Source of the DNA: Sinorhizobium saheli
Lineage (GTDB): Bacteria > Pseudomonadota > Alphaproteobacteria > Rhizobiales > Rhizobiaceae
Assembly (NCBI RefSeq): GCF_001651875.1
Contig: NZ_LNQB01000066.1
Span: forward strand, 1-64,000
DNA: 64,000 bases
Direction: 5' to 3'
The translations under genes and the position numbers were made by a program. Below are positions 1 through 64,000 of this stretch, in pieces (the stretch's first letter is position 1; each line of letters opens with the position of its first letter). Under the pieces are notes generated by a model. The model did not search any database, was not told the DNA's origin, and worked only from the letters and a program-made list of their open reading frames with translations.

Positions 1-96
1 CGAGGAGCAAGACCGAACCCGGCGAACAAGGAGGAACTCCTCATACGCAGGGGCTTGACGGCGAAAGCCTCATGTGAGGGGGCGGCCTGTGAAGGA
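1..96. other. Left edge, no gene assigned
   Basis: I see no supportable coding start, RNA or palindrome in this short edge. It lies just past the stop codon of the ghrA-like gene. It may hold that operon's 3' untranslated end, but I see no clear terminator. Confidence 0.4.
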
Positions 97-1062
97 TCAG
101 TAGCCGGCTATCTTGTCCACCACATGCTCCAGCGGCAGCCCGCTCTCGAACCGGCCGATCTGATGCTCGACATGGGCAAACAGCGCCTTGACGTCCGAAG
201 CGGCGGCGACGTGCGGGGTCACGTAGACATTCGGCATGTCCCAGAAGCGGCTTTCGGGCGAGAGCGGCTCCTCTTCGAAGACGTCGAGCGAGGCGGCGGC
301 GAGCACGCCGGAATCGAGGCAGTCGAGAATGCCGGCCTCCACCTGGCTGCCGCCGCGGCCGGCATTGATGAAGACCGGCGCGCCGAAGGGCCCCCTGCGG
401 CTCAGCTTGGCGAAAAGGTCGGCGTTGAAGATGCCTCTCGTTTCGGCCGTCAGCGGCAGCAGGCCGACGAGGAAGTCCGTCCTTGCAAGAACTGCGTCCA
501 GGCCGGCGGCGTCATAGGTCTCGATACCTTTGACGTCGCGCTTCGTGCGCGACCAGCCGATCACCTTGAAGCCCATCGTCGCGAGCTTGCGGGCGGCGTC
601 CTGGCCGAGCACGCCCATGCCCATGATGCCGACGGTGACGTCGGCCGCCTCCGGCTGGATGAGGTCGCGCCACTCGTGTTTCCGCGCCAGTGCCTCATAG
701 GCGCGGTGCTGGCGCAGATGCAGGAGGCATTGCATCACCACCCACTCGCTCATGCGCGTGGTCAGCGAGCGGTCGACGAAGCGCACCAGCGGCACCTCGG
801 GAAGCCCCGGCAGCGTCAGCACATGGTCGACGCCGGCGCCGCCGGAAAAGACCACCTCGAGGTCCGGAGCGCGCGAAAAGAGGTCGGGGGCGGGTTTCCA
901 GACCACCGCATAGGCGATGCCGGAAAGATCGCGTCGCTCATGCGCGGCATCGGCAAGATTGATGACCTCACGATCGGGAAAGGCGCCGGCAAGGGCCGCT
1001 TCGACCTCCTCCGGGATGAATTTCAGATCGACGATGACGGGGCTCTTGGCGGGCATGGGCAA
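97..1062 (-). CDS. ghrA: GhrA-like glyoxylate/hydroxypyruvate reductase
   Basis: This 321-residue protein belongs to the D-isomer-specific 2-hydroxyacid dehydrogenases, NAD(P)H-dependent enzymes that reduce glyoxylate or hydroxypyruvate in the cytoplasm. The nucleotide-binding motif GMGVLG is at residues 148-153. The catalytic triad is visible as Arg236 (NAGRG), Glu265 (DVFEEEPL) and His284 (TPHVAAASD). The sequence, including the C-terminal end in GY, resembles E. coli GhrA more than GhrB or SerA. The start codon lies only 15 bp after the yejF stop, so it is probably the last gene of the yej operon. An in-frame ATG two codons downstream is an alternative start. Substrate preference is inferred from the family only. 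Confidence 0.88.
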   Translation of the reverse strand: MPMPAKSPVIVDLKFIPEEVEAALAGAFPDREVINLADAAHERRDLSGIAYAVVWKPAPDLFSRAPDLEVVFSGGAGVDHVLTLPGLPEVPLVRFVDRSLTTRMSEWVVMQCLLHLRQHRAYEALARKHEWRDLIQPEAADVTVGIMGMGVLGQDAARKLATMGFKVIGWSRTKRDVKGIETYDAAGLDAVLARTDFLVGLLPLTAETRGIFNADLFAKLSRRGPFGAPVFINAGRGGSQVEAGILDCLDSGVLAAASLDVFEEEPLSPESRFWDMPNVYVTPHVAAASDVKALFAHVEHQIGRFESGLPLEHVVDKIAGY

Positions 1063-1077
1063 CTCGGTGTGGGGACT

Positions 1078-2706
1078 CTATTGACGGACGGCCGCCAGGT
1101 TGACGGCCTCGAGATTGAAGGCGGCGGCCATCAGCGCCCTCGTATAGTCTTCGGCGGGCGCGTTGAAGATGCGCTCGGCCGGACCCTGCTCGACCACCTT
1201 GCCGTGCCGCATGACGATGATCTCGTTGGCGAGCGCCCGCACGACCTTCAGGTCATGGCTGATGAACAGATAGGCGAGATTGTGCTTGCGCTGCAGGTCG
1301 CGCAAGAGATCGACCACCTGCGCCTGCACGCTCATGTCGAGCGCCGAGGTCGGCTCGTCGAGCATGACGAATTGCGGCTTCAGGACCATCGCCCGCGCGA
1401 TCGCGATGCGCTGGCGCTGGCCGCCGGAGAATTCGTGCGGATAGCGCCAGCGGGTGGCCGGATCGAGCCCGACCTCCTGCAGCGCGGCGGCAACGCGGGC
1501 GTCGCGCTCGTCGTCGGAAAGCGCCCTCTCGTGGATCTTCAGGCCTTCGCCGACAATGTCGGCGATCGACATGCGGGGACTGAGGGAGCCGTAGGGATCC
1601 TGGAAGACCACCTGCATCCGGTTGCGGAGCGGCCGCATTTCCCGGAAGCTGTAGGCGTCGATGTTCTGGCCGACGAAGGCGATCCGGCCTTTGGACGAGA
1701 TCAGCCGCGTCAGCGCCAGGCCGAGCGTCGTCTTGCCGGAACCGGATTCGCCGACGACGCCGAGCGTCTGGCCGGCGCGCAGCGTCAGGTCGACACCGTC
1801 GACCGCCTTCACGTGATCGACGACGCGGCGCAGGAACCCGGCCTTGATCGGGAACCAGACCTTCATCTCCTTCGCTTCGATGACGACCGGCTTCGATGCG
1901 TCCGACGGCGGCGGCTCGCCCTTGGGTTCGGCGGCAAGCAGGTGGCGCGTATAGGCGTGTTGCGGATTGGCGAAGATCTCGGCGGTCGGCCCTGCTTCGA
2001 CGATCCTGCCCTTGGTCATGACGCAGACGCGGTCGGCGATCTTGCGGACGATGCCGAGGTCGTGGGTGATGAACAGCATGGACATGCCGTGCTGGTCCTT
2101 GAGCGATTTCAGGAGCTCGAGGATCTGCGCCTGCACGGTCACGTCGAGCGCCGTCGTCGGCTCGTCGGCGATCAGGAGCTCCGGCCGGTTGGCCAGCGCC
2201 ATGGCGATCATCACGCGCTGGCGCTGGCCGCCGGAAAGCTGGTGCGGATAGGCGCCGAGACGCTTCTCCGCCTCGCGGATGCCGACCTGGTCGAGGAGTT
2301 CCAGCGTTCGCGCGCGGGCGGCCGCGCCCGTCACGTCCTGATGCAGTTCGAGGATCTCGCCGATCTGCTGCTCGATCGTGTGCAGCGGGTTGAGCGAGGT
2401 CATCGGCTCCTGGAAGATCATGGTGATGTCGTTGCCGCGGACGTGCCGCAACTCCTCGTCGCTCGCCTTCAACAGGTCCTTGCCGTTGAAGAAGATCTCG
2501 CCGCTTGGATGGCTCGCGGCCGGATAGGGCAGGAGCTTCAGGATCGAGTTGGCCGAGACCGACTTGCCGGAGCCCGATTCGCCGACGAGCGCGACGGTCT
2601 CGCCGCGCCTGATGTCGAAGGAAATATGGTCGACGGCGACGGAGGTTTCGCCGCCCTGATGGAAGGCGACGGAGAGATCGCGAACGGAGAGGAGGCTGTC
2701 TGTCAT
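1078..2706 (-). CDS. yejF: Peptide ABC transporter ATPase with two fused nucleotide-binding domains (YejF)
   Basis: This 542-residue protein carries two complete ABC ATPase domains of the DppD and DppF type in one chain, as in E. coli YejF. The first has Walker A GESGSGKS at about 42-49, LSGGQ at 157-161 and a DEP Walker B near 181. The second has Walker A at about 319-326, FSGGQ near 426-430 and LDEP near 449. Each domain ends in the usual oligopeptide-type tail. It would power import of peptides through YejB/YejE; in enterobacteria this system also takes up microcin C. The open frame runs far upstream, but the chosen ATG sits 8 bp after the yejE stop, and the upstream extension is antisense-like, arginine-rich noise inside yejE. 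Confidence 0.93.
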
Positions 2707-2714
2707 CGTCGCGC

Positions 2715-3848
2715 TCACCGGAACGTCTTTCTCGGGTCGAAGGCGTCGCGCGTCGCTTCGCCGACGAAGATCAGGAGCGACAGCATGACCGACATTGCCG
2801 TGAAGGCTGTGAGCCCCAGCCAGGGCGCCTGGAGGTTCGACTTGCCCTGGGCGATCATCTCGCCGAGCGAGGGCGATCCAGGCGGCATGCCGAAGCCGAG
2901 GAAGTCGAGCGAGGTGAGCGTGGTGATCGAGCCCGAAAGGATGAAGGGCAGGAAGGTGAGGGTGGCGACCATCGCGTTCGGCAGGAGGTGGCGGTACATG
3001 ATCGTGCCGTTGCCGACGCCGAGCGCGCGGGCCGCGTTGACGTATTCGAAGTTCCGCGCCCTTAGAAATTCGGCACGGACGACGGCGACGAAGCCGACCC
3101 AGGAAAAGAGCAGCATGATGCCGAGGAGGATGAAGAAGCCGGGCGGCAGGATGGCGGCGATGATGAGCAGGATGTAAAGCACCGGCATCGACGACCAGAT
3201 CTCGATGAAGCGCTGGAGAAGCAGGTCGGTCCAGCCGCCGAAATAGCCCTGCACCGCGCCGGCCGAAACGCCGATCAGCGCGGAGGCGATCGTCAGCGCC
3301 AGGCCGAACAGGACGGAGATGCGGAAGCCGTAGATCATCCGCGCCATCACGTCGCGCGCCTGGTCGTCCGTGCCGAGCCAGTTGAGGTTGCCGAGGATGC
3401 ATCCGGGATCGGCGGCGCCTTTCGGATAGGCGGAGCAGCGCTCCTCCTTGCTCATCAGCCAGAAGGGCGGCGTCGGGGCCGAATGCGGGATATTGGAGTT
3501 GACAGTCTGGTAGGAATAACGGATCGGCGGCCAGATCATCCAGCCGTTCGCCTCGATCTCATCGCGGATGAAGTCGGAGCGGAAGTCGGTTTCGGCCAGG
3601 AAGCCGCCGAACTTCTCTTCCGGGTAATCGACGAGCACCGGATAGAGGATTTCGCCCTTGTAGGAGGCGATGATCGGCTTGTCGTTGGCGATGAATTCCG
3701 CGCAAAGGCTGAGGCCGAAAAGGACCAGGAAGAGCCAGAACGACCAGTAGCCGCGGCGGTTGGCCTTGAAATTCTGCCAGCGCCGCCGGCCGATCGGCGT
3801 CAGCCAGCCCTTTTCCGGGGCGCCGGCATAGGTCGCGACGGTGCTCAT
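2715..3848 (-). CDS. yejE: Peptide ABC transporter permease YejE
   Basis: This 377-residue inner-membrane permease of the DppC/OppC family has one membrane helix near residues 33-52, a long periplasmic insert with several aromatic residues, and then the permease core with about five helices. The EAA-loop region is recognisable around EFLRARNFEYVNAARALGVG. The long insert after the first helix is typical of YejE and distinguishes it from DppC. It would form a heterodimer with YejB and couple to YejF. Its start codon overlaps the yejB stop by one base (TGATG), which implies translational coupling. Confidence 0.93.
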   Translation of the reverse strand: MSTVATYAGAPEKGWLTPIGRRRWQNFKANRRGYWSFWLFLVLFGLSLCAEFIANDKPIIASYKGEILYPVLVDYPEEKFGGFLAETDFRSDFIRDEIEANGWMIWPPIRYSYQTVNSNIPHSAPTPPFWLMSKEERCSAYPKGAADPGCILGNLNWLGTDDQARDVMARMIYGFRISVLFGLALTIASALIGVSAGAVQGYFGGWTDLLLQRFIEIWSSMPVLYILLIIAAILPPGFFILLGIMLLFSWVGFVAVVRAEFLRARNFEYVNAARALGVGNGTIMYRHLLPNAMVATLTFLPFILSGSITTLTSLDFLGFGMPPGSPSLGEMIAQGKSNLQAPWLGLTAFTAMSVMLSLLIFVGEATRDAFDPRKTFR

Positions 3849-4927
3849 CAGACGTCCCTCCGCTCGAAGTCGATGCGGGGGTCGACCCAGGTATAGATGA
3901 GGTCCGAGACGAGGCTCACGAAAAGACCCATCAGCGAGAAGATGTAGAGCGTCGCGAAGACGATCGGATAGTCGCGCTTGACGACCGCGTCATAGCCGAG
4001 CCGCCCGAGCCCATCGAGGGAGAAGATGTATTCGATCAACAGCGAGCCGGTGAAGAAGGCGGAGATGAAGGCGCCGGGAAAGCCGGCGATGACGATCAGC
4101 ATGGCGTTGCGGAAGACGTGGCCGTAGAGCACCCGCCGTTCGCTGAGGCCTTTCGCGCGCGCCGTCGTGACGTATTGCTTCTTGATCTCGTCGATGAAGG
4201 AGTTCTTGGTGAGCAGCGTCGTCGTCGCGAAGGCCGAGAGCAGGAGCGTGATCAGCGGCAGCGTCATGTGCCAGAAATAATCGAGGATCTTCTGCCACCA
4301 GGGCAGGTCGTAGAAATTGTCCGAGACGAGGCCGCGCAGGGGGAACCAGTCGAAGAAGGAGCCGCCGGCGAAGAGCACGATCAGCAGGATGGCGAAGAGG
4401 AAGCTCGGCACGGCATAGCCGATGACGATCACGCCGGACGTCCAGACGTCGAAGGTCGAGCCGTCGGAGACGGCCTTCTTGATGCCGAGCGGAATCGAGA
4501 TGGCGTAGGAGAAGATGAGGATCCAGACCCCGAGCGAGATCGACACCGGCATCTTCTCGATGATGAGGTCGATCACCGAGGTGTTGCGGAAGAAGCTCTC
4601 GCCGAAATCGAAGCGGATATAGTTCCACATCATCGTCAGGAAGCGCTCGAGCGGCGGCTTGTCGAAGCCGAACTGCTTCTCGAGCTTGGCGATGAATTCC
4701 GGATCGAGCCCTTGAGCGCCGCGATACTGCCCGCCCTCGCCGCCCCCCTGCAGGAGATCACCGCCAGTGCCGGAAAGCCGGTCGGAGCCGGCGGCGTTGG
4801 TAAGGTCGGCGATCACCTGTTCAACCGGCCCGCCCGGCGCGAACTGCACGACGGCAAAGGAGATCGCCATGATGCCGACGATCGTCGGGATCATCAGCAG
4901 CAGCCGGCGCAGGATATAGGCACCCAT
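3848..4927 (-). CDS. yejB: Peptide ABC transporter permease YejB
   Basis: This 359-residue permease belongs to the DppB/OppB family. It starts with the usual amphipathic [15 protein letters not shown] helix, followed by a periplasmic stretch rich in Gly and Asp and then five further membrane helices. The EAA-type loop is near [21 protein letters not shown]. An in-frame start 45 bp upstream (4972) would add 15 charged residues before this canonical N-terminus, so I prefer the ATG at 4927. It lies about 177 bp after yejA, with a weak GC-rich hairpin near 5022-5042 between the two genes. Confidence 0.92.
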
Positions 4928-5104
4928 CAGGCGAACCTCTGGATCGACGTGTTGCCGGCGAACCGGACCCACGAAGCGTCGGCATGCCCTTTATCGTGTT
5001 TCAATACCTGCATCTCCCGTCGGCTGCGGCCTCCGCGGAGCCTTTCGTGTTTCGTGATTCGCTTCCCGCATTTGGATTCGAGACGCCGCCCAAGCGCAAG
5101 GGCT

Positions 5105-6955
5105 TCATTTGGCTGCTGCCTTCGTCGACCACCAGATCGTCGGAAAACCGGTGGAATACTCGGGCAACGTCTCCGGCCGGGCAATTGTGTTCCAATAGGC
5201 TAGACGACCATATCGGGCGGTGTAACTCGGAACGACCAACTGGTAGGCAAGGAGCACACGATCGAGAGCCTTCGTTGCTGCAACGAGATCGTCGCGATCT
5301 TTGGCGAAGATGACCTTGTTGATCAAGGCATCGATTCCCGGATCGCTGATACCCGAATAGTTCTGTGAGCCCTCGCGCTTGGCGGCCTCCGAGCCCCAGT
5401 ACTCGGCCTGCTCGTTGCCCGGGCTGATCGATTGTCCCCATCCAAGATAGAGGACGTCGAAATCGCGCGAACGCCATCGATTGGTGTATTGCGAAGAATC
5501 AACCGTTCGCACGGCAGCGTTGATTCCAATCTTCTTCAGGTTCTGAGTGAAGGGCAACGCGACGCGTTCGATCGTCGGTCCGTCGAGAAGTATCTCGAAA
5601 CCGAATGGTTCGCCCGTCTTGACGTTGATCATCCGGTTGTCGCGCAGTTCGTAGCCGGCTTCCTTGAACAAGGCGATCGCCTTGCGCAGGTTGTCGCGCA
5701 GCTTCTTCGGATCCCCATTGACGGGATTCTTGTATTCCGTCGTGAAAACTTCAGGCGGTATCTTGTCTTTGACTTCGTTCAGGATTTCCAGTTCCCGGCC
5801 TTGGGGGAGACCGTGCGAGGCAAGCTCGGAACCGTAAAAGAAGCTGTCGATCCGCGTATACTCGTTATAGAAGATCGTGCGCTGCAGTTCCTCGAAGTCG
5901 AAGGCATAATTGATTGCCCGGCGTATGCGGATGTCCTGAAATTTCGGTCGGCGCAGATTGAAGATGAAGCCCACGAGTACGCCGCTGTCGCGATAGTCGT
6001 TCTCGAGTTTCTCGCGCTTGATGCGCCCATCCTTGACGGCTGGGAAATCGTAGGCGGTGGCCCAGCGGCGGGCCGAGTTCTCCGACCAGAAGTCGGCATT
6101 TCCCGACCGGAATGCCTCGAATGCGACGTCGAGGTCGGCGAAGTAGGTGTAGGTTATGGCGCCGAAGTTGTGGCTGCCGACATTCACGTTGAGGTCCTTG
6201 CCCCAATAATCGTCTCGCAGTTCGTAGCGCAAGGTCGAACCGGGCGAGACTCGCGTCAGCTTATAAGGCCCCGACCCCATGGGAACTTCCAACGTCGTCT
6301 TGCTGATGTCGCGCTCTTTGCCGTCGGCCGTCGTGCCTTCCCACCAATGCTTCGGCACGACCACGAGTTCGCCGACGATCCGCGGGAGTTCACGGTTGTT
6401 CTTCTCGTCGAACGTGAACGTGACTTCGCGGTCGCCCGTCTTTTCCGCCTTGATGACGTGCTGATAATAGAATTGCCGCTGCGGGTCGTGTTCCTTCGCC
6501 TTGTCGAAGCTGAAGACGACATCTTCCGGTGTCACGGGCTTCCCGTCGGCCCATTTTGCTTCGGGCCGCAGCCGGAACTTCGCGAAGGCCATGTCATCGG
6601 GAAAGGCGACCGCCTCCGCCAGCAATCCGTAATCGGTGCCGAGTTCGTCGAGAGCGCGCGTGAGCAGAGTCTCGAACACGAATGGGGTTCCGGCGGCGAG
6701 CTCACCCTTGGCGAGGAGGGGGTTCAATGTATCGAAAGTACCCATCGCGGTGAGTCGGAGCTCGCCGCCCTTGGGCGCCTCGGGATTGACGTAGTCGAAC
6801 CGGGAAAAACCTTCCTCGTATTTCGGTGCGCCGAACATCGAAACGCCGTTGCGCCACTCCAAGTCCTGGCCGGCGGCGAACGAGGGAAAGAAGAGGCTCA
6901 ACGCCAGCAGCGCACCGATCAGTTTGCCTTCCTTCCTTGCACTACCATGCCGCAT
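5105..6955 (-). CDS. yejA: Periplasmic peptide-binding protein YejA
   Basis: This 616-residue extracellular solute-binding protein belongs to family 5 (DppA/OppA type). An N-terminal signal peptide with a hydrophobic core (LIGALLALSLFFPSF) ends in FAAGQ, predicting cleavage near residue 28-30. The mature start, with a GVSMFGAPKYEEGFSRFDYVNPEAP-like segment, and the TFDTLNPLLAKGELA motif are characteristic of YejA-type binders. It delivers oligopeptides to YejBEF. Its codon use looks slightly less GC-extreme than its neighbours. It is the first gene of the operon, divergent from mepA with about 200 bp between start codons that must hold both promoters. Confidence 0.92.
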   Translation of the reverse strand: MRHGSARKEGKLIGALLALSLFFPSFAAGQDLEWRNGVSMFGAPKYEEGFSRFDYVNPEAPKGGELRLTAMGTFDTLNPLLAKGELAAGTPFVFETLLTRALDELGTDYGLLAEAVAFPDDMAFAKFRLRPEAKWADGKPVTPEDVVFSFDKAKEHDPQRQFYYQHVIKAEKTGDREVTFTFDEKNNRELPRIVGELVVVPKHWWEGTTADGKERDISKTTLEVPMGSGPYKLTRVSPGSTLRYELRDDYWGKDLNVNVGSHNFGAITYTYFADLDVAFEAFRSGNADFWSENSARRWATAYDFPAVKDGRIKREKLENDYRDSGVLVGFIFNLRRPKFQDIRIRRAINYAFDFEELQRTIFYNEYTRIDSFFYGSELASHGLPQGRELEILNEVKDKIPPEVFTTEYKNPVNGDPKKLRDNLRKAIALFKEAGYELRDNRMINVKTGEPFGFEILLDGPTIERVALPFTQNLKKIGINAAVRTVDSSQYTNRWRSRDFDVLYLGWGQSISPGNEQAEYWGSEAAKREGSQNYSGISDPGIDALINKVIFAKDRDDLVAATKALDRVLLAYQLVVPSYTARYGRLAYWNTIARPETLPEYSTGFPTIWWSTKAAAK

Positions 6956-7153
6956 GCCAGTCGCTTCTCCCTGCTTTAGGATGATCCTTCGGATGAGAAT
7001 AGGCGAAATCAGGGCAATTGACAGGGCTTGCCCAAAATCAGGCGAAATTTTTCAGTCACATCCGGGCGAGTCGCAAGGCTGATGCAACCGCCGCGAATCA
7101 GGATAGGAGAGGGCGGCGGCTCTGGCCGCGCGTCACAGCTCGAGGGGAGTGGA

Positions 7154-8209
7154 ATGGCATCTTTCAGGCGTGCTGCGCCAAGGCGTTGCAGTTCGGCGTT
7201 GTTGGCGCTGGTCATCGGCGCGGGCCTGCTGTCGGCGGACGCGCGTGCGGCCGACACGACGCCCGCCAAGGCGCTTTTCGGCGCCAAGGCGCTGCCCGTG
7301 CAGTCGGCCCCGACCTCCTACGGTTTTTATTCCAAGGGGTGCCTTGCCGGCGGCGTCGCCATCCCGACCGACGGGCCGACCTGGCAGGCGATGCGCCTGT
7401 CGCGCAATCGCCGCTGGGGCCATCCGGAAATGATCGCGCTGATCGAGCGCCTCTCCCATGACGCGGCCGACAAGATCGGCTGGCCGGGGCTTCTGCTCGG
7501 CGATATCTCCCAGCCGCGCGGCGGCCCGATGCTTTCCGGCCACGCCTCGCACCAGATCGGGCTCGATGCCGACATCTGGCTGACGCCGATGCCGAAGCGG
7601 ACGCTGAGCTACGAGGAGCGGGAGACGATCTCCGCGACCTCGATGCTGGACAAGAGCAAGTTCCTGACGATCGACCGCTCCGTCTGGACGCCGGCGCACG
7701 CCCGGCTGATCATGCTGGCGGCGAGCTACCCTGAAGTCGAGCGCGTCTTCGTCAATCCGGCGATCAAGAAGAAGCTCTGCGACACCTGGCGCGGCGACCG
7801 CTCGGCGCTCGGCAAGGTCCGGCCGATCTATGGCCATGACTACCATTTTCATGTCCGCATCAAATGCCCGGCGGGCTCTGCCGGCTGCAAGGACCAGGCG
7901 GCGGTGCCGGCCGGCGACGGCTGCGACAAGTCGCTCGCCTGGTGGTTCACGGACGAGCCCTGGGCAAAGCCGAAAACGCCCAAAAAGCCCGTGAAGCCGA
8001 AATTCGCGACGCTTGCCGATCTGCCGAAGGCCTGCGCCGTGGTGCTGAACGGCCCGGCGGCCTCCGAACAGCAGGCGACCTACGGCACGGCCTATACTCA
8101 GCCGGCGGCAATCCCGGCCGCTGCGACCAGCGTCGAGGCCGTGATCGGCGCGGCGGAGACGCCGCTCGCAGACGTCCCGGTCCCGTCGCCGCGGCCGGCG
8201 CTGCAGTAG
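7154..8209 (+). CDS. mepA: Penicillin-insensitive murein endopeptidase MepA
   Basis: This periplasmic zinc peptidase of the LAS/MepA family cleaves D-alanyl-meso-diaminopimelate cross-links in peptidoglycan. The 351-residue form chosen here starts at an ATG with a good ribosome site (GAGGGGAG four bases upstream). A signal peptide follows, with likely cleavage after ADARA near residue 32. Zinc ligands are visible as the H-x6-D pair His133/Asp140 (HQIGLDAD) and the histidines of HDYHFH at 228-233. Cysteine pairs typical of the family (GCLAGG, CDTW, KCPAG, GCDK) are also present. The C-terminal Pro/Lys-rich tail after residue about 280 is longer than in E. coli. The frame is open 42 codons further upstream, but that part has no signal-peptide character. 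Confidence 0.93.
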   Translation: MASFRRAAPRRCSSALLALVIGAGLLSADARAADTTPAKALFGAKALPVQSAPTSYGFYSKGCLAGGVAIPTDGPTWQAMRLSRNRRWGHPEMIALIERLSHDAADKIGWPGLLLGDISQPRGGPMLSGHASHQIGLDADIWLTPMPKRTLSYEERETISATSMLDKSKFLTIDRSVWTPAHARLIMLAASYPEVERVFVNPAIKKKLCDTWRGDRSALGKVRPIYGHDYHFHVRIKCPAGSAGCKDQAAVPAGDGCDKSLAWWFTDEPWAKPKTPKKPVKPKFATLADLPKACAVVLNGPAASEQQATYGTAYTQPAAIPAAATSVEAVIGAAETPLADVPVPSPRPALQ

Positions 8210-8228
8210 ACCGGAAAGCCCTCGAGCG

Positions 8229-8261
8229 GGATGCGCTCACATGCGTTCGCGCCACCGCTCT
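8229..8261. repeat. Dispersed 33-bp repeat, copy 1 (inverted relative to 52013-52045)
   Basis: These 33 bases are the exact reverse complement of 52013-52045, 44 kb away. The segment lies between mepA and mgsA, directly before a strong hairpin. It appears to be one module of an intergenic mosaic repeat, and the 15881-15940 region shares related sequence. Confidence 0.75.
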
Positions 8262-8263
8262 AT

Positions 8264-8304
8264 CACCTTGCCGACGGGACATCGGGCATCCCGTCGGCAA
8301 GGTG
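8264..8304. terminator. 16-bp perfect inverted repeat between mepA and mgsA
   Basis: The arms 8264-8279 and 8289-8304 are perfectly complementary over 16 bases around a 9-base loop. There is no T-run on either side, so this is either a processing or stabilising 3' hairpin for mepA mRNA or part of the neighbouring repeat, not a standard intrinsic terminator. Confidence 0.6.
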
Positions 8305-8461
8305 GCTCGCAGCAGCCCAAGGTGAAACATGATTGGATGCTGCGGTCCCGTTGCAATTTCACGACGCTCATGTATAGGGCATTCAAATCGATTTAAGTCG
8401 GTTCGGACGAGCGCGCCCAAAGCGCTCCATCGCGTCATGAACTCTTGCCGGGGGCTCCCGC

Positions 8462-8842
8462 ATGGCAGATCGCAAATGTCTCGCCCTGATCGCCCATGAT
8501 CAGAAGAAGGATGACCTTGCCGCCTTCGTTAAGGCGAACGAGGCGGTATTCGCCGGCTTGAAGATCGTCGCCACCGGAACGACCGGCGGGCGTGTCCTCG
8601 ACATCTGCCCCGGGCTCGACGTCACGCGGCTGAAAAGCGGGCCGCTCGGCGGCGACCAGCAGATCGGTGCGATGATCGCGACCGGCGACGTGGACTGCCT
8701 GATCTTCTTCGTCGACCCGCTGACACCCATGCCGCACGACGTCGACGTCAAGGCGCTGATGCGGCTTGCGATCGTCTACGACATTCCGATGGCGCTCAAC
8801 CGCGCCACCGCCGAAGAGTTGATCGCCTTCAGGCGCAGCTGA
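8462..8842 (+). CDS. mgsA: Methylglyoxal synthase
   Basis: This cytoplasmic enzyme converts dihydroxyacetone phosphate to methylglyoxal and phosphate, a bypass of lower glycolysis under phosphate limitation. The length of 126 residues is normal for the family. The phosphate-binding GTTGGR is at 39-44, the catalytic Asp65 lies in [10 protein letters not shown], and PHDVDVKAL supplies His92 and Asp95. It stands just upstream of glk, so two sugar-phosphate genes are neighbours. The spacing of about 125 bp, containing a palindromic repeat, makes co-transcription uncertain. Confidence 0.95.
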
Positions 8843-8849
8843 TACACAT

Positions 8850-8937
8850 CTACGGCGCCCCTTGCGTCCTCAAACGCGCGACGGTCGCCGCAGCACCTTG
8901 AATTGCTGCATGTTTCGCCCCTTGAGGAAACATGCAG
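8850..8937. repeat. Two-hairpin rhizobial intergenic repeat (copy A)
   Basis: The first part is an imperfect stem (CTACGGCG with CGCCGCAG, inner GCGT with ACGC). The second is a perfect stem CTGCATGTTTC (8906-8916) with GAAACATGCAG (8927-8937) around a 10-base loop. The same two modules occur in reverse order between pit and the DUF1326 gene. The motif is familiar to me as a common rhizobial intergenic repeat; its function is unknown. Confidence 0.7.
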
Positions 8938-8968
8938 GAGGACACCCGCGACCAGGACGGATCTTGCC

Positions 8969-9988
8969 ATGCTCAATGCGAGTGATCAGAGCTTCCCCTT
9001 CCCGATATTGATCGGCGATATCGGCGGCACGAATGCCCGCTTCGCCTTGCTCGTCGACGCCGGTTCCGAACCGTTGCAGCTCCCGCCGATCAAGACGGGC
9101 GACTTCGCGACGATCGAGGAGGCGATGCGAAAAAGCATCCTCGACAAGACCGCCGTCGCGCCGCGTTCGGCCATCCTCGCCGTCGCCGGGCCGATCAAGG
9201 GCGACGAGATTCCGCTCACCAATGCCGGCTGGGTGATCCGGCCGAAGGACATGCTGGCAGGCCTCGGGCTCGAGGACGTGCTGGTCATCAACGATTTCGA
9301 GGCACAGGCGCTCGCCATCGCCGCGCCCGCCGACGAGGACCTCGTGCAGATCGGCGGCGGCAGCGTCCGGCCGCAGGCCTCGCGTGTCGTCCTCGGCCCC
9401 GGAACCGGGCTCGGCGTTGCCGGCCTGGTCTATGCGCAGCACACCTGGATTCCCGTGCCCGGCGAGGGCGGCCATGTCGATATCGGGCCGCGCACCGAGC
9501 GCGATTTCCGCATCTGGCCCTTCCTCGATCCGATCGAGGGGCGCATGGCGGGCGAGCAGATCCTCTGCGGCCGCGGCATCATGAATCTCTATCGCGCGGT
9601 CTGCGCCGCCGATGGCCTGGAGCCTGAGCTCAAGGATCAGGCGGAGGTGACGACAAGCGCGCTCTCGGGTGCCGATCCGGCAGCGGTCGAGACGGTGTCG
9701 CTCTTCGCAACCTATCTCGGGCGCGTTGCCGGCGACATGGCGCTCATCTTCATGGCGCGCGGCGGCGTGTTCCTCGCCGGCGGCATTTCGCAGAAGATCC
9801 TGCCGGCGCTGATGAAGCCGGAATTCCGCGCCGCCTTCGAGGACAAGGCGCCGCATTCGGCGCTGATGCGGACGATTCCGACCTTCGCCGTGATCCATCC
9901 GATGGCGGCGCTGTCCGGCCTCGCCGCCTTCGCGCGTGCGCCAAGGGCCTTCGGTGTTGCAACCGAGGGACGGCGCTGGAGAAGCTGA
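8969..9988 (+). CDS. glk: Glucokinase
   Basis: This 339-residue protein phosphorylates glucose to glucose-6-phosphate with ATP in the cytoplasm and belongs to the bacterial Glk family (not ROK). The phosphate motif [12 protein letters not shown] is at 14-25, the catalytic aspartate lies in VINDFEAQA, the adenosine-side motif is [11 protein letters not shown], and the glucose-binding [11 protein letters not shown] follows. An in-frame TTG start at 8903 would place the N-terminus inside the palindromic repeat, so the ATG at 8969 is preferred. Downstream is an ABC exporter gene on the same strand, about 110 bp away. Confidence 0.94.
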
Positions 9989-10097
9989 CGCGCCGTTTAC
10001 CGCAAAGACTCGCCAAAGCGGCTTCAAACCACTATAGAGCCCGACAGACGAGGCCGGGCATCCGGCTACAGGAGCGGGCTCAGGGAAGACGGGCTTA

Positions 10098-11900
10098 TTG
10101 AACGCCAAGGATAGAAACCACCGCGCAGTCGATTCCGAAACGATCACCGGAATCCTGCGGCGCGTCATCGCCGAAAACGGCCGCGACCACATCCGGGGCT
10201 ATGCCTTTGCCATCGGGTGCCTCGTGGTGGTGGCGGCAACCACGGGCTTCACCGCCTGGATCATGGAAACCGTGATCAACGAGGCCTTCGCCAACAGGCG
10301 CGCCGACATCGTATTGCTGATCTGCGTCTCGATCTTCGCCGCCTTCGTTTTGAGGGGCCTTGCGACCTACGGCCAGGCGGTCGCCCTTTCCAAGATCGGC
10401 AACAACATCGTCGCCCGTTACCAGCGGCGGCTTTACGCGCATCTGATGGCGCTCAGCGTCGGCTATTTCCACGAGCAGCGCTCGGCCCAGCTCGCCGCCA
10501 AGATCAGCCAGAACGTCGGCGGCATCCGCGACGTGCTCAACATGACGGTGACGTCGATCGCGCGTGATTTCCTGACGCTCCTCGGCCTGATCGGCGTCAT
10601 GTTCAGCAAGGACTGGCTGCTGTCGCTGATCGTCTTCTTCGTCGCGCCGCCGCTGCTCCTCGGCCTGCGCTACATCTCGAAGCGCCTGCGCCTGGCAACG
10701 CGCGAGGCGGTCGAGGTGAACAGCCGCGTGCTCGGCGCGATGCAGGAGACCATCCAGGGGATCACCATCGTCAAGGCCTTCACCATGGAGGACGAGCTGC
10801 GCCGCAAGGTGGAGGCGATCATCGAGCGCGCCGAGAACCGCGCCAACCGCATCGCCCGGCTGAGCGAACGCACCGCGCCGATGACCGAGACCTTCGCGGG
10901 ACTGGCGATCTCCAGCGTGCTTGCCTATGCCGCCTTCCGCACGATCTACAGCAACGTGCCGCCGGGCGCCTTCTTCGCCTTCGTGACCGCGCTGCTGATG
11001 GCCTATGACCCGGCGCGGCGCCTGGCGCGCCTGCAGGTGTCGCTCGAGCGCGCCGTCGTCAACGCCCGCATGATCTACGAGATCCTCGACACGGTGCCGC
11101 ATCAGCGCGACCGTCCGGACGCCACCCAGCTGAAGCTCGGCGAGGCGACGGTCGAGCTCCGCGACGTGCGCTTCGCCTACGGCAACGGCGACGAAATCCT
11201 CAAGGGGGTGAGCTTCCGTGCCGAGGGCGGCAAGACGACGGCGCTCGTCGGCCCCTCCGGCGCCGGCAAGTCCACGATCATCAGCCTCATACCGCGCTTC
11301 TACGATCCGAGTTCGGGAGAAATCCTGATCGACGGCCAGAACATCGCCGGCGTCACCAAGCACTCGCTGCGCAACGGCCTCGCCTATGTGTCGCAGCAGC
11401 CCTATCTGTTCGAGGGTTCGATCCGCGACAATATCCGCTATGGCCGGCCGGAGGCGACCGATGCGGAAATCGAGGAAGCGGCGCGCCTTGCCTATGCCCA
11501 TGATTTCATCCTGGCGCAGCCGCAGGGCTACGACACGCCGGTCGGCGAGCATGGCATCACGCTTTCGGGCGGTCAGCGCCAGCGCCTGTCGATCGCCCGC
11601 GCGCTCGTCCGCAATGCGCCGATCCTGCTTCTCGACGAGGCGACCTCGGCGCTCGACACCGAATCGGAAGCCGCCGTCCAGAAGGCGCTCGAACAGGCGA
11701 TGAGCGGCCGCACCGTCATCGTCATCGCCCACCGGCTTTCCACCGTCGTCAGCGCCGACAAGATCGTCGTGATGAAGGAGGGCACCGTCGTCGAGGAGGG
11801 CACGCATGACGAGCTTGCGCGGCGACCCGACGGTCTCTACGCTCGCCTCCACAATCTCCAGGGCAGCGCGGACGTGACCGCTGACGCCGAAATCCTGTAA
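10098..11900 (+). CDS. MsbA-like ABC exporter (fused membrane and ATPase domains)
   Basis: This 600-residue half-transporter has an N-terminal six-helix exporter domain (about residues 30-325) and a C-terminal ATPase domain. The ATPase domain has Walker A GPSGAGKST near 386-394, LSGGQRQR near 488, Walker B ILLLDEATSALD and the H-loop IAHRLST. It resembles the MsbA/multidrug exporter group, so a lipid or drug substrate is plausible, but the substrate cannot be read from the sequence. The assigned start is a TTG without a convincing ribosome site, and the true N-terminus may differ by a few codons. dapB follows after 18 bp, so the two are probably co-transcribed. Confidence 0.85.
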   Translation: MNAKDRNHRAVDSETITGILRRVIAENGRDHIRGYAFAIGCLVVVAATTGFTAWIMETVINEAFANRRADIVLLICVSIFAAFVLRGLATYGQAVALSKIGNNIVARYQRRLYAHLMALSVGYFHEQRSAQLAAKISQNVGGIRDVLNMTVTSIARDFLTLLGLIGVMFSKDWLLSLIVFFVAPPLLLGLRYISKRLRLATREAVEVNSRVLGAMQETIQGITIVKAFTMEDELRRKVEAIIERAENRANRIARLSERTAPMTETFAGLAISSVLAYAAFRTIYSNVPPGAFFAFVTALLMAYDPARRLARLQVSLERAVVNARMIYEILDTVPHQRDRPDATQLKLGEATVELRDVRFAYGNGDEILKGVSFRAEGGKTTALVGPSGAGKSTIISLIPRFYDPSSGEILIDGQNIAGVTKHSLRNGLAYVSQQPYLFEGSIRDNIRYGRPEATDAEIEEAARLAYAHDFILAQPQGYDTPVGEHGITLSGGQRQRLSIARALVRNAPILLLDEATSALDTESEAAVQKALEQAMSGRTVIVIAHRLSTVVSADKIVVMKEGTVVEEGTHDELARRPDGLYARLHNLQGSADVTADAEIL

Positions 11901-11918
11901 GAACGAGGAATTGCGAGG

Positions 11919-12737
11919 ATGAGCGAAACGGACATGAAGCTCGTGGTGGTCGGTGCGGCCGGTCGGATGGGCCAGACGCTGATCAGGACCATCCACGGCA
12001 TGGCCGGCGTACGCCTCCACGCCGCGGTCGGGCGGCCCGGTTCGCCCTTCATCGGCCGCGACGCCGGTGACCTCGCCGGTCTTGGACCGATCGGCGTTCC
12101 CGTCACCGACAAGCCGCTCGAAGCCTTCCTGGATGCAGAGGGCGTGCTCGATTTCACCTCGCCGGCAAGCTCGGTCGAATTCGCCGGCCTTGCCGCACAG
12201 GCGCGCATCGTCCACGTCGTCGGTAGCACCGGGTGGTCGGCGGACGAAGAGGCGAAGATCCTGGCCGCCGCCCGCCATGCCCGCATCGTCAAGTCGGGCA
12301 ATATGAGCCTCGGCGTCAACCTGCTCGGCGTTCTGGCGGAAAAGGCGGCGCGCGCGCTGCCGGCCGCCGGCTGGGACATCGAGATCCTGGAAATGCACCA
12401 CAAGCACAAGGTCGACGCGCCCTCCGGCACGGCGCTGCTCCTCGGCGAGGCGGCGGCGAAGGGCCGCGGCATCGAACTTGCCGCCCATTCCGTGCGGGTG
12501 CGCGACGGCCATACCGGCGCGCGCCCCGAAGGGGCGATCGGCTTTGCGACGCTGCGCGGCGGCTCGGTCATCGGCGAGCACTCGGTGATGCTCGCGGGCG
12601 AGGGCGAGACAGTGACGCTCTCGCACAGCGCCACCGACCGCTCGATCTTCGCGCGCGGCGCCGTCGCCGCAGCCCTCTGGGGCCGCGGCCAGAAGCCGGG
12701 CTTCTACTCCATGCTCGATGTTCTCGGGCTCAACTGA
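11919..12737 (+). CDS. dapB: 4-hydroxy-tetrahydrodipicolinate reductase
   Basis: DapB reduces 4-hydroxy-tetrahydrodipicolinate with NAD(P)H in the lysine and diaminopimelate pathway. The 272 residues show the nucleotide-binding GAAGRMGQ at 13-20, the STGW-type loop, and the catalytic and substrate motif [15 protein letters not shown] at about 157-171. [19 protein letters not shown] and the C-terminal [10 protein letters not shown] complete the family signature. The ribosome site GCGAGG lies close to the ATG. It is 18 bp after the ABC exporter and 27 bp before gpmA, so an exporter-dapB-gpmA transcription unit is likely. Confidence 0.96.
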
Positions 12738-12764
12738 CACGTAAAACTTCAAGAGGAAATCGAA

Positions 12765-13400
12765 ATGAGCGGCACCCTCGTCCTCGTCCGGCACGGCCAG
12801 AGCGAATGGAACCTGAAGAACCTCTTCACCGGCTGGCGCGACCCCGACCTTACCGAACTCGGCATCGAAGAGGCGAAGGCCGGCGGCAAGGCGCTCGCCG
12901 AATACGGCATCAAGTTCGACATCGCCTTCACCTCCGCCCTTGTGCGCGCCCAGCGCACCTGCCAGCTCGTGCTCGATGCCGTCGGCCAGTCCTCGCTGGC
13001 GACGATCCGTGATGAGGCGCTCAACGAGCGCGACTACGGCGACCTCTCCGGTCTCAACAAGGACGATGCCCGGGCGAAATGGGGCGAGGAGCAGGTCCAT
13101 GTCTGGCGCCGCTCCTATGATGTGCCGCCGCCCGGCGGCGAAAGCCTGCGCGACACCGGCGCGCGCGTCTGGCCCTATTATCTCACCGACATCCTGCCGC
13201 GCGTGCTCTCCGGCGAGAAGGTTCTGGTCGCCGCCCACGGCAATTCGCTGCGCTCGCTCGTCATGGTGCTCGACCGCCTGACCAAGGAGCAGATCCTCAA
13301 GCTCAACCTCGCGACCGGCGTGCCGATGGTCTACAAGCTGAACGCGGATTCGACGGTCGCCTCGAAGGAAGTGCTCGGCGACATGTCGGCCGCGCATTGA
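12765..13400 (+). CDS. gpmA: 2,3-bisphosphoglycerate-dependent phosphoglycerate mutase
   Basis: This glycolytic enzyme interconverts 3- and 2-phosphoglycerate through a phosphohistidine. The 211 residues carry the phosphate-accepting [10 protein letters not shown] motif (His10), [12 protein letters not shown], the [12 protein letters not shown] segment and the second histidine in AAHGNSLR. It is shorter than E. coli GpmA (250 residues) because it lacks part of an internal insertion, which is usual in rhizobia. It is preceded by an AGAGGAAA ribosome site and is probably co-transcribed with dapB. A GC-rich palindromic repeat follows. Confidence 0.96.
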
Positions 13401-13431
13401 GTCGACGAAACTCTATGAGGGTCGAGGGATC

Positions 13432-13586
13432 ACCCCTCCCCAACCCCTCCCCACAAGGGGGAGGGGCTTGGCCGCGGCGCCGTCTCGCCTGATCCGACAT
13501 CTCGGCAATTGGCGACGGCTCGGTTCAGGTGGGGAGGGTGCAGCACGGGAGTCCCTCCCCCTTGTGGGGAGGGGTTGGGGAGGGGT
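13432..13586. repeat. 34-bp perfect inverted repeats, GC-rich palindromic element
   Basis: Bases 13432-13465 and 13553-13586 are perfect reverse complements over 34 bases, separated by 87 bases. Each arm is itself a near-palindrome, CCCCTCCCC and GGGGGAGGGG around ACAA. The element fills the gap between the convergent gpmA and Ada-like genes and could serve as a bidirectional transcription barrier. A degenerate relative lies at 20128-20177. Confidence 0.8.
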
Positions 13587-13640
13587 AGCAACCGTCCCCA
13601 GGTTGCGCCCGGCTGCGAGGAGGCGGTCATTGCGGCTTTC

Positions 13641-14513
13641 TCACGCCTTCCCCGCTTCCCAGCCGAGGATCGCGCGTTTGCGCGTCAAACCCCAGTGATA
13701 GCCCGTCAGGTCGCCGCTCTTGCCGAGGGCGCGGTGGCAGGGGACGACGAAGGAGATCGGGTTGCGCCCGACCGCCGCGCCGACGGCGCGCGAGGCCGTC
13801 GGCTGGCCGATCTCTTCGGCGATCCTCGAATAGGTCGTGGCCTTGCCGAGGGGCACGTGGAGCAGCGCCTGCCAGACCCGGACCTGGAAATCCGAGCCGA
13901 TCAGGAAGATCCTCAGCGGTTCCTCCGCCGACCAGCGGTCCGGGTCGAAGATGCGGGCGGCGTAGCGCGCCGTCGCGGCGCTGTCCTCCACGTAAAGCGC
14001 GTTCGGCCAGCGGCCGGCCATGTCCTCGAAGCTCGCGCGCTCTTCGCCCGGATCGGCGAAGGCGAGGCCGGCGAGGCCGCGATCGGTCACCATGACCAGC
14101 GCCGTGCCGAAGGGCGAAGGATGGAAGCCGTAGCGGATGGTGAGGCCGGCGCCGCGCGCCTTCCATTCGCCGGGCGACATCGCCTCGTGGGTGACGAAAA
14201 GGTCGTGCAGTCGTCCGGGGCCAGACAATCCGACCTCGATGCTCGTCTCGAGCAACGGCATGTCCTCCTGGCGCAGCAGCCGCTTGGCATGGTCGAGCGT
14301 CACCGCCTGCAGGAACGCCTTGGGCGAAAGTCCCGCCCAGCGGGTGAAGACCTTCTGCAATTGCGTCGGCGGCTGGCCGAGCCGCCTGGCGAGCGCCTCG
14401 AGCGACGGCTGGTCGCGATAGTTCTCGGTGAGCGCCTCGATCACGCACCTGACGGTGTCGTAATCGGTGCCTTTCGGGGTGATGTCGGTCTGAATGGATG
14501 TAGCGACGTTCAT
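13641..14513 (-). CDS. Ada-like methylated-DNA--protein-cysteine methyltransferase with AraC-type HTH
   Basis: This 290-residue protein has an AraC-type helix-turn-helix region (about 20-115) followed by an O6-methylguanine-DNA methyltransferase domain with the active-site PCHR (Cys259). It repairs O6-alkylguanine by transferring the alkyl group to this cysteine. It lacks the N-terminal zinc-binding domain of E. coli Ada, which senses methyl phosphotriesters. The start at 14513 is chosen because GAGGAG stands six bases before that ATG; the ATG at 14519 would touch the ribosome site. The gene converges with gpmA across the palindromic element. Confidence 0.88.
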   Translation of the reverse strand: MNVATSIQTDITPKGTDYDTVRCVIEALTENYRDQPSLEALARRLGQPPTQLQKVFTRWAGLSPKAFLQAVTLDHAKRLLRQEDMPLLETSIEVGLSGPGRLHDLFVTHEAMSPGEWKARGAGLTIRYGFHPSPFGTALVMVTDRGLAGLAFADPGEERASFEDMAGRWPNALYVEDSAATARYAARIFDPDRWSAEEPLRIFLIGSDFQVRVWQALLHVPLGKATTYSRIAEEIGQPTASRAVGAAVGRNPISFVVPCHRALGKSGDLTGYHWGLTRKRAILGWEAGKA

Positions 14514-14595
14514 GATCATCTCCTCATGCCCGAGATAATCATGCGCCGGTCCTGATAACCACCCGATTCTTGTCGACGAACCGGGAGGCGAGGGC

Positions 14596-15093
14596 TCAGC
14601 GCGATCGTGCGGTCGCGAGTGCCCGGGCAAAGGCGGCGGCGAAGGTCTCGCGGTCGTCGTAGTTGAGAAACGAGCCGATCTCGGTGTGGCCGCCGCCGCC
14701 GCTGATCCGCATCGAGACGATGCCGATCTCCTGGTGGCGCCTGATGCTGAAGCGCGCCCAGAAGGGATTGAAGCGATGCTCGATCATTCGTCCCGACGGC
14801 GCGAACTTCTTCACCGACACGTCGGTGCGCGAAACGCTGACCTCCTCGCGGGCGCGGCCCGCCTGGTAGTTGAGCCAGAAGGCGCCGACGAGCAGGACGA
14901 AATCGATCCCGAAGAAGAACACGATCGGCCAGGCGCCGATCACCAGGAAAACGAAGATGTGCACGAGGCTCAGCGCGCCGGCGATCAGGAGCAGGATCCT
15001 GAAGCCCCTCCACCCGAGCGAACGGTAGGGCGTGAGTTCGGCCGCGAAGATCGGCTCGTCGTTGATGGTTGGCTCGGCGTTGCCTTCGGTCAT
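14596..15093 (-). CDS. DUF2244 membrane protein
   Basis: This 165-residue protein has two adjacent membrane helices (about residues 30-75, LLLIAGALSLVHIFVFLVIGAW and VFFFGIDFVLLVGAFW) flanked by soluble segments. The C-terminal part, with FARALATA near the end, matches the DUF2244 family common in alphaproteobacteria; its function is not known. Its start codon lies only 22 bp from the divergent nth start, so their promoters must overlap the opposite coding sequences. It is downstream-adjacent to the Ada-like gene with the same orientation and an 82-bp gap. Confidence 0.82.
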   Translation of the reverse strand: MTEGNAEPTINDEPIFAAELTPYRSLGWRGFRILLLIAGALSLVHIFVFLVIGAWPIVFFFGIDFVLLVGAFWLNYQAGRAREEVSVSRTDVSVKKFAPSGRMIEHRFNPFWARFSIRRHQEIGIVSMRISGGGGHTEIGSFLNYDDRETFAAAFARALATARSR

Positions 15094-15115
15094 GACCCAT
15101 GACTATAGATGCGGC

Positions 15116-15871
15116 ATGAAAAACGTGAAACTCAAATCGCTGCCGGGATCGTCGAAACCGAAGGCTGCCGCGAAGCGCAGCGCCTACGGCCCTGCCGAGG
15201 TAGAGGAGATTTTCCGCCGCTTCTCCGTGCAGCGGCCGGAGCCGAGGGGCGAGCTCGAGCACGTCAATCCGTTCACGCTGGTGGTCGCGGTCGCGCTTTC
15301 GGCACAGGCGACCGATGTCGGCGTCAACAAGGCGACGCGGCCGCTCTTTGCCGTCGCCGACACGCCGGAAAAGATGCTGGCGCTCGGCGAGGACAGGCTT
15401 CGCGACTTTATCAAGACGATCGGCCTTTATCGCAACAAGGCGAAGAACGTCATCGCGCTGTCCGAGAAGCTGATCACCGACTTCGGCGGCGAGGTGCCGC
15501 GCACGCGCGAGGAGCTGATGACGCTTCCGGGCGTCGGGCGGAAGACCGCCAACGTCGTCCTGCAGATGGCCTTCGGCCAGGCGGCGATCGCCGTCGACAC
15601 GCATATCTTCCGCATCGCCAACCGCATCCGGCTCGCGCCCGGGAAGACACCGGACGAGGTCGAGGCGAAGCTGATGCGCGTCATCCCGAAGCACTATCTC
15701 TATCATGCCCATCATTGGCTGATCCTGCATGGCCGCTACGTGTGCAAGGCGCGCCGGCCGGAATGCGAGCGCTGCGTCATCGCCGACCTCTGCAAATCGC
15801 CGGAGAAAACCTGCGACATTCCGGCGCCGCTCGTCGAATTGCCGCCGCAGGTCGTTCCGGTGGCCGGCTAG
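15116..15871 (+). CDS. nth: Endonuclease III
   Basis: This 251-residue base-excision-repair glycosylase and AP lyase acts on oxidised pyrimidines. The helix-hairpin-helix motif LPGVGRKTANVV contains the catalytic Lys143, and the catalytic Asp161 is in VDTHIFRIANR. The [4Fe-4S] cluster ligands are Cys210, Cys217, Cys220 and Cys226 with the canonical C-x6-C-x2-C-x5-C spacing. About 20 extra Lys/Ser-rich residues precede the usual E. coli start. An upstream open frame exists but overlaps the divergent DUF2244 gene, so the ATG at 15116 is preferred. Confidence 0.95.
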   Translation: MKNVKLKSLPGSSKPKAAAKRSAYGPAEVEEIFRRFSVQRPEPRGELEHVNPFTLVVAVALSAQATDVGVNKATRPLFAVADTPEKMLALGEDRLRDFIKTIGLYRNKAKNVIALSEKLITDFGGEVPRTREELMTLPGVGRKTANVVLQMAFGQAAIAVDTHIFRIANRIRLAPGKTPDEVEAKLMRVIPKHYLYHAHHWLILHGRYVCKARRPECERCVIADLCKSPEKTCDIPAPLVELPPQVVPVAG

Positions 15872-15880
15872 ACGGGTTTT

Positions 15881-15908
15881 GCAGTCGGGTGGAATCACCT
15901 GACGTCGC
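15881..15908. repeat. Dispersed intergenic repeat, hairpin module
   Basis: These 28 bases match 51961-51988 at 26 positions. The core forms a stem-loop, with CAGTCGGG pairing imperfectly with CCTGACG around a short loop. The repeat lies between the convergent nth and tetR genes. Confidence 0.65.
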
Positions 15909-15941
15909 AAAAATGCAGATGGCGCCTCGCGTGAGCGCGCT

Positions 15942-16535
15942 TCACGGAGCGATCAGGCGATCGATCAGCCTGTCTATGGCGTAGGCATAGTCGGCGCGGG
16001 CGGCGCCGGCATCGATCTCGAGTGCTGCGCGATCGAAGGCGGCCGACAACAGGAAGGCCATAGCCTTCACCGCCTTTTCCTCGAGGCGATGCGGAGCCAT
16101 GGCGGCGGTCAGTCCCTCCTCGAGCGTTCTGCGCCCATGCGCGGCGTCGATCAGCGCCATCTCGGTGACGCCGAGCACCGCCGGCCCGTCTAGCAGCAGC
16201 AGGCGCACCCTGCCCGGAACCGCCATGGCGTCGAAATAGGCGGCCGCGCCTGCGAGCAGCGCCTCATGTGGCCCAAGGTTTTCGCCCGCGGATTGTTCGA
16301 TGAGCGCCGCGACCTCGCGCGCCTCTCTGTCGATGACGGCCCGAAACAACGCCTTCTTGTCCGCGAAATGGTGATAGAGGGCGCCGCGGGTAAGGCCGAC
16401 CGCAGCGACGATCTCCGGCGTTGCCGTATCGGCATAGCCTTTCGCGACGAAAAGCGCGCGTGCCGCCTCGATGATCGCGGCCCGGGTGGCGTCGGAGCGC
16501 TCCTGGTTCGAGCGTCTGGTTTTTCCTTGTTGCAT
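15942..16535 (-). CDS. TetR-family repressor
   Basis: This 197-residue protein has an N-terminal TetR helix-turn-helix (ATRAAIIEAARALFVAKGY through GLTRGALYHHFADKKALF, about residues 15-62) and a C-terminal ligand domain. It lies head-to-head with a VOC-family gene, and two near-identical 17-bp palindromes fill the 65-bp gap; one directly abuts this gene's ATG. This suggests autoregulation and control of the VOC gene. The frame is open for 10 more codons upstream, but that extension would place coding sequence across both operators, so the ATG at 16535 is preferred. The ligand is unknown. Confidence 0.9.
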   Translation of the reverse strand: MQQGKTRRSNQERSDATRAAIIEAARALFVAKGYADTATPEIVAAVGLTRGALYHHFADKKALFRAVIDREAREVAALIEQSAGENLGPHEALLAGAAAYFDAMAVPGRVRLLLLDGPAVLGVTEMALIDAAHGRRTLEEGLTAAMAPHRLEEKAVKAMAFLLSAAFDRAALEIDAGAARADYAYAIDRLIDRLIAP

Positions 16536-16552
16536 ACATACAGCCTGTATGT
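16536..16552. promoter_or_regulatory. Palindromic operator O1 for the TetR/VOC pair
   Basis: ACATACAG-C-CTGTATGT is a perfect 17-bp palindrome with a single central base, immediately upstream of the tetR start codon. It is the probable autoregulatory site of the divergent TetR protein. Confidence 0.8.
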
Positions 16553-16561
16553 TAGTTAGGT

Positions 16562-16578
16562 ACATACAGATTGTATGT
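16562..16578. promoter_or_regulatory. Palindromic operator O2 for the TetR/VOC pair
   Basis: ACATACAG-A-TTGTATGT matches O1 except at the centre and one arm base. It starts 26 bp after the start of O1 and ends 22 bp before the VOC gene GTG. The two sites are likely bound by two TetR dimers. Confidence 0.78.
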
Positions 16579-16600
16579 TACTCAGCGACGGAGAGGAAGC

Positions 16601-17026
16601 GTGAAATCGACCAGCTATTACCCGGTCCTCACGACCGACAACGTGCCGGCGACGGCAGATTTCTACGTGAGACACCTTCGCTTCGAGCCGCTCTTCACGA
16701 GCGATTGGTACATCCACCTTCAGTCGACGGAGGACGAGCACGTGACGCTCGCCATCCTCGACTACCGGCACGAGACGGTACCGGAAGCGCAGCGGGCGCC
16801 GGTCCGCGGCGTCATCCTGAATTTCGAAGTGGAGGATCCCGACCGTATCCATGCCGAGATGCGCGCCGCGGGCCTGCCCATCCTCAAGCCCATCTGTGAC
16901 GAGGCCTTCGGCCAGCGTCATTTCATCACGGCCGATCCGAACGGCGTGCTGATCGACATCATCAAGCCGATCCCGCCGAATGCCGAGTTCGCCGCCGGCT
17001 ACGACGCGAGCGCGCTGCCGACGTGA
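16601..17026 (+). CDS. VOC-superfamily (glyoxalase/bleomycin-resistance-like) protein
   Basis: This protein of about 141 residues starts with [31 protein letters not shown], the first half of a vicinal-oxygen-chelate domain. A second beta-alpha-beta unit contains [20 protein letters not shown] and ends in [16 protein letters not shown], which supplies the typical metal-side glutamate or aspartate position. The family includes glyoxalases, dioxygenases and drug-binding proteins; the substrate is unknown. A GTG start is chosen because GAGAGGAA precedes it by two bases. Expression is probably repressed by the divergent TetR protein. Confidence 0.85.
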
Positions 17027-17104
17027 TCGTCGTTCACGTCTTCCAAATGGCCGGAAAACCGCTATTAACCAATACCGGCCATTAAAGGAAACCGGACGGA
17101 GCCC

Positions 17105-18097
17105 ATGACGAAATTCGACGTACTGACGATCGGCAATGCGATCGTCGACATCATTGCGCGCTGCGATGACAGCTTTCTCACGGAAAACGGCATCATCAAG
17201 GGCGCGATGAACCTGATCGATGCGGAACGGGCGGAGCTTCTCTATGCGCGCATGGGTCCGGCGGTCGAGGCTTCCGGCGGCAGCGCCGGCAACACGGCGG
17301 CCGGCGTCGCGAACCTCGGCGGACGAGCCGCCTATTTCGGCAAGGTCGCCGACGACCAGCTCGGCGAAATCTTCACCCACGACATCCGCGCCCAGGGCGT
17401 CCACTTCCAGACGCGGCCGCTCGACGGAACGCCGCCGACGGCGCGCTCGATGATCTTCGTCACCGAGGACGGCGAGCGCTCGATGAACACCTATCTCGGC
17501 GCCTGTGTCGAGCTCGGTCCGGAGGATGTCGAGGACGACGTCGTCGCCCAGTCCAGGGTCACCTATTTCGAAGGCTATCTGTGGGACCCGCCGCGCGCCA
17601 AGGACGCGATCCGCGCGGCGGCGCATATCGCCCATCGTCATGGCCGCGAGACCGCGATGACGCTTTCCGACAGTTTCTGCGTGCACCGTTACCGCGGCGA
17701 GTTCCTCGAGCTCATGCGTTCGGGCATCGTCGACATCGTCTTCGCCAACCGGCAGGAGGCGCTCGCGCTCTATGAGACCGAGGACTTCGACCGCGCGCTC
17801 GACCTGCTTTCGAGGGATTGCAAGCTTGCCGCCGTCACGCTGAGCGAGCACGGCTCGGTCGTGGTGCGCGGCGGCGAGCGCGTGCGCGTCGGGGCGAGTG
17901 CGATCGAGCAGGTGGTCGACACCACCGGCGCCGGCGATCTCTATGCCGCCGGCTTCCTCTTCGGCTATACGGCCGGCCGCTCGCTCGAGGATTGCAGCCG
18001 TCTCGGCAACCTCGCCGCCGGCATCGTGATCGGCCAGATCGGCCCGCGCCCGCTGATATCGCTCGCCAAGGCCGCCCGCGAGGCCGGGCTCGTCTGA
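17105..18097 (+). CDS. PfkB-family sugar/adenosine kinase
   Basis: This 330-residue ATP-dependent kinase of the ribokinase/PfkB family has the substrate-side GGSAGNTAAGVANLGG motif near residue 58 and the C-terminal signature DTTGAGDLYAAGF. Asp278 at the end of DTTGAGD is the catalytic base, and G-A-G forms the anion hole. The best guess is an adenosine-kinase-like enzyme, which is how close rhizobial relatives are usually named, but nucleoside or sugar specificity is not visible. An 8-bp perfect inverted repeat (17047-17054 with 17075-17082) lies just upstream. Confidence 0.88.
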   Translation: MTKFDVLTIGNAIVDIIARCDDSFLTENGIIKGAMNLIDAERAELLYARMGPAVEASGGSAGNTAAGVANLGGRAAYFGKVADDQLGEIFTHDIRAQGVHFQTRPLDGTPPTARSMIFVTEDGERSMNTYLGACVELGPEDVEDDVVAQSRVTYFEGYLWDPPRAKDAIRAAAHIAHRHGRETAMTLSDSFCVHRYRGEFLELMRSGIVDIVFANRQEALALYETEDFDRALDLLSRDCKLAAVTLSEHGSVVVRGGERVRVGASAIEQVVDTTGAGDLYAAGFLFGYTAGRSLEDCSRLGNLAAGIVIGQIGPRPLISLAKAAREAGLV

Positions 18098-18160
18098 TGG
18101 ATTGCCCTGTGGCGCCGCTCTGCAGGCAGCGGCGGGTGGCAGGAATGCACCTGACCCTGG

Positions 18161-18251
18161 CCCTCACCCCGCACGAGAGGGGGCTGAGACGGCGCCGCTT
18201 GCCCCTTCGCCCCGCTTGCGGGGAGCAGGTGGCCGGCAGGCCGGATGAGGG
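18161..18251 (-). repeat. RIME-like mosaic palindromic repeat, copy 1
   Basis: Read on the minus strand, this element starts CCCTCATCCGGCCTGCCGGC, continues with CTCCCCGCAAGCGGGGCGAAGG and ends in GGGGTGAGGG. It closely matches the element at 45337-45448. The pattern fits the Rhizobium-specific intergenic mosaic elements (RIME). It lies between two convergent genes. Confidence 0.75.
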
Positions 18252-18306
18252 ACGGACGCGAGCGATAACCTGAAATTTTCTTGGAATTCGTCGGCCACGC
18301 GCCGCC

Positions 18307-18846
18307 CTACTTGAAGGCCTCGCCCGGATAGGCGCCCCAGATCTCGCCCTGGGCGATCCAGCCTTCCACCCCTTGTGTCTCGGCATGGCACCAGTCGCCG
18401 TTGCATTCGCCGACATGGAGCAGCACGCCCGGTTCCATCCGCGCGACGATCGGCGCCGTCGCCTGCGGATCGCGGCGCATGTTGACGAAAATGCCCTCGC
18501 CCTTGCCGCGCATCCATGGGGCGGCGAGCGCCGTGCGGTCGCCGGAGAGAAGCGCCTGGTTGACCCAGCCTTCCGTGCCGTCGGCGTCGCGGATCCGCCG
18601 CCAATTGTCGTATTCCTGGATGATCTCGACCGGGACGCCGGACTTGAGATAGCGGAAGGCCACCGCATAATCGAGGCTCGGGCCGATTCGCAGGTTGACG
18701 CTCCGCGACTTCAGGCTGACGAAGCGGGGCAGCGGCAGGCCGCTCGGCCCCTTGGCCGCCTGGGCATGGGCGGCGGAGGTCATCACCGCCGTTCCGAGGA
18801 AGGCGGCCAGCAACAATGCAGAGGCTTTGGAAATGATGTGACGCAT
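18307..18846 (-). CDS. Secreted protein with two bacterial SH3-like domains
   Basis: This 179-residue protein has a signal peptide ending in SAAHA (cleavage near residue 28). Two SH3-like repeats follow: SVNLRIGPSLDYAVAFRYLKSGVPVEII with WVNQALLSG, and FVNMRRDPQATAPIVARMEPGVLLHV with WIAQGEIWG. This matches the DUF1058/SH3_4 periplasmic family, thought to bind cell-wall or protein ligands. The upstream open frame has no signal-peptide character, so the ATG at 18846 is preferred. It diverges from the hydroxyacid dehydrogenase gene across a 248-bp gap. Confidence 0.88.
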   Translation of the reverse strand: MRHIISKASALLLAAFLGTAVMTSAAHAQAAKGPSGLPLPRFVSLKSRSVNLRIGPSLDYAVAFRYLKSGVPVEIIQEYDNWRRIRDADGTEGWVNQALLSGDRTALAAPWMRGKGEGIFVNMRRDPQATAPIVARMEPGVLLHVGECNGDWCHAETQGVEGWIAQGEIWGAYPGEAFK

Positions 18847-19094
18847 GACGAAGCCCGTTTTCCGTTCGTAAGCAAGGCTTTGCGGTAAGCCGGGAGCGGC
18901 ATGAGGACAAGTGTCTGCGGCTTCCGCCCGCATCCGCTCCGGCCTCCTGGTCAGCCGCGCCGCGCCGCAAATCCTTGACCCCGGACAGCGACTTTCAATT
19001 GTCTTCCCCACCGGGTCTGGTAGAAAATGCGGCTATAGGGAGAAACTATCGCCCAACTTGGTTAAGGACCCGTCAACGAGGGCCGTTCACAGGC

Positions 19095-20099
19095 ATGACA
19101 AGCAAGAAGAAACCAACGGTCTACATCACCCGGAAGCTGCCGGATGTGGTCGAAACCAGGATGCGCGAGCTCTTCGACGCGGAACTGAACATCGACGACA
19201 CGCCGCGCAGCCAGCCGGAACTCGTCGCCGCGGTCAAGCGGGCCGACGTGCTCGTGCCGACGGTGACGGACCGGATCGACGCCGCGCTGATCGAGCAGGC
19301 GGGGCCGCAGCTGAAGCTCATTGCGGCCTTCTCCAACGGCGTCGACAACATCGACGTCGATGCGGCCGCCCGCAAGGGCATCACCGTCACCAACACGCCG
19401 AACGTGCTGACGGAGGACACCGCCGACATGACCATGGCGCTGATTCTCGCCGTGCCGCGCCGGCTCGCAGAGGGTGCGCAGGTGCTGACCGACCGCAAGG
19501 GCGAATGGGCCGGCTGGTCGCCGACCTGGATGCTCGGACGGCGCATCGCGGGAAAACGGATAGGCATCGTCGGCATGGGGCGGATCGGCACGGCCGTGGC
19601 GCGCCGGGCCAAGGCCTTCGGCCTCTCCATCCATTATCACAACCGCCATCGCGTCAAACCCGAGACCGAGGAAATGCTGGAGGCGACCTATTGGGACAGC
19701 CTCGACCAGATGCTCGCCCGCGTCGACATCGTTTCCGTCAACTGCCCGTCGACGCCGGCGACCTATCATCTGATCTCCGCCCGGCGGCTGGCGCTGATGC
19801 GTCCCGACAGCTACATCGTCAACACCGCACGCGGCGACGTCATCGACGAGGCCGCACTGATCAAATGCCTGCGGGAGGGCAAGATCGCCGGCGCCGGCCT
19901 CGACGTCTTCGAGAACGAGCCGGCCGTCAACCCGAAGCTGATCAAGCTCGCCAACGAGGGCAAGGTCGTGCTCCTGCCGCACATGAGCTCGGCGACGCTC
20001 GAAGGCCGCATCGACATGGGCGAGAAGGTGGTGATCAACATCCGCACCTTCTTCGACGGCCACCGCCCGCCCGACCGGGTGCTGCCGGGGCGGGATTAG
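19095..20099 (+). CDS. 2-hydroxyacid dehydrogenase (glyoxylate reductase / D-glycerate dehydrogenase type)
   Basis: This 334-residue NAD(P)-dependent dehydrogenase has GMGRIG at about 160-165 and the catalytic set Arg (NTARGD), Glu (DVFENEP) and His (LPHMSSAT). The early TVTDRID and FSNGVDNIDV motifs place it in the GyaR-like glyoxylate reductase group, distinct from the GhrA-like enzyme at the left end of the window. It lies divergently from the SH3 gene, and the ATG was chosen over an open upstream extension lacking family similarity. Physiological direction and cofactor are inferred only. Confidence 0.88.
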   Translation: MTSKKKPTVYITRKLPDVVETRMRELFDAELNIDDTPRSQPELVAAVKRADVLVPTVTDRIDAALIEQAGPQLKLIAAFSNGVDNIDVDAAARKGITVTNTPNVLTEDTADMTMALILAVPRRLAEGAQVLTDRKGEWAGWSPTWMLGRRIAGKRIGIVGMGRIGTAVARRAKAFGLSIHYHNRHRVKPETEEMLEATYWDSLDQMLARVDIVSVNCPSTPATYHLISARRLALMRPDSYIVNTARGDVIDEAALIKCLREGKIAGAGLDVFENEPAVNPKLIKLANEGKVVLLPHMSSATLEGRIDMGEKVVINIRTFFDGHRPPDRVLPGRD

Positions 20100-20127
20100 C
20101 AATCGGGGGAGCATTGCTTTCGAAAGC

Positions 20128-20177
20128 CCTCCCCACCCCTCCCCCTTTTGAGGTTGGGAGGGGCCTTGGTGGGGAGG
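20128..20177. repeat. Degenerate CCCCTCCCC palindrome between convergent genes
   Basis: CCTCCCCACC (20128-20137) pairs perfectly with GGTGGGGAGG (20168-20177), and inner CCCCTCCC pairs with GGGAGGGG. It relates in sequence to the 13432-13586 element and likely ends transcription of both flanking genes. Confidence 0.6.
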
Positions 20178-20200
20178 CGTGAGGAAGGGGTCTCTCGCCG

Positions 20201-20668
20201 TCAGAGGACTTTCCGCATCTCGATCGAGGTCGCGCGCGTGAAGCCGGGATGGGCGGAGCGGCTGGTCTCGACGAAGCCCCATGCGGCGAAGGTGGCGTGG
20301 TTCTCGGTGAGCTCGATGCGCGTCTGCAGTCTCAGCGCCGGCAGCTTCAGTCGCCGCGCCGTCTCTTCGGCGGCGGCAAGGAGCGTGCGGCCGACGCCCT
20401 TGCCCTGGAAGCCGGAGGCGACGGCGAGCTTGCCGATATAGAGACAGTCCGGCTCTGGCTTGCAGAAGACGCAGCCGAGCAGGTCGTCCTCGGCGAGGAC
20501 GGCGAAAGCGACTTCGTCCTGCACCTTCTGCCGCAGCGACGCGACGGTCAGCGCATGCGCCGAGGAGGGCGGATCGATCCGGCCGTCCATATAGGCGAAG
20601 GACGAGCGGATGAGCGTGAGAAGCTCTTCGTAGCGCTCGAAACGGCCGTCGATGCGTATGGTCTCCAT
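20201..20668 (-). CDS. GNAT-family N-acetyltransferase
   Basis: This 155-residue protein has the GNAT acetyl-CoA site: a central strand with YIGKLAVASGFQGKGVGRTLLAAAEE, where Q/R-x-x-G-x-G/A is FQGKGVG. The C-terminal ELTENHATFAAWGFVETSR is also typical of the fold. The acceptor is unknown. It lies 8 bp after the moeB-like gene stop, in the same direction, so it is probably in an operon with recF and moeB. Confidence 0.87.
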   Translation of the reverse strand: METIRIDGRFERYEELLTLIRSSFAYMDGRIDPPSSAHALTVASLRQKVQDEVAFAVLAEDDLLGCVFCKPEPDCLYIGKLAVASGFQGKGVGRTLLAAAEETARRLKLPALRLQTRIELTENHATFAAWGFVETSRSAHPGFTRATSIEMRKVL

Positions 20669-20676
20669 GGGTACCC

Positions 20677-21441
20677 TCAGCGGTTGCCGCGCCGGTAGCG
20701 GATCGTGTTGAACTGGCAGGTGAGCGCGTCGTAGAGCAGCAGGCGGCCGACGAGCGGCTCGCCGATGCCGGTGACGAGCTTGATCGCCTCCATCGCCTGC
20801 AGCGTGCCGATGACGCCGGTGAGCGCACCGATGATGCCGGCTTCGGCGCAGCTCGGGACGGCGCCGGGCGGGGGCGGCGAGGGAAAGAGGTCGCGGTAGG
20901 AGGGGTTGGGATGTCCCTCGGCATCGGTCTCGTAGGGCTTCAACACGGTGAGCGATCCGTCGAAGCGGCCGACGGCGCCGGTGACGAGCGGAACCGCAGC
21001 GGTCTCGGCCGTGTCGGCCGCGAGATAGCGCGTCTCGAAATTGTCCGAGCCGTCGACGACGAGGTCGTAGGCCTTGAAGATCGCCTCGGCATTGTCGGCT
21101 CCGAGCCTCACCGCATGGGTCACCACCTGCACATGCGGATTGAGGGCGTCGATGGCGGCAGCCGCGCTCTCCACCTTCGGCCGGCCGATATCCCGGGTGG
21201 CGTGGATGACCTGGCGCTGCAGGTTCGACAGCGAGACGGTATCGTCGTCGACGATGCCGAGCGTGCCAACGCCGGCGGCGGCGAGATATTGAAGCGCCGG
21301 CGCGCCGAGGCCGCCGGCGCCGATGACGAGCACGCGCGCGGCCTTGAGCCTCTGCTGCCCGGGGCCGCCGATTTCCGGCAGCACGATGTGGCGCGCATAG
21401 CGCGCGATTTCGTCAGCGGCGAGGGGGGCAGCGGTCGTCAT
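20677..21441 (-). CDS. moeB: MoeB/ThiF/HesA-family adenylyltransferase
   Basis: This 254-residue E1-like protein adenylates the C-terminus of a ubiquitin-like sulfur carrier (MoaD or ThiS) in molybdopterin or thiamine synthesis. The ATP motif GAGGLGAPALQYLAAAGVG begins at residue 41, and the DDTVSLSNLQRQ and DGSDNFETRYLAAD segments follow. The CxxC pairs that bind zinc in E. coli MoeB are absent; only PSCAEAG and TCQF cysteines remain. There is no rhodanese domain. The start at 21441 replaces a basic 19-residue upstream extension overlapping recF. Assignment to MoeB rather than ThiF is by general likeness. Confidence 0.85.
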   Translation of the reverse strand: MTTAAPLAADEIARYARHIVLPEIGGPGQQRLKAARVLVIGAGGLGAPALQYLAAAGVGTLGIVDDDTVSLSNLQRQVIHATRDIGRPKVESAAAAIDALNPHVQVVTHAVRLGADNAEAIFKAYDLVVDGSDNFETRYLAADTAETAAVPLVTGAVGRFDGSLTVLKPYETDAEGHPNPSYRDLFPSPPPPGAVPSCAEAGIIGALTGVIGTLQAMEAIKLVTGIGEPLVGRLLLYDALTCQFNTIRYRRGNR

Positions 21442-21494
21442 CGGCGTCTCCGTCTGTTCTTTGCGGCTCCGCGAAGCGAGGCGCAAGCGGGATG

Positions 21495-22619
21495 TCACCC
21501 CGAAACGCAGCCGTTTGCAACGGTCAGGTAATGTCCGCGCTCGCCGAGCGCGTCGAACATCGCCCGGTCGGTTCCGGTCATGAAGGCCTGTCCGCCGAGC
21601 GCGTCGACGAGGTCGAAGAGGGCGGCGCGCCGCCCCTGGTCGAGATGGGCGGCGATTTCGTCGAGGAGCAGCACCGGCGCGTGGCCGGTCATGTCGCCGA
21701 CGAGCCGGGCATGGGCGAGCACGAGGCCGACGAGCAGCGCCTTCTGTTCGCCGGTCGAGCAGCGCTCGGCTTCCATGTCCTTCTCCCGGTGGCGGATCAG
21801 GAGGTCGCTGCGGTGCGGCCCGTCGAGCGTGCGGCCGGCGGCGGCGTCGCGGGCGCGGCCTTCGGCGAGCATGGCGAGGTAACGCTCCTCGAGGTCGTAG
21901 GCCGGCAGGCCCGGGCAGTCGTCGAGGAAGCCGGCGATCGACAGGCGGGCGGACGGAAATGTCCCGTCGCCCTGGCTTCGTTCCACCAACGCCGTGAGCA
22001 GGCCGAGCATTTCCTGGCGGGCGAGCGCCATCGACACGCCGAGCCCGGCCATTTCGCGCTCGATCGCCGAGAGCCAGGCGGGATCGGGCCGAAAGTCGGA
22101 TAGCAGCCGGTTGCGGCTGCGCATGGCGCGGTCGAATTCGCCGGCGCGCCGGCCGTGTTCGGGATCGAGCGAGAGCACCAGCCGGTCGAGAAAGCGCCGG
22201 CGGTCGGCGGAAGGACCGGTGAAGAGCCCGTCCATCGCCGGCGTCAGCCAGAGCACCCTGAGGTGGTCGGTCAACTCGTCGACGGTGCGCGCCGGCGTGC
22301 CGTTGAGCCTCAGCCGGCGCGATTGGCCCTCCTCCGTCCCTTGCGTTCCCGTGCCGATCTCCACCGGACCTTCCATGCCGTCGACGACGGCAAAGACGGA
22401 AAAGCCGTCCGCGGCGCCGACGCGGGCGACATCCGCATAGGCGGCGCGCCGCAGGCCGCGGCCTGGCGAGAGGAAGGAGACCGCCTCCATCAGGTTGGTC
22501 TTGCCCGCGCCGTTCTCGCCGGTCAGCACCACATGGCGCTGGTCAAGCTCGAGCGAAAGCGCCGCGTAATTGCGGAAATCATTGAGTTTCAGCCGGGTGA
22601 GAAAGACCTTGTGGGGCAT
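21495..22619 (-). CDS. recF: DNA replication and repair protein RecF
   Basis: RecF is an SMC-like ATPase that loads RecA at single-strand gaps together with RecOR. The 374 residues show Walker A GENGAGKT at 34-41, the signature region STGEQKALL and Walker B LLLDEIAAHLD near the C-terminus. The MPHKVFLTRLKLNDFRNY opening is the standard RecF N-terminus. An open frame continues 59 codons upstream through a palindromic repeat and is rejected. It probably forms an operon with the moeB-like gene (53 bp apart) and the GNAT gene. Confidence 0.95.
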   Translation of the reverse strand: MPHKVFLTRLKLNDFRNYAALSLELDQRHVVLTGENGAGKTNLMEAVSFLSPGRGLRRAAYADVARVGAADGFSVFAVVDGMEGPVEIGTGTQGTEEGQSRRLRLNGTPARTVDELTDHLRVLWLTPAMDGLFTGPSADRRRFLDRLVLSLDPEHGRRAGEFDRAMRSRNRLLSDFRPDPAWLSAIEREMAGLGVSMALARQEMLGLLTALVERSQGDGTFPSARLSIAGFLDDCPGLPAYDLEERYLAMLAEGRARDAAAGRTLDGPHRSDLLIRHREKDMEAERCSTGEQKALLVGLVLAHARLVGDMTGHAPVLLLDEIAAHLDQGRRAALFDLVDALGGQAFMTGTDRAMFDALGERGHYLTVANGCVSG

Positions 22620-22973
22620 TGCGGGTCCGAATTCGACGTTGCTGTCAGGTAGGACGAAAGCCGGGCCAAGGCAAGGCGAAACGGTCGTTCCGATCCGGTG
22701 GGCCGATCGGTCGCGACAAGGCTCTCGCCCCCTCATCCGCCTGCCGGCACCTTCTCCCCGCAGGCGGGGCGAAGGGATGAGCGGCACGCTTCCCAATCCT
22801 CACTCGCCGTCTTTGCGGGCAGAGCGCCAGTCCTTCGGGCCGCGTCCCCTTCTTCACTTCGCGCCCGCCGAATCCTTTGTGGGAAAGCTTTCATTTTCCG
22901 CCGCATCGGAACTTTCCCCGGGCGCGCAAGTACAATAAGACAACGGCGTGACAATCGACAGCTGGATGGATCG
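22620..22973. promoter_or_regulatory. Divergent intergenic region, recF / phosphate transporter
   Basis: This 354-bp gap holds the divergent promoters of recF and the DUF47-pit operon. It also holds a partial RIME-like repeat at about 22729-22780 (CTTCTCCCCGCAGGCGGGG core). A TACAAT sequence about 40 bp before the DUF47 start may be a -10 box. I see no convincing Pho box, although the S. meliloti orfA-pit operon is known to be repressed by PhoB. Confidence 0.4.
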
Positions 22974-23621
22974 ATGATGTTTGGCCTGTTTCGCAAGCTC
23001 CTCCCGCGCGAGGACCGGTTCTTCGATCTTTTCGCCGAGCACTCGCGTGTCGTCATGGGCGCGGCGGAGGCGTTGAATGCGCTGCTGGCGGGCGGGCCCG
23101 ACATCGAAAGCCATTGCGATCGCATCGTCGCGCTCGAAAACGAGGCGGACGAAATCACCCGCGAGGTGCTGCTGGCCGTGCGCCGCAGCTTCATCACTCC
23201 CTTCGACCGGAGCAACATCAAGGATCTCATCCAGTCGATGGACGATGCGATCGACATGATGCACAAGACGGTGAAGACCATCCGGCTCTACGAGCAGAAG
23301 ACGTTCGATCCCGGCATGCGCGAAATGGGAGCCGCCGTTGTCGAGGCCGCCCATCTCATCGCCGAGGCCATTCCCCTCCTCAACTGGATCGGCGCCAACG
23401 CCCATCGCCTGAGCGCCATCGGCGAGGAGGTGACGCGCGTCGAGGGCCGGTCCGACGAATTGCACGACCAGGGGCTCAAGGATCTGTTCCAGCGCTACGG
23501 CGCGAGCGATCCCATGGCCTATATGATCGGCCGGGAAATCTACGGCGAGCTCGAGAAGGTCGTCGATCGCTTCGAGGATGTGGCAAACGAAATCAGCGGC
23601 ATCGTGATCGAGAACGTCTGA
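22974..23621 (+). CDS. DUF47/PhoU-like accessory protein of the Pit phosphate transporter
   Basis: This 215-residue all-alpha protein of the DUF47 family resembles PhoU. Features are FDLFAEHSRVV, the IVALENEADEITREVL helix and the DRSNIKDLIQSMDDAIDMMHKT helix, with acidic metal-binding residues. The next gene, pit, begins on the last base of its stop codon (TGATG). In S. meliloti the equivalent pair, orfA-pit, is the low-affinity phosphate uptake system; this is recalled knowledge. The role is probably control of Pit activity. Two adjacent ATG codons (22974 and 22977) could serve as starts. Confidence 0.9.
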   Translation: MMFGLFRKLLPREDRFFDLFAEHSRVVMGAAEALNALLAGGPDIESHCDRIVALENEADEITREVLLAVRRSFITPFDRSNIKDLIQSMDDAIDMMHKTVKTIRLYEQKTFDPGMREMGAAVVEAAHLIAEAIPLLNWIGANAHRLSAIGEEVTRVEGRSDELHDQGLKDLFQRYGASDPMAYMIGREIYGELEKVVDRFEDVANEISGIVIENV

Positions 23622-24625
23622 TGGAAGCGACGCTCGCGTTCCCGCTGCTCCTGGGGCTGATCGTCATCGCCCTGTTCTTCGATTTCCTCAACGGACTGCA
23701 CGACGCGGCCAACTCGATCGCGACCATCGTGTCGACCCGGGTGCTGAGACCGCATTACGCGGTCTTCTGGGCGGCCTTCTTCAACTTCATCGCCTTTCTG
23801 TTCTTCGGGCTGCACGTGGCCGAAACGCTCGGCAAGGGCATCATCGACCCGGGCATCGTCACGCCCGAGGTCATCTTCGCCGCCCTCGTGGGCGCGATCG
23901 TCTGGAACATCGTCACCTGGCTCTTCGGGATTCCCTCGAGCTCCTCGCACGCGCTGGTCGGCGGCCTCGTCGGCGCCGGTCTCGCCAAGGCCGGCTTCAG
24001 CTCCATCGTCTGGAACGGCCTCCTGAAGACGGCCGGTGCGATCGTCATGTCGCCGGCGATCGGCTTCTTCCTGGCGCTGCTCCTGGTCCTCATCGTCTCC
24101 TGGCTGTTCGTGCGGCAGACGCCCTTCGCGGTCGACCGCACCTTCCGCATGCTGCAGTTCGTCTCCGCTTCGCTCTATTCGCTGGGCCATGGCGGCAACG
24201 ACGCGCAGAAGACGATGGGCATCATCGCCGTGCTGCTCTTCTCCCAGGGCTATCTCGGCTCGGAATTCTACGTGCCCTTCTGGGTGGTCATCACCTGCCA
24301 GGCGGCGATCGCGCTCGGGACGCTGTTCGGCGGCTGGCGCATCGTCCACACCATGGGCTCGAAGATCACCAAGCTCAATCCGATGCAGGGCTTCTGCGCC
24401 GAAACGGGCGGCGCCATCACGCTGTTCGCCGCCACCTGGCTCGGCATTCCGGTCTCGACCACCCATACGATCACCGGCGCGATCATCGGTGTCGGGTCGG
24501 CGCGCCGCGTCTCGGCGGTGCGCTGGGGCATCGCCGGCAACATCGTCGTCGCCTGGGTGATCACCATGCCGGCCGCGGCGCTGATCTCGGCTCTCAGCTA
24601 TTTCGCCATCGACCTGATCGGCTGA
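23621..24625 (+). CDS. pit: Low-affinity inorganic phosphate transporter Pit
   Basis: This 334-residue integral membrane protein has about ten hydrophobic helices and belongs to the PiT family, which imports metal-phosphate with protons or Na+. The two family signature repeats are FDFLNGLHDAANSIATIVSTR near the N-terminus and SLGHGGNDAQKTMG in the second half, joined by GIPSSSSHALVGGLVGAGL and GIPVSTTHTITGAIIGVG. The ATG overlaps the stop of the DUF47 gene by one base, so the two are translationally coupled. Confidence 0.96.
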   Translation: MEATLAFPLLLGLIVIALFFDFLNGLHDAANSIATIVSTRVLRPHYAVFWAAFFNFIAFLFFGLHVAETLGKGIIDPGIVTPEVIFAALVGAIVWNIVTWLFGIPSSSSHALVGGLVGAGLAKAGFSSIVWNGLLKTAGAIVMSPAIGFFLALLLVLIVSWLFVRQTPFAVDRTFRMLQFVSASLYSLGHGGNDAQKTMGIIAVLLFSQGYLGSEFYVPFWVVITCQAAIALGTLFGGWRIVHTMGSKITKLNPMQGFCAETGGAITLFAATWLGIPVSTTHTITGAIIGVGSARRVSAVRWGIAGNIVVAWVITMPAAALISALSYFAIDLIG

Positions 24626-24647
24626 GGTCCGGGAAGCAATTCAAAGT

Positions 24648-24692
24648 CTTACAGCGAGCTTGGCGCGTCCGATAAGACGCGCCGAGCTGTAG
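24648..24692. repeat. Two-hairpin rhizobial repeat, partial copy B1
   Basis: The perfect inner stem GGCGCGTC (24662-24669) pairs with GACGCGCC (24676-24683) around CGATAA. The outer ACAGC (24651-24655) pairs with GCTGT (24686-24690). This is the GC-hairpin module alone, directly after pit, where it may act as a 3' hairpin. Confidence 0.7.
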
Positions 24693-24744
24693 AAGGCGCG
24701 ACGCCGTTGGCATCGGCGGCGCCGGAGAGTATATTTCGTCCCCT

Positions 24745-24842
24745 GCTGCATGTCCCTCGGTCGACCTCGATTGAAGGACGAGACATGCAGCAAAGTGCTG
24801 CAGCGGCTTTTGCGCGCCCGAGGAGGACGCGCGGCGCGGCAG
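24745..24842. repeat. Two-hairpin rhizobial repeat, full copy B2
   Basis: GCTGCATGTC (24745-24754) pairs perfectly with GACATGCAGC (24782-24791). A second GC-rich hairpin with TGCGCG and CGCGCGGC arms follows. The module order is the reverse of the copy upstream of glk, so the elements are in opposite orientation. Confidence 0.7.
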
Positions 24843-24889
24843 TGGTCGCGTTCGCTGAAATCGACATCCATCGGATCTGGGAGGAGACG

Positions 24890-25525
24890 ATGACGGACGT
24901 CAAATGGACGATCAAGGGTCGCGAATTCATTCATTGCAATTGCGCCTATGGCTGCCCCTGCCAGTTCAATGCGCGCCCGACGCAGGGGCACTGCAGCGCA
25001 ATCGGCGTCGTCGAGATCGAGCAAGGGAACCATGGCGCCACGCGCCTCGACGGCTTGCGCTGCGCCATGATCGTGTCCTGGCCGGGTGCCATTCATGAGG
25101 GCAGGGGCGCTGTCGTGCCGATCATCGACGAGCGTGCCTCCGACGGCCAACGCGAGGCGCTGCTGCGCATCATGAGCGGTGAGGATACCGAACCCGGGGC
25201 GACGTTCTTCCAGGTGTTCGCGACGACCTTCGAGACCTTCCACGATCCGGTCTTCGCGCCGATCGATTTCGAGGTCGACATCGAGGGCCGGACGGCCCGC
25301 GTGAGCATACCGGGATGGATCGAGGCCCGCGGCGAGCCGATCCTCAATCCGGTGACGGGCGCCGTTCACCGCGCCCGGCTCAACCTTCCGGACGGCTTCG
25401 AATACGATCTCTGCGAGGTGGGCCGCGGCTGGGCCGACACGACCGGGCCGATCGCGCTTTCCCTGTCGGATTCGCATGCCCATTTCGCCCGGCTTCATAT
25501 GACCGAAAGCGGCGTGGTCCACTGA
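24890..25525 (+). CDS. DUF1326 protein
   Basis: This 211-residue protein opens with a cysteine-rich stretch, HCNCAYGCPCQFNARPTQGHC (about residues 15-35), whose four closely spaced cysteines could bind a metal or heme. The rest is a mixed alpha/beta domain ending in ALSLSDSHAHFARLHMTESGVVH. This matches the DUF1326 family, which has no firm function. The ribosome site GGGAGGAG precedes the ATG. The next gene, DUF2182, begins five bases after its stop; the two families are commonly paired. Confidence 0.88.
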   Translation: MTDVKWTIKGREFIHCNCAYGCPCQFNARPTQGHCSAIGVVEIEQGNHGATRLDGLRCAMIVSWPGAIHEGRGAVVPIIDERASDGQREALLRIMSGEDTEPGATFFQVFATTFETFHDPVFAPIDFEVDIEGRTARVSIPGWIEARGEPILNPVTGAVHRARLNLPDGFEYDLCEVGRGWADTTGPIALSLSDSHAHFARLHMTESGVVH

Positions 25526-25529
25526 CGCC

Positions 25530-26438
25530 GTGCCCGACACAATGACAGACGCAATGCCCGACACCGCGCTCGAAACCCTCCTGCGACGGGACCGCGCGAT
25601 CGTCGCGGCGTCGCTCGCCATGCTCGCCGCGCTCGCCTGGGCCTATATTCTCTGGCTGGCCGCCACGATGGACATGGGCGGCATGGCGATGCCCGAGCCC
25701 GGCATGGGTGCGGGCATGGACATGGACATGGACATGGACGACATGGGGAACATGGACATGTCGAACGGCCCGGCGACGCCGCTCGACACGCTTCTCGATG
25801 TCGCGCCGCGTCCCTGGACGGCCGTCGAGGCCGGCATCACCCTCACCATGTGGATCGTCATGATGGTCGGCATGATGCTGCCGTCGGCGACGCCGATGGT
25901 GCTGCTCTATGCCCGCGTCGGCCGCCAGAGCCGGAAGGAGGGGAAGCCCTTCGCCGCCACCGGCTTCTTTGCCGGCGGTTACCTGCTTGCCTGGGCTGGC
26001 TTCGCGGCGGCCGCGACGCTTGGGCAATGGCTGATGGAGGGCTCGCTGCTGACGCCGTCGCTCGCGAGCGCCAGCCGCGCCTTCAGCGGCCTCGTCCTGA
26101 CGCTCGCCGGGCTCTACCAGTGGACGCCGCTCAAGGATGCATGCCTCGGCCAATGCCAGGCGCCCGTCGTCTTCCTGCAACGCCATGGCGGCTTCCGCCG
26201 CGATCCGGCCGGAGCGGTGCGGCTCGGCCTGCGCCACGGTCTCTATTGCATCGGCTGCTGCTGGGCGCTGATGGCGCTGCTCTTCGTCGGCGGCATCATG
26301 AACGTGCTTTGGATCGCGGCGATCGCCATCTTCGTGATGGCGGAAAAGGTGCTGCCGGCCGGCCGCCTGCTTTCCCGTGCGGCAGGTGCCGCGCTCATCG
26401 CCGCAGGCATCTGGCAACTGGTCGCGGCGGCGGCTTGA
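25530..26438 (+). CDS. DUF2182 metal-associated membrane protein
   Basis: This protein of about 302 residues has five to six membrane helices and matches the DUF2182 family. Between helices 1 and 2 is a Met/Asp/Gly-rich segment (about residues 47-77) with repeated MDMDMD-type pairs, suggesting copper or another soft-metal ligand site exposed on the periplasmic side. Later motifs include WIVMMVGMMLPSATPMVLLYA, CLGQCQAP and YCIGCCWALM, with paired cysteines. A GTG start at 25530 is listed; ATG codons at 25542 and 25554 are possible. It is almost certainly co-transcribed with the DUF1326 gene. Confidence 0.85.
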   Translation: MPDTMTDAMPDTALETLLRRDRAIVAASLAMLAALAWAYILWLAATMDMGGMAMPEPGMGAGMDMDMDMDDMGNMDMSNGPATPLDTLLDVAPRPWTAVEAGITLTMWIVMMVGMMLPSATPMVLLYARVGRQSRKEGKPFAATGFFAGGYLLAWAGFAAAATLGQWLMEGSLLTPSLASASRAFSGLVLTLAGLYQWTPLKDACLGQCQAPVVFLQRHGGFRRDPAGAVRLGLRHGLYCIGCCWALMALLFVGGIMNVLWIAAIAIFVMAEKVLPAGRLLSRAAGAALIAAGIWQLVAAAA

Positions 26439-26478
26439 GAGCGTGCTGGTTCGGAATGTGCGCTTTTCAACGTATCTG

Positions 26479-26575
26479 CCCCTCGCCCGCTGCCGCGACC
26501 TTCTCCCCGCAGGCGGGGCGAAGGGGACTTGTGGCAGCGCCCCAGTCCCTCTCCTCGTCAGAACGGGAGAGGGTT
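26479..26575 (+). repeat. RIME-like mosaic palindromic repeat, copy 2
   Basis: The element has the CCTTCTCCCCGCAGGCGGGG core palindrome followed by GCGCCCCAGTCCC and a CGTCAGAACGGGAGAGGG end. It lies between the convergent DUF2182 and dnaJ genes. Confidence 0.72.
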
Positions 26576-26625
26576 AGTGGTCCTCGGCCTGAACCCGAGG
26601 AGAGGGGCAAAATTCAAGGACCACC

Positions 26626-27762
26626 CTAATCGCTCAGCGTGTCGAAGAAATCCTTCATGCGGGCGAAGAAGCCCGTCGATTCCGGATTGTTCTCCTTGGA
26701 GGAGATCTGCTCGAATTCCTGCAGGAGCTCGCGCTGGCGCTTGGTGAGCTTCTGCGGCGTCTCGATCTGGATCTGGATATAGAGGTCGCCCGTCTGGTTG
26801 GAGCGCAGCACCGGCATGCCCTTGCCCTTGAGGCGGAACTGCTTGCCGGCCTGGGTGCCCTCCGGCACGGTGACGCGCGACTTGGTGCCGTCGAGCGTGG
26901 TGACGTCGAACTTGCCGCCGAGCGCCGCCGTCGTCATCGAGATCGGCACGGAGCAATAGAGGTCGGCGCCGTCGCGCTGGTAGAATTCGTGCGGCTTGAC
27001 CGAGAGGAAGATATAGAGGTCGCCCGCAGGGCCGCCGCGAAGCCCGGCCTCGCCTTCGCCCGAAAGGCGGATGCGCGTGCCGTCCTCGATGCCGGCCGGG
27101 ATGTTGACCGAGAGCGTGCGCTCCTCCATCACCCGGCCCTGGCCGTGGCATTTGCCGCACGGATCGGTGATCGTCTGGCCGCGGCCGCCGCAGGTCGGAC
27201 AGGTGCGCTCGATAGAGAAGAAGCCCTGGGCGGCGCGGATGCGGCCGCTGCCCTGACAGGTGCCGCAGGTCTTCGGGCTGGTGCCGGGCTTGGCGCCCGT
27301 GCCGGTGCAGACGTCACAGGTGACCGACGTCGGCACGCGAATCTGGGCCGTCTTGCCGGAAAAGGCCTCCTCGAGCGTGATCTCCATGTTGTAGCGCAGG
27401 TCCGCGCCGCGCTCGCGTCCGCCGGCCGAGCGGCGCCGGCCGCCGCCCATCATCTCGCCGAAGATGTCCTCGAAAATGTCGGAGAAGCCGCCGGCGCCGC
27501 CGGCGAAGCCGTTGCCGAAGCCCGCGCCCATGCCGCCGTGCTCGAAGGCCGCATGGCCGTAGCGGTCGTAGGCCGCGCGCTTTTGCGGGTCCTTCAGCGT
27601 CTCATAGGCTTCGTTGATTTCCTTGAAGGACTTTTCCGCTTCCTGGTCCCCGGGATTGCGGTCCGGGTGATATTTCATCGCGAGTTTGCGGAAGGCGCTC
27701 TTCAGTTCCTTCTCGTCCGCGTTTTTTTGAACGCCAAGCGTTTCGTAAAGATCACGTTTCAT
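26626..27762 (-). CDS. dnaJ: Chaperone DnaJ
   Basis: This 378-residue co-chaperone stimulates DnaK ATPase. The J-domain (residues 1-70) includes the HPDRNPGD motif. A Gly/Phe-rich linker follows (about 75-110), then four zinc-binding CxxCxGxG repeats ([32 protein letters not shown]) and the C-terminal substrate domains. It is downstream of dnaK on the same strand, but a strong intrinsic terminator and about 260 bp separate them, so it probably has its own promoter as well as some read-through. Confidence 0.97.
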
Positions 27763-27976
27763 GCTTCAAAGATCGTCCTGTTAACAGCGACAGGGCTTGC
27801 CAGCGCCGCGGATCCGAAGGCTGCCTGATTATCTTGCCACAGGATTTAGTAAACCTTTAAGCGCGATACCATAGCCAAGTCGGGGCGGAAGCGGTTTTTT
27901 GTCGGAAAACGCGCATTTCACGCCACTTTCCCTGACCTCTTCCTCGATCCCCGGGCGTCCGATCCGGCACGCTGCA

Positions 27977-28005
27977 ACAAAAAGGCCCGGGATCGCCCCG
28001 GGCCT
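27977..28005 (-). terminator. Intrinsic terminator of dnaK
   Basis: On the minus strand GGCCCGGG and CCCGGGCC pair over 8 bp around a 5-base loop (27984-28004) and are followed by TTTTTGTT. It lies about 20 bp after the dnaK stop codon. Confidence 0.85.
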
Positions 28006-28024
28006 CTCGTCCAAACCAGGATGC

Positions 28025-29950
<1,926 letters not shown>

Positions 29951-30036
29951 GTCGTTCTCTCCTTGCAGCGGACTGTCGGAACCCCGGTCAGGCATTCGTG
30001 GGACAGCCCCTAACGGGATGGTCTTTTGAAGTTCAT

Positions 30037-30052
30037 CGCAGCCGCGGCTGCG
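30037..30052. repeat. 16-bp palindrome in the dnaK leader
   Basis: CGCAGCCGCGGCTGCG is a perfect palindrome between the promoter candidate and the dnaK start. In RNA it could fold back on itself only as a hairpin with a minimal loop, or serve as a protein-binding site in DNA. Confidence 0.5.
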
Positions 30053-30063
30053 TCGATGCGGCG

Positions 30064-30093
30064 TATATAAGGACCGGCGTATCGGACTGCAAG
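30064..30093 (-). promoter_or_regulatory. Candidate heat-shock or vegetative promoter of dnaK
   Basis: On the minus strand CTTGCA (30093-30088) is followed after 16 bases by CTTATATA (30071-30064). This resembles the CTTGAA/C-type -35 of alphaproteobacterial RpoH and RpoD promoters, with one mismatch. It lies about 115-145 bp before the dnaK ATG. Confidence 0.45.
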
Positions 30094-30282
30094 GCATTCT
30101 GCGGGGCGATCCGGGGCAAATGCAAGCGGCCTCGGACGATCGGACGGAAGATGTGCTCGACCGCCTTCGCGGCTCGCGCGCCGAAGATTTGCAAGGCGGC
30201 CGTCGATGCCGCCCCCGGAGGGCCGCAAATGCGGCTCCGCGCGGGGCACTTCAATGGAGCAAAATCCTGAGCGCGTCGCGGT

Positions 30283-32523
30283 TCAGCCGCCCGTCAGCAG
30301 CTCGAACAGCGTCGTGCGGCGGGTCGTCCCCGTCGTTTCGCCGACGCCCGCCGGCGGGATCGGTCCGCCGGCCTGTTCCGCCGGGCGCACCTGCTCGACG
30401 GCGGCCGTGCCGTCGACGCCCGCGGGCGGCGCGGGGAAGGCCTCGGGATCGCCGCCCATGAGGCCGTCCGGCGCCGTCTCGCCGGCCGCGGCCATGCCGC
30501 CTTCGTCGAAGACCGGCTGCACGCCCGTCGTGCCGAAGAGCGGCGAGGGCGAAAGCCCCTCATGCGCGGCGACCATGAAATCATGCCAGGCCTTGGCCGG
30601 CAGGCCGCCGCCGGTGACCTTCTTCATCGACTTGCCGTCGTCGTTGCCGAACCAGACGCCGGTCGTCAGGTTCGACGTGTAGCCGACGAAGAGCGCGTCG
30701 CGGAAGGATTGCGTCGTGCCGGTCTTGCCGGCCGCCTCCCAGCCGGGCAGGCGTGCCTTCTTGCCGGTGCCGTTCGTCAGCACCCGCACCATCATCCGGT
30801 TCATCTCGCTGACGATCGCCGGGTCGAGCACGCGCGGCGGGTTGTCGTAGGTGTTTTCGTAGAGCACCGTGCCGTCGGCGGTGGAGATGCGGCGGATGAC
30901 ATGCGGGGTCGCCTTGAAGCCGCCATTCATGAAGGGGGCATAGGACGAGGTGAGTTCCACCAGCGTCACCTCCGACGTGCCGAGCGCGATCGAGGCGTTC
31001 GCCTGCATCTCGGAATCGATTCCCATCCGGTGCGCGAGCTGGACGACGTTCTGCGGTCCCACTTCCATCACCAGCTGGGCGGCAATCGTGTTCAGCGAAT
31101 TGGCGAGCGCATCGGCGAGCGTCACCTCGCCGCGATATTTCTGGTCGTAGTTTTCCGGCGTCCAGTTGCCGATCCTGACCGGCGCGTCGTTCCTGACCGA
31201 CATCGGCGTGCGGCCGATCTCCAGCGCCGCCGCGTAGACGAAGGGCTTGAAGGCCGAGCCCGGCTGGCGCTTCGCCTTGGAGGCGCGGTCGAACTGGCTC
31301 TCGGCATAGTCCCTGCCACCGACGAGCGCCCGGATGGCGCCGGTGCCGTCGATCGAGACGAGGGCCGCCTGCGACGCGTTGAGCTTGCCGCCCTCGGCAT
31401 CGAGCGTCGCGGCGATGACCTCTTCGGCCTTCTTCTCGAGCGTGAGGTCGATCGTCGTGTCGATGACGAGGTCCTGCTTGACCTCGCCGATCATGCCGGG
31501 AAGCTGGTCCATCACCATGTCGGCGACGTAGTGCTCGGCCCCCGACCAGAAGCTCTTCGCCCTGGTCGGCGTCTGCGACATCGCCGTCTTGATCTCGGCA
31601 TCGGTGACGTAGCCCTCCTCGCGCATGGCGCCGAGCACCACCTGCGCGCGCGCCTCCGCGGCTTCCGGGTCGCGCGCCGGCGACAGCCGCGACGGGGCCT
31701 TGAGGAGCCCGGCGAGCACCGCCGCCTCGCCGAGATTGACGTCGCGCGCCGACTTGTTGAAGTAGCGCCGCGAGGCCGCCTCGACGCCATAGGCGTTGGA
31801 GCCGAAGAAGACGCGGTTGAGATACATCGCCAGGATCTGGTCCTTGGTGTATTTCTGCTCCAGCCAGAAGGCGAGCAGCACCTCCTGCACCTTGCGCTCG
31901 AGCGTGCGTTCCGGTGACAGGAAGAGGTTCTTGGCGAGCTGCTGCGTGAGCGTCGAGCCGCCCTGGACCATGCGGCCGCTCGTGAGGTTGGTCAGCATGG
32001 CGCGCACGAGCCCCAGCGGGTCGACGCCGAAATGCGAATAGAACCGCCGATCCTCGATGGCGATCACCGCCTGCGGGATATAGGGCGACATGTCCTCGAG
32101 CGCGAGCGCCTCGCCGCCGGTCGCGCCGCGATTGGCGATGATGTCGCCGTTGACGGCGAGGATCTTGACGTTCGGCGGACGGTCGGGGATCGACCAGCTC
32201 GTCGCGCTCGGCATGCGCGCCCCGTAATAGAGCACCAGCCCGCCGACGCCGATCGCCCCCCATATGCCAAGCACGATGCACCAATAGGCAAGCCGCCGGA
32301 CGAGCCCGAAGAAGCCGCCGCCGGAACCGCCGCGGCCGCCGCCCCTCTTCGCCGGCCTGCCGCGCGTCTCGCGCTTGCCGCGGCCCTCGGATGCCTTGGC
32401 GCGTTTCAAGGGCTTGCGGCCGCCGGCCGTCACGCGATCGCTCGCATCGACGCGGAACTCGTCGCCGTCGTCGTCTCCGCCGAAGGAAGGTTCGATCCGT
32501 TGTCCCGATTTGCCGCTCGCCAT
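30283..32523 (-). CDS. Class A penicillin-binding protein (transglycosylase/transpeptidase)
   Basis: This 746-residue bifunctional murein synthase has a basic Lys/Arg/Gly-rich cytoplasmic tail (1-70) and one membrane helix (about 77-100). The GT51 glycosyltransferase domain has catalytic Glu157 in EDRRFYSHFGVD and a second conserved Glu in ERKVQEV. The transpeptidase domain shows Ser423-x-x-Lys426 (GSAFK), Ser-Leu-Asn at 476-478 and KTGT at 600-603. A Pro/Gly/Ala-rich C-terminal tail follows. It polymerises and cross-links peptidoglycan in the periplasm. The PBP1 subfamily (ponA- or pbpC-type) cannot be fixed. Confidence 0.93.
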   Translation of the reverse strand: MASGKSGQRIEPSFGGDDDGDEFRVDASDRVTAGGRKPLKRAKASEGRGKRETRGRPAKRGGGRGGSGGGFFGLVRRLAYWCIVLGIWGAIGVGGLVLYYGARMPSATSWSIPDRPPNVKILAVNGDIIANRGATGGEALALEDMSPYIPQAVIAIEDRRFYSHFGVDPLGLVRAMLTNLTSGRMVQGGSTLTQQLAKNLFLSPERTLERKVQEVLLAFWLEQKYTKDQILAMYLNRVFFGSNAYGVEAASRRYFNKSARDVNLGEAAVLAGLLKAPSRLSPARDPEAAEARAQVVLGAMREEGYVTDAEIKTAMSQTPTRAKSFWSGAEHYVADMVMDQLPGMIGEVKQDLVIDTTIDLTLEKKAEEVIAATLDAEGGKLNASQAALVSIDGTGAIRALVGGRDYAESQFDRASKAKRQPGSAFKPFVYAAALEIGRTPMSVRNDAPVRIGNWTPENYDQKYRGEVTLADALANSLNTIAAQLVMEVGPQNVVQLAHRMGIDSEMQANASIALGTSEVTLVELTSSYAPFMNGGFKATPHVIRRISTADGTVLYENTYDNPPRVLDPAIVSEMNRMMVRVLTNGTGKKARLPGWEAAGKTGTTQSFRDALFVGYTSNLTTGVWFGNDDGKSMKKVTGGGLPAKAWHDFMVAAHEGLSPSPLFGTTGVQPVFDEGGMAAAGETAPDGLMGGDPEAFPAPPAGVDGTAAVEQVRPAEQAGGPIPPAGVGETTGTTRRTTLFELLTGG

Positions 32524-32837
32524 GCCGGAAGGATAGGTCCCCTTGAGGCCGGACCGGGCTCGATCATCGCTTCCAAGCGATCCCCGGCGGCGCAGTTGTC
32601 GCGCGTCGGGCCTGTCCCGTCCGCTCGTGCCGATCCGTTGAACTTTAAATGCGGCAATTTAAGGGGGAGTTAAGGACGGGGTTTCGCGGATTGTCGACAT
32701 CTTTCAAATTGTTACCGCGGCCGCCGTCGACCGGTGCCGTGGATGCCGGATTTCGCCGATTCCGATGCTGCCCTGCATTATCTGCAATGCTGCAATGCAA
32801 CATTGTCCCTGTTAAATCAGGGGGGATGATTTATTCT

Positions 32838-32965
32838 CCTCCTTGTCGACGCGCTGTACCTCCTCCCACGGCGCCCGACATGAGATCGGTTCCACTCCTC
32901 CTCCCAGAACCGATCGAGTTCAAAGACCCCGACGCCACCTCCTCCCGGCTCGGGGTCTTTTCTCT
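32838..32965 (+). ncRNA. αr14-like small RNA with three CCTCCTCCC loops
   Basis: Three hairpins in a row each expose CCTCCTCCC, the complement of Shine-Dalgarno sequences. Hairpin 1 (32851-32874) has GCGCTGT pairing with ACGGCGC. Hairpin 2 (32884-32915) has a perfect 9-bp stem, GATCGGTTC with GAACCGATC. Hairpin 3 (32922-32960) has a perfect 11-bp stem starting AAAGACCCC, followed by a T-rich tract, and is the intrinsic terminator. A further CTCCTCC is unpaired at the 5' side. This is the design of the αr14 ('cuckoo') family, including S. meliloti NfeR1. The 5' end is estimated, and the promoter was not identified. Confidence 0.82.
32922..32962 (+). terminator. Intrinsic terminator of the αr14-like RNA
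   Basis: An 11-bp perfect stem (32922-32932 with 32950-32960) and a 17-base loop containing CCTCCTCCC precede TCTCTTT. The same hairpin therefore ends transcription and presents an anti-Shine-Dalgarno loop. Confidence 0.85.
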
Positions 32966-33021
32966 TTCTGGGCGTCCGCTGTCGTCGTGGTGGCCGCCGC
33001 AAGGCGCCTATCAGCGGACCC

Positions 33022-33909
33022 ATGAACCCCAAGGCTAACGGCTACGTCTTCGCGCTTCTGGCGATCGTCATCTTCTCGATCCAGGACGGCATCTCGAAGC
33101 ACCTCGGCGCGCTCTATCCGCCGGTTTTCGTAGCGATGATCCGCTACTGGGCCTTCGCCGCCTTCGCTGTGGCGCTCGCCGCGCGCGCGCCGGGCGGGCT
33201 TGGCGCCACCGTCAAGACGGGGAGGCCGCTCCTGCAGCTGCTGCGCGGCGCGCTTCTGCCGGCGCAGATCGTCGCCGTCATCACCTCCTTCACCATCGTC
33301 GGGCTCGCGCATTCCCAGGCGATCCTCGCGGCGACGCCGCTTTTCGTCGCCCTGCTCTCGATGCCGCTCCTCGGCGAGCGCGTCGGCTGGCGCCGCTGGA
33401 CGGCGATCACCATCGGCCTCATCGGCGTGCTCCTGATCCTGAAGCCGCAGGAGGGGGCGTTCAATCTCGACTTCCTGCTGCCGCTTACCGCAGCCTCGAT
33501 GTTCGCGATCTATGTCATCACCACGCGGCTTGCGAGCCGCGCGGATTCGGCGATGACCAGCTTCTTCTACACCGGCGTCGTCGGCGCCGCCGCGATCAGC
33601 CTCGTCGGTCCGTTCTTCTGGGCGACGCTGTCGGCGCCGGACTGGGGCTGGATGGTCCTGCTCTGCATCACCGGCTCGTCGAGCCATTATTTCCTGATCC
33701 GCGCCTATGACATGCTGGACGCCGCCGCGGTGCAGCCGCTCACCTACCTGCAGCTCGTCTTCGCCTCGATCATGGGCGTCGGCATGTTCGGCGAAACGCT
33801 GACGGCGAACATGATCGTCGGCTCGGTGCTGGTCGTCGCCGCCGGCATCTTCACCGTGTGGCGCGAGCACGTCGTCGCGCGACGCAGGGCCGGCCTGCCG
33901 CCGCGGTAA
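33022..33909 (+). CDS. EamA/DMT-family permease
   Basis: This 295-residue inner-membrane protein has ten hydrophobic helices arranged as two EamA repeats; for example, AILAATPLFVALLSMPLLGERVGWRRW ends the first and PLTYLQLVFASIMGVGMFGE the second. Members export or import small metabolites and amino acids. The substrate is unknown. It starts about 60 bp after the small-RNA terminator and has an AAGGC-type upstream sequence but no strong ribosome site. Confidence 0.9.
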   Translation: MNPKANGYVFALLAIVIFSIQDGISKHLGALYPPVFVAMIRYWAFAAFAVALAARAPGGLGATVKTGRPLLQLLRGALLPAQIVAVITSFTIVGLAHSQAILAATPLFVALLSMPLLGERVGWRRWTAITIGLIGVLLILKPQEGAFNLDFLLPLTAASMFAIYVITTRLASRADSAMTSFFYTGVVGAAAISLVGPFFWATLSAPDWGWMVLLCITGSSSHYFLIRAYDMLDAAAVQPLTYLQLVFASIMGVGMFGETLTANMIVGSVLVVAAGIFTVWREHVVARRRAGLPPR

Positions 33910-34030
33910 CCGGCCTCCTCAACGCAAAATCGCCCGGATCATACCGATACTGGCCCTTGTGAGCCGCGCTCTTCCTGGGCTTTGGCGTTCGGGCGCCGTC
34001 GCCGAGCACTGACTGAGCGCTTGTGAATGG

Positions 34031-34062
34031 ATCCTCGGGTCGAGCCAGTCGAGCCTGAGGAT
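34031..34062. repeat. Small imperfect palindrome
   Basis: ATCCTCGGGTCGA and TCGAGCCTGAGGAT face each other around a short spacer, with one insertion and one mismatch. Similar ATCCTCGGG palindromes are common between rhizobial genes. The rest of 33910-34139 shows nothing else. Confidence 0.5.
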
Positions 34063-34139
34063 GACCTCCGGACAGCGGGGTGCAAACCCGACTCTGCGGC
34101 ATTGCGCTCGGCGGGATTACCCCTTCGAGAGGAGATAGG

Positions 34140-34625
34140 ATGAGGTTTCTATGCGCAGTCGCGTTCGCGGCACTTTCGGCAACCAGCATCGAGGCGATGG
34201 CGCAGGAGACCATCGCCTATGTCGATGACCGTTCCGACGGCGCGGCGCTCGTCAGGTCACTCTACAACGCCATCAACCGCAAGGAATATGCCAGGGCCTA
34301 CAGCTATTTCGCCCCGTCGAAGCCCGTCGGCGAATTCAAGGCCTTCGTCGATGGTTACGCCAACACGCGATCCGTCGAATTGACGATCGGCAAGGCGACG
34401 ACGGAGGGCGCCGCCGGCAGCATCTATGCTGCCGTTCCCGTGGTGCTGAAGTCGGTTGAAAGTCAGGGCGAGCCGCGCTTCTTTTTCGGCTGCTATGTGG
34501 CCCGGATCGCCAATCCGGCGATCCAGGGCCTCCCCTTCACGCCCTACCAGATCGAGAAAGCCCATCTCGAAGAAGTCGAGGAGCCGATCGATCGGGCGGT
34601 CCCCTCCACTTGCACCACGCGCTAA
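34140..34625 (+). CDS. Conserved secreted protein, unknown function
   Basis: This protein of 161 residues has a short signal peptide (MRFLCAVAFAALSATSIEAMA, cleavage near residue 21). The mature part holds ALVRSLYNAINRKEYARAYSYF, a helix pattern seen in NTF2-like or tetratricopeptide-like small secreted proteins. Two cysteines (FFGCYVAR and STCTTR) could form a disulfide. I do not recognise a named family. The ATG has GAGAGGAG a few bases upstream. An alternative start at 34080 would lose the signal peptide. Confidence 0.8.
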   Translation: MRFLCAVAFAALSATSIEAMAQETIAYVDDRSDGAALVRSLYNAINRKEYARAYSYFAPSKPVGEFKAFVDGYANTRSVELTIGKATTEGAAGSIYAAVPVVLKSVESQGEPRFFFGCYVARIANPAIQGLPFTPYQIEKAHLEEVEEPIDRAVPSTCTTR

Positions 34626-34663
34626 AGCGCCGCCTTCAATCCAATTCAAGCGATGGGGCGACA

Positions 34664-35611
34664 TCAGGATTCGTTGGCGCTGCGCTGCTCCAGGAAGCGC
34701 GAGTGCTCGAAGACGAAGATGACGATCAGCGCCATGACGAAGGGGACGAGCAGGTAGAGCAGCCGGAAGATCGCCAGCGCCGCCAGCACGTCGGCCGGGT
34801 CCATCTCGGGGAGGGCGGCGATGAAGACGAGTTCCAGCACGCCGAGCCCGCCCGGCGCATGCGACAGGAGCGCTGCGGAGAAGGAGGCGAGGAAGATGCC
34901 GAGGACGACGATGTAGCCGGGATTGCCGGCTGCGGGCAGCGCAAAATAGATGATGCCGGCTGCGCCCAGAAGCTCGAGCGGGGCGATGATCAATTGCTTG
35001 AGGGCTATCGAAGGCCGCGGATAGTGGAGCTGGAACCAGCGCGTGCGCAGCGGCCGCAGGCCGACCAGGCTGCCGAGCACGTAGAGGGCGATGAGCGCGA
35101 GGATGAACACCCCGGTCGTCAGCGACATCTCGATCGGCAGCACTTCAGCGAAGCGCTCGATGATCTCGGGCCTCGCGAGTAGCACGATCGCCGAGAGCAT
35201 CAGCGTGCCGAGCGTGAAGGTGAAGGAGCAGAAGGCGACGAGCACGCCCACTTCGCCGGGCGTCAGCCCCTTCGAGCGATAGGCGCGATAGCGCACGACG
35301 GCACCGGAAAACACCGAGGCGCCGAGATTGTGCGAGAGCGCATAAGTGGTGAACGAGCAGATCGTGATGTACCAGAGCGAGATGCGGTGGCCGAGATGGT
35401 CGAGTGCCAGCTTGTCGTAAGCGGCAAGCGCCGCATAGGCGATGAGCGTCGAGCCGACGGCCAGCAGCCAGCTCGTGAACGAAATCGCCTGGAAGCTCGC
35501 GACGAATTCGTCGAGCGAAAGCCCTCTGAGCTCATGATAGAGCGCGTTCACCGAGAACAGAATCGCCGCCAGCCCCACGACGGGCCAGAAATATGTTCTC
35601 AGTCGCTTCAT
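34664..35611 (-). CDS. YbhN/LPG-synthase-like integral membrane protein (UPF0104)
   Basis: This 315-residue protein has about eight hydrophobic helices. Motifs include TYALSHNLGASVFSGAVVRYRAYRSKGLT and SHAPGGLGVLELVFIAALPEM, typical of the flippase-like membrane half of lysylphosphatidylglycerol synthases and the YbhN/AglD2 group. The soluble aminoacyl-transferase half found in MprF is absent. It may flip or handle a lipid, but function is only inferred. It converges with the secreted protein gene. Confidence 0.85.
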   Translation of the reverse strand: MKRLRTYFWPVVGLAAILFSVNALYHELRGLSLDEFVASFQAISFTSWLLAVGSTLIAYAALAAYDKLALDHLGHRISLWYITICSFTTYALSHNLGASVFSGAVVRYRAYRSKGLTPGEVGVLVAFCSFTFTLGTLMLSAIVLLARPEIIERFAEVLPIEMSLTTGVFILALIALYVLGSLVGLRPLRTRWFQLHYPRPSIALKQLIIAPLELLGAAGIIYFALPAAGNPGYIVVLGIFLASFSAALLSHAPGGLGVLELVFIAALPEMDPADVLAALAIFRLLYLLVPFVMALIVIFVFEHSRFLEQRSANES

Positions 35612-36001
35612 GCTCGCATCAGGGGGCCGGCCGGATCGAGGCGTGCCTTCCGGTTCGCGGTGGTGCCCGAGCGGTCAAGCCTGTCCCGCGCAATTAAAAA
35701 TTCGCGCCCGGAACCCGACGCCTCGCTCCTCAGCCCTGCCAATAGCCCACTTTCCCATTCTGTTCTGTTTTGTTTTCAAAAAAGGGAAGCATCCTGCGGC
35801 GGGCAGGTCAAGCAGCGATTACGATTGAGCGCGACGCGCTTCGATGCATGTCGCCCAAAAGTGTGGCGCGGTTTTGGGGCGACGACATGCATCAGGACCA
35901 ACGCATGTCGCCCAAAAGTGTAGAGCGGTTTTGGGGCGCAGACATGCATAATGCATGTCGCCCAAAGCGCGTCGCAAGAAATGCGTTCGATCGCGACGCG
36001 C
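35612..36001. other. Intergenic repeat-rich region
   Basis: This 390-bp gap between two genes of the same strand holds a pair of tandem palindromic units plus a third partial unit. These are flanked by CGCGACGCGCT direct repeats near 35830-35840 and 35992-36002. The first 200 bp show no feature except A/T-richer sequence near 35755-35790. Confidence 0.6.
35844..35972. repeat. Tandem palindromic units, GCATGTCGCCCAAAA type
   Basis: Two units start at 35846 and 35903 and share GCATGTCGCCCAAAAGTGT, GCGGTTTTGGGGCG and GACATGCAT. A partial third starts at 35953. Within unit 1, ATGCATGTCG pairs with CGACATGCAT and CCCAAAA with TTTTGGG. Unit lengths are 57 and 50 bases. The type is familiar as a rhizobial dispersed repeat. 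Confidence 0.8.
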
Positions 36002-37387
36002 TCAGGCGAGCGCGTCGAGGATGCGGATCCACGAGCGGATGCCCTTGTGGAAGGACTGGAGCTCGTATTTCTCGTTGGGCGAATGGATGCGGTCGTCGGC
36101 AAGGCCGAAGCCGACGAGCAGGGACTCCATGCCGAGCATCTTCTGGAAGTCGCCGACGATCGGAATAGAGCCGCCCATGCCGATGACGATCGCCGGCTTC
36201 GGCCATTCTTGAGACAGCGCCGCCTTGGCCCTGGTGAGGAGTTCGGAATCATAGGGCAGATGGATAGCCGGCGAAGCGCCGTGCTCATGAAACTCGACCG
36301 AGCAGTCCGCCGGGATCTTCGAGCGCACATAGGCGCGGAAACTCTCGCGCACCTTCGCCGGATCCTGGTTGCCGACGAGGCGGAAGGAGACCTTGGCGGA
36401 GGCCTCGGCCGCGATCACCGTCTTGAAGCCCTCGCCCGTATAGCCGCCGACGATGCCGTTGACCTCCGCCGTCGGCCGCGCCCAGGTGAGCTCGAGCACC
36501 GAGCGGCCCGTCTCGCCCGCGGGAATCGAGAGCCCCACCTCGCCGAGGAAATTCTCGGCCGTCCGGCCGAGCTTCTCCCAGCTCGCCTTGATCTCGGCGG
36601 GTGTTTCCTCGACGCCGTCGTAGAAATTGTCGAGCGTCACGCGGCCGGTCTCGTCGTGCAGCCCGGCCAGGATGCCGGTGAGGATGTGGATCGGGTTTGC
36701 CGCCGCGCCGCCGAAAAGGCCGGAATGCAGATCCCGGTCCGCCGCCCGGACGACGATCTCCTCGCCGACCAGACCGCGCAGGCCGGCGGAGATCGCCGGG
36801 GTCTCCCGGTCCCACATGCCGGTGTCGCAGATCAGCGCGTAGTCGGCCTTGAGTTCGGCGGCATTGGCCTCGAGAAAGGGCTTGAGCGAGTGTGATCCGG
36901 ATTCCTCCTCGCCCTCGAAGAGGATGGTGATGCGGCAGGGAAGGGCGCCGCGTGCCTCCTTGTAGGCGCGCACCGCCTCGACGAAGGTCATCAACTGCCC
37001 CTTGTCGTCGGATGTGCCGCGGCCGGTGAGGACCTTCCGTCCGGGTGCGATTTCCCTGACCGCGGGCTCGAAGGGGGGCGCCTCCCAGAGGTTCAGCGGG
37101 TCGACCGGCTGGACGTCGTAGTGGCCGTAGAACAGCAGGTGCGGCGCGTTCGCCGTTGCCGCTTGATGATGGGCCACGACCATCGGGTGGCCGGGCGTGT
37201 CGCGCACGGAGGCTTCGAAGCCGAGCGCCTGGAGTTCCGCCACTAGCCACTCGGCCGCCTTGCGGCACTCGGCCTTGTAGGCGGGGTCGGTGGAAATGGA
37301 CTTGATGCGGACGAGGTCGAAGAGCCGTTCCAGGCTCTGCGGCAGGTTAGCGTCGGCGCGCTCGAGAACGGGGGCGATACTTGCCAT
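36002..37387 (-). CDS. M20-family dipeptidase (PepV/DapE-like)
   Basis: This 461-residue zinc metallopeptidase has the M20 signature FYGHYDVQP (metal-binding His and Asp) and GRGTSDDKG (second Asp). The catalytic base and metal Glu lie in ILFEGEEESGS, and the dimerisation insert in the middle is visible. It is most like the family described as dipeptidase/ArgE-DapE, which hydrolyses dipeptides in the cytoplasm. The start at 37387 discards an 83-codon upstream extension that crosses a small-RNA locus. I cannot choose between peptidase and deacylase substrates. Confidence 0.88.
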   Translation of the reverse strand: MASIAPVLERADANLPQSLERLFDLVRIKSISTDPAYKAECRKAAEWLVAELQALGFEASVRDTPGHPMVVAHHQAATANAPHLLFYGHYDVQPVDPLNLWEAPPFEPAVREIAPGRKVLTGRGTSDDKGQLMTFVEAVRAYKEARGALPCRITILFEGEEESGSHSLKPFLEANAAELKADYALICDTGMWDRETPAISAGLRGLVGEEIVVRAADRDLHSGLFGGAAANPIHILTGILAGLHDETGRVTLDNFYDGVEETPAEIKASWEKLGRTAENFLGEVGLSIPAGETGRSVLELTWARPTAEVNGIVGGYTGEGFKTVIAAEASAKVSFRLVGNQDPAKVRESFRAYVRSKIPADCSVEFHEHGASPAIHLPYDSELLTRAKAALSQEWPKPAIVIGMGGSIPIVGDFQKMLGMESLLVGFGLADDRIHSPNEKYELQSFHKGIRSWIRILDALA

Positions 37388-37508
37388 CTTGCGAATCCCT
37401 TTTGGTCTTGCGGCGAAACTAGAATCGAAAGCGGGCCGCTTTAAGCGAATTCTTTTGATGCAACGATAAATTGTCGCACGGAAGCGGCCCGCCGATGAAA
37501 CCGGCAAC

Positions 37509-37545
37509 AAAAAACCGTCACGGCGCGGAGGCGGCGCCGTGACGG
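37509..37545 (-). terminator. Strong intrinsic terminator, minus strand
   Basis: A 12-bp perfect stem of CCGTCACGGCGC type with a 7-base loop is followed by six T residues. It ends the small-RNA candidate or any transcript from the membrane protein gene upstream. Confidence 0.85.
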
Positions 37546-37645
37546 CTCTTTGAAAGCGGGACAAAGGCCCGGAGAGGGGGATGAGGCCTTTGTCCTCCAT
37601 CTGGTGCGGGCGGGGGACAGGCCAATCACCAGACACGCGGCAATA
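37509..37645 (-). ncRNA. Probable small RNA with two hairpins and terminator
   Basis: On the minus strand, GGACAAAGGCC pairs perfectly with GGCCTTTGTCC (11 bp, 37559-37595) around a pyrimidine-rich loop. After CTTTCAAAG comes the 12-bp perfect stem 37515-37526 with 37534-37545 and a T6 run (37514-37509). No coding gene fits this strand here. The 5' end near 37645 is a guess. αr-type small RNAs have been described in this part of the S. meliloti chromosome and one may be αr7, but I cannot confirm the identity. Confidence 0.62.
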
Positions 37646-37760
37646 ATATCGTGCCGCTCCATATGATTTGAGGATTCAAATGTGGCTTTTCAAGGATTGC
37701 CCGACTGAATCGCACATTACAAATGTGTAACGTTTCCGTGAGTCTCCGACGGGCGATTCG

Positions 37761-38144
37761 TCACGAAATGCGGCGGCGTTCCCGGATCGAGAGCAAGCCG
37801 ACGATTACGCCGTAGCCCATCGCAATCATCGTGAATTGCCCCAGCAAAAAACTCCCGGTCTGGTTGAGGTCGAGCCCCAGTATCACGACGAAGGAAGCGA
37901 CCATCATCCCTTGTGCGAAGGAATATTCGAGCACCTGCCAGAGCGGCGGCTGCGCGCCGTCTTTTCCCTGGAAATGGGCATCGAGGCCCTTGCTTGCAAG
38001 AAGATAAGCCGGTGCGAAAATCGTCTTCACCGCGATGAGCGGTGCCGGGTCGGCGAGCAGGAAAGCGGAGAGGACAAAGCCCGCAAGCGCCGCCCCGCCA
38101 TGCAGCAGGTATTGCAGAACGATATATTTCGCGTGTTCCGGCAT
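37761..38144 (-). CDS. Small membrane protein, unknown
   Basis: This 127-residue protein has about four hydrophobic helices (LLHGGAALAGFVLSAFLLA, LIAVKTIFAPAYLLA, GMMVASFVVILGL and FTMIAMGYGVIVGLL). I see no recognised motif. It diverges from polA, with 105 bp between the start codons. The neighbouring small-RNA terminator lies on the same strand downstream. Confidence 0.72.
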   Translation of the reverse strand: MPEHAKYIVLQYLLHGGAALAGFVLSAFLLADPAPLIAVKTIFAPAYLLASKGLDAHFQGKDGAQPPLWQVLEYSFAQGMMVASFVVILGLDLNQTGSFLLGQFTMIAMGYGVIVGLLSIRERRRIS

Positions 38145-38249
38145 GAATCGTTCTCCACAAAGTTGTCCGATCTTACGAAGCCCCGCGAAAACTGCAAGGG
38201 ATCAAAACCGCAATGGACCTTTGCCGTGCCCCGCGCTATCCATGGCCGC

Positions 38250-41249
38250 ATGAAAAACGGTGATCATCTCTTCCTCGTCGACGGCTCCGGCTTCATCTTC
38301 CGGGCGTTCCACGCCATCCCGCCGCTCAACCGCAAGTCGGACGGGCTTCCGGTCAATGCGGTCGCCGGCTTCTGCAACATGCTCTGGAAGCTCCTGACCG
38401 ACGCGCGCGACACGTCGGTCGGTGTCACGCCGACGCATTTCGCGGTGATCTTCGACTATTCGTCGAAGACCTTCCGCAACGGGCTCTACGACCAGTACAA
38501 GGCGAACCGCACGGCGCCGCCGGAGGACCTGATCCCGCAATTCGGGCTGATCCGGCACGCCACCCGCGCCTTCAACCTGCCCTGCATCGAGAAGGAAGGC
38601 TACGAGGCCGACGACCTGATCGCGACCTATGCGCGGCTCGCCGAGGAGGCGGGCGCCGACGTCACCATCATTTCCTCCGACAAGGACCTCATGCAGCTCG
38701 TCACCCCGAAGGTGTCGATGTACGACAGCATGAAGGACAAGCAGATCACCATTCCGGACGTCATCGAGAAATGGGGCGTGCCGCCGGAGAAGATGATCGA
38801 TCTCCAGGCGATGACCGGCGATTCGACCGACAACGTGCCGGGCATCCCGGGGATCGGCCCGAAGACCGCGGCGCAGCTTCTCGAGGAATATGGCGATCTC
38901 GACACGCTGCTCGGGCGTGCCGGCGAGATCAAGCAGCAGAAGCGGCGCGAGGCGATCATCGCCAATGCCGACATGGCCCGCCTTTCCCGCAAGCTCGTGA
39001 CGCTCGACAAACACACGCCGCTCGACGTGCCGCTTGACGAGCTGAGGCTCGATTCCCAGGACGGGCCGAGGCTCATCGCCTTCCTGAAGGCACTGGAATT
39101 TACCACGCTCACCCGCCGCGTTGCCGCCGCTACCGATACGGATGCGGAGGCGGTCGAGCCGGCTTACGTTCCGGTCGAATGGGGCGCCCAGGCGCACGGC
39201 CCCGACCTCGACGTCGGCGAGGCCGCCGGCCCGCCGCCGACGCCGCAATCGTCGACTGCGACGCCGCCGCGCGGCGACGCCGCCAGGGCGGCCGTTCCCT
39301 TCCTGTCCAGGGGTCGGGACGCGACACCGGAAGGACTGGCCCGGGCGCGTGCGGAATTTTTCGCGAAGGCGCCCTTCGACCATTCGTCCTACGTGACGAT
39401 CCGCGATCCCGCGACCCTCGATCGCTGGATCGCCGATGCGCGCGATGCCGGGCTCGTCGGCTTCGATACGGAAACGACATCGCTCGATGCGATGCAGGCG
39501 GAGCTTTGCGGCTTCTCGCTGGCGATCGCCGATTATGCGGACGATCCCCTGGGTTCGCGGATCAGGGCGGCCTATGTGCCGCTCACCCACAAGAACGGCG
39601 TCGGCGACCTTCTGGGCGGCGGGCTCGTGGAAAACCAGATTCCGCTACGCGAGGCATTGAGCCGGCTAAAGGAGCTGCTCGAAGACCCATCGGTCCTGAA
39701 GGTCGCGCAGAACCTGAAATACGACTATCTGGTGATGAAGCGGCATGGGATCACCATGCAGAGCTACGACGACACGATGCTGATGTCCTACGTGATCGAT
39801 GCCGGCAACGGCGCCCACGGCATGGATTCGCTTGCCGAGCGCTGGCTCGGCCACACGCCGATCGCCTACAAGGACGTCACCGGCACCGGCCGCTCCTCGC
39901 TCACCTTCGACTTCGTCGACATCGACAGGGCGACGGCCTATGCCGCGGAAGACGCGGACGTGACGCTCAGGCTCTGGCATGTGCTGAAACCCCAGCTTGC
40001 CGCCAAGGGCCTGACGCGCGTCTATGAGCGGCTGGAGCGGCCGCTGGTCCCCGTACTTGCGCACATGGAGGAACGCGGCATCACGGTCGACCGCCAGATC
40101 CTGTCGCGGCTCTCCGGCGAGCTGGCGCAGGGGGCGGCCGCACTCGAGGACGAGATCTATCGCCTCGCCGGCGAGACCTTCACCATCGGCTCGCCGAAGC
40201 AGCTCGGCGACATCCTGTTCGGCAAGATGGGCTTTCCGGGCGGCTCCAAGACCAAGACCGGGCAATGGTCGACCTCCGCTTCGGTGCTCGAGGACCTCGC
40301 CGCCGCCGGGCACGAGCTGCCGCGCAAGATCGTCGACTGGCGCCAGCTCACCAAGCTCAAGTCCACCTATACCGACGCGCTGCCGGGTTTCGTGCATCCG
40401 GAAACGAAGCGCGTCCACACCTGCTTCGCACTGGCCGCCACGACCACCGGACGGCTTTCCTCCTCCGACCCGAACCTGCAGAACATCCCGATCAGGACCG
40501 CCGAGGGGCGCAAGATCCGCACCGCCTTCGTCGCGAGCCCGGGGAACAAGCTCGTTTCCGCGGATTACAGCCAGATCGAGCTGCGCGTGCTCGCCCATGT
40601 CGCCGATATCCCGCAACTCCGCCAGGCCTTCGCTGACGGCGTCGACATCCATGCGATGACCGCTTCGGAAATGTTCGGCGTGCCGGTCGAGGGCATGCCG
40701 AGCGAGATCCGCCGCCGCGCCAAGGCGATCAATTTCGGCATCATCTACGGGATCTCCGCCTTCGGCCTTGCCAACCAGCTCTCGATCGAGCGCTCGGAAG
40801 CCGGCGACTACATCAAGAAATATTTCGAACGCTTCCCCGGCATCCGCGACTACATGGAGAACACCAAGGCCTTTGCCCGCGAGCACGGCTATGTCGAGAC
40901 GATCTTCGGCCGCCGCGCCCACTATCCGGACATCCGCTCCTCCAACCCGTCGATGCGCGCCTTCAACGAACGCGCCTCGATCAACGCGCCGATCCAGGGC
41001 TCGGCCGCCGACATCATCCGCCGCGCCATGGTCAAGATGGAACCGGCGCTTGAGGCGGCGAAGCTCTCCGCCCGGATGCTGCTCCAGGTCCACGACGAGT
41101 TGATCTTCGAGGTCGAGGAAGGCGAGATCGAGCGGGCCGTCCCGGTGATCGTGTCGGTGATGGAGAACGCGGCGATGCCGGCCCTCAGCATGAAGGTGCC
41201 GCTGAAGGTCGATGCCCGGGCGGCGCATAATTGGGACGAGGCGCATTAG
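38250..41249 (+). CDS. polA: DNA polymerase I
   Basis: This 999-residue polymerase has a 5'-3' exonuclease domain (about 1-300), a 3'-5' proofreading domain and a polymerase domain. The proofreading DxE pair is present (GFDTETT, Asp406 and Glu408), so editing should be intact. Polymerase motif A is DYSQIELRVLAH (Asp772), motif B is RRAKAINFGIIYGIS and motif C is QVHDELIFEV. A Pro/Ala-rich linker near residues 290-370 is longer than in E. coli (928 residues). It fills repair gaps and removes RNA primers. The ATG was chosen over a long upstream open frame that overlaps the divergent gene. Confidence 0.97.
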   Translation: MKNGDHLFLVDGSGFIFRAFHAIPPLNRKSDGLPVNAVAGFCNMLWKLLTDARDTSVGVTPTHFAVIFDYSSKTFRNGLYDQYKANRTAPPEDLIPQFGLIRHATRAFNLPCIEKEGYEADDLIATYARLAEEAGADVTIISSDKDLMQLVTPKVSMYDSMKDKQITIPDVIEKWGVPPEKMIDLQAMTGDSTDNVPGIPGIGPKTAAQLLEEYGDLDTLLGRAGEIKQQKRREAIIANADMARLSRKLVTLDKHTPLDVPLDELRLDSQDGPRLIAFLKALEFTTLTRRVAAATDTDAEAVEPAYVPVEWGAQAHGPDLDVGEAAGPPPTPQSSTATPPRGDAARAAVPFLSRGRDATPEGLARARAEFFAKAPFDHSSYVTIRDPATLDRWIADARDAGLVGFDTETTSLDAMQAELCGFSLAIADYADDPLGSRIRAAYVPLTHKNGVGDLLGGGLVENQIPLREALSRLKELLEDPSVLKVAQNLKYDYLVMKRHGITMQSYDDTMLMSYVIDAGNGAHGMDSLAERWLGHTPIAYKDVTGTGRSSLTFDFVDIDRATAYAAEDADVTLRLWHVLKPQLAAKGLTRVYERLERPLVPVLAHMEERGITVDRQILSRLSGELAQGAAALEDEIYRLAGETFTIGSPKQLGDILFGKMGFPGGSKTKTGQWSTSASVLEDLAAAGHELPRKIVDWRQLTKLKSTYTDALPGFVHPETKRVHTCFALAATTTGRLSSSDPNLQNIPIRTAEGRKIRTAFVASPGNKLVSADYSQIELRVLAHVADIPQLRQAFADGVDIHAMTASEMFGVPVEGMPSEIRRRAKAINFGIIYGISAFGLANQLSIERSEAGDYIKKYFERFPGIRDYMENTKAFAREHGYVETIFGRRAHYPDIRSSNPSMRAFNERASINAPIQGSAADIIRRAMVKMEPALEAAKLSARMLLQVHDELIFEVEEGEIERAVPVIVSVMENAAMPALSMKVPLKVDARAAHNWDEAH

Positions 41250-41299
41250 GGCGGAATGCGCCCAAAAGCGTTCGCGCCGCCGCCTATCTCTTCAAGCGT

Positions 41300-42034
41300 T
41301 CAGCCTCGCGCCACGGCCATGGCGCGGGCGAAACCCGGGTCGCGGGCCGACAGCATCTTGTGCAGGTGCACCATCATGCCGGCCGCGAAGAGCGGTGTCA
41401 GCAGGTTGAGCAGAGGCACGGCGAGGAAGGCGACCAGGACGAGGCCGGCGAGAAACACCGTCGCCCGGTGCTTGCGGCGGAAGAGCCGCGCTTCCGCCGG
41501 CGGACGATGGCGCATGGCGGCGAATTCGAAGAATTCCCGTCCGAGCAGATAGCCGTTGACGAGGAAGAAGGCGATGAGATTGACGCCCGGCACCAGCAGA
41601 AGCAGGAGCGCGACGATGTTGCCGAGGATGACGACGCCGAGGAATTTGGCCGAGCTCGCGATCGCCTCGGCAAGCGGCAGCGGCGTGCCCGGCGCCTCTG
41701 ACGGATAGTCGCGCTTCTCCACCACCTCGGCGACATCGTCGAGAAAGAAGCCGGCGATCAGCGCGGTCACCGGCGCGAGCAGCAGCGCCAGCCCGAGAGC
41801 GAGACCGAGGCTCGCCAGGATGCCGACCACGAAGGTGAGCCAGCCGGCCCATTCGGGGGTGCCGGGCATCAGCGCGTCGAGCCAGGGCAGCGCCAGCCAG
41901 GCGAAGAGTTCGCGCAGGGCGAACCAGAGCGCGACCAGCGCCAGCAGCGTCAGCCCGATGACCTTCCAGAAGACCGTGCGGGTCTCCGCCGCGAAGAGAT
42001 TGGCGAAGGCAAGTCGCGCCGCATCGAGAATCAT
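41300..42034 (-). CDS. CysZ-like EI24-domain membrane protein
   Basis: This 244-residue protein has four to six hydrophobic helices and the conserved LVPGVNLIAFFLVNGYLLGREFFEFAAMRH motif of the EI24/CysZ family. CysZ is a sulfate uptake protein in E. coli; here the link to sulfate is inferred only. The ATG has GGGAGA eight bases upstream. It converges with polA, with a 50-bp gap. Confidence 0.82.
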   Translation of the reverse strand: MILDAARLAFANLFAAETRTVFWKVIGLTLLALVALWFALRELFAWLALPWLDALMPGTPEWAGWLTFVVGILASLGLALGLALLLAPVTALIAGFFLDDVAEVVEKRDYPSEAPGTPLPLAEAIASSAKFLGVVILGNIVALLLLLVPGVNLIAFFLVNGYLLGREFFEFAAMRHRPPAEARLFRRKHRATVFLAGLVLVAFLAVPLLNLLTPLFAAGMMVHLHKMLSARDPGFARAMAVARG

Positions 42035-42129
42035 GACCGGTCTCCCTCAGGCAAGTGGATCGAGAGCCATGTAGGCGAGCGCATCGGCAGCGACAAGGCG
42101 GTCCCCATGCCTCGCCGTTATGTTCTTGG

Positions 42130-42161
42130 CAATCAACGGGCTGGACAATCAACGGGCTGGG
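42130..42161. repeat. 16-bp tandem duplication upstream of the amidase gene
   Basis: CAATCAACGGGCTGGA is followed directly by CAATCAACGGGCTGGG. It lies 120 bp before the amidase ATG, in the 247-bp gap shared with the CysZ-like gene. Confidence 0.7.
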
Positions 42162-42281
42162 GCGACAGGCGCTGGCAATCGGCAGGCGCGACGATATGTT
42201 AGGACGATAGGCGTCGCCACGTCCGCGGCGCGTCCTTCAACCGGCTCCGGTCTCGAGGTGACATGCAGGAGGGGAGACATC

Positions 42282-43643
42282 ATGACCAATCAGAAGACGC
42301 TCGCGAGCCTCGCCGTTCTCGTGCAATCGGGGCAGCTCGATCCCGCCGCACTCGCGATGGAGACCCTGAGCCGGATCGAAAGCCATGCCGACCGGTCGAT
42401 CTTCGTCGGGCTGACGCGCGAGCGGGCGGAACGGGAAGCGAAGGCCGCCTCCGCGCGCATCAAGGCCGGCCGCTCGCTCGGCCTGCTCGACGGCCTGCCC
42501 GTCGCCTGGAAGGACCTCTTCGATCTTGCCGGCAGCGTCACGACGGCCGGCTCCGTCGTGCTCGCGGACAGCCCGCCGGCGGCCGCCGACGCAACGGTGG
42601 TCGCCGCGCTCGCCGGTGCCGGCATGGTCAGCGTCGGCCGCACCAATATGAGCGAGTTCGCCTTTTCCGGCCTCGGCGTGAACCCGCATTACGGCACGCC
42701 CCGCAACCCGGCCTCGGCGGACGAGCATCGTATCCCGGGCGGGTCCTCCTCCGGTTCGGCGGCGGCAGTCGCCGCCGGGCTCGTGCCGCTGGCGATCGGC
42801 ACCGACACCGGCGGCTCGGTCCGTATTCCGGCGGCGCTGACCGGCATCGTCGGCTACAAGGCGACGCGCGGGCGCTATGCGATGAAGGGCGTCTTCCCGC
42901 TCGCCGGGAGCCTCGATTCGCTCGGCCCCCTTTGCCATACGGTCGAGGACGCCATCTGGGCGGATGCGGGAATGCACGGGCTGACCGCGCCGGTGATCCG
43001 CCGGGCCGAGCTTGGCGACCTTTCGATCATCGTGCCGGAAACCGTCGTCTTCGACGACGCCGAGCCGGAAGTCGTCCGCACCTTCGAGGCGGCGGTCAGG
43101 AGACTGGAGGCGGCGGGCGTCAAGGTCCGGCGCCAACCCTTCCCGAGCTTTTCCGAGGTCTTCGAGCTGACGGCGCGCCACGGCGCGCTGGTGACGGCGG
43201 AGGCCCATGCGCTCCACCGCGAGCGCCTCGCCGGCCCTGAGGCCGCTCGGATCGATCACCGCGTCGTCGCGCGCATCCGCCTCGGCGAGAAGATCACCGT
43301 CAGCGACTATATCGCCCTTCTCGAGGCCCGCGACCGGCTGATCCACGAGACGGTCGAGCGCCTCAAGGGCGGAGAGTTCCTTGCGCATCCGACCCTGCCG
43401 CATGTGGCGCCGCCGGTCGCGCCGCTGCTTGCCGACGACGACCTCTTCTTCAAGGTGAATGCGAAGACGCTGCGCAACACCTTGATCGGCAACTTCCTCG
43501 ATTTCTGCGGCGTCTCGATCCCCTGCGGCGAGGGCGCGGCGGGCCTGCCGGTCGGCTTCCTCCTCTCCGCGCCGCACCATCAGGATGACCGGCTGCTTTC
43601 CGCCGCACTCGCCCTCGAGGCGCTGATCCGGGGCGAGGCATGA
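42282..43643 (+). CDS. Amidase signature-family protein
   Basis: This 453-residue hydrolase of the GatA/AmiE-type amidase family has the Ser-cisSer-Lys triad: Lys77 (VAWKDLF), the Ser155/156 region (GGSSSGSAAA) and the nucleophile Ser179 (GTDTGGSVR). It would hydrolyse an amide in the cytoplasm; the substrate is unknown. It is not GatA itself, because gatBC partners are absent. The ribosome site AGGAGGGGAG precedes the ATG. Its stop codon overlaps the next gene's ATG (ATGA), so it is coupled to the ROK kinase and cutC. Confidence 0.9.
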   Translation: MTNQKTLASLAVLVQSGQLDPAALAMETLSRIESHADRSIFVGLTRERAEREAKAASARIKAGRSLGLLDGLPVAWKDLFDLAGSVTTAGSVVLADSPPAAADATVVAALAGAGMVSVGRTNMSEFAFSGLGVNPHYGTPRNPASADEHRIPGGSSSGSAAAVAAGLVPLAIGTDTGGSVRIPAALTGIVGYKATRGRYAMKGVFPLAGSLDSLGPLCHTVEDAIWADAGMHGLTAPVIRRAELGDLSIIVPETVVFDDAEPEVVRTFEAAVRRLEAAGVKVRRQPFPSFSEVFELTARHGALVTAEAHALHRERLAGPEAARIDHRVVARIRLGEKITVSDYIALLEARDRLIHETVERLKGGEFLAHPTLPHVAPPVAPLLADDDLFFKVNAKTLRNTLIGNFLDFCGVSIPCGEGAAGLPVGFLLSAPHHQDDRLLSAALALEALIRGEA

Positions 43644-44551
43644 TCGTCTGCTTCGACATCGGCGGCTCGGCGATCAAGGGCGCGATCACCCATTCGCCGG
43701 AGCGGATCTTTCCGCTGCCGCGGCGCACGACGCCGCTCGATGATTTTCGGCGCTTCGTCCAGGTGCTGGAATCGCTGCTCGACGAAGCGGGCGGGCTGCC
43801 GGAACGGGTGGCGATCTCGATCACCGGCGTCATCGATCCCGAAACGCGCCGGATCAAATGCGCCAACATCCCCTGCATCGACGGGCGTGAACTCGCGGCC
43901 GAGCTCGAATCGGCGCTGCACCTGCCGATCGTGATCGCCAACGATGCCGACTGCTTCGCGCTCGCCGAAGCGGGCATCGGCGCCGGCCGCGGTCATCGCA
44001 TCGTCTTCGGCGCGATCCTCGGCACCGGCGTCGGCGGCGGGCTGGTGGTCGAGGGCAGGCTGATCAACGCCGATGGCGGCTTCGCCGGCGAATGGGGCCA
44101 CGGACCCTCCGTCGCGGCCGAGGCCGGGCATCCGCCGATCGCCATCCCGGCCTTTCCCTGCGGTTGCGGCCAGAGCCGCTGTGTCGATACCGTCGGCGGC
44201 GCCCGCGGACTGGAGCGGCTACACGAGACGGTCCACGGCAAGGCGCTGGCGAGCCACGAGATTATCGACACCTGGCAGGGCGGCAATGCCGAAGCGGCGC
44301 GGACGATCGACGTCTTCGTCGACCTCGTCAGCTCGCCCCTGGCGCTGGCGATCAACATCACCGGCGCGACGATCGTGCCGGTCGGCGGCGGCCTCTCCAA
44401 CGCCGAAGCGCTGCTGGCCGAAATCGACCGCAGCGTGCGCCAGCGGATTCTCCGACGCTTCGACCGGCCGCTGGTCGTGCGCGGCGCGTGCCGGGTGGAA
44501 CCGGGCCTGATCGGCGCCGCCCTGCTCGGCTTTGAAGGGAAGGCATCATGA
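43640..44551 (+). CDS. ROK-family N-acetylglucosamine kinase
   Basis: This 303-residue sugar kinase begins with CFDIGGSAIKGAI (ATP phosphate motif) and has ILGTGVGGGLVVEG and DADCFALAEAG (catalytic aspartate). A ROK zinc site has cysteines in PCGCGQSRCVDT. The combination with nagA and murQ nearby favours N-acetylglucosamine or N-acetylmannosamine as substrate, as in E. coli NagK. It overlaps the amidase stop by four bases, and cutC begins four bases before its stop. The two kinases of the wider region suggest different amino-sugar branches. Confidence 0.88.
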   Translation: MIVCFDIGGSAIKGAITHSPERIFPLPRRTTPLDDFRRFVQVLESLLDEAGGLPERVAISITGVIDPETRRIKCANIPCIDGRELAAELESALHLPIVIANDADCFALAEAGIGAGRGHRIVFGAILGTGVGGGLVVEGRLINADGGFAGEWGHGPSVAAEAGHPPIAIPAFPCGCGQSRCVDTVGGARGLERLHETVHGKALASHEIIDTWQGGNAEAARTIDVFVDLVSSPLALAINITGATIVPVGGGLSNAEALLAEIDRSVRQRILRRFDRPLVVRGACRVEPGLIGAALLGFEGKAS

Positions 44552-45285
44552 CCGGCATAAAGCTCGAGGTCTGCGTCGACGACGCGGCGGGCCTCGCCGC
44601 GGCGATCGACGGCGGCGCCGACCGGATCGAACTCTGCTCCGCCCTTGCCCTTGGCGGGCTGACGCCGAGTGCCGGGCTGATGGCGCTTGCCGGCCCGCCG
44701 CCGGTGCCAGTCTATGCGATGATCCGCCCGCGCCCCGGCGACTTCGTCTATGGCGCCGCCGATCTCGACGTGATGCGCCGGGACATCGATCAAGCCCGCG
44801 AGGTGGGGCTTGCCGGCGTGGTGCTCGGGGCGTCGCTCGCCGACGGCCGGCTCGACGCACGCATGCTGACGAAGCTCGCCGGCCACGCCGCCGGCCTGGG
44901 GCTCACCCTCCATCGCGCCTTCGATCTCACGCCGGATTTCGCCGAGGCGATCTCGCTCGCCGTCGATCTCGGCTTCGAGCGCATCCTGACCTCGGGCGGC
45001 GCGAGAAGCGCGCCGGAAGCGGTCGAGACGCTGGCCGGGCTCGTCGAACTCGCCGCCGGGCGGATCTCGATCATGCCCGGTTCCGGCATCACCGTCGACA
45101 CGATCGGCTTGCTGCTGCCGAGGCTCGCGGTGACGGAGGTCCACTCGTCCTGCTCGCTCAGCGAGTCGACCAGGGACCGACGGCTCATCGATATGGGCTT
45201 TGCCGCCGAGGGCCGTCGCCGCACCGATGCGGCAGCGGTGAAAGCGCTGAAGGCGCGGCTCGAGGCCTTGCAGGCGAGCTCTTGA
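44548..45285 (+). CDS. cutC: CutC-family protein
   Basis: This 245-residue TIM-barrel protein begins with KLEVCVDDAAGLAAAIDGGADRIELC and contains PRPGDFVYGAADLDVMRRDI, LHRAFDLTPD and ILTSGGARSAPE, which are CutC signatures. CutC was linked to copper homeostasis in E. coli, but this role is disputed. It overlaps the ROK kinase stop (ATGA), so it is translationally coupled to amino-sugar genes. Its position suggests a metabolic function. Confidence 0.9.
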   Translation: MTGIKLEVCVDDAAGLAAAIDGGADRIELCSALALGGLTPSAGLMALAGPPPVPVYAMIRPRPGDFVYGAADLDVMRRDIDQAREVGLAGVVLGASLADGRLDARMLTKLAGHAAGLGLTLHRAFDLTPDFAEAISLAVDLGFERILTSGGARSAPEAVETLAGLVELAAGRISIMPGSGITVDTIGLLLPRLAVTEVHSSCSLSESTRDRRLIDMGFAAEGRRRTDAAAVKALKARLEALQASS

Positions 45286-45336
45286 CCCCGGTCGCGGCTG
45301 GAGGAGTCGGGTCGGAGACCGATTCTCCCGCGCCCG

Positions 45337-45448
45337 CCTCATCCGGCCTGCCGGCCACCTTCTCCCCGCAAGCGCCGCAAGCGGGGCGAAGGGGACGCGC
45401 GGCGGCGCCCCAGTCCCCTGTCGCCGTCAGAACGGGGAGGGTGAGGGG
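45337..45448 (+). repeat. RIME-like mosaic palindromic repeat, copy 3
   Basis: This copy starts CCTCATCCGGCCTGCCGGCC, has the CTTCTCCCCGCAAGC core and ends GGGGAGGGTGAGGGG. It carries an extra GCCGCAAGC next to the core, which looks like a small internal duplication absent from copy 1. It lies between the convergent cutC and nagA genes. Confidence 0.78.
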
Positions 45449-45472
45449 CTTTTCTCGGCGTGACCCGCTGCC

Positions 45473-46633
45473 TCAGGCGGCGAAGACAATCTCGCCGCCG
45501 ATCCAGGTCGAGCGCATGGCGAGCTCCGGCGTCAGCAGCACGAAATCGGCATCCGTGCCGGGCAAGAGCCGGCCCTTGTGCGAGGCGATGCCCATGACGT
45601 CGGCTGGATAGGCGGAGGCCATCCGGATCGCCTCCTCGACCGGCAGGCCGAGCTTCTCGTGCACGAAGCGGACGGAGGAGAGCATGTCGATGTCGGCGCC
45701 GGCGAGCGTGCCGTCGGCGAGCGTCAGCCGCCCGCCCTGGCGCAGGATCTCGCGGCCGTTTAGGAGGAAGCTCGTCTGATCGGTGCTGATCGGCGACATC
45801 GCGTCGGTGACGAGGAAGATCTGGCCCGGCCCGCGCTTGCCGCGGATGGCGATGCCCATCGTCGCCGGATCGACATGGAAGCCGTCGGCGATCAGGCCGG
45901 CATGCAGGGTGCCGGTGGCGAGGGCCGCGCCGACGACGCCCGGTTCACGGTGGCCGAGCCCGCTCATCGCGTTGAAGAGATGGGTGACGGTCCGCGCACC
46001 GGCTTTCGCATAGGCGCAGGCGGTGTCGTAGTCGACATCGGTATGGCCCAGGCTGACGACGACGCCGGCGTCGGCGAGCGCGCGCACTTGCTCCTTCGTC
46101 GCGTTTTCCGGGGCGACGGTGACCATCAGGCAGCCGAGCGCCTTCGCGCAGGCGAGCATTTCCCGGAGGTCGTCATCCTCCATCGGCCGGATCAGCGACG
46201 GATCGTGGGCGCCCTTGCGCGCGACCGACAGATGCGGTCCCTCGAGATGCAGGCCGAGGAAGCCGGGCACCAGCGCGGCCTTGGCGGCAAGCCCGGCCTC
46301 GATGGCAGCGGTCCTGATGTCCCGCCTGTCGGTGATCAGCGTCGGCAACAGCGCCGTCGTGCCGAATTGCGCATGCGCCTCGCAGATCTGCCGGATGCCG
46401 TCGAGCGTCGGCTGCTCGTTCAAGAGCGCACCGCCGCCGCCGTTGACCTGCAGGTCGATGAAGCCGGGAACGAGGAGAAGGCCGCGCGCATCGATCGTCT
46501 CGGCATCGTCTCCCGCGGCTGCGGCGGGAACGATCGCCTTGATATGCCCCCCCTCGATGACGAGGGCGGCGCCGTCGTGGCAGTCGATGCCGTCGAAAAT
46601 CCGCGCGCCGATGATCTTCTTCTTCGCAGTCAT
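45473..46633 (-). CDS. nagA: N-acetylglucosamine-6-phosphate deacetylase
   Basis: This 386-residue amidohydrolase converts GlcNAc-6-P to GlcN-6-P and acetate. Motifs are VPGFIDLQVNGGGG, HLEGPHLS, VSLGHTDVDYDTA, TVTHLFNAMSGLGHREPG and FLVTDAMSP, which contain the metal and catalytic residues. Its ATG overlaps the stop codon of the SIS-domain gene upstream (ATGA), so the two are translationally coupled. The product is the substrate of that deaminase. Confidence 0.95.
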   Translation of the reverse strand: MTAKKKIIGARIFDGIDCHDGAALVIEGGHIKAIVPAAAAGDDAETIDARGLLLVPGFIDLQVNGGGGALLNEQPTLDGIRQICEAHAQFGTTALLPTLITDRRDIRTAAIEAGLAAKAALVPGFLGLHLEGPHLSVARKGAHDPSLIRPMEDDDLREMLACAKALGCLMVTVAPENATKEQVRALADAGVVVSLGHTDVDYDTACAYAKAGARTVTHLFNAMSGLGHREPGVVGAALATGTLHAGLIADGFHVDPATMGIAIRGKRGPGQIFLVTDAMSPISTDQTSFLLNGREILRQGGRLTLADGTLAGADIDMLSSVRFVHEKLGLPVEEAIRMASAYPADVMGIASHKGRLLPGTDADFVLLTPELAMRSTWIGGEIVFAA

Positions 46634-47658
46634 CGTGTCTCCGTCACCTTGTTGAGGCTCGCGGGGGCGTCGGGGTCGAGGCCGCGCGAGCGAGACCAAG
46701 CTTCGACGAAGCCGTAGAACGGCAGGATCAGCGCCAGCGCGTCGGTGAGCGGATGTCCGGTCTCGACGAAAGGCAGGCGCTTCGCCTTCGTCGCCCGGGC
46801 CGAGGTCACGTGCACGACCGCGCCCTTGGCGCTCATGCCGTCGGCGATATCGGCGACCGAGGCCTCGGCCGCATCGCGTGCGGCAAGGACCAGCACCGGG
46901 AACCGCGGGCCGACGAGCGCCACCGGTCCGTGCAGCACCTCCGCCGCGGAATAGGCCTCGGCATGCATGCCCGACGTCTCCTTGAACTTCAGCGCCGCTT
47001 CGCTGGCGATCGCGAGCGCCGGGCCGCGGCCGAGCACGTAAAGCGATTCGGCTTCGCCGAGATCGGCGGCGAAATCCTGCCAATCGAGCTTCACCGCCCT
47101 GGCGAACTGGTTCGGCAGGTCGGCGACCGCCCGCTTGAGCCCCGCGTCGCCGGTCCATTCGCCGAGGACGGCAAGGCCCGCAACGACAGAGTTGACGTAG
47201 GACTTGGTCGCCGCGACGGCGATTTCGGGGCCGGCGAGGATATCGAGCGGGTGGGTGCAGGCCGCCGCGATCGGCGAAGGCAGCGTGTTCGTGAGCGCGA
47301 TCGAGACGGCGCCGGCGCGGGTCGCGGCTTGAGCCATGGCGACGATGTCCGGGCTCTTGCCCGACTGCGAGATGGCAATCGCCGCGGCCCCGCCGAGCTT
47401 CAGCTCCGCGCCGTAGATCGAGGCAAGCGACGGCCCGAGCGAGGCGACGGGGCGGCCGGCCGAAAGCTCGATCGCATATTTCAGGAACAGGGCGGCGTGG
47501 TCGGAGGAACCGCGGGCGATCGTCACGAGAAAGGCCGGGTCCTTGGCGCGAAGGGCGGCGCCGGCGGCGGCGAGTGCTGCGGCCGAACGCTCCAGCAACC
47601 GGGCGGCGGCCTCGGGAATCTCGTCGATCTCGCGCCGCATGTTGGTCTGCATGGTCAT
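46630..47658 (-). CDS. SIS-domain glucosamine-6-phosphate deaminase (NagB-II/AgaS-like)
   Basis: This 342-residue protein has two SIS sugar-isomerase domains: TIARGSSDHAALFLKYAIE through ISQSGKSPD in the first, and YVLGRGPALAIASEAALKFKETSGMHAEAYSAAEVLHGP in the second. This matches the GlmS-isomerase-like deaminases (NagB-II), not hexameric NagB, and there is no glutaminase domain. It probably converts GlcN-6-P to fructose-6-P and ammonia. Two possible starts (47658 and 47652) share an AGGAAAGGA ribosome site. The GntR gene lies 68 bp upstream on the same strand. Confidence 0.88.
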   Translation of the reverse strand: MTMQTNMRREIDEIPEAAARLLERSAAALAAAGAALRAKDPAFLVTIARGSSDHAALFLKYAIELSAGRPVASLGPSLASIYGAELKLGGAAAIAISQSGKSPDIVAMAQAATRAGAVSIALTNTLPSPIAAACTHPLDILAGPEIAVAATKSYVNSVVAGLAVLGEWTGDAGLKRAVADLPNQFARAVKLDWQDFAADLGEAESLYVLGRGPALAIASEAALKFKETSGMHAEAYSAAEVLHGPVALVGPRFPVLVLAARDAAEASVADIADGMSAKGAVVHVTSARATKAKRLPFVETGHPLTDALALILPFYGFVEAWSRSRGLDPDAPASLNKVTETR

Positions 47659-47726
47659 GTCCTTTCCTGGATCGCGCTGATCCCGGTGCCGATCCGCGCA
47701 ATCGAAGCTTATGAGTTAGGGCGGTT

Positions 47727-48491
47727 TCAGCTTTCGGGAATTGTCAGTTCCGCGACAAAATCATAGGCGTCGCCGCGGTAGAGCGAGCGGGTGAACTCGA
47801 CGACGCGCCCGGATGCGAGATAGGAGATGCGCTCGATCGAGAGACCGGCCGCGCCGACGGCAACGCCGAGCATAGAGGCGTCGGGATCCTTGATGTTGCA
47901 GGCGGAGATGCGCTGCACCGCGCGCACCGGCCGGGCATTCTTCTTCTCGAGCTCGGCATAGAGCGACGAGGTGACGACAAGCGGGTCGGGAACGAATTCC
48001 GCCGAGACGCAGGCGCGCTCGATCGCAAGCGGCATGTCGTCGGCGATGCGCAGCCGCCCGAGACGGGCGACCAGTGCGCCGGCCGCAAGCCCGAGCGTCA
48101 TCATCTCGTCGGGCGAGGGATGGAAGAGCCCCCGCTCCAGCCACTCCGCCCGCGCGTTGAGGCCGCGGCGGGCCATGTCCTCGGTAAACGAGGTAAGCCG
48201 CGAGAGCGATTGCTCGACGCGCGAGACGGGCCGCACGACGAAGGTGCCGGAGCCGTGCCGGCGCACCAGCAGGCCGTCGCGCACGAGGTCGTCGACGGCC
48301 TTGCGCACCGTGACGCGGCTGACATTGGCATAGTCGGCGAGGTCCCTCTCGGGCGGCAGCGCGTCGCCGTGATTGAGCTTGCCGGAGAGTATCGCGTCCT
48401 CGAGCGACTGGCGGAGCTTGAGATAAAGCGGGCCCGCGCCTCCCGACTGCAGGCCTTCGAGCGGCAGGATGGCGGCAAGCTGCTCGTTCAT
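47727..48491 (-). CDS. GntR/HutC-family regulator of amino-sugar genes
   Basis: This 254-residue protein has an N-terminal winged HTH (GDALPPERDLADYANVSRVTVRKAVDDLVRDGLLVRRHGSGTFV, about 40-88) and a C-terminal UTRA ligand domain, as in NagR/YvoA and DasR. Such proteins bind amino-sugar phosphates. Its ATG overlaps the stop of the upstream BadF-type kinase. Two near-identical 17-bp sites in the 49373-49570 gap are likely targets. Confidence 0.9.
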   Translation of the reverse strand: MNEQLAAILPLEGLQSGGAGPLYLKLRQSLEDAILSGKLNHGDALPPERDLADYANVSRVTVRKAVDDLVRDGLLVRRHGSGTFVVRPVSRVEQSLSRLTSFTEDMARRGLNARAEWLERGLFHPSPDEMMTLGLAAGALVARLGRLRIADDMPLAIERACVSAEFVPDPLVVTSSLYAELEKKNARPVRAVQRISACNIKDPDASMLGVAVGAAGLSIERISYLASGRVVEFTRSLYRGDAYDFVAELTIPES

Positions 48492-49372
48492 GCAACGACC
48501 TCCGGCCGGGAGCCGAAGCGGACGGCCGCAAGCGCCACGGCCCCCGTCAGCGCATCGGCCTCGGCCTCGACGAAGAGCGGCTGGTGGCGCTCGGCAAGCC
48601 AGGGACGGTAAAGTGCCGCGAGCCCGCCGAGCAGGCAAATCGTCCGGCTTCCCCGGGCGACGACCACGTCGAGCGCCTCGTCGACGGTGGTCGCGGCGGC
48701 CTTGAGGAGGCGGAGTGCCACCGGATCGCCGCGCCCGGCACAGTCGAAGACGCGCGGCGCATAGCGGCCGAACTCGCCGGGCTTGGCGAGGCGGGCGAAA
48801 TCGACGAGATCGCGCGGATCGTTGTTGAACTCGGCCAGGACCGATTGGGTGACGGCCGAACTTTCGTGGATGCCGTCGAAGGCAAGCAGGCTTTCCTGCA
48901 GCAAGGCATGGCCGATGCGCGCGCCGCTGCCGTGGTCGCCGACGGTGAAGCCCCAGCCGCCGATGTAGCGCACCTTGTCGCCCTCACGTGCGATATAGAT
49001 GGTGCCGGTTCCGAGGATGGCGACGGCGCCGTCCTTGTCGCCGAGCGCGCCCTGCAGCGCGATCAGCCCGTCCGATTCGATTTCGGCGGCGGCAAAGGGA
49101 AGCCGCCTCTTCACATAATGGACGGCATCGCCGACATTATGCCCGGCGACGCCGAGAATCGCCCGCGCTTCGGCGATGCCGGCCGGATCGAGACCCGCGT
49201 CCTGGAAGGCGGCCCGTGCCGCGTCGGCGATATGCTGCAGCGCCGTCTCGGGATCGGTTAGAATGTTGGCGGCGCCGGCCTTGCCGCGGCCGAGAATTCG
49301 GCCGTCCGAAGCCGCGACTGCCGCGCGGCAGCTCGTTCCGCCTCCATCGATTCCGATCAGGTAAGACGCCAT
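48488..49372 (-). CDS. BadF/BadG-family amino-sugar kinase (MurK-like)
   Basis: This 294-residue ATPase/kinase begins MASYLIGIDGGGTSCRAAVA with the phosphate 1 motif. It contains ILGTGTIYIA and GWGFTVGDHGSGARIGHALLQE, as in BadF-type N-acetylglucosamine kinases. In Clostridium acetobutylicum a member of this family, MurK, phosphorylates both MurNAc and GlcNAc. Adjacent murQ makes the same role likely here. It overlaps the GntR gene at its stop (ATGA). It is the first gene of the left arm of the divergent cluster. Confidence 0.88.
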   Translation of the reverse strand: MASYLIGIDGGGTSCRAAVAASDGRILGRGKAGAANILTDPETALQHIADAARAAFQDAGLDPAGIAEARAILGVAGHNVGDAVHYVKRRLPFAAAEIESDGLIALQGALGDKDGAVAILGTGTIYIAREGDKVRYIGGWGFTVGDHGSGARIGHALLQESLLAFDGIHESSAVTQSVLAEFNNDPRDLVDFARLAKPGEFGRYAPRVFDCAGRGDPVALRLLKAAATTVDEALDVVVARGSRTICLLGGLAALYRPWLAERHQPLFVEAEADALTGAVALAAVRFGSRPEVVA

Positions 49373-49393
49373 GGGTACCTCCGTTTCCTCAAG

Positions 49394-49410
49394 ATACCAA
49401 AAAAATACCA
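49394..49410. promoter_or_regulatory. GntR-type operator, left copy
   Basis: ATACC-A7-TACCA lies 21 bp before the kinase ATG. Its reverse complement, TGGTA-T7-GGTAT, matches the right copy at 16 of 17 positions. It is a probable binding site of the neighbouring GntR protein. Confidence 0.75.
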
Positions 49411-49528
49411 TTAACCAAGCATGATTTCCGGCGAAGATTGACAATTCCATGCATACAATTGTTTTTATTGAAGAATTTTATCTACAGCGCGCTTTCTCTC
49501 ATCAAAAGTTAAATTTCTCCTAGACAAG

Positions 49529-49545
49529 TGGTATTTTTTTGGCAT
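49529..49545. promoter_or_regulatory. GntR-type operator, right copy
   Basis: TGGTA-T7-GGCAT lies 25 bp before the murQ ATG. Together with the left copy it forms a mirror-image pair 118 bp apart inside the divergent promoter region. Confidence 0.75.
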
Positions 49546-49570
49546 TAATTCTCGGAGAGGAGAACGAACG

Positions 49571-50467
49571 ATGCCGCCTGCAGGGACCGAAGAGCGCCAC
49601 GACGATGCCAGGGGCCTGGATGTGATGCATCCGGCGCCTGCCCTTCGCCTGCTCGCCAGCGGGCAGCAGGCGGCGGCGAAGTCCGTCGACCGGGCGATCG
49701 AGGCGATCGCCGCGGCCGCGGATCTCGCCGCGAAGGTTCTCGCCGCCGGCGGGCGGCTCGCCTATGCGGGGGCCGGAAGCTCCGGCCTGATGGCCATGGC
49801 GGATGCGCTCGAGCTTCCGGGCACCTACGGCATCCCCAAGGAACAGATCGTCATCCTCCTGGCCGGCGGCGCCCAGAGCCTCGGCGATCTCGCCGGCGGT
49901 TACGAGGACGACACGGAGCTCGCACGCGCCGACGTGCGGAATGCCGGCATCACGGCCGGCGACTGCCTGGTCTCCGTTTCCGCCAGCGGCTCCACTCCCT
50001 ATGCGCTTGCCGCGGCCGACGAGGCGAGAAAGCGCGGCGCCAGGGTCATCGCGGTCGCAAACAATGCCGGCGCGGCCCTTTTCGACGGAGCCGACGTCTC
50101 GATCCTGCTCGAGACGCCGCCGGAGGTCGTGTCCGGTTCGACGCGCATGGGTGCGGGAACGGCGCAGAAGATCGCCTTCAACATGTTCTCGACGATGGTC
50201 GGCATCCATCTCGGCCATGTGCTCGACGGCCACATGGTCAATCTGCGCGCCGACAACATCAAGCTGCGCGGCCGCGCGATCCGCATCGTCTCCGACATTA
50301 CCGGCGTCGACGCCGCCGAGGCGGGCAGTCTGATCGCCCGGGCCTCCGGCTCCGTCAAGCTGGCGATCCTGCTCGCGTCGGGCGCGGGCGACGTCGCCGA
50401 GGCCGAAGCCGCACTGGACGAGGCCGACCAGAATTTGCGCCGGGCGATCGCCATCGTCCGGAGCTGA
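49571..50467 (+). CDS. murQ: N-acetylmuramic acid 6-phosphate etherase
   Basis: MurQ cleaves MurNAc-6-P into GlcNAc-6-P and D-lactate. The 298 residues contain one SIS domain with GAGSSGLMAMADALELPGTYG and LLAGGAQSLGDLAGGYEDD, where the glutamates used in catalysis lie, and VSVSASGSTPYALAA. EVVSGSTRMGAGTAQKIAFNMFSTM follows. The gene has a strong GAGAGGAGA ribosome site and starts the right-hand arm, followed by a sugar ABC transporter. Confidence 0.95.
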   Translation: MPPAGTEERHDDARGLDVMHPAPALRLLASGQQAAAKSVDRAIEAIAAAADLAAKVLAAGGRLAYAGAGSSGLMAMADALELPGTYGIPKEQIVILLAGGAQSLGDLAGGYEDDTELARADVRNAGITAGDCLVSVSASGSTPYALAAADEARKRGARVIAVANNAGAALFDGADVSILLETPPEVVSGSTRMGAGTAQKIAFNMFSTMVGIHLGHVLDGHMVNLRADNIKLRGRAIRIVSDITGVDAAEAGSLIARASGSVKLAILLASGAGDVAEAEAALDEADQNLRRAIAIVRS

Positions 50468-50523
50468 ACGATAAACCGGGATCCAAACCGCGCCACCGAG
50501 CGCTCAAAACTGGGAGAACCTGA

Positions 50524-51783
50524 ATGACCCGCAACACCATGAAAGGCTTGCTGCTCGCCTCGAGCATTCTCGGCTCGGCCGGGCTTGCTGAGGCGCAGGA
50601 CGTGACGCTCACCATCGAGAGCTGGCGCAACGACGACCTGGCGATCTGGCAGGAGAAGCTGATCCCGGCCTTCGAGGCGAAGAACCCGGGCATCAAGGTG
50701 GTCTTCTCGCCCTCCGCCCCGACCGAATACAACGCGGCCCTGAACGCCAAGCTCGACGCCGGCTCCGCGGGCGACCTCATCACCTGCCGGCCGTTCGACG
50801 CCTCCCTCGAACTCTACAACAAGAAGCATCTCGCCGACCTGTCGGGTCTCGCCGGCATGGAGAACTTCTCCGACGTCGCCAAGTCCGCCTGGACGACCGA
50901 TGACGGCAAAACGACCTTCTGCGTGCCGATGGCCTCGGTCATCCACGGCTTCATCTACAACAAGGACGCCTTCGACCAGCTCAAGCTTGCCGTGCCGACG
51001 ACGGAAGAGGAATTCTTTGCCGTCCTCGACAAGATCAAGGCCGACGGCAACTACATCCCGATGGCGATGGGCACCAAGGATCTCTGGGAAGCCGCGACCA
51101 TGGGCTACCAGAACATCGGCCCGAACTACTGGAAGGGCGAGGAGGGCCGTTTAGCGCTGATCAAGGGCGAGCAGAAGCTCACCGACGACGCCTGGGTCGA
51201 GCCCTACCGGGTGCTTGCCAAGTGGAAGGACTACCTTGGCGACGGCTTCGAGGCGCAGACCTATCCGGACAGCCAGAACCTCTTCACCCTCGGCCGTGCG
51301 GCGATCTATCCGGCCGGCTCGTGGGAAATCGCCGGCTTCAACACGCAGGCGCAGTTCAAGATGGGCGCCTTCCCGCCGCCGGTGAAGAAGGCGGGCGACA
51401 CCTGCTACATCTCCGACCACAACGACATCGGCATCGGCCTCAACGCCAAGAGCCCGAATGCGGAGGCGGCCAAGACCTTCCTGACCTGGGTCGCGTCGCC
51501 CGAATTCGCGGAGATCTACGCCAACGCGCTCCCCGGCTTCTTCAGCCTCAACTCGACGGCGGTGAAGATGACCGACCCGCTCGCCCAGGAATTCGTCTCA
51601 TGGCGTGAGAAGTGCAAGTCGACGATCCGCTCGACCTACCAGATCCTGTCGCGCGGCACGCCGAACCTCGAAAACGAGACCTGGGTGGCCTCTGCCAACG
51701 TCATCAACGGCACTGAGAAGCCGGAAGACGCCGCCAAGAAGCTGCAGGAAGGCCTCGACAGCTGGTACAAGCCGGCGAAGTGA
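50524..51783 (+). CDS. Sugar ABC transporter substrate-binding protein
   Basis: This 419-residue protein of family SBP_bac_1 (MalE/UgpB-like) has a signal peptide with cleavage after GLAEA (residue about 24). The mature start is QDVTLTIESWRNDDLAIWQEKLIPAFEAKNPGIKV, which is typical. Binding-site aromatics include WGY-type residues such as NYWKGEEGRL and GSWEIAGF. It lies 56 bp after murQ, and the operon context points to an amino sugar or murein-derived glycan as ligand. A stem-loop follows its stop codon, as is usual for highly expressed binding-protein genes. Confidence 0.92.
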   Translation: MTRNTMKGLLLASSILGSAGLAEAQDVTLTIESWRNDDLAIWQEKLIPAFEAKNPGIKVVFSPSAPTEYNAALNAKLDAGSAGDLITCRPFDASLELYNKKHLADLSGLAGMENFSDVAKSAWTTDDGKTTFCVPMASVIHGFIYNKDAFDQLKLAVPTTEEEFFAVLDKIKADGNYIPMAMGTKDLWEAATMGYQNIGPNYWKGEEGRLALIKGEQKLTDDAWVEPYRVLAKWKDYLGDGFEAQTYPDSQNLFTLGRAAIYPAGSWEIAGFNTQAQFKMGAFPPPVKKAGDTCYISDHNDIGIGLNAKSPNAEAAKTFLTWVASPEFAEIYANALPGFFSLNSTAVKMTDPLAQEFVSWREKCKSTIRSTYQILSRGTPNLENETWVASANVINGTEKPEDAAKKLQEGLDSWYKPAK

Positions 51784-51788
51784 GCCAC

Positions 51789-51820
51789 AGGGGCGCGTGG
51801 CGATCCGGCCGCGCGCCCCT
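51789..51820 (+). terminator. Hairpin after the binding-protein gene
   Basis: AGGGGCGCG (51789-51797) pairs with CGCGCCCCT (51812-51820). There is no T-run. It probably protects the binding-protein mRNA or partly reduces read-through to the permease genes. Confidence 0.55.
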
Positions 51821-52133
51821 CTCCGGGTTGCCAGTTGAGGCGGCGGAGCGGCGCAAAGCAAGATGAAGTGCGCCGCGTGAGGAACAGGCGGCCGTCTTCA
51901 TGCGAGCGATCGCAACGAACCCGACGCCGCTTTCCGCCCTTGGGGGCGCTAGGGCATTTTGCAGTCAGGTGGAATCGCCTGACGTCGCACAAATGCGGCA
52001 AAACAAACGGAAAGAGCGGTGGCGCGAACGCATGTGAGCGCATCCGGCTCTGGAGCCATGGCGGCAGACGCGCCGCATTTCGAGCGACATCGAGGCTGGC
52101 CGGGAGCCAGCGATCAGGACGGGCCAGAGGCCG
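51821..52133. other. Gap with dispersed repeat inside the ABC operon
   Basis: This 313-bp stretch lies between the binding-protein and first permease genes. It contains the hairpin module at 51961-51988 (26/28 match to 15881-15908) and the 33-bp module at 52013-52045. The rest shows no gene. Its insertion inside an operon is unusual. Confidence 0.6.
51961..52045. repeat. Dispersed mosaic repeat with two modules
   Basis: Module 1 (51961-51988) forms a stem with CAGTCAGG and CCTGACG. Module 2 (52013-52045) is the exact inverse of 8229-8261. The pair suggests that the two modules are parts of one larger mosaic element. Confidence 0.75.
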
Positions 52134-53081
52134 ATGAAATCACGCGAAACCACCATGGACGCCAGCGCGCTCAAGCGCCCCCGCCGTTGGCATATCCTCG
52201 TCTTCCTGCTGCCGGCTCTCGCCGTCTACACGGCGGTGATGATCCTGCCGCTGATCGAGACGCTGCGCCAGTCCTTCTACAACACGGTCGACGGCCAATA
52301 TGCCTTCGTGGGCTTGAGCAATTTCAAGGTGCTGTTCGGCGATCCGCGCTGGGCGGCGGATTTCTGGAACGCGCTTCGCAACAATTTCGTCTTCTTCCTG
52401 ATCCACATGGCGGTGCAGAACCCGATCGGCATCGCGCTCGCCGCCATGCTGTCGATCCCGAAGCTGCGCTTCAGCGCCTTCTACCGCACGGCGATCTTCC
52501 TGCCGACGCTCCTCTCCTTCGTCATCGTCGGCTTCATCTGGAAGCTGATCCTATCGCCGATCTGGGGCGTGGCGCCTTACCTCATGGACCTCGTCGGGAT
52601 GAAATGGCTGTTCGCGCCCTGGCTCGGGCGGCCCGACTCGGCGCTGATCGCGGTGTCGCTGATCTCGGTCTGGCAATATGTCGGCATCCCGATGATGCTG
52701 ATCTATGCGGCCCTCCTCAACATCCCGGACGAGGTGATCGAGGCGGCGGAGCTCGACGGCGTCACCGGCTGGAGCCAGTTCTGGAAGATCAAGCTGCCGC
52801 TGATCCTGCCGGCGATCGGCATCGTCTCGATCCTCACCTTCGTCGGCAACTTCAACGCCTTCGACCTGATCTACACGGTCCAGGGGGCGCTCGCCGGCCC
52901 GGACGGCTCGACGGACATCCTTGGCACGCTCCTCTACCGCACCTTCTTCGGTTTCCAGCTCCAGCTCGGCGACCGCTCGATGGGCGCGACGATCGCGGCG
53001 ATCATGTTCCTGATCATCCTCGCAGGCGTCTCGCTCTACCTCTTCGTCATCCAGCGCCGCATGCGCCGCTACCAGTTCTGA
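52134..53081 (+). CDS. Sugar ABC transporter permease (MalF type)
   Basis: This 315-residue permease has six membrane helices, and its EAA loop reads EVIEAAELDGVTGWSQFWKIKLPLILP. It would form the transport channel with the next permease. The start at 52134 is listed; the ATG at 52155 (MDASAL) is a plausible alternative. It resembles the MalF/UgpA-type carbohydrate permeases. Confidence 0.93.
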   Translation: MKSRETTMDASALKRPRRWHILVFLLPALAVYTAVMILPLIETLRQSFYNTVDGQYAFVGLSNFKVLFGDPRWAADFWNALRNNFVFFLIHMAVQNPIGIALAAMLSIPKLRFSAFYRTAIFLPTLLSFVIVGFIWKLILSPIWGVAPYLMDLVGMKWLFAPWLGRPDSALIAVSLISVWQYVGIPMMLIYAALLNIPDEVIEAAELDGVTGWSQFWKIKLPLILPAIGIVSILTFVGNFNAFDLIYTVQGALAGPDGSTDILGTLLYRTFFGFQLQLGDRSMGATIAAIMFLIILAGVSLYLFVIQRRMRRYQF

Positions 53082-53092
53082 GGAGGAAAGAC

Positions 53093-53932
53093 ATGTCGAA
53101 AGCACGCACCTCCATCGTCCGCACCGGCGCCGTCCACGCCGCGCTGATCGCCTATACGCTCGTCGCGCTGTTTCCGGTGTTTCTCACGATCGCCAACTCG
53201 TTCAAGAGCCGCAACGCGATCTTTCGCGAGCCGCTGGCGATCCCGACGCCCGAGACGTTCAGCCTGATCGGCTACGAGACGGTGCTGAAGCAGGGCGATT
53301 TCCTCGGCTATTTCCAGAACAGCCTCGTGGTCACCGTCGTGTCGATCGCGCTCGTCCTGCTCTTCGGCGCCATGGCCGCCTTCGCGCTCTCCGAATATCG
53401 CTTCCGCGGCAATACGCTGATGGGCCTCTACCTGGCGCTCGGCATCATGATCCCGATCCGCCTCGGCACGGTTGCGATCCTGCAGGGCATGGTGGCGGCC
53501 AACCTCGTCAACACGCTGACGGCACTGATCCTCGTCTATACGGCGCAGGGCCTGCCGCTCGCGGTCTTCATCCTGTCGGAGTTCATGCGCACCGTCTCGG
53601 ACGATCTGAAGAACGCCGGGCGCATCGACGGGCTTTCCGAATATGCGATCTTCTTCCGGCTGGTGCTGCCGCTCGTGCGGCCCGCCATGGCGACGGTCGC
53701 CGTCTTCACCATGATCCCGATCTGGAACGACCTCTGGTTCCCGCTGATCCTCGCGCCGGCGGAGACGACGAAGACCGTGACCCTCGGCTCGCAGATCTTC
53801 ATCGGCCAGTTCGTCACCAACTGGAACGCGGTGCTCTCGGCACTGTCGCTGGCGATCTTCCCGGTCCTCGTCCTCTACGTGATCTTCTCGCGGCAATTGA
53901 TCCGCGGCATCACCGCAGGAGCAGTCAAGTGA
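53093..53932 (+). CDS. Sugar ABC transporter permease (MalG type)
   Basis: This 279-residue permease has six helices and the EAA loop DLKNAGRIDGLSEYAIFFRLVLPLVRP. The GAGGAGGAAAG ribosome site precedes the ATG. It starts 11 bp after the first permease, and its stop overlaps the GTG of the oxidoreductase gene (GTGA). It pairs with the MalF-like protein. Confidence 0.94.
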   Translation: MSKARTSIVRTGAVHAALIAYTLVALFPVFLTIANSFKSRNAIFREPLAIPTPETFSLIGYETVLKQGDFLGYFQNSLVVTVVSIALVLLFGAMAAFALSEYRFRGNTLMGLYLALGIMIPIRLGTVAILQGMVAANLVNTLTALILVYTAQGLPLAVFILSEFMRTVSDDLKNAGRIDGLSEYAIFFRLVLPLVRPAMATVAVFTMIPIWNDLWFPLILAPAETTKTVTLGSQIFIGQFVTNWNAVLSALSLAIFPVLVLYVIFSRQLIRGITAGAVK

Positions 53933-54993
53933 ACTCATCGGCACCCCAGATCCGCGTGCTCGTCGCCGGCCTCGGCAATATGGGACGCAGCCACGCGCTC
54001 GCCTACCACGAAAACCCCGGCTTCGAGATCGCCGGCCTCGTCAACCGGTCCGAGGTCGCGCTGCCGGAAGCGCTCTCCGGCTATGAGATCAGGCCGTCCT
54101 TCCGGGATGCGCTCCTCGAGTTCCGGCCGGAGCTCTGCTCGATCAACACCTACTCGGACAGCCATGCCGCCTATGCGGTGACGGCCATGGAGGCCGGCTG
54201 CCATGTCTTCGTCGAGAAGCCGCTCGCGACCACGGTCGCCGATGCCGAGCGGGTCGTCGCCTGCGCGCGGGCGAACGGCCGCAAGCTCGTCGTCGGCTAT
54301 ATCCTGCGCCACCACCCGTCCTGGATGCGGCTGATCGCCGAGGCGCGCAAGCTCGGCCCGCCCTATGTGTTCCGCATGAACCTGAACCAGCAGTCGAGCG
54401 GGGCGACCTGGGAGACGCACAAGTCGCTGATGCAGACGACGGCGCCGATCGTCGACTGCGGCGTCCACTATGTCGATGTCATGTGCCAGATCACCGACGC
54501 GAGGCCCGTCGAGGTGCGCGGCATGGGTTTGAGGCTCTCCGACGAGATCGCCCCGGACATGTACAATTACGGCCACCTCCAGGTCCTCTTCGAGGACGGC
54601 TCGGTCGGCTGGTACGAGGCCGGCTGGGGGCCGATGATGTCGGAGACCGCCTTCTTCGTGAAGGACGTCATCTCGCCGAAAGGTTCGGTCTCGATCGTCA
54701 TGGACGACAAGGCGAGGTCCGACGATATCGACATGCACACCAGGACCGCCGTCATCCGGCTGCACGGTGCGGCGACCGGGCGCGACGGCCGGTTCATCGA
54801 GGCCGACGAGGACCTGGCGATGGAGGGCGAGCCCGGCCATCAGGAACTCTGCGACCGCGAGCAGGCCTTCGTGCTCAGGGCCATCCGCGAAGACATCAAT
54901 CTCGACCGGCACATGGAGGACGCGGTGCAGTCGCTGAAGATCTGCCTCGCGGCCGACGAAAGCGTGCGCACCGGCAAGCCGGTGAAGCTTTAA
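53929..54993 (+). CDS. Gfo/Idh/MocA-family oxidoreductase
   Basis: This 354-residue NAD(P)-dependent dehydrogenase has the Rossmann motif VAGLGNMGRSHALAYHE at the N-terminus and the EKPLATT motif with the catalytic lysine near residue 100. It begins with GTG four bases before the permease stop, with AGGAG eight bases upstream. Its place inside the ABC operon suggests that the imported sugar, or a derivative such as an oxidised or inositol-like compound, is its substrate. This is the least explained member of the cluster. Confidence 0.9.
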   Translation: MNSSAPQIRVLVAGLGNMGRSHALAYHENPGFEIAGLVNRSEVALPEALSGYEIRPSFRDALLEFRPELCSINTYSDSHAAYAVTAMEAGCHVFVEKPLATTVADAERVVACARANGRKLVVGYILRHHPSWMRLIAEARKLGPPYVFRMNLNQQSSGATWETHKSLMQTTAPIVDCGVHYVDVMCQITDARPVEVRGMGLRLSDEIAPDMYNYGHLQVLFEDGSVGWYEAGWGPMMSETAFFVKDVISPKGSVSIVMDDKARSDDIDMHTRTAVIRLHGAATGRDGRFIEADEDLAMEGEPGHQELCDREQAFVLRAIREDINLDRHMEDAVQSLKICLAADESVRTGKPVKL

Positions 54994-55011
54994 TTTCGAA
55001 GAGGGCGACAC

Positions 55012-56022
55012 GTGGGATCACTTGAACTCAAATCCATCCGCAAGGCCTACGGCGGCCATGAGGTGCTGAAGGGCATCGACCTCGAGGTGAAGGACGGCGA
55101 ATTCGTCATCTTCGTCGGCCCCTCGGGCTGCGGAAAATCGACCCTCTTGCGCACCATCGCCGGCCTCGAGGACGCGACCTCCGGCAGCGTGCAGATCGAC
55201 GGCGAAGAGGTCGGCCATGTCGCGCCCGCCAAGCGCGGCATCGCCATGGTGTTCCAGTCCTATGCGCTCTATCCGCACCTGACGGTGAAGGACAATATGG
55301 GCCTGGGCTTGAAGCAGGCCGGCGCGCCCAAGGCCGAGATCGAGGAGAGGATCGCCAAGGCGGCGGGGATGCTGTCGCTGGAGCCCTATCTCGCCCGCCG
55401 TCCGGCCGAGCTTTCCGGCGGCCAGCGCCAGCGCGTGGCGATCGGCCGCGCGATCGTGCGCGAACCGAAACTCTTCCTCTTCGACGAGCCGCTCTCGAAC
55501 CTCGACGCGGCGCTGCGCGTCAACACGCGGCTGGAGATCGCGCGGCTGCATCGCAGCCTCAAGGCGACGATGATCTACGTCACCCACGACCAGGTCGAGG
55601 CGATGACGCTCGCCGACAAGATCGTCGTGCTCAATGCCGGCCAGATCGAGCAGGTCGGCTCGCCGATGGAACTCTACAACCGCCCGGCCAACCTCTTCGT
55701 CGCCGGCTTCATCGGCTCGCCGCAGATGAATTTCATCGACGGCGCGAAGCTCGGCGACGGCGCGGCAAAGACGATCGGCATCCGCCCCGAACATATCGGG
55801 CTCTCCCGCGACGGCGGCGAATGGAAGGGCAAGGTCATCCATGTCGAGCATCTCGGCGCCGACACCATCGTCTATCTGGAAACGGAAACGGTCGGCACGC
55901 TGACCGTCCGGCTCTTCGGCGAGCACCGCTACGCCGCCGACGATGTCGCCTACGCGACGCCGGTCATCGGCAGCATGCACCGCTTCGACACCGATGGGCG
56001 GGTGGTCAATTCCGGTCCGTGA
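55012..56022 (+). CDS. Sugar ABC transporter ATPase (MalK/UgpC type)
   Basis: This 336-residue protein has Walker [10 protein letters not shown] near 38-46, signature [14 protein letters not shown] and Walker [15 protein letters not shown]-terminal TOBE-type regulatory domain follows, ending in [19 protein letters not shown]. The GTG start is preceded by GAGGG. It energises the two permeases and completes the importer. Confidence 0.95.
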
Positions 56023-56064
56023 TCGCCGACTGCGGATCGCCCCTCACCCTCGGCAGGGAATTTC

Positions 56065-56107
56065 GCCCCTCACCCTGGCCCTCTTCTCGCAAGCGGGGCG
56101 AGGGGAC
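56065..56107 (+). repeat. RIME-like repeat, partial copy 4
   Basis: GCCCCTCACCCTGGCCCTC is followed by CTTCTCGCAAGCGGGGCGAGG. It is a degenerate relative of the copies at 18161 and 45337, after the ABC operon. The rest of 56023-56255 shows only a nearby CCCTCACCCT copy. Confidence 0.6.
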
Positions 56108-56255
56108 ACCGTCGGCATTCTGCAGCCGGCGTATATGGCGGTGCGGGGGGCGCGGCAGCGGCATGAGGGCCGCTCCGCCAGCATCATCTTTGCTTCGCGG
56201 CGCTCCAAGAGCACCACCTGACGGGCGGCGGGAACTCCAGCCGTGAAGGCGCGTT

Positions 56256-57809
56256 GTGCCAGAACAGCAACCGCCGAGATTCGCCATGAACGCCGCGAAG
56301 GAACTGAGCCGCTCGCTCTGGATGGAGCACAGGATAAATCACCAGGGCCCGCCGCTCGCGGGCGACTTGACGACCGAGGTGCTCGTCATCGGCGCCGGCA
56401 TCGCCGGCCTTTCCTGCGCTTACGAACTGGTGCGCTCGGGCCATCAGGTGGCGGTGGTGGATCGCGGGGCCTTGGGCGGCGGCATGACCGCGCGCACCAG
56501 CGCCCATCTCGCCTTCGAGCTCGACGACTTTTTCGAGGAGTTGCGTTCGCTGCGGGGAGAGGATGCCTGCCGGCAGTATTATGAAAGCCAATGCGCGGCG
56601 GTCGATCGCATCGAGGAGATTTGCCGCGAGGAGGCGATCGACTGCGATTTCGCGCGGATAGACGGCTACTTCGTTCCGGCGGAAGGGAGGGACGTCGACT
56701 ATCTGCGAAAGGAGCTTGATGCGGCCCATGCCGCAGGCTTCGCCGATGCCGAATGGGTCGCGGCCGGCCCCGGCTTCTGGAGCTCCGGACCGGCGCTGCG
56801 CTTCCCGCGCCAGGGTCGCTTCCACCCGCTGAAATACCTCGACGGGCTCGTCCGCAGCCTGGAACGTCACGGCGCCGCTCTCTATCCGGAAACCCCGATC
56901 GTCGGCCTGGAGGAGAAGGACGGTCGCGTTGATGCCGTGACCGGCGCCGGCCGGACCATCAGGGCCGCTCAGGTCGTCGTGGCGACAAATTCGCCATTCC
57001 ACCTCCGCATCCCCATCCACACCAAGCAGGCTCCCTACCGCACCTATGTGATCGCCGGCCCGGTTCCCAGGGGTGCCGCCCCGGATGCGCTCATCTGGGA
57101 CACGCTGGAGCCCGCCTACCATTACGTTCGTATCCAGCCTGGAGCCGAAGCGGACACGCTGATCGTCGGTGGTGAGGATCACAAGACCGGCGAGGCGGAC
57201 GACATGGATGAGCGCCTCGGTCGCCTCGAGGCCTGGACCAGGGAGCGCTTCCCGGAACTCGGCCCGATAGGACACAAATGGTCCGGTCAGGTTTTCGAGC
57301 CCTCGGACTACGCGCCGTTCCTGGGAAGAAGCCCCGGCCACGACCAGGTCTATCTCATCACCGGAGACAGCGGCGAAGGCCTTACCACGGGCGTGGCCGG
57401 AGCCCTCATGATCCGGGAGCTGATCGACGAGGGCGGCAGCCGCTGGTCCGGCGTCTATGACCCCGATCGCCTGATGCTGCGCGGCGCCGTCGAGTTCGTG
57501 AAGGAGAACGCCGACGCTGCAAGGCACTGGGCTGCTCACCTCGGCAGTGCGGAAGTCGGCTCGCTCGACGCGATACCTCCCGGCGAGGGCGGCCTGGTCA
57601 AGCTCGACGGCAAAATGACGGCCGCCTATCGGAACGGCGACGGCGATCTCAAGCTATTGAGCGCAAGTTGCACCCATATGGGCTGCGTGGTGCGTTGGAA
57701 CCGCTTCGAGCGGTGCTGGGATTGCCCGTGTCATGGCTCCCATTTTTCTGTGGATGGCGAACCGCTCCAGGGCCCGGCCTTCAAGCCGCTCGCAAAGGTC
57801 GCCCCGTGA
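56256..57809 (+). CDS. FAD-dependent oxidoreductase with C-terminal Rieske domain
   Basis: This protein of up to 517 residues has a DAO-type FAD fold (LVIGAGIAGLSCAYELVRSGHQVAVVDRG) across residues 1-410. A Rieske [2Fe-2S] domain follows at the C-terminus, with CTHMGC and CPCHGS supplying two Cys-His pairs. Such fusions transfer electrons from an amine or related substrate to an iron-sulfur acceptor; the substrate is unknown. A GTG at 56256 is listed, but the ATG at 56286 is equally possible. It is on the same strand as the ABC operon but about 230 bp away. Confidence 0.88.
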   Translation: MPEQQPPRFAMNAAKELSRSLWMEHRINHQGPPLAGDLTTEVLVIGAGIAGLSCAYELVRSGHQVAVVDRGALGGGMTARTSAHLAFELDDFFEELRSLRGEDACRQYYESQCAAVDRIEEICREEAIDCDFARIDGYFVPAEGRDVDYLRKELDAAHAAGFADAEWVAAGPGFWSSGPALRFPRQGRFHPLKYLDGLVRSLERHGAALYPETPIVGLEEKDGRVDAVTGAGRTIRAAQVVVATNSPFHLRIPIHTKQAPYRTYVIAGPVPRGAAPDALIWDTLEPAYHYVRIQPGAEADTLIVGGEDHKTGEADDMDERLGRLEAWTRERFPELGPIGHKWSGQVFEPSDYAPFLGRSPGHDQVYLITGDSGEGLTTGVAGALMIRELIDEGGSRWSGVYDPDRLMLRGAVEFVKENADAARHWAAHLGSAEVGSLDAIPPGEGGLVKLDGKMTAAYRNGDGDLKLLSASCTHMGCVVRWNRFERCWDCPCHGSHFSVDGEPLQGPAFKPLAKVAP

Positions 57810-57950
57810 CCCGGTGAGCCCCGGGCGTCCCGACCACGAGCAGCAGGCGCCGGGCGACAGGTGTTGCGTGCATCGAAGCGCCGCGCTCGAATTCTCTGGT
57901 TGTCCTGTTGCGCCCCCGGCAAGAAACTCCGTTGCACTGCGGCAGAAATT

Positions 57951-57974
57951 AACATACATTTGTGTTTGTATATT
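57951..57974. promoter_or_regulatory. Likely SmeR operator upstream of smeA
   Basis: An imperfect palindrome starts ACATACATTTGTG and ends TTTGTATATT. It shares 13 consecutive bases with the E. coli AcrR box (recalled, not checked). It lies about 120 bp before the smeA start and may be the target of the TetR regulator at 62492. The remaining 57810-58091 sequence shows no further motif. Confidence 0.6.
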
Positions 57975-58091
57975 AGCTTTCCGGTATTTTCCCGAGACCG
58001 ATACCGGCTCCGCTTCACCTCCCTTTCGGACCGCGCAGCGCCAGCCCGAGCGCAGCGGCTGCGGCCGGTCCTCGAAACATGGACATTCGCG

Positions 58092-59291
58092 ATGCGCATG
58101 AACCGACCGATACTGGCCGCCTCGCTGGCTACCGTGATTTTTCTCGCCGGCTGCCAGAAGAACGAAGAGCAGCAGGCCGCAACGCCGGCCTTTCCTCCGG
58201 CGCCGGTTGCCGTCTACACGACGAGGACGGAACCGCTGCCGATCACCAACGAGCTGCCGGGCCGCATCACCGCGACCCGCATCGCGGAAGTGCGGCCGCG
58301 CGTTTCCGGCATCGTGGTGGAACGGGTGTTCGAGCAGGGCTCGAGGGTCAAGGAGGGCGACGTGCTCTACCGGATCGACCCGGCACCGTTCCAGGTCAAG
58401 GTCGACAGTGCCGAGGCGACGCTGAAGCGCGCGATCGCGGTGCGCGACCAGGCCCGGCAGACGCTCGACCGCCAGTCGCGCCTGAAGGAGGCGCAGGTTA
58501 CCGCCGTGCAGCAATATGACGATGCCGTGGCGGTCCTCGCGCAGGCCGAGGCCGATGTCGGCATCGCCGAGGCGGGCCTCGCCGAGGCGAAGCTCAATCT
58601 GCAATATGCCAATGTCACCGCGCCGATCAGCGGCCGCATCGGCCGGGCGCTGATCACCGAGGGCGCCCTCGTCAACACCAATGACACGCAGTATCTCGCG
58701 ACGATCCAGCAGCTCGACCCGATCTATGCCGACTTCACCCAATCGGCGACCGACCTCATCCGCCTGCGCAAGGCGCTCCAGGACGGCCAGCTGATGAGCG
58801 CCAGGGATGAGGCGGAGGTGCGGCTGATCCTCGATGACGGCACGTCTTATCCGCTCAAGGGCAGGCTGCTCTTTTCCGAGGCCGCCGTCGACACGACCAC
58901 CGGCCAGGTGACGTTGCGCGGCGAATTCCCCAACCCGAACAACGATCTTCTGCCGGGCATGTATGTGCGCGTGCTGATCCAGCAGGGCCTGCAGAAGGAC
59001 GCCATCACGGTTCCGCAGCAGGCCGTCCAGCGCAACAATGCCGGCCAGTCGCAGGTCTATGTCGTGACCGCCGACAACAAGGTCGAATTCCGCAATGTCA
59101 CGCTCGGGCGGACGGTCGATAACCGCTGGCAGGTGACCTCCGGCCTCACGTCCGGGGAAAAGGTCATCGTCGAGGGCTTCCAGAAGGTCGCCCCCGGCGC
59201 TGCGGTGGTGCCGACGGCGTGGGACCCGAACGCCAAGCCGGCGACCGAGCAGGCAGCCGCCGGCGGCAAGGCTGCGACCCAGGTAAAGTGA
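58092..59291 (+). CDS. smeA: RND efflux periplasmic adaptor (SmeA)
   Basis: This 399-residue membrane-fusion protein is the adaptor of an RND pump. The N-terminus carries a lipoprotein signal, ATVIFLAGCQKN, with lipidated Cys near residue 20. Coiled-coil helices are rich in Ala/Glu/Gln (residues 100-170). The lipoyl halves include VRPRVSGIVVERVFEQGSRVKEGDVLYRIDP and YANVTAPISGRIGRALITEGALV. It bridges SmeB and an outer-membrane channel not encoded here. Start alternatives are 58092 and 58098. Confidence 0.93.
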   Translation: MRMNRPILAASLATVIFLAGCQKNEEQQAATPAFPPAPVAVYTTRTEPLPITNELPGRITATRIAEVRPRVSGIVVERVFEQGSRVKEGDVLYRIDPAPFQVKVDSAEATLKRAIAVRDQARQTLDRQSRLKEAQVTAVQQYDDAVAVLAQAEADVGIAEAGLAEAKLNLQYANVTAPISGRIGRALITEGALVNTNDTQYLATIQQLDPIYADFTQSATDLIRLRKALQDGQLMSARDEAEVRLILDDGTSYPLKGRLLFSEAAVDTTTGQVTLRGEFPNPNNDLLPGMYVRVLIQQGLQKDAITVPQQAVQRNNAGQSQVYVVTADNKVEFRNVTLGRTVDNRWQVTSGLTSGEKVIVEGFQKVAPGAAVVPTAWDPNAKPATEQAAAGGKAATQVK

Positions 59292-59301
59292 GACCCTGAT
59301 C

Positions 59302-62300
59302 ATGCCGAGCTTCTTTATCGACAGGCCGATCTTTGCCTGGGTGGTGGCGATCTTCATCATGGTCGCCGGCATCATCGCGATCCCGCTGCTGCCGGTGTCG
59401 CAATATCCGGACGTCGCGCCGCCGCAGATCTCGATCAACACCACCTATCCCGGCGCCTCGTCGCAGGACACCTATCAGAGCGTCACGCGCCTGATCGAGG
59501 ATGAGCTGAACGGCGTCGAGGGGCTGCTCTATTTCGAGTCGACCACGAGCTCCTCCGGCTCGGTTGAAATCAACGCCACCTTCAACCCCGGCACCGACCC
59601 GAGCCAAGCCTCGGTCGACATCCAGAACCGGGTGCAGCGCGTCGAGCCGCGCCTGCCCGATGCTGTCAAGCAGCAGGGCGTGCAGGTGGACGAGGCCGGT
59701 TCAGGCTTCCTGCTGATCATCTCGCTCACCTCGACCGACGGCTCGATGGATGCGGTCGGCCTCGGCGACTATCTCAGCCGCAACGTCTTGAGCGAAATCC
59801 AGCGCGTGCCGGGCGTCGGCCGCGCCCAGCTCTTTGCGACCGAGCGCTCGATGCGCATCTGGCTCGACCCGGACAAGATGCTCGGCCTCAACCTGACGGC
59901 GGCCGACGTCACCGCGGCGATCCAGGCGCAGAACGCGCAGATCGCCTCGGGCTCGATCGGCGCGCAGCCGAACCCGATCACCCAGCAGATCGCCGCTCCG
60001 GTGGTGATCAAGGGCCAGCTTTCGTCGCCGGAGGAATTCGGCGCCATCGTTCTTCGCGCCAATGCCGACGGTTCGGCGGTCAGGCTGCGCGACGTCGCCC
60101 GCGTCGAGATCGGCGGCGAGACCTATTCCTTCTCGACGCGCCTCAACGGCAAGCCCTCGGCGGCGATCGCGGTGCAGCTTTCGCCGAGCGGCAACGCGAT
60201 GTCGACCTCCGCGGCGATCAAGGCGCGCATGGACGAGCTCGCCGAATTCTTCCCGGCCGGGCTCGAATATTCCATCCCCTACGACACATCGCCCTTCGTG
60301 AAGGTGTCGATCGAAAAGGTGCTGCATACGCTTCTCGAGGCGGTGGGGCTCGTCTTCGTGGTGATGTTCCTGTTCCTGCAGAACATCCGCTACACGATCA
60401 TCCCGACCATCGTCGTGCCGGTCGCCCTTCTCGGCACCTCGGCGGTCATGCTGGCGATGGGCTTCTCGATCAACGTGCTCACCATGTTCGGCATGGTGCT
60501 GGCGATCGGCATCCTCGTCGACGATGCGATCATCGTCGTCGAGAACGTCGAACGCATCATGTCACAGGAGGGGCTGACGCCGAAGGAGGCGACCCGCAAG
60601 GCGATGAAGCAGATCACCGGTGCGGTGATCGGCATCACGCTGGTCTTGTCCTCGGTGTTCATTCCGATGGCCTTCTTCCCCGGCGCCGTCGGCGTCATCT
60701 ATCGCCAGTTCAGCCTGACCATGGTCGTCTCGATCCTGTTCTCCGCGCTCTTGGCGCTGTCGCTGACGCCGGCGCTCTGCGCGAGCTTCCTGAAGCAGGT
60801 GCCGAAGGGCCACCATCACGCCAAGCGCGGCTTCTTCGGCTGGTTCAACCGCGGTTTCGACCGGACCTCGCATGGCTATACGCGCCTCGTGCACGGCGTG
60901 GTCCATCGCACCGGCCGCTTCATGATCATCTACCTGGCGCTGCTCGTCGGCCTCGGCTGGGCGTTCATGCGGCTGCCCTCCTCCTTCCTGCCGGACGAGG
61001 ACCAGGGTTACGTCATCGTCATGATGCAACTGCCGTCGGAGGCGACCGGCAACCGCACGACGGAGGTGATCGAGCAGGCGGAAACGATCTTCGGCCAGGA
61101 GCCGGCGGTCAACACGATCGTCGCGATCAACGGTTTCTCCTTCTTCGGCACCGGCCAGAATGCCGGCCTCGCCTTCGTGACGCTGAAGGACTGGAGCGAG
61201 CGCGGTGCCGACAACGCCGCCCAGGCGATCGCCGGCCGCGCGACGATGGCGATGAGCCAGATCAAGGATGCGATCAGCTTCGCGCTGTCGCCTCCGGCGA
61301 TCCAGGGCCTCGGCACCACCGGCGGCTTCTCCTTCCGCCTGCAGGATCGCGGCGGTCTCGGGGAAACGGCGCTGGCCGAGGCACGCGACCAGCTCCTCGG
61401 CCTTGCCGCCCAGAGCAAGGTGCTGGCCGGCGTCCGCTTCGAGGGCATGCCCGATGCGGCGCAGGTGAGCGTCACGATCGACCGCGAGAAGGCGAACACC
61501 TTCGGCGTGACCTTTGCCGATATCAACTCGACCATCTCGACCAATCTCGGCTCGTCCTATGTCAACGACTTCCCGAATGCCGGCCGCATGCAGAGGGTGA
61601 CCGTGCAGGCCGACGAGACGAAGCGCATGCAGACGGCGGACCTTTTGAACCTGAACGTCCGCAATTCCAATGGCGGGATGGTCCCGCTCTCCGCCTTCGC
61701 AAGCGTCGAATGGGTCAAGGCGCCGACGCAGACGGTCGGCTATAACGGCTACCCGGCGGTGCGCCTCAGCGGCCAGGCGGCGCCCGGCTATTCCTCCGGC
61801 GATGCGATTGCCGAGATGGAGCGCCTGGCGGCTCAGCTTCCGGCGGGCTTCGGCTACGAGTGGACCGGCCAGTCCTTGCAGGAAATCCAGTCCGGCTCGC
61901 AGGCGCCGCTCCTGATCGCGCTCTCCTGCCTGCTCGTCTTCTTGTGCCTGGCCGCACTTTACGAGAGCTGGTCCATCCCGGTCTCGGTCATCATGGTCGT
62001 GCCGCTGGGCGTAATCGGCGCCGTGCTCGCGGTGACGCTCCGCGACATGCCGAACGACGTCTACTTCAAGGTCGGCCTGATCGCCATCATCGGGCTCTCG
62101 GCGAAGAACGCCATCCTGATCATCGAGTTCGCAAAGGAACTCCGCGAACAGGGCAAGTCGCTGGTCGATGCGACGCTGGAGGCGGCGCATCTGCGCTTCC
62201 GGCCGATCCTGATGACCTCGCTCGCCTTCACCCTCGGGGTGCTGCCGCTGGCGATCGCGACGGGGGCGAGCTCCGGCAGCCAGCGCGCCATCGGCACCGG

Positions 62301-62439
62301 GGTGATGGGCGGCATGATCTCGGCGACGGTGCTGGCGGTCCTCTTCGTGCCGGTCTTCTTCGTGTTCATCATGAAGTTCTTCGGGCGGAGAAAGGCGGAT
62401 GAAACAGCTACGGACGAATCCGTAAGCCCCGCCGAATGA
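59302..62439 (+). CDS. smeB: RND multidrug efflux transporter (SmeB)
   Basis: This 1045-residue inner-membrane proton antiporter begins MPSFFIDRPIFAWVVAIFI and has 12 helices. Helix 4 carries the proton-relay aspartates in GILVDDAIIVVENVERIM. Two large periplasmic loops form the drug-binding porter region. It matches AcrB-type HAE1 pumps. In S. meliloti, the smeAB pump exports antibiotics and plant compounds (recalled). It starts 10 bp after smeA in one operon, followed by a hairpin and the TetR regulator. Confidence 0.95.
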   Translation: MPSFFIDRPIFAWVVAIFIMVAGIIAIPLLPVSQYPDVAPPQISINTTYPGASSQDTYQSVTRLIEDELNGVEGLLYFESTTSSSGSVEINATFNPGTDPSQASVDIQNRVQRVEPRLPDAVKQQGVQVDEAGSGFLLIISLTSTDGSMDAVGLGDYLSRNVLSEIQRVPGVGRAQLFATERSMRIWLDPDKMLGLNLTAADVTAAIQAQNAQIASGSIGAQPNPITQQIAAPVVIKGQLSSPEEFGAIVLRANADGSAVRLRDVARVEIGGETYSFSTRLNGKPSAAIAVQLSPSGNAMSTSAAIKARMDELAEFFPAGLEYSIPYDTSPFVKVSIEKVLHTLLEAVGLVFVVMFLFLQNIRYTIIPTIVVPVALLGTSAVMLAMGFSINVLTMFGMVLAIGILVDDAIIVVENVERIMSQEGLTPKEATRKAMKQITGAVIGITLVLSSVFIPMAFFPGAVGVIYRQFSLTMVVSILFSALLALSLTPALCASFLKQVPKGHHHAKRGFFGWFNRGFDRTSHGYTRLVHGVVHRTGRFMIIYLALLVGLGWAFMRLPSSFLPDEDQGYVIVMMQLPSEATGNRTTEVIEQAETIFGQEPAVNTIVAINGFSFFGTGQNAGLAFVTLKDWSERGADNAAQAIAGRATMAMSQIKDAISFALSPPAIQGLGTTGGFSFRLQDRGGLGETALAEARDQLLGLAAQSKVLAGVRFEGMPDAAQVSVTIDREKANTFGVTFADINSTISTNLGSSYVNDFPNAGRMQRVTVQADETKRMQTADLLNLNVRNSNGGMVPLSAFASVEWVKAPTQTVGYNGYPAVRLSGQAAPGYSSGDAIAEMERLAAQLPAGFGYEWTGQSLQEIQSGSQAPLLIALSCLLVFLCLAALYESWSIPVSVIMVVPLGVIGAVLAVTLRDMPNDVYFKVGLIAIIGLSAKNAILIIEFAKELREQGKSLVDATLEAAHLRFRPILMTSLAFTLGVLPLAIATGASSGSQRAIGTGVMGGMISATVLAVLFVPVFFVFIMKFFGRRKADETATDESVSPAE

Positions 62440-62448
62440 CGATCGATG

Positions 62449-62474
62449 ACGGCCCGCCTTCACCGGCGGGCCGT
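62449..62474 (+). terminator. Hairpin between smeB and smeR
   Basis: ACGGCCCGCC (62449-62458) pairs perfectly with GGCGGGCCGT (62465-62474) around a six-base loop. A short TTC follows but no T-run, so it may reduce but not stop read-through into smeR. Confidence 0.65.
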
Positions 62475-62491
62475 TCTGCAAGGAGAATAGC

Positions 62492-63127
62492 ATGCGCCGA
62501 ACCAAGGCCGATGCCGAGGCAACACGACAGAAGATCCTGAACGCCGCCGAGCGAATGTTCTACTTCAAGGGCGTCTCGAACACGACGCTCGAAGACGTCG
62601 CGAAGGAAGCCGGCGTCACGCGCGGCGCCATCTACTGGCATTTCGCCAACAAGACCGATCTCTTCCTCGCCCTCTACCAGGCGGTGCCGCTGCCGCATGA
62701 GGACATGATCGCCCGCGAGATCGAAACCGAAGCCTTCGACACGCTCGCCATCGTCGAGAGCGCGACCAGCGATTGGCTCGAGACGCTTGCGAGAGACGAG
62801 CAGCGGCAGCGCATCCTCGCGATCATGCTGCGCTGCGACTACGACAACGACATGTCCATGGTCCTCGAACGCCAGAGGGAAATCGACGAGCGCCATGATG
62901 CGACGCTCGAGCTCGCCTTTACGCGTGCGCTCGAAAGGGGGCAGCTGCAGGAGAGCTGGACACCGTCCTCCGCCACCCGGGCGCTGCGCTGGATGATGAT
63001 GGGGCTCTGCACCGAATGGCTGCTCTTCGGCCGCCGCTTCGACCTCGTCGCCGAGGGACGCGACGCGCTCCGCCGCCTCTTCACCAGTTTCCGGCAGGTG
63101 CGGGCCGAGACGCTGGAAGTCTCATAA
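62492..63127 (+). CDS. smeR: TetR-family regulator SmeR
   Basis: This 211-residue regulator resembles AcrR. The HTH spans ATRQKILNAAERMFYFKGVSNTTLEDVAKEAGVTRGAIYWHFANKTDLF (about residues 10-58). The C-terminal ligand domain has a helix ending RRLFTSFRQV. It lies directly downstream of smeB, not divergent from smeA as in E. coli, so it is probably transcribed with the pump. The AcrR-like site in front of smeA is the likely target. Confidence 0.93.
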   Translation: MRRTKADAEATRQKILNAAERMFYFKGVSNTTLEDVAKEAGVTRGAIYWHFANKTDLFLALYQAVPLPHEDMIAREIETEAFDTLAIVESATSDWLETLARDEQRQRILAIMLRCDYDNDMSMVLERQREIDERHDATLELAFTRALERGQLQESWTPSSATRALRWMMMGLCTEWLLFGRRFDLVAEGRDALRRLFTSFRQVRAETLEVS

Positions 63128-63159
63128 TATGCCAGAAAAGTGGGGTTGCGGTGAAATTT

Positions 63160-63305
63160 GCCCCTCACCCTGGCCTCTCCGCGCGCGGTCGCGCCCGGGG
63201 AGAGGGGACGGGGAATTGCTCGCCGCCGCCTGCTGCGGAACCCGGCGGCGCGGCATCGCCCCTTCTCCGTTCTGAGGGGAGAAGGTCGCGGCAGCGGGAT
63301 GAGGG
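63160..63305 (-). repeat. RIME-like repeat, long copy 5
   Basis: Read on the minus strand, it begins CCCTCATCCCGCTGCCGCGA and ends GGGTGAGGGG. Two palindromic units (GGCGGC-rich centre and CTCCCCGGGCGCGACCGCGCG-like end) make it longer, about 146 bases, than the other copies. It lies between the convergent smeR and purU genes. Confidence 0.7.
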
Positions 63306-63332
63306 TCAAAGGCGGCAGAAAACCGCTTTACC

Positions 63333-64000
63333 TCAACTGAACACGACCGTCTTGTGGCCGTTCAGCATGACCCGGCTTTCGAGATGCAGCTTGACGGCGC
63401 GGGCGAGGACGCGGCTCTCGATGTCGCGTCCGGTGGCGACGAAATCTTCCGCCGTCAGGGCGTGGCTGACGCGCTCCGTCTCCTGTTCGATGATCGGCCC
63501 CTCGTCGAGATCGGGCGTCACGTAATGGGCGGTCGCGCCGATCAGCTTGACGCCGCGCTCATGCGCCTGGTGGTAGGGCTTTGCCCCCTTGAAGCTCGGC
63601 AGGAAGGAATGGTGGATGTTGATCACCTTGCCGTAGAGCCGCTTCGACAGCCGGTCGGAGAGAACCTGCATGTAGCGGGCGAGGACGACGAGATCGGCGC
63701 CGGTTTCCTGGACGAGCTGCAGCAGTCTTTCCTCCTGCTCCCCCTTGTTGTCCTTCGAGACCGGCCAGCAGTGATAGGGGATCGCCTCCAGTTCGGCGGT
63801 GCGGCGGCTGTCCTCGTGGTTGGAGACGATCGCCACCACCGCGGCGTTCAGCCAGCCGACCCGGATCTGGTAGAGGAGGTGCAGAAGCGCATGGTCGAAT
63901 TTCGACACCATCACGACGATCTTCGGCCGGCGGCCGGCCTCCGTCAGAGTGGTACGCATCTGAAACCGCTCCGCCGCCGGCCGCAGCGCCCGCTCGACAT
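63333..64000 (-). CDS. purU: Formyltetrahydrofolate deformylase (partial, start beyond window)
   Basis: The 208 residues from the ATG at 63959, plus about 13 further residues upstream, correspond to the C-terminal two-thirds of PurU. PurU hydrolyses 10-formyl-THF to formate and THF. The visible motifs are VSKFDHALLHLLYQI, INIHHSFLPSFKGAKPYHQAHERGVKLIGATAHYV and LDEGPIIEQ, which contain the catalytic His and Asp. The frame continues upstream as VERALRPAAERFQ to the window edge, so the N-terminal ACT domain is outside. The ATG at 63959 is therefore not the start. Confidence 0.93.
   Translation of the reverse strand, partial: VERALRPAAERFQMRTTLTEAGRRPKIVVMVSKFDHALLHLLYQIRVGWLNAAVVAIVSNHEDSRRTAELEAIPYHCWPVSKDNKGEQEERLLQLVQETGADLVVLARYMQVLSDRLSKRLYGKVINIHHSFLPSFKGAKPYHQAHERGVKLIGATAHYVTPDLDEGPIIEQETERVSHALTAEDFVATGRDIESRVLARAVKLHLESRVMLNGHKTVVFS

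Follow-up and report, generated by a model that had tools for sequence, protein, structure and literature searches.

A conserved chromosomal αr14 small RNA of Sinorhizobium saheli with a probable AniA/PhaR site in its promoter

We analyzed a 64,000-nt stretch of the Sinorhizobium saheli genome (contig NZ_LNQB01000066.1, positions 1 to 64,000; hereafter the window) that carries a small RNA (sRNA) locus between a penicillin-binding protein (PBP) gene and a DMT permease gene. The features of the locus are as follows, in window coordinates.

30283-32523, minus strand: flanking gene for a bifunctional PBP (Transgly and Transpeptidase; Pfam)
32774-32787, plus strand: LysR-type box of the T-N11-A form (TGCA-N6-GCAA) that resembles the LsrB site of the NfeR1 promoter; a putative binding site
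32785-32805, no strand assigned: AniA/PhaR-type palindrome CAATGCTGCAATGCAACATTG, 21 bp, core at 32791-32799 (weight matrix, conservation)
32810-32836, plus strand: core promoter region, block GTTAAATCAGGGGGGATGATTTATTCT, partly conserved in a 31-sequence alignment; putative -35 and -10
32844-32961, plus strand: αr14 sRNA of about 118 nt, with the 5' end taken from the homologue SmelA075 and a predicted 3' end
32844-32880, plus strand: hairpin 1, anti-Shine-Dalgarno (anti-SD) loop at 32859-32867; pairs 32851-32857/32868-32874, extended by 32844-32848/32876-32880
32884-32915, plus strand: hairpin 2, anti-SD loop at 32897-32905; pairs 32884-32892/32907-32915
32922-32961, plus strand: hairpin 3, terminator-like, third anti-SD at 32938-32946 in its loop (fold, pairs, covariation)
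33022-33909, plus strand: flanking gene for an EamA/DMT-family permease (Pfam EamA)

An earlier, sequence-only reading of this DNA had described three stem-loops that each carry an anti-SD motif and had assigned them to the αr14 family. Both the observation and the family call proved right, as judged by the motifs, the fold and a covariance-model match. The Rfam αr14 model (RF02344) matched positions 32841-32962 of the plus strand with 77.6 bits against a curated cut-off of 58.8 (E 2.9e-12 for the window), and the RNA covered the model end to end (1-123). The motif CCTCCTCCC occurs three times on the plus strand (32859-32867, 32897-32905 and 32938-32946), all inside 88 bases, and there were no further copies on either strand of the whole window; 0.92 copies were expected in shuffled windows, and at least three were found anywhere in 7 of 100 shuffles. 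The 128-nt stretch that holds the motifs has a predicted folding energy of -54.9 kcal/mol versus a shuffle mean of -30.8 (z = -7.68; none of 200 shuffles equaled it), and every motif copy is unpaired in the predicted fold, with CCUCCUCCC unpaired in the loop of each of the three hairpins as in other αr14 RNAs. The proposed limits of hairpin 2 and the perfect 11-bp stem of hairpin 3 stood, but hairpin 1 is longer than the 32851-32874 first proposed. Hairpin 3 pairs 32922-32932 with 32950-32960 and, past one unpaired base, adds three pairs (32934-32936/32947-32949); it runs into a T-rich tail at 32956-32969 (TCTTTTCTCTTTCT), the first bases of which are still within the stem. Judged by its sequence (11 bp, 3 bp and the tail), the third hairpin is a predicted intrinsic terminator, as expected of an αr14 RNA. 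It is nearly certain that the locus encodes an αr14 sRNA. Open reading frames span the RNA (for example, 32649-33038), but we rejected a peptide-coding reading, since conservation tracks the loops and pairs and relatives differ by indels of 1 to 3 bases.

The DNA of the locus was matched in 33 of 33 Sinorhizobium/Ensifer genomes, our own included. We aligned the window with 29 of the other genomes and an E. aridi record (L039, 91% protein identity) that may duplicate one of those 29, which gave 31 sequences and left out three genomes. Loop conservation in related genomes, which the sequence-only reading had named beside a covariance-model match as a check on its proposal, was borne out: all three loops are exact in 30 of the 31 sequences, and in the remaining one (L023) the third loop differs by a single base. 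The structure is likewise conserved. Across 26 distinct RNA sequences, 98.7% of the stem pair cells hold standard pairs, and compensatory changes affect five pairs, with 31 cells altered on both sides; 0 of 500 shuffles did as well on either count, while 29 of 500 reached the observed number of further pair types, one covariation measure. Hairpin 3, with 13 pairs counted, is paired in 100% of cells across the 26 sequences.

The flanking PBP and permease genes were both found at 30 of the 31 aligned loci, and this place corresponds to SMc02856/SMc02855 of S. meliloti. Since all 33 genus genomes match and the flanking genes stay together at nearly every locus, the location is not unusual, and the earlier suspicion that it may not match the known copies was unfounded. 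Outside the genus, locus L114 pairs an αr14 RNA with a neighboring homologue of this PBP (70% over 264 aa), and the permease gene was not found there; two loci of other genera that came from a scan of genome contigs gave no αr14 match by blastn. Elsewhere in the window, an αr7 sRNA with C-rich loops (RF02342, 131.1 bits) lies at 37509-37654 on the minus strand, 4.5 kb from the αr14 copy; the αr14-αr7 spacing is 3.0 kb and 5.6 kb in two genomes of other genera (G065 and G094). Around 35770-36000, a unit that recurs in the translations of overlapping ORFs (MSPKSV.RFWG.DMH) suggests short intergenic DNA repeats.

The 5' end of the RNA was placed through SmelA075, an αr14 copy on pSymA of S. meliloti that is 86% identical to window positions 32766-32960 over 195 columns, promoter included. 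Its RACE-confirmed 5' end at pSymA 1220693 (PMC2873474) aligns to window position 32844, so we place the RNA at 32844-32961 by homology. SmelA075 carries a 17.0-bit PhaR-type site at the same place as the palindrome of the window copy, but it differs in lying on a megaplasmid, away from the PBP/DMT site, and in having a weaker palindrome. SmelA075 has been reported on Northern blots; its expression was strong after a heat shift, intermediate in GMS and very low in a complex medium (PMC2873474); a review states that of six S. meliloti αr14 copies only NfeR1 is reliably detected by Northern blotting (PMC7143759). By homology to SmelA075 and NfeR1, the window copy would be transcribed and may act in trans by pairing with the ribosome-binding sites of mRNAs.

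The most interesting part of the locus is a promoter element that was absent from the sequence-only reading. We built a weight matrix from 25 AniA/PhaR sites of S. meliloti, those of Table 3 of a 2025 paper with an EMSA entry of Efficient or Weak, without the site orthologous to that of the window (PMC12542648). The palindrome at 32785-32805 scored 21.9 bits, the highest of 63,980 window positions, with the next nonoverlapping position at 11.2 bits, and none of 1,919,400 positions simulated with the dinucleotide make-up of the window reached this score. It falls inside the range of the training sites (13.7-28.4 bits; 11.8-27.7 in leave-one-out scoring). The palindrome has the form CTGC-N3-GCAR. 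All 31 aligned sequences carry it, with scores of 19.3-24.7 bits and a start 73-75 nt ahead of loop 1. Compared by eye with the published S. meliloti motif WNWD2NYGCRNYGCRNH2WNW (PMC12542648), the window site has an exact core and leaves the two outermost W positions unmatched. It lies at -59 to -39 relative to the homology-placed 5' end; for comparison, the published distances of PhaR sites from the TSS are 65 and 47 for phaP1 and 75 and 47 for phaP2 (PMC12542648). A PhaR-family gene is present in the S. saheli genome (PF07879, E 4.7e-30), and a PhaR-family protein is encoded in 54 of 61 sampled genomes, our own included.

Upstream, the LysR-type box overlaps the outer edge of the palindrome in the window, and TGCR-N6-GCAW occurs within 80 nt upstream in all 31 aligned sequences; the conserved block of the promoter extends upstream to about 32774. 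In S. meliloti, the NfeR1 promoter has an LsrB site of the form TGCA-N6-GCAT and NfeR1 requires LsrB (PMC10746234).

Two sites in the published table lie beside αr14 copies. Table 3 lists CAATGCTGCAATGCAACATTC at chromosomal positions 207016-207036 and assigns it to SMc02856 (cell wall), whose TSS is 176 nt away, and to SMc02855, with its TSS at 184 nt; both proteins are marked undetected, and the binding entry is "NE" (not evaluated) (PMC12542648). The window palindrome is one base off this sequence, and the exact 21-mer stands directly before an αr14 RNA in four genus genomes. The table also lists AGATGCTGCACTGCAGCATTA at pSymB 1605799-1605819 for rpoE8 (undetected) and acyP (not regulated), with an EMSA entry of "Efficient" (PMC12542648). 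We found an αr14 RNA of S. meliloti 1021 at pSymB 1605826-1605943, so this EMSA-bound site lies directly before the pSymB αr14 copy. By our own reading it sits between the -35 and -10 of that copy, and it scores 23.4 bits with the site itself excluded from the matrix. Two copies were found on pSymA, SmelA075 and L109; the latter (best score 3.2 bits) is the one plasmid copy, of three found in S. meliloti, that lacks a PhaR-type site. The main text of PMC12542648 contains neither "sRNA" nor "NfeR1" and uses "small RNA" three times, in passages that name MmgR; the part consulted here, 12 of its 22 places on rpoE, acyP and RNA, does not mention an αr14 RNA. A PhaR-αr14 link is stated nowhere in the consulted parts of the open-access literature searched, which included PMC10746234, PMC8844928 and PMC12542648, and the connection appears to be unreported. 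The link is well supported by the sequence together with the published EMSA at a sister copy, and PhaR control of the window RNA is probable by sequence.

PhaR-type sites also stand before αr14 copies at other loci. The S. saheli genome has nine αr14 matches, seven of them above the cut-off, and 4-8 matches per genome were seen among the matches listed for 24 genus genomes. We scored seven of our own copies, leaving out L008 and the ninth match, and found a site in four (L001, L003, L004 and the window copy); the others fell below 14 bits (L002, 6.6; L006, 12.4; L007, 1.0). L008 (1501-1617; G000 C79:15273-15389) is a diverged sister of the window copy that scores 48.5 bits, below the Rfam cut-off, with hairpins 2 and 3 nearly the same and the third loop shortened. 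For the genus, we selected 60 regions from the matches listed, excluding copies at the window locus, and a loop finder placed the αr14 RNA in 52. A count of 64 records, nearly all from other loci, includes four from our own genome as well as L101, an orthologue of the window copy, and omits L080, L084, L086, L090, L092, L094, L095 and L097; 27 of the 64 have a site of at least 14 bits in the 165 nt that precede loop 1, and by eye many of these sites fall between -35 and -10. The remaining 37 lack a 14-bit site, among them all 10 records classed by eye as NfeR1-type. We also defined, post hoc and with these promoters in view, a strict pattern, WTGCTGCRNYGCARCAT. The 6-Mb genome has two occurrences of it, one at the window locus and the other immediately ahead of the C57 copy of αr14.

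Across Rhizobiaceae, a site lies within 350 nt upstream of 20 of 30 αr14 loci and within 500 nt of 23 of 30 (the best 30 of 60 genomes, two from our own genus and the others from other genera). At control αr7 loci (the best 30 of 51 genomes), 0 of 30 had a site at either distance, and none of 93,234 positions qualified. The link of site to RNA is unsure in several other genera, where some 256-312 nt separate the site from loop 1. Three of the αr14 loci, too small a number for a conclusion, come from genomes that gave no PhaR hit (G064, G074 and G079); L142 and L137 lack an upstream site and L135 has one. L135 (G079) retains its PhaR-type site at 22 bits in a 96%-complete genome in which a PhaR-family gene was not found. 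Seven loci of other genera (L124, L128, L132, L133, L135, L136 and L138; about 1036-1253) have paired PhaR-type palindromes 22 nt apart upstream of the αr14 RNA, which recall the doubled sites of phasin promoters (PMC12542648). Two further loci of other genera hold tandem triple αr14-like clusters behind a single upstream PhaR-type site (L115, 1520-2223; L134, 1357-1770).

The closest known relative is NfeR1 (Smr14C2, SmelC397), the S. meliloti αr14 RNA, which shares the three hairpins, the CCUCCUCCC loops, the variable stems and an upstream T-N11-A box and has a similar length (115 nt). However, NfeR1 lies at another locus and is repressed by NtrC (PMC10746234), its LsrB box ends in GCAT where the box of the window copy ends in GCAA, and NfeR1-type copies in the genus lack a PhaR-type site (0 of 10) whereas the window copy has the palindrome. 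We rejected orthology to NfeR1 on the locus and the promoter, which lacks the exact TGCA-N6-GCAT box; another αr14 copy in our own genome (C72:123424-123546) carries that exact LsrB box. MmgR (αr8) of S. meliloti is also an anti-SD sRNA under AniA/PhaR repression, and its promoter holds a PhaR palindrome that has been tested by EMSA (PMC7143759, PMC12542648), but it belongs to another RNA family, is 77 nt long, has its anti-SD in the first loop and regulates PHB accumulation itself. AbcR1/2 (αr15) likewise use anti-SD motifs on transporter mRNAs and share the target SMc03121 with NfeR1, but they are Hfq-bound and have two distinct anti-SD motifs, and NfeR1 does not bind Hfq. The cuckoo family, which we take to include αr14, has been linked in print to the CcsR RNAs of Rhodobacter, which are also small hairpin RNAs. 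CcsR1-4 differ in that an RpoHI/RpoHII promoter drives their cotranscription with the gene for CcaF1, a DUF1127 protein; a DUF1127 gene for cotranscription of the CcsR/CIN1 (cuckoo) type is missing from the immediate neighbors of the window copy, which are the PBP and EamA permease genes. Rhodobacter also has RS0680a, an RNA with two anti-SD stem-loops (PMC3927594).

The three loops of NfeR1 act redundantly on ribosome-binding sites, and its validated targets SMc03121 and SMb20442 are transport proteins (PMC10746234, PMC8844928). In our own genome, GGGAGGAG-N3-9-ATG occurs 59 times, compared with 11 for a reversed control. We read 30 of the 59 matches and dropped five (four ORFs of <60 aa and one duplicate); 12 of the remaining 25 annotated ORFs are transport genes by Pfam, a count without a matched control. 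Within the window, a GGGAGGAG ribosome-binding site at 24879-24892 (L162) before a DUF1326 gene is a predicted αr14 target. Broad repression of transport genes, which the sequence-only reading had proposed, agrees with the NfeR1 literature and the predicted targets, by analogy with which this copy may have the same function. We also compared 132 pSymB genes as anti-SD targets, matching genes to tags by eye from their products. Four question-marked names were counted with the "other" genes, although SMb20163, SMb20354 and SMb20631 among them are on the PhaR-activated list. PhaR-activated genes did not differ significantly from other pSymB genes (18 versus 114) in duplex energy (p = 0.18) or match length (p = 0.11), so the target side stays an inference. 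Solute-binding-protein genes showed stronger anti-SD complementarity (9 versus 123; one-sided p = 0.012, uncorrected for the three tests made). Among the module 6 proteins, which are lower without PhaR, 30% are transport-related, and only seven PhaR-activated genes carry a PhaR motif (PMC12542648). The PhaR-activated list includes SMc03117, SMc03120 and SMb20443 (PMC12542648), which are tag neighbors of the NfeR1 targets SMc03121 and SMb20442 and may share operons with them.

We consider it likely that this conserved chromosomal αr14 copy is under the PHB-sensing repressor AniA/PhaR and is released by PHB to silence uptake mRNAs. PhaR binds PHB, which titrates it, and a phaR deletion leaves the proteome unchanged unless cells store minimal PHB or none; TY, a complex medium, hardly supports PHB storage and therefore leaves PhaR active (PMC12542648). 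When PHB is scarce, free PhaR would occupy the palindrome at -59 to -39, beside the LysR-type (LsrB-like) activator box, and keep the RNA low. As PHB granules accumulate, PhaR would be titrated away and the RNA made, and its three redundant CCUCCUCCC loops would pair with GGGAGGAG-type ribosome-binding sites and silence nutrient-uptake and catabolic mRNAs. The low level of SmelA075 in complex medium fits PhaR repression, and its medium level in GMS may also agree if GMS supports PHB. The heat induction of SmelA075 is not explained by PhaR and requires another input.

Several other explanations must be weighed against PhaR control of an uptake-silencing RNA. The loops might mimic the 3' end of 16S rRNA and bind Shine-Dalgarno sequences indiscriminately, as a general translation brake. 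The motif is indeed an extended anti-SD, and many nontransport genes are also preceded by good matches; we nevertheless think this unlikely, given the transport genes at 12 of 25 GGGAGGAG-N3-9-ATG sites (no matched control) and the greater complementarity of solute-binding-protein genes (one uncorrected test of three). The RNA could also be an ordinary αr14 copy beside a PhaR site that controls the flanking PBP or DMT permease gene, as the Table 3 assignment to SMc02856 and SMc02855 implies (PMC12542648). That site is 176 and 184 nt from the TSSs of two undetected proteins as against -59 to -39 of the RNA, and like sites precede αr14 copies elsewhere, on other replicons, which makes control of the flanking genes quite unlikely.

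The dependence of NfeR1 on LsrB (PMC10746234) raises a different concern, that the palindrome belongs to a LysR-type (LsrB-like) activator site and not to PhaR, and that the copy is stress-induced like NfeR1. A TGCR-N6-GCAW box is upstream in all 31 sequences and overlaps the edge of the palindrome in the window. In other copies, however, the palindrome occurs without the box, among them the pSymB copy, whose palindrome is bound by PhaR in EMSA (PMC12542648), and at 14 bits the palindrome is missing from all 10 copies that we assigned to the NfeR1 type; we regard this account as improbable. It is more doubtful still that the locus is a conserved but rarely expressed spare, largely redundant with NfeR1 and with no regulatory role of its own. 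Only NfeR1 was reliably detected by Northern blotting under the conditions tested (PMC7143759), as a spare copy would predict, but the promoter block, loops and stems are kept across the genus, and the close paralogue SmelA075 is expressed (PMC2873474).

Beyond the window copy, which PhaR would repress, the chances seem about even that the PHB sensor of Rhizobiaceae has the αr14 family as its RNA arm and that PhaR represses several copies, including those of the window and pSymB. If this is true, a filled carbon store would free anti-SD RNAs and stop translation of uptake systems, which would explain why many transport proteins of S. meliloti appear "activated" by PhaR though few activated genes carry its motif. 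The αr14 RNAs are a candidate target for two PhaR sites of Table 3, one of which is bound in EMSA; of the proteins assigned to these sites, acyP was not regulated, and rpoE8, SMc02855 and SMc02856 were undetected (PMC12542648). The αr14 link offers a testable route for the positive effects of PhaR on transporters. To our knowledge, there is no clear reason for the many near-identical anti-SD RNAs in each rhizobial genome. The promoters suggest that the copies differ in input and not in output, such that NfeR1 would respond to nitrogen through NtrC and this copy to stored carbon through PhaR.
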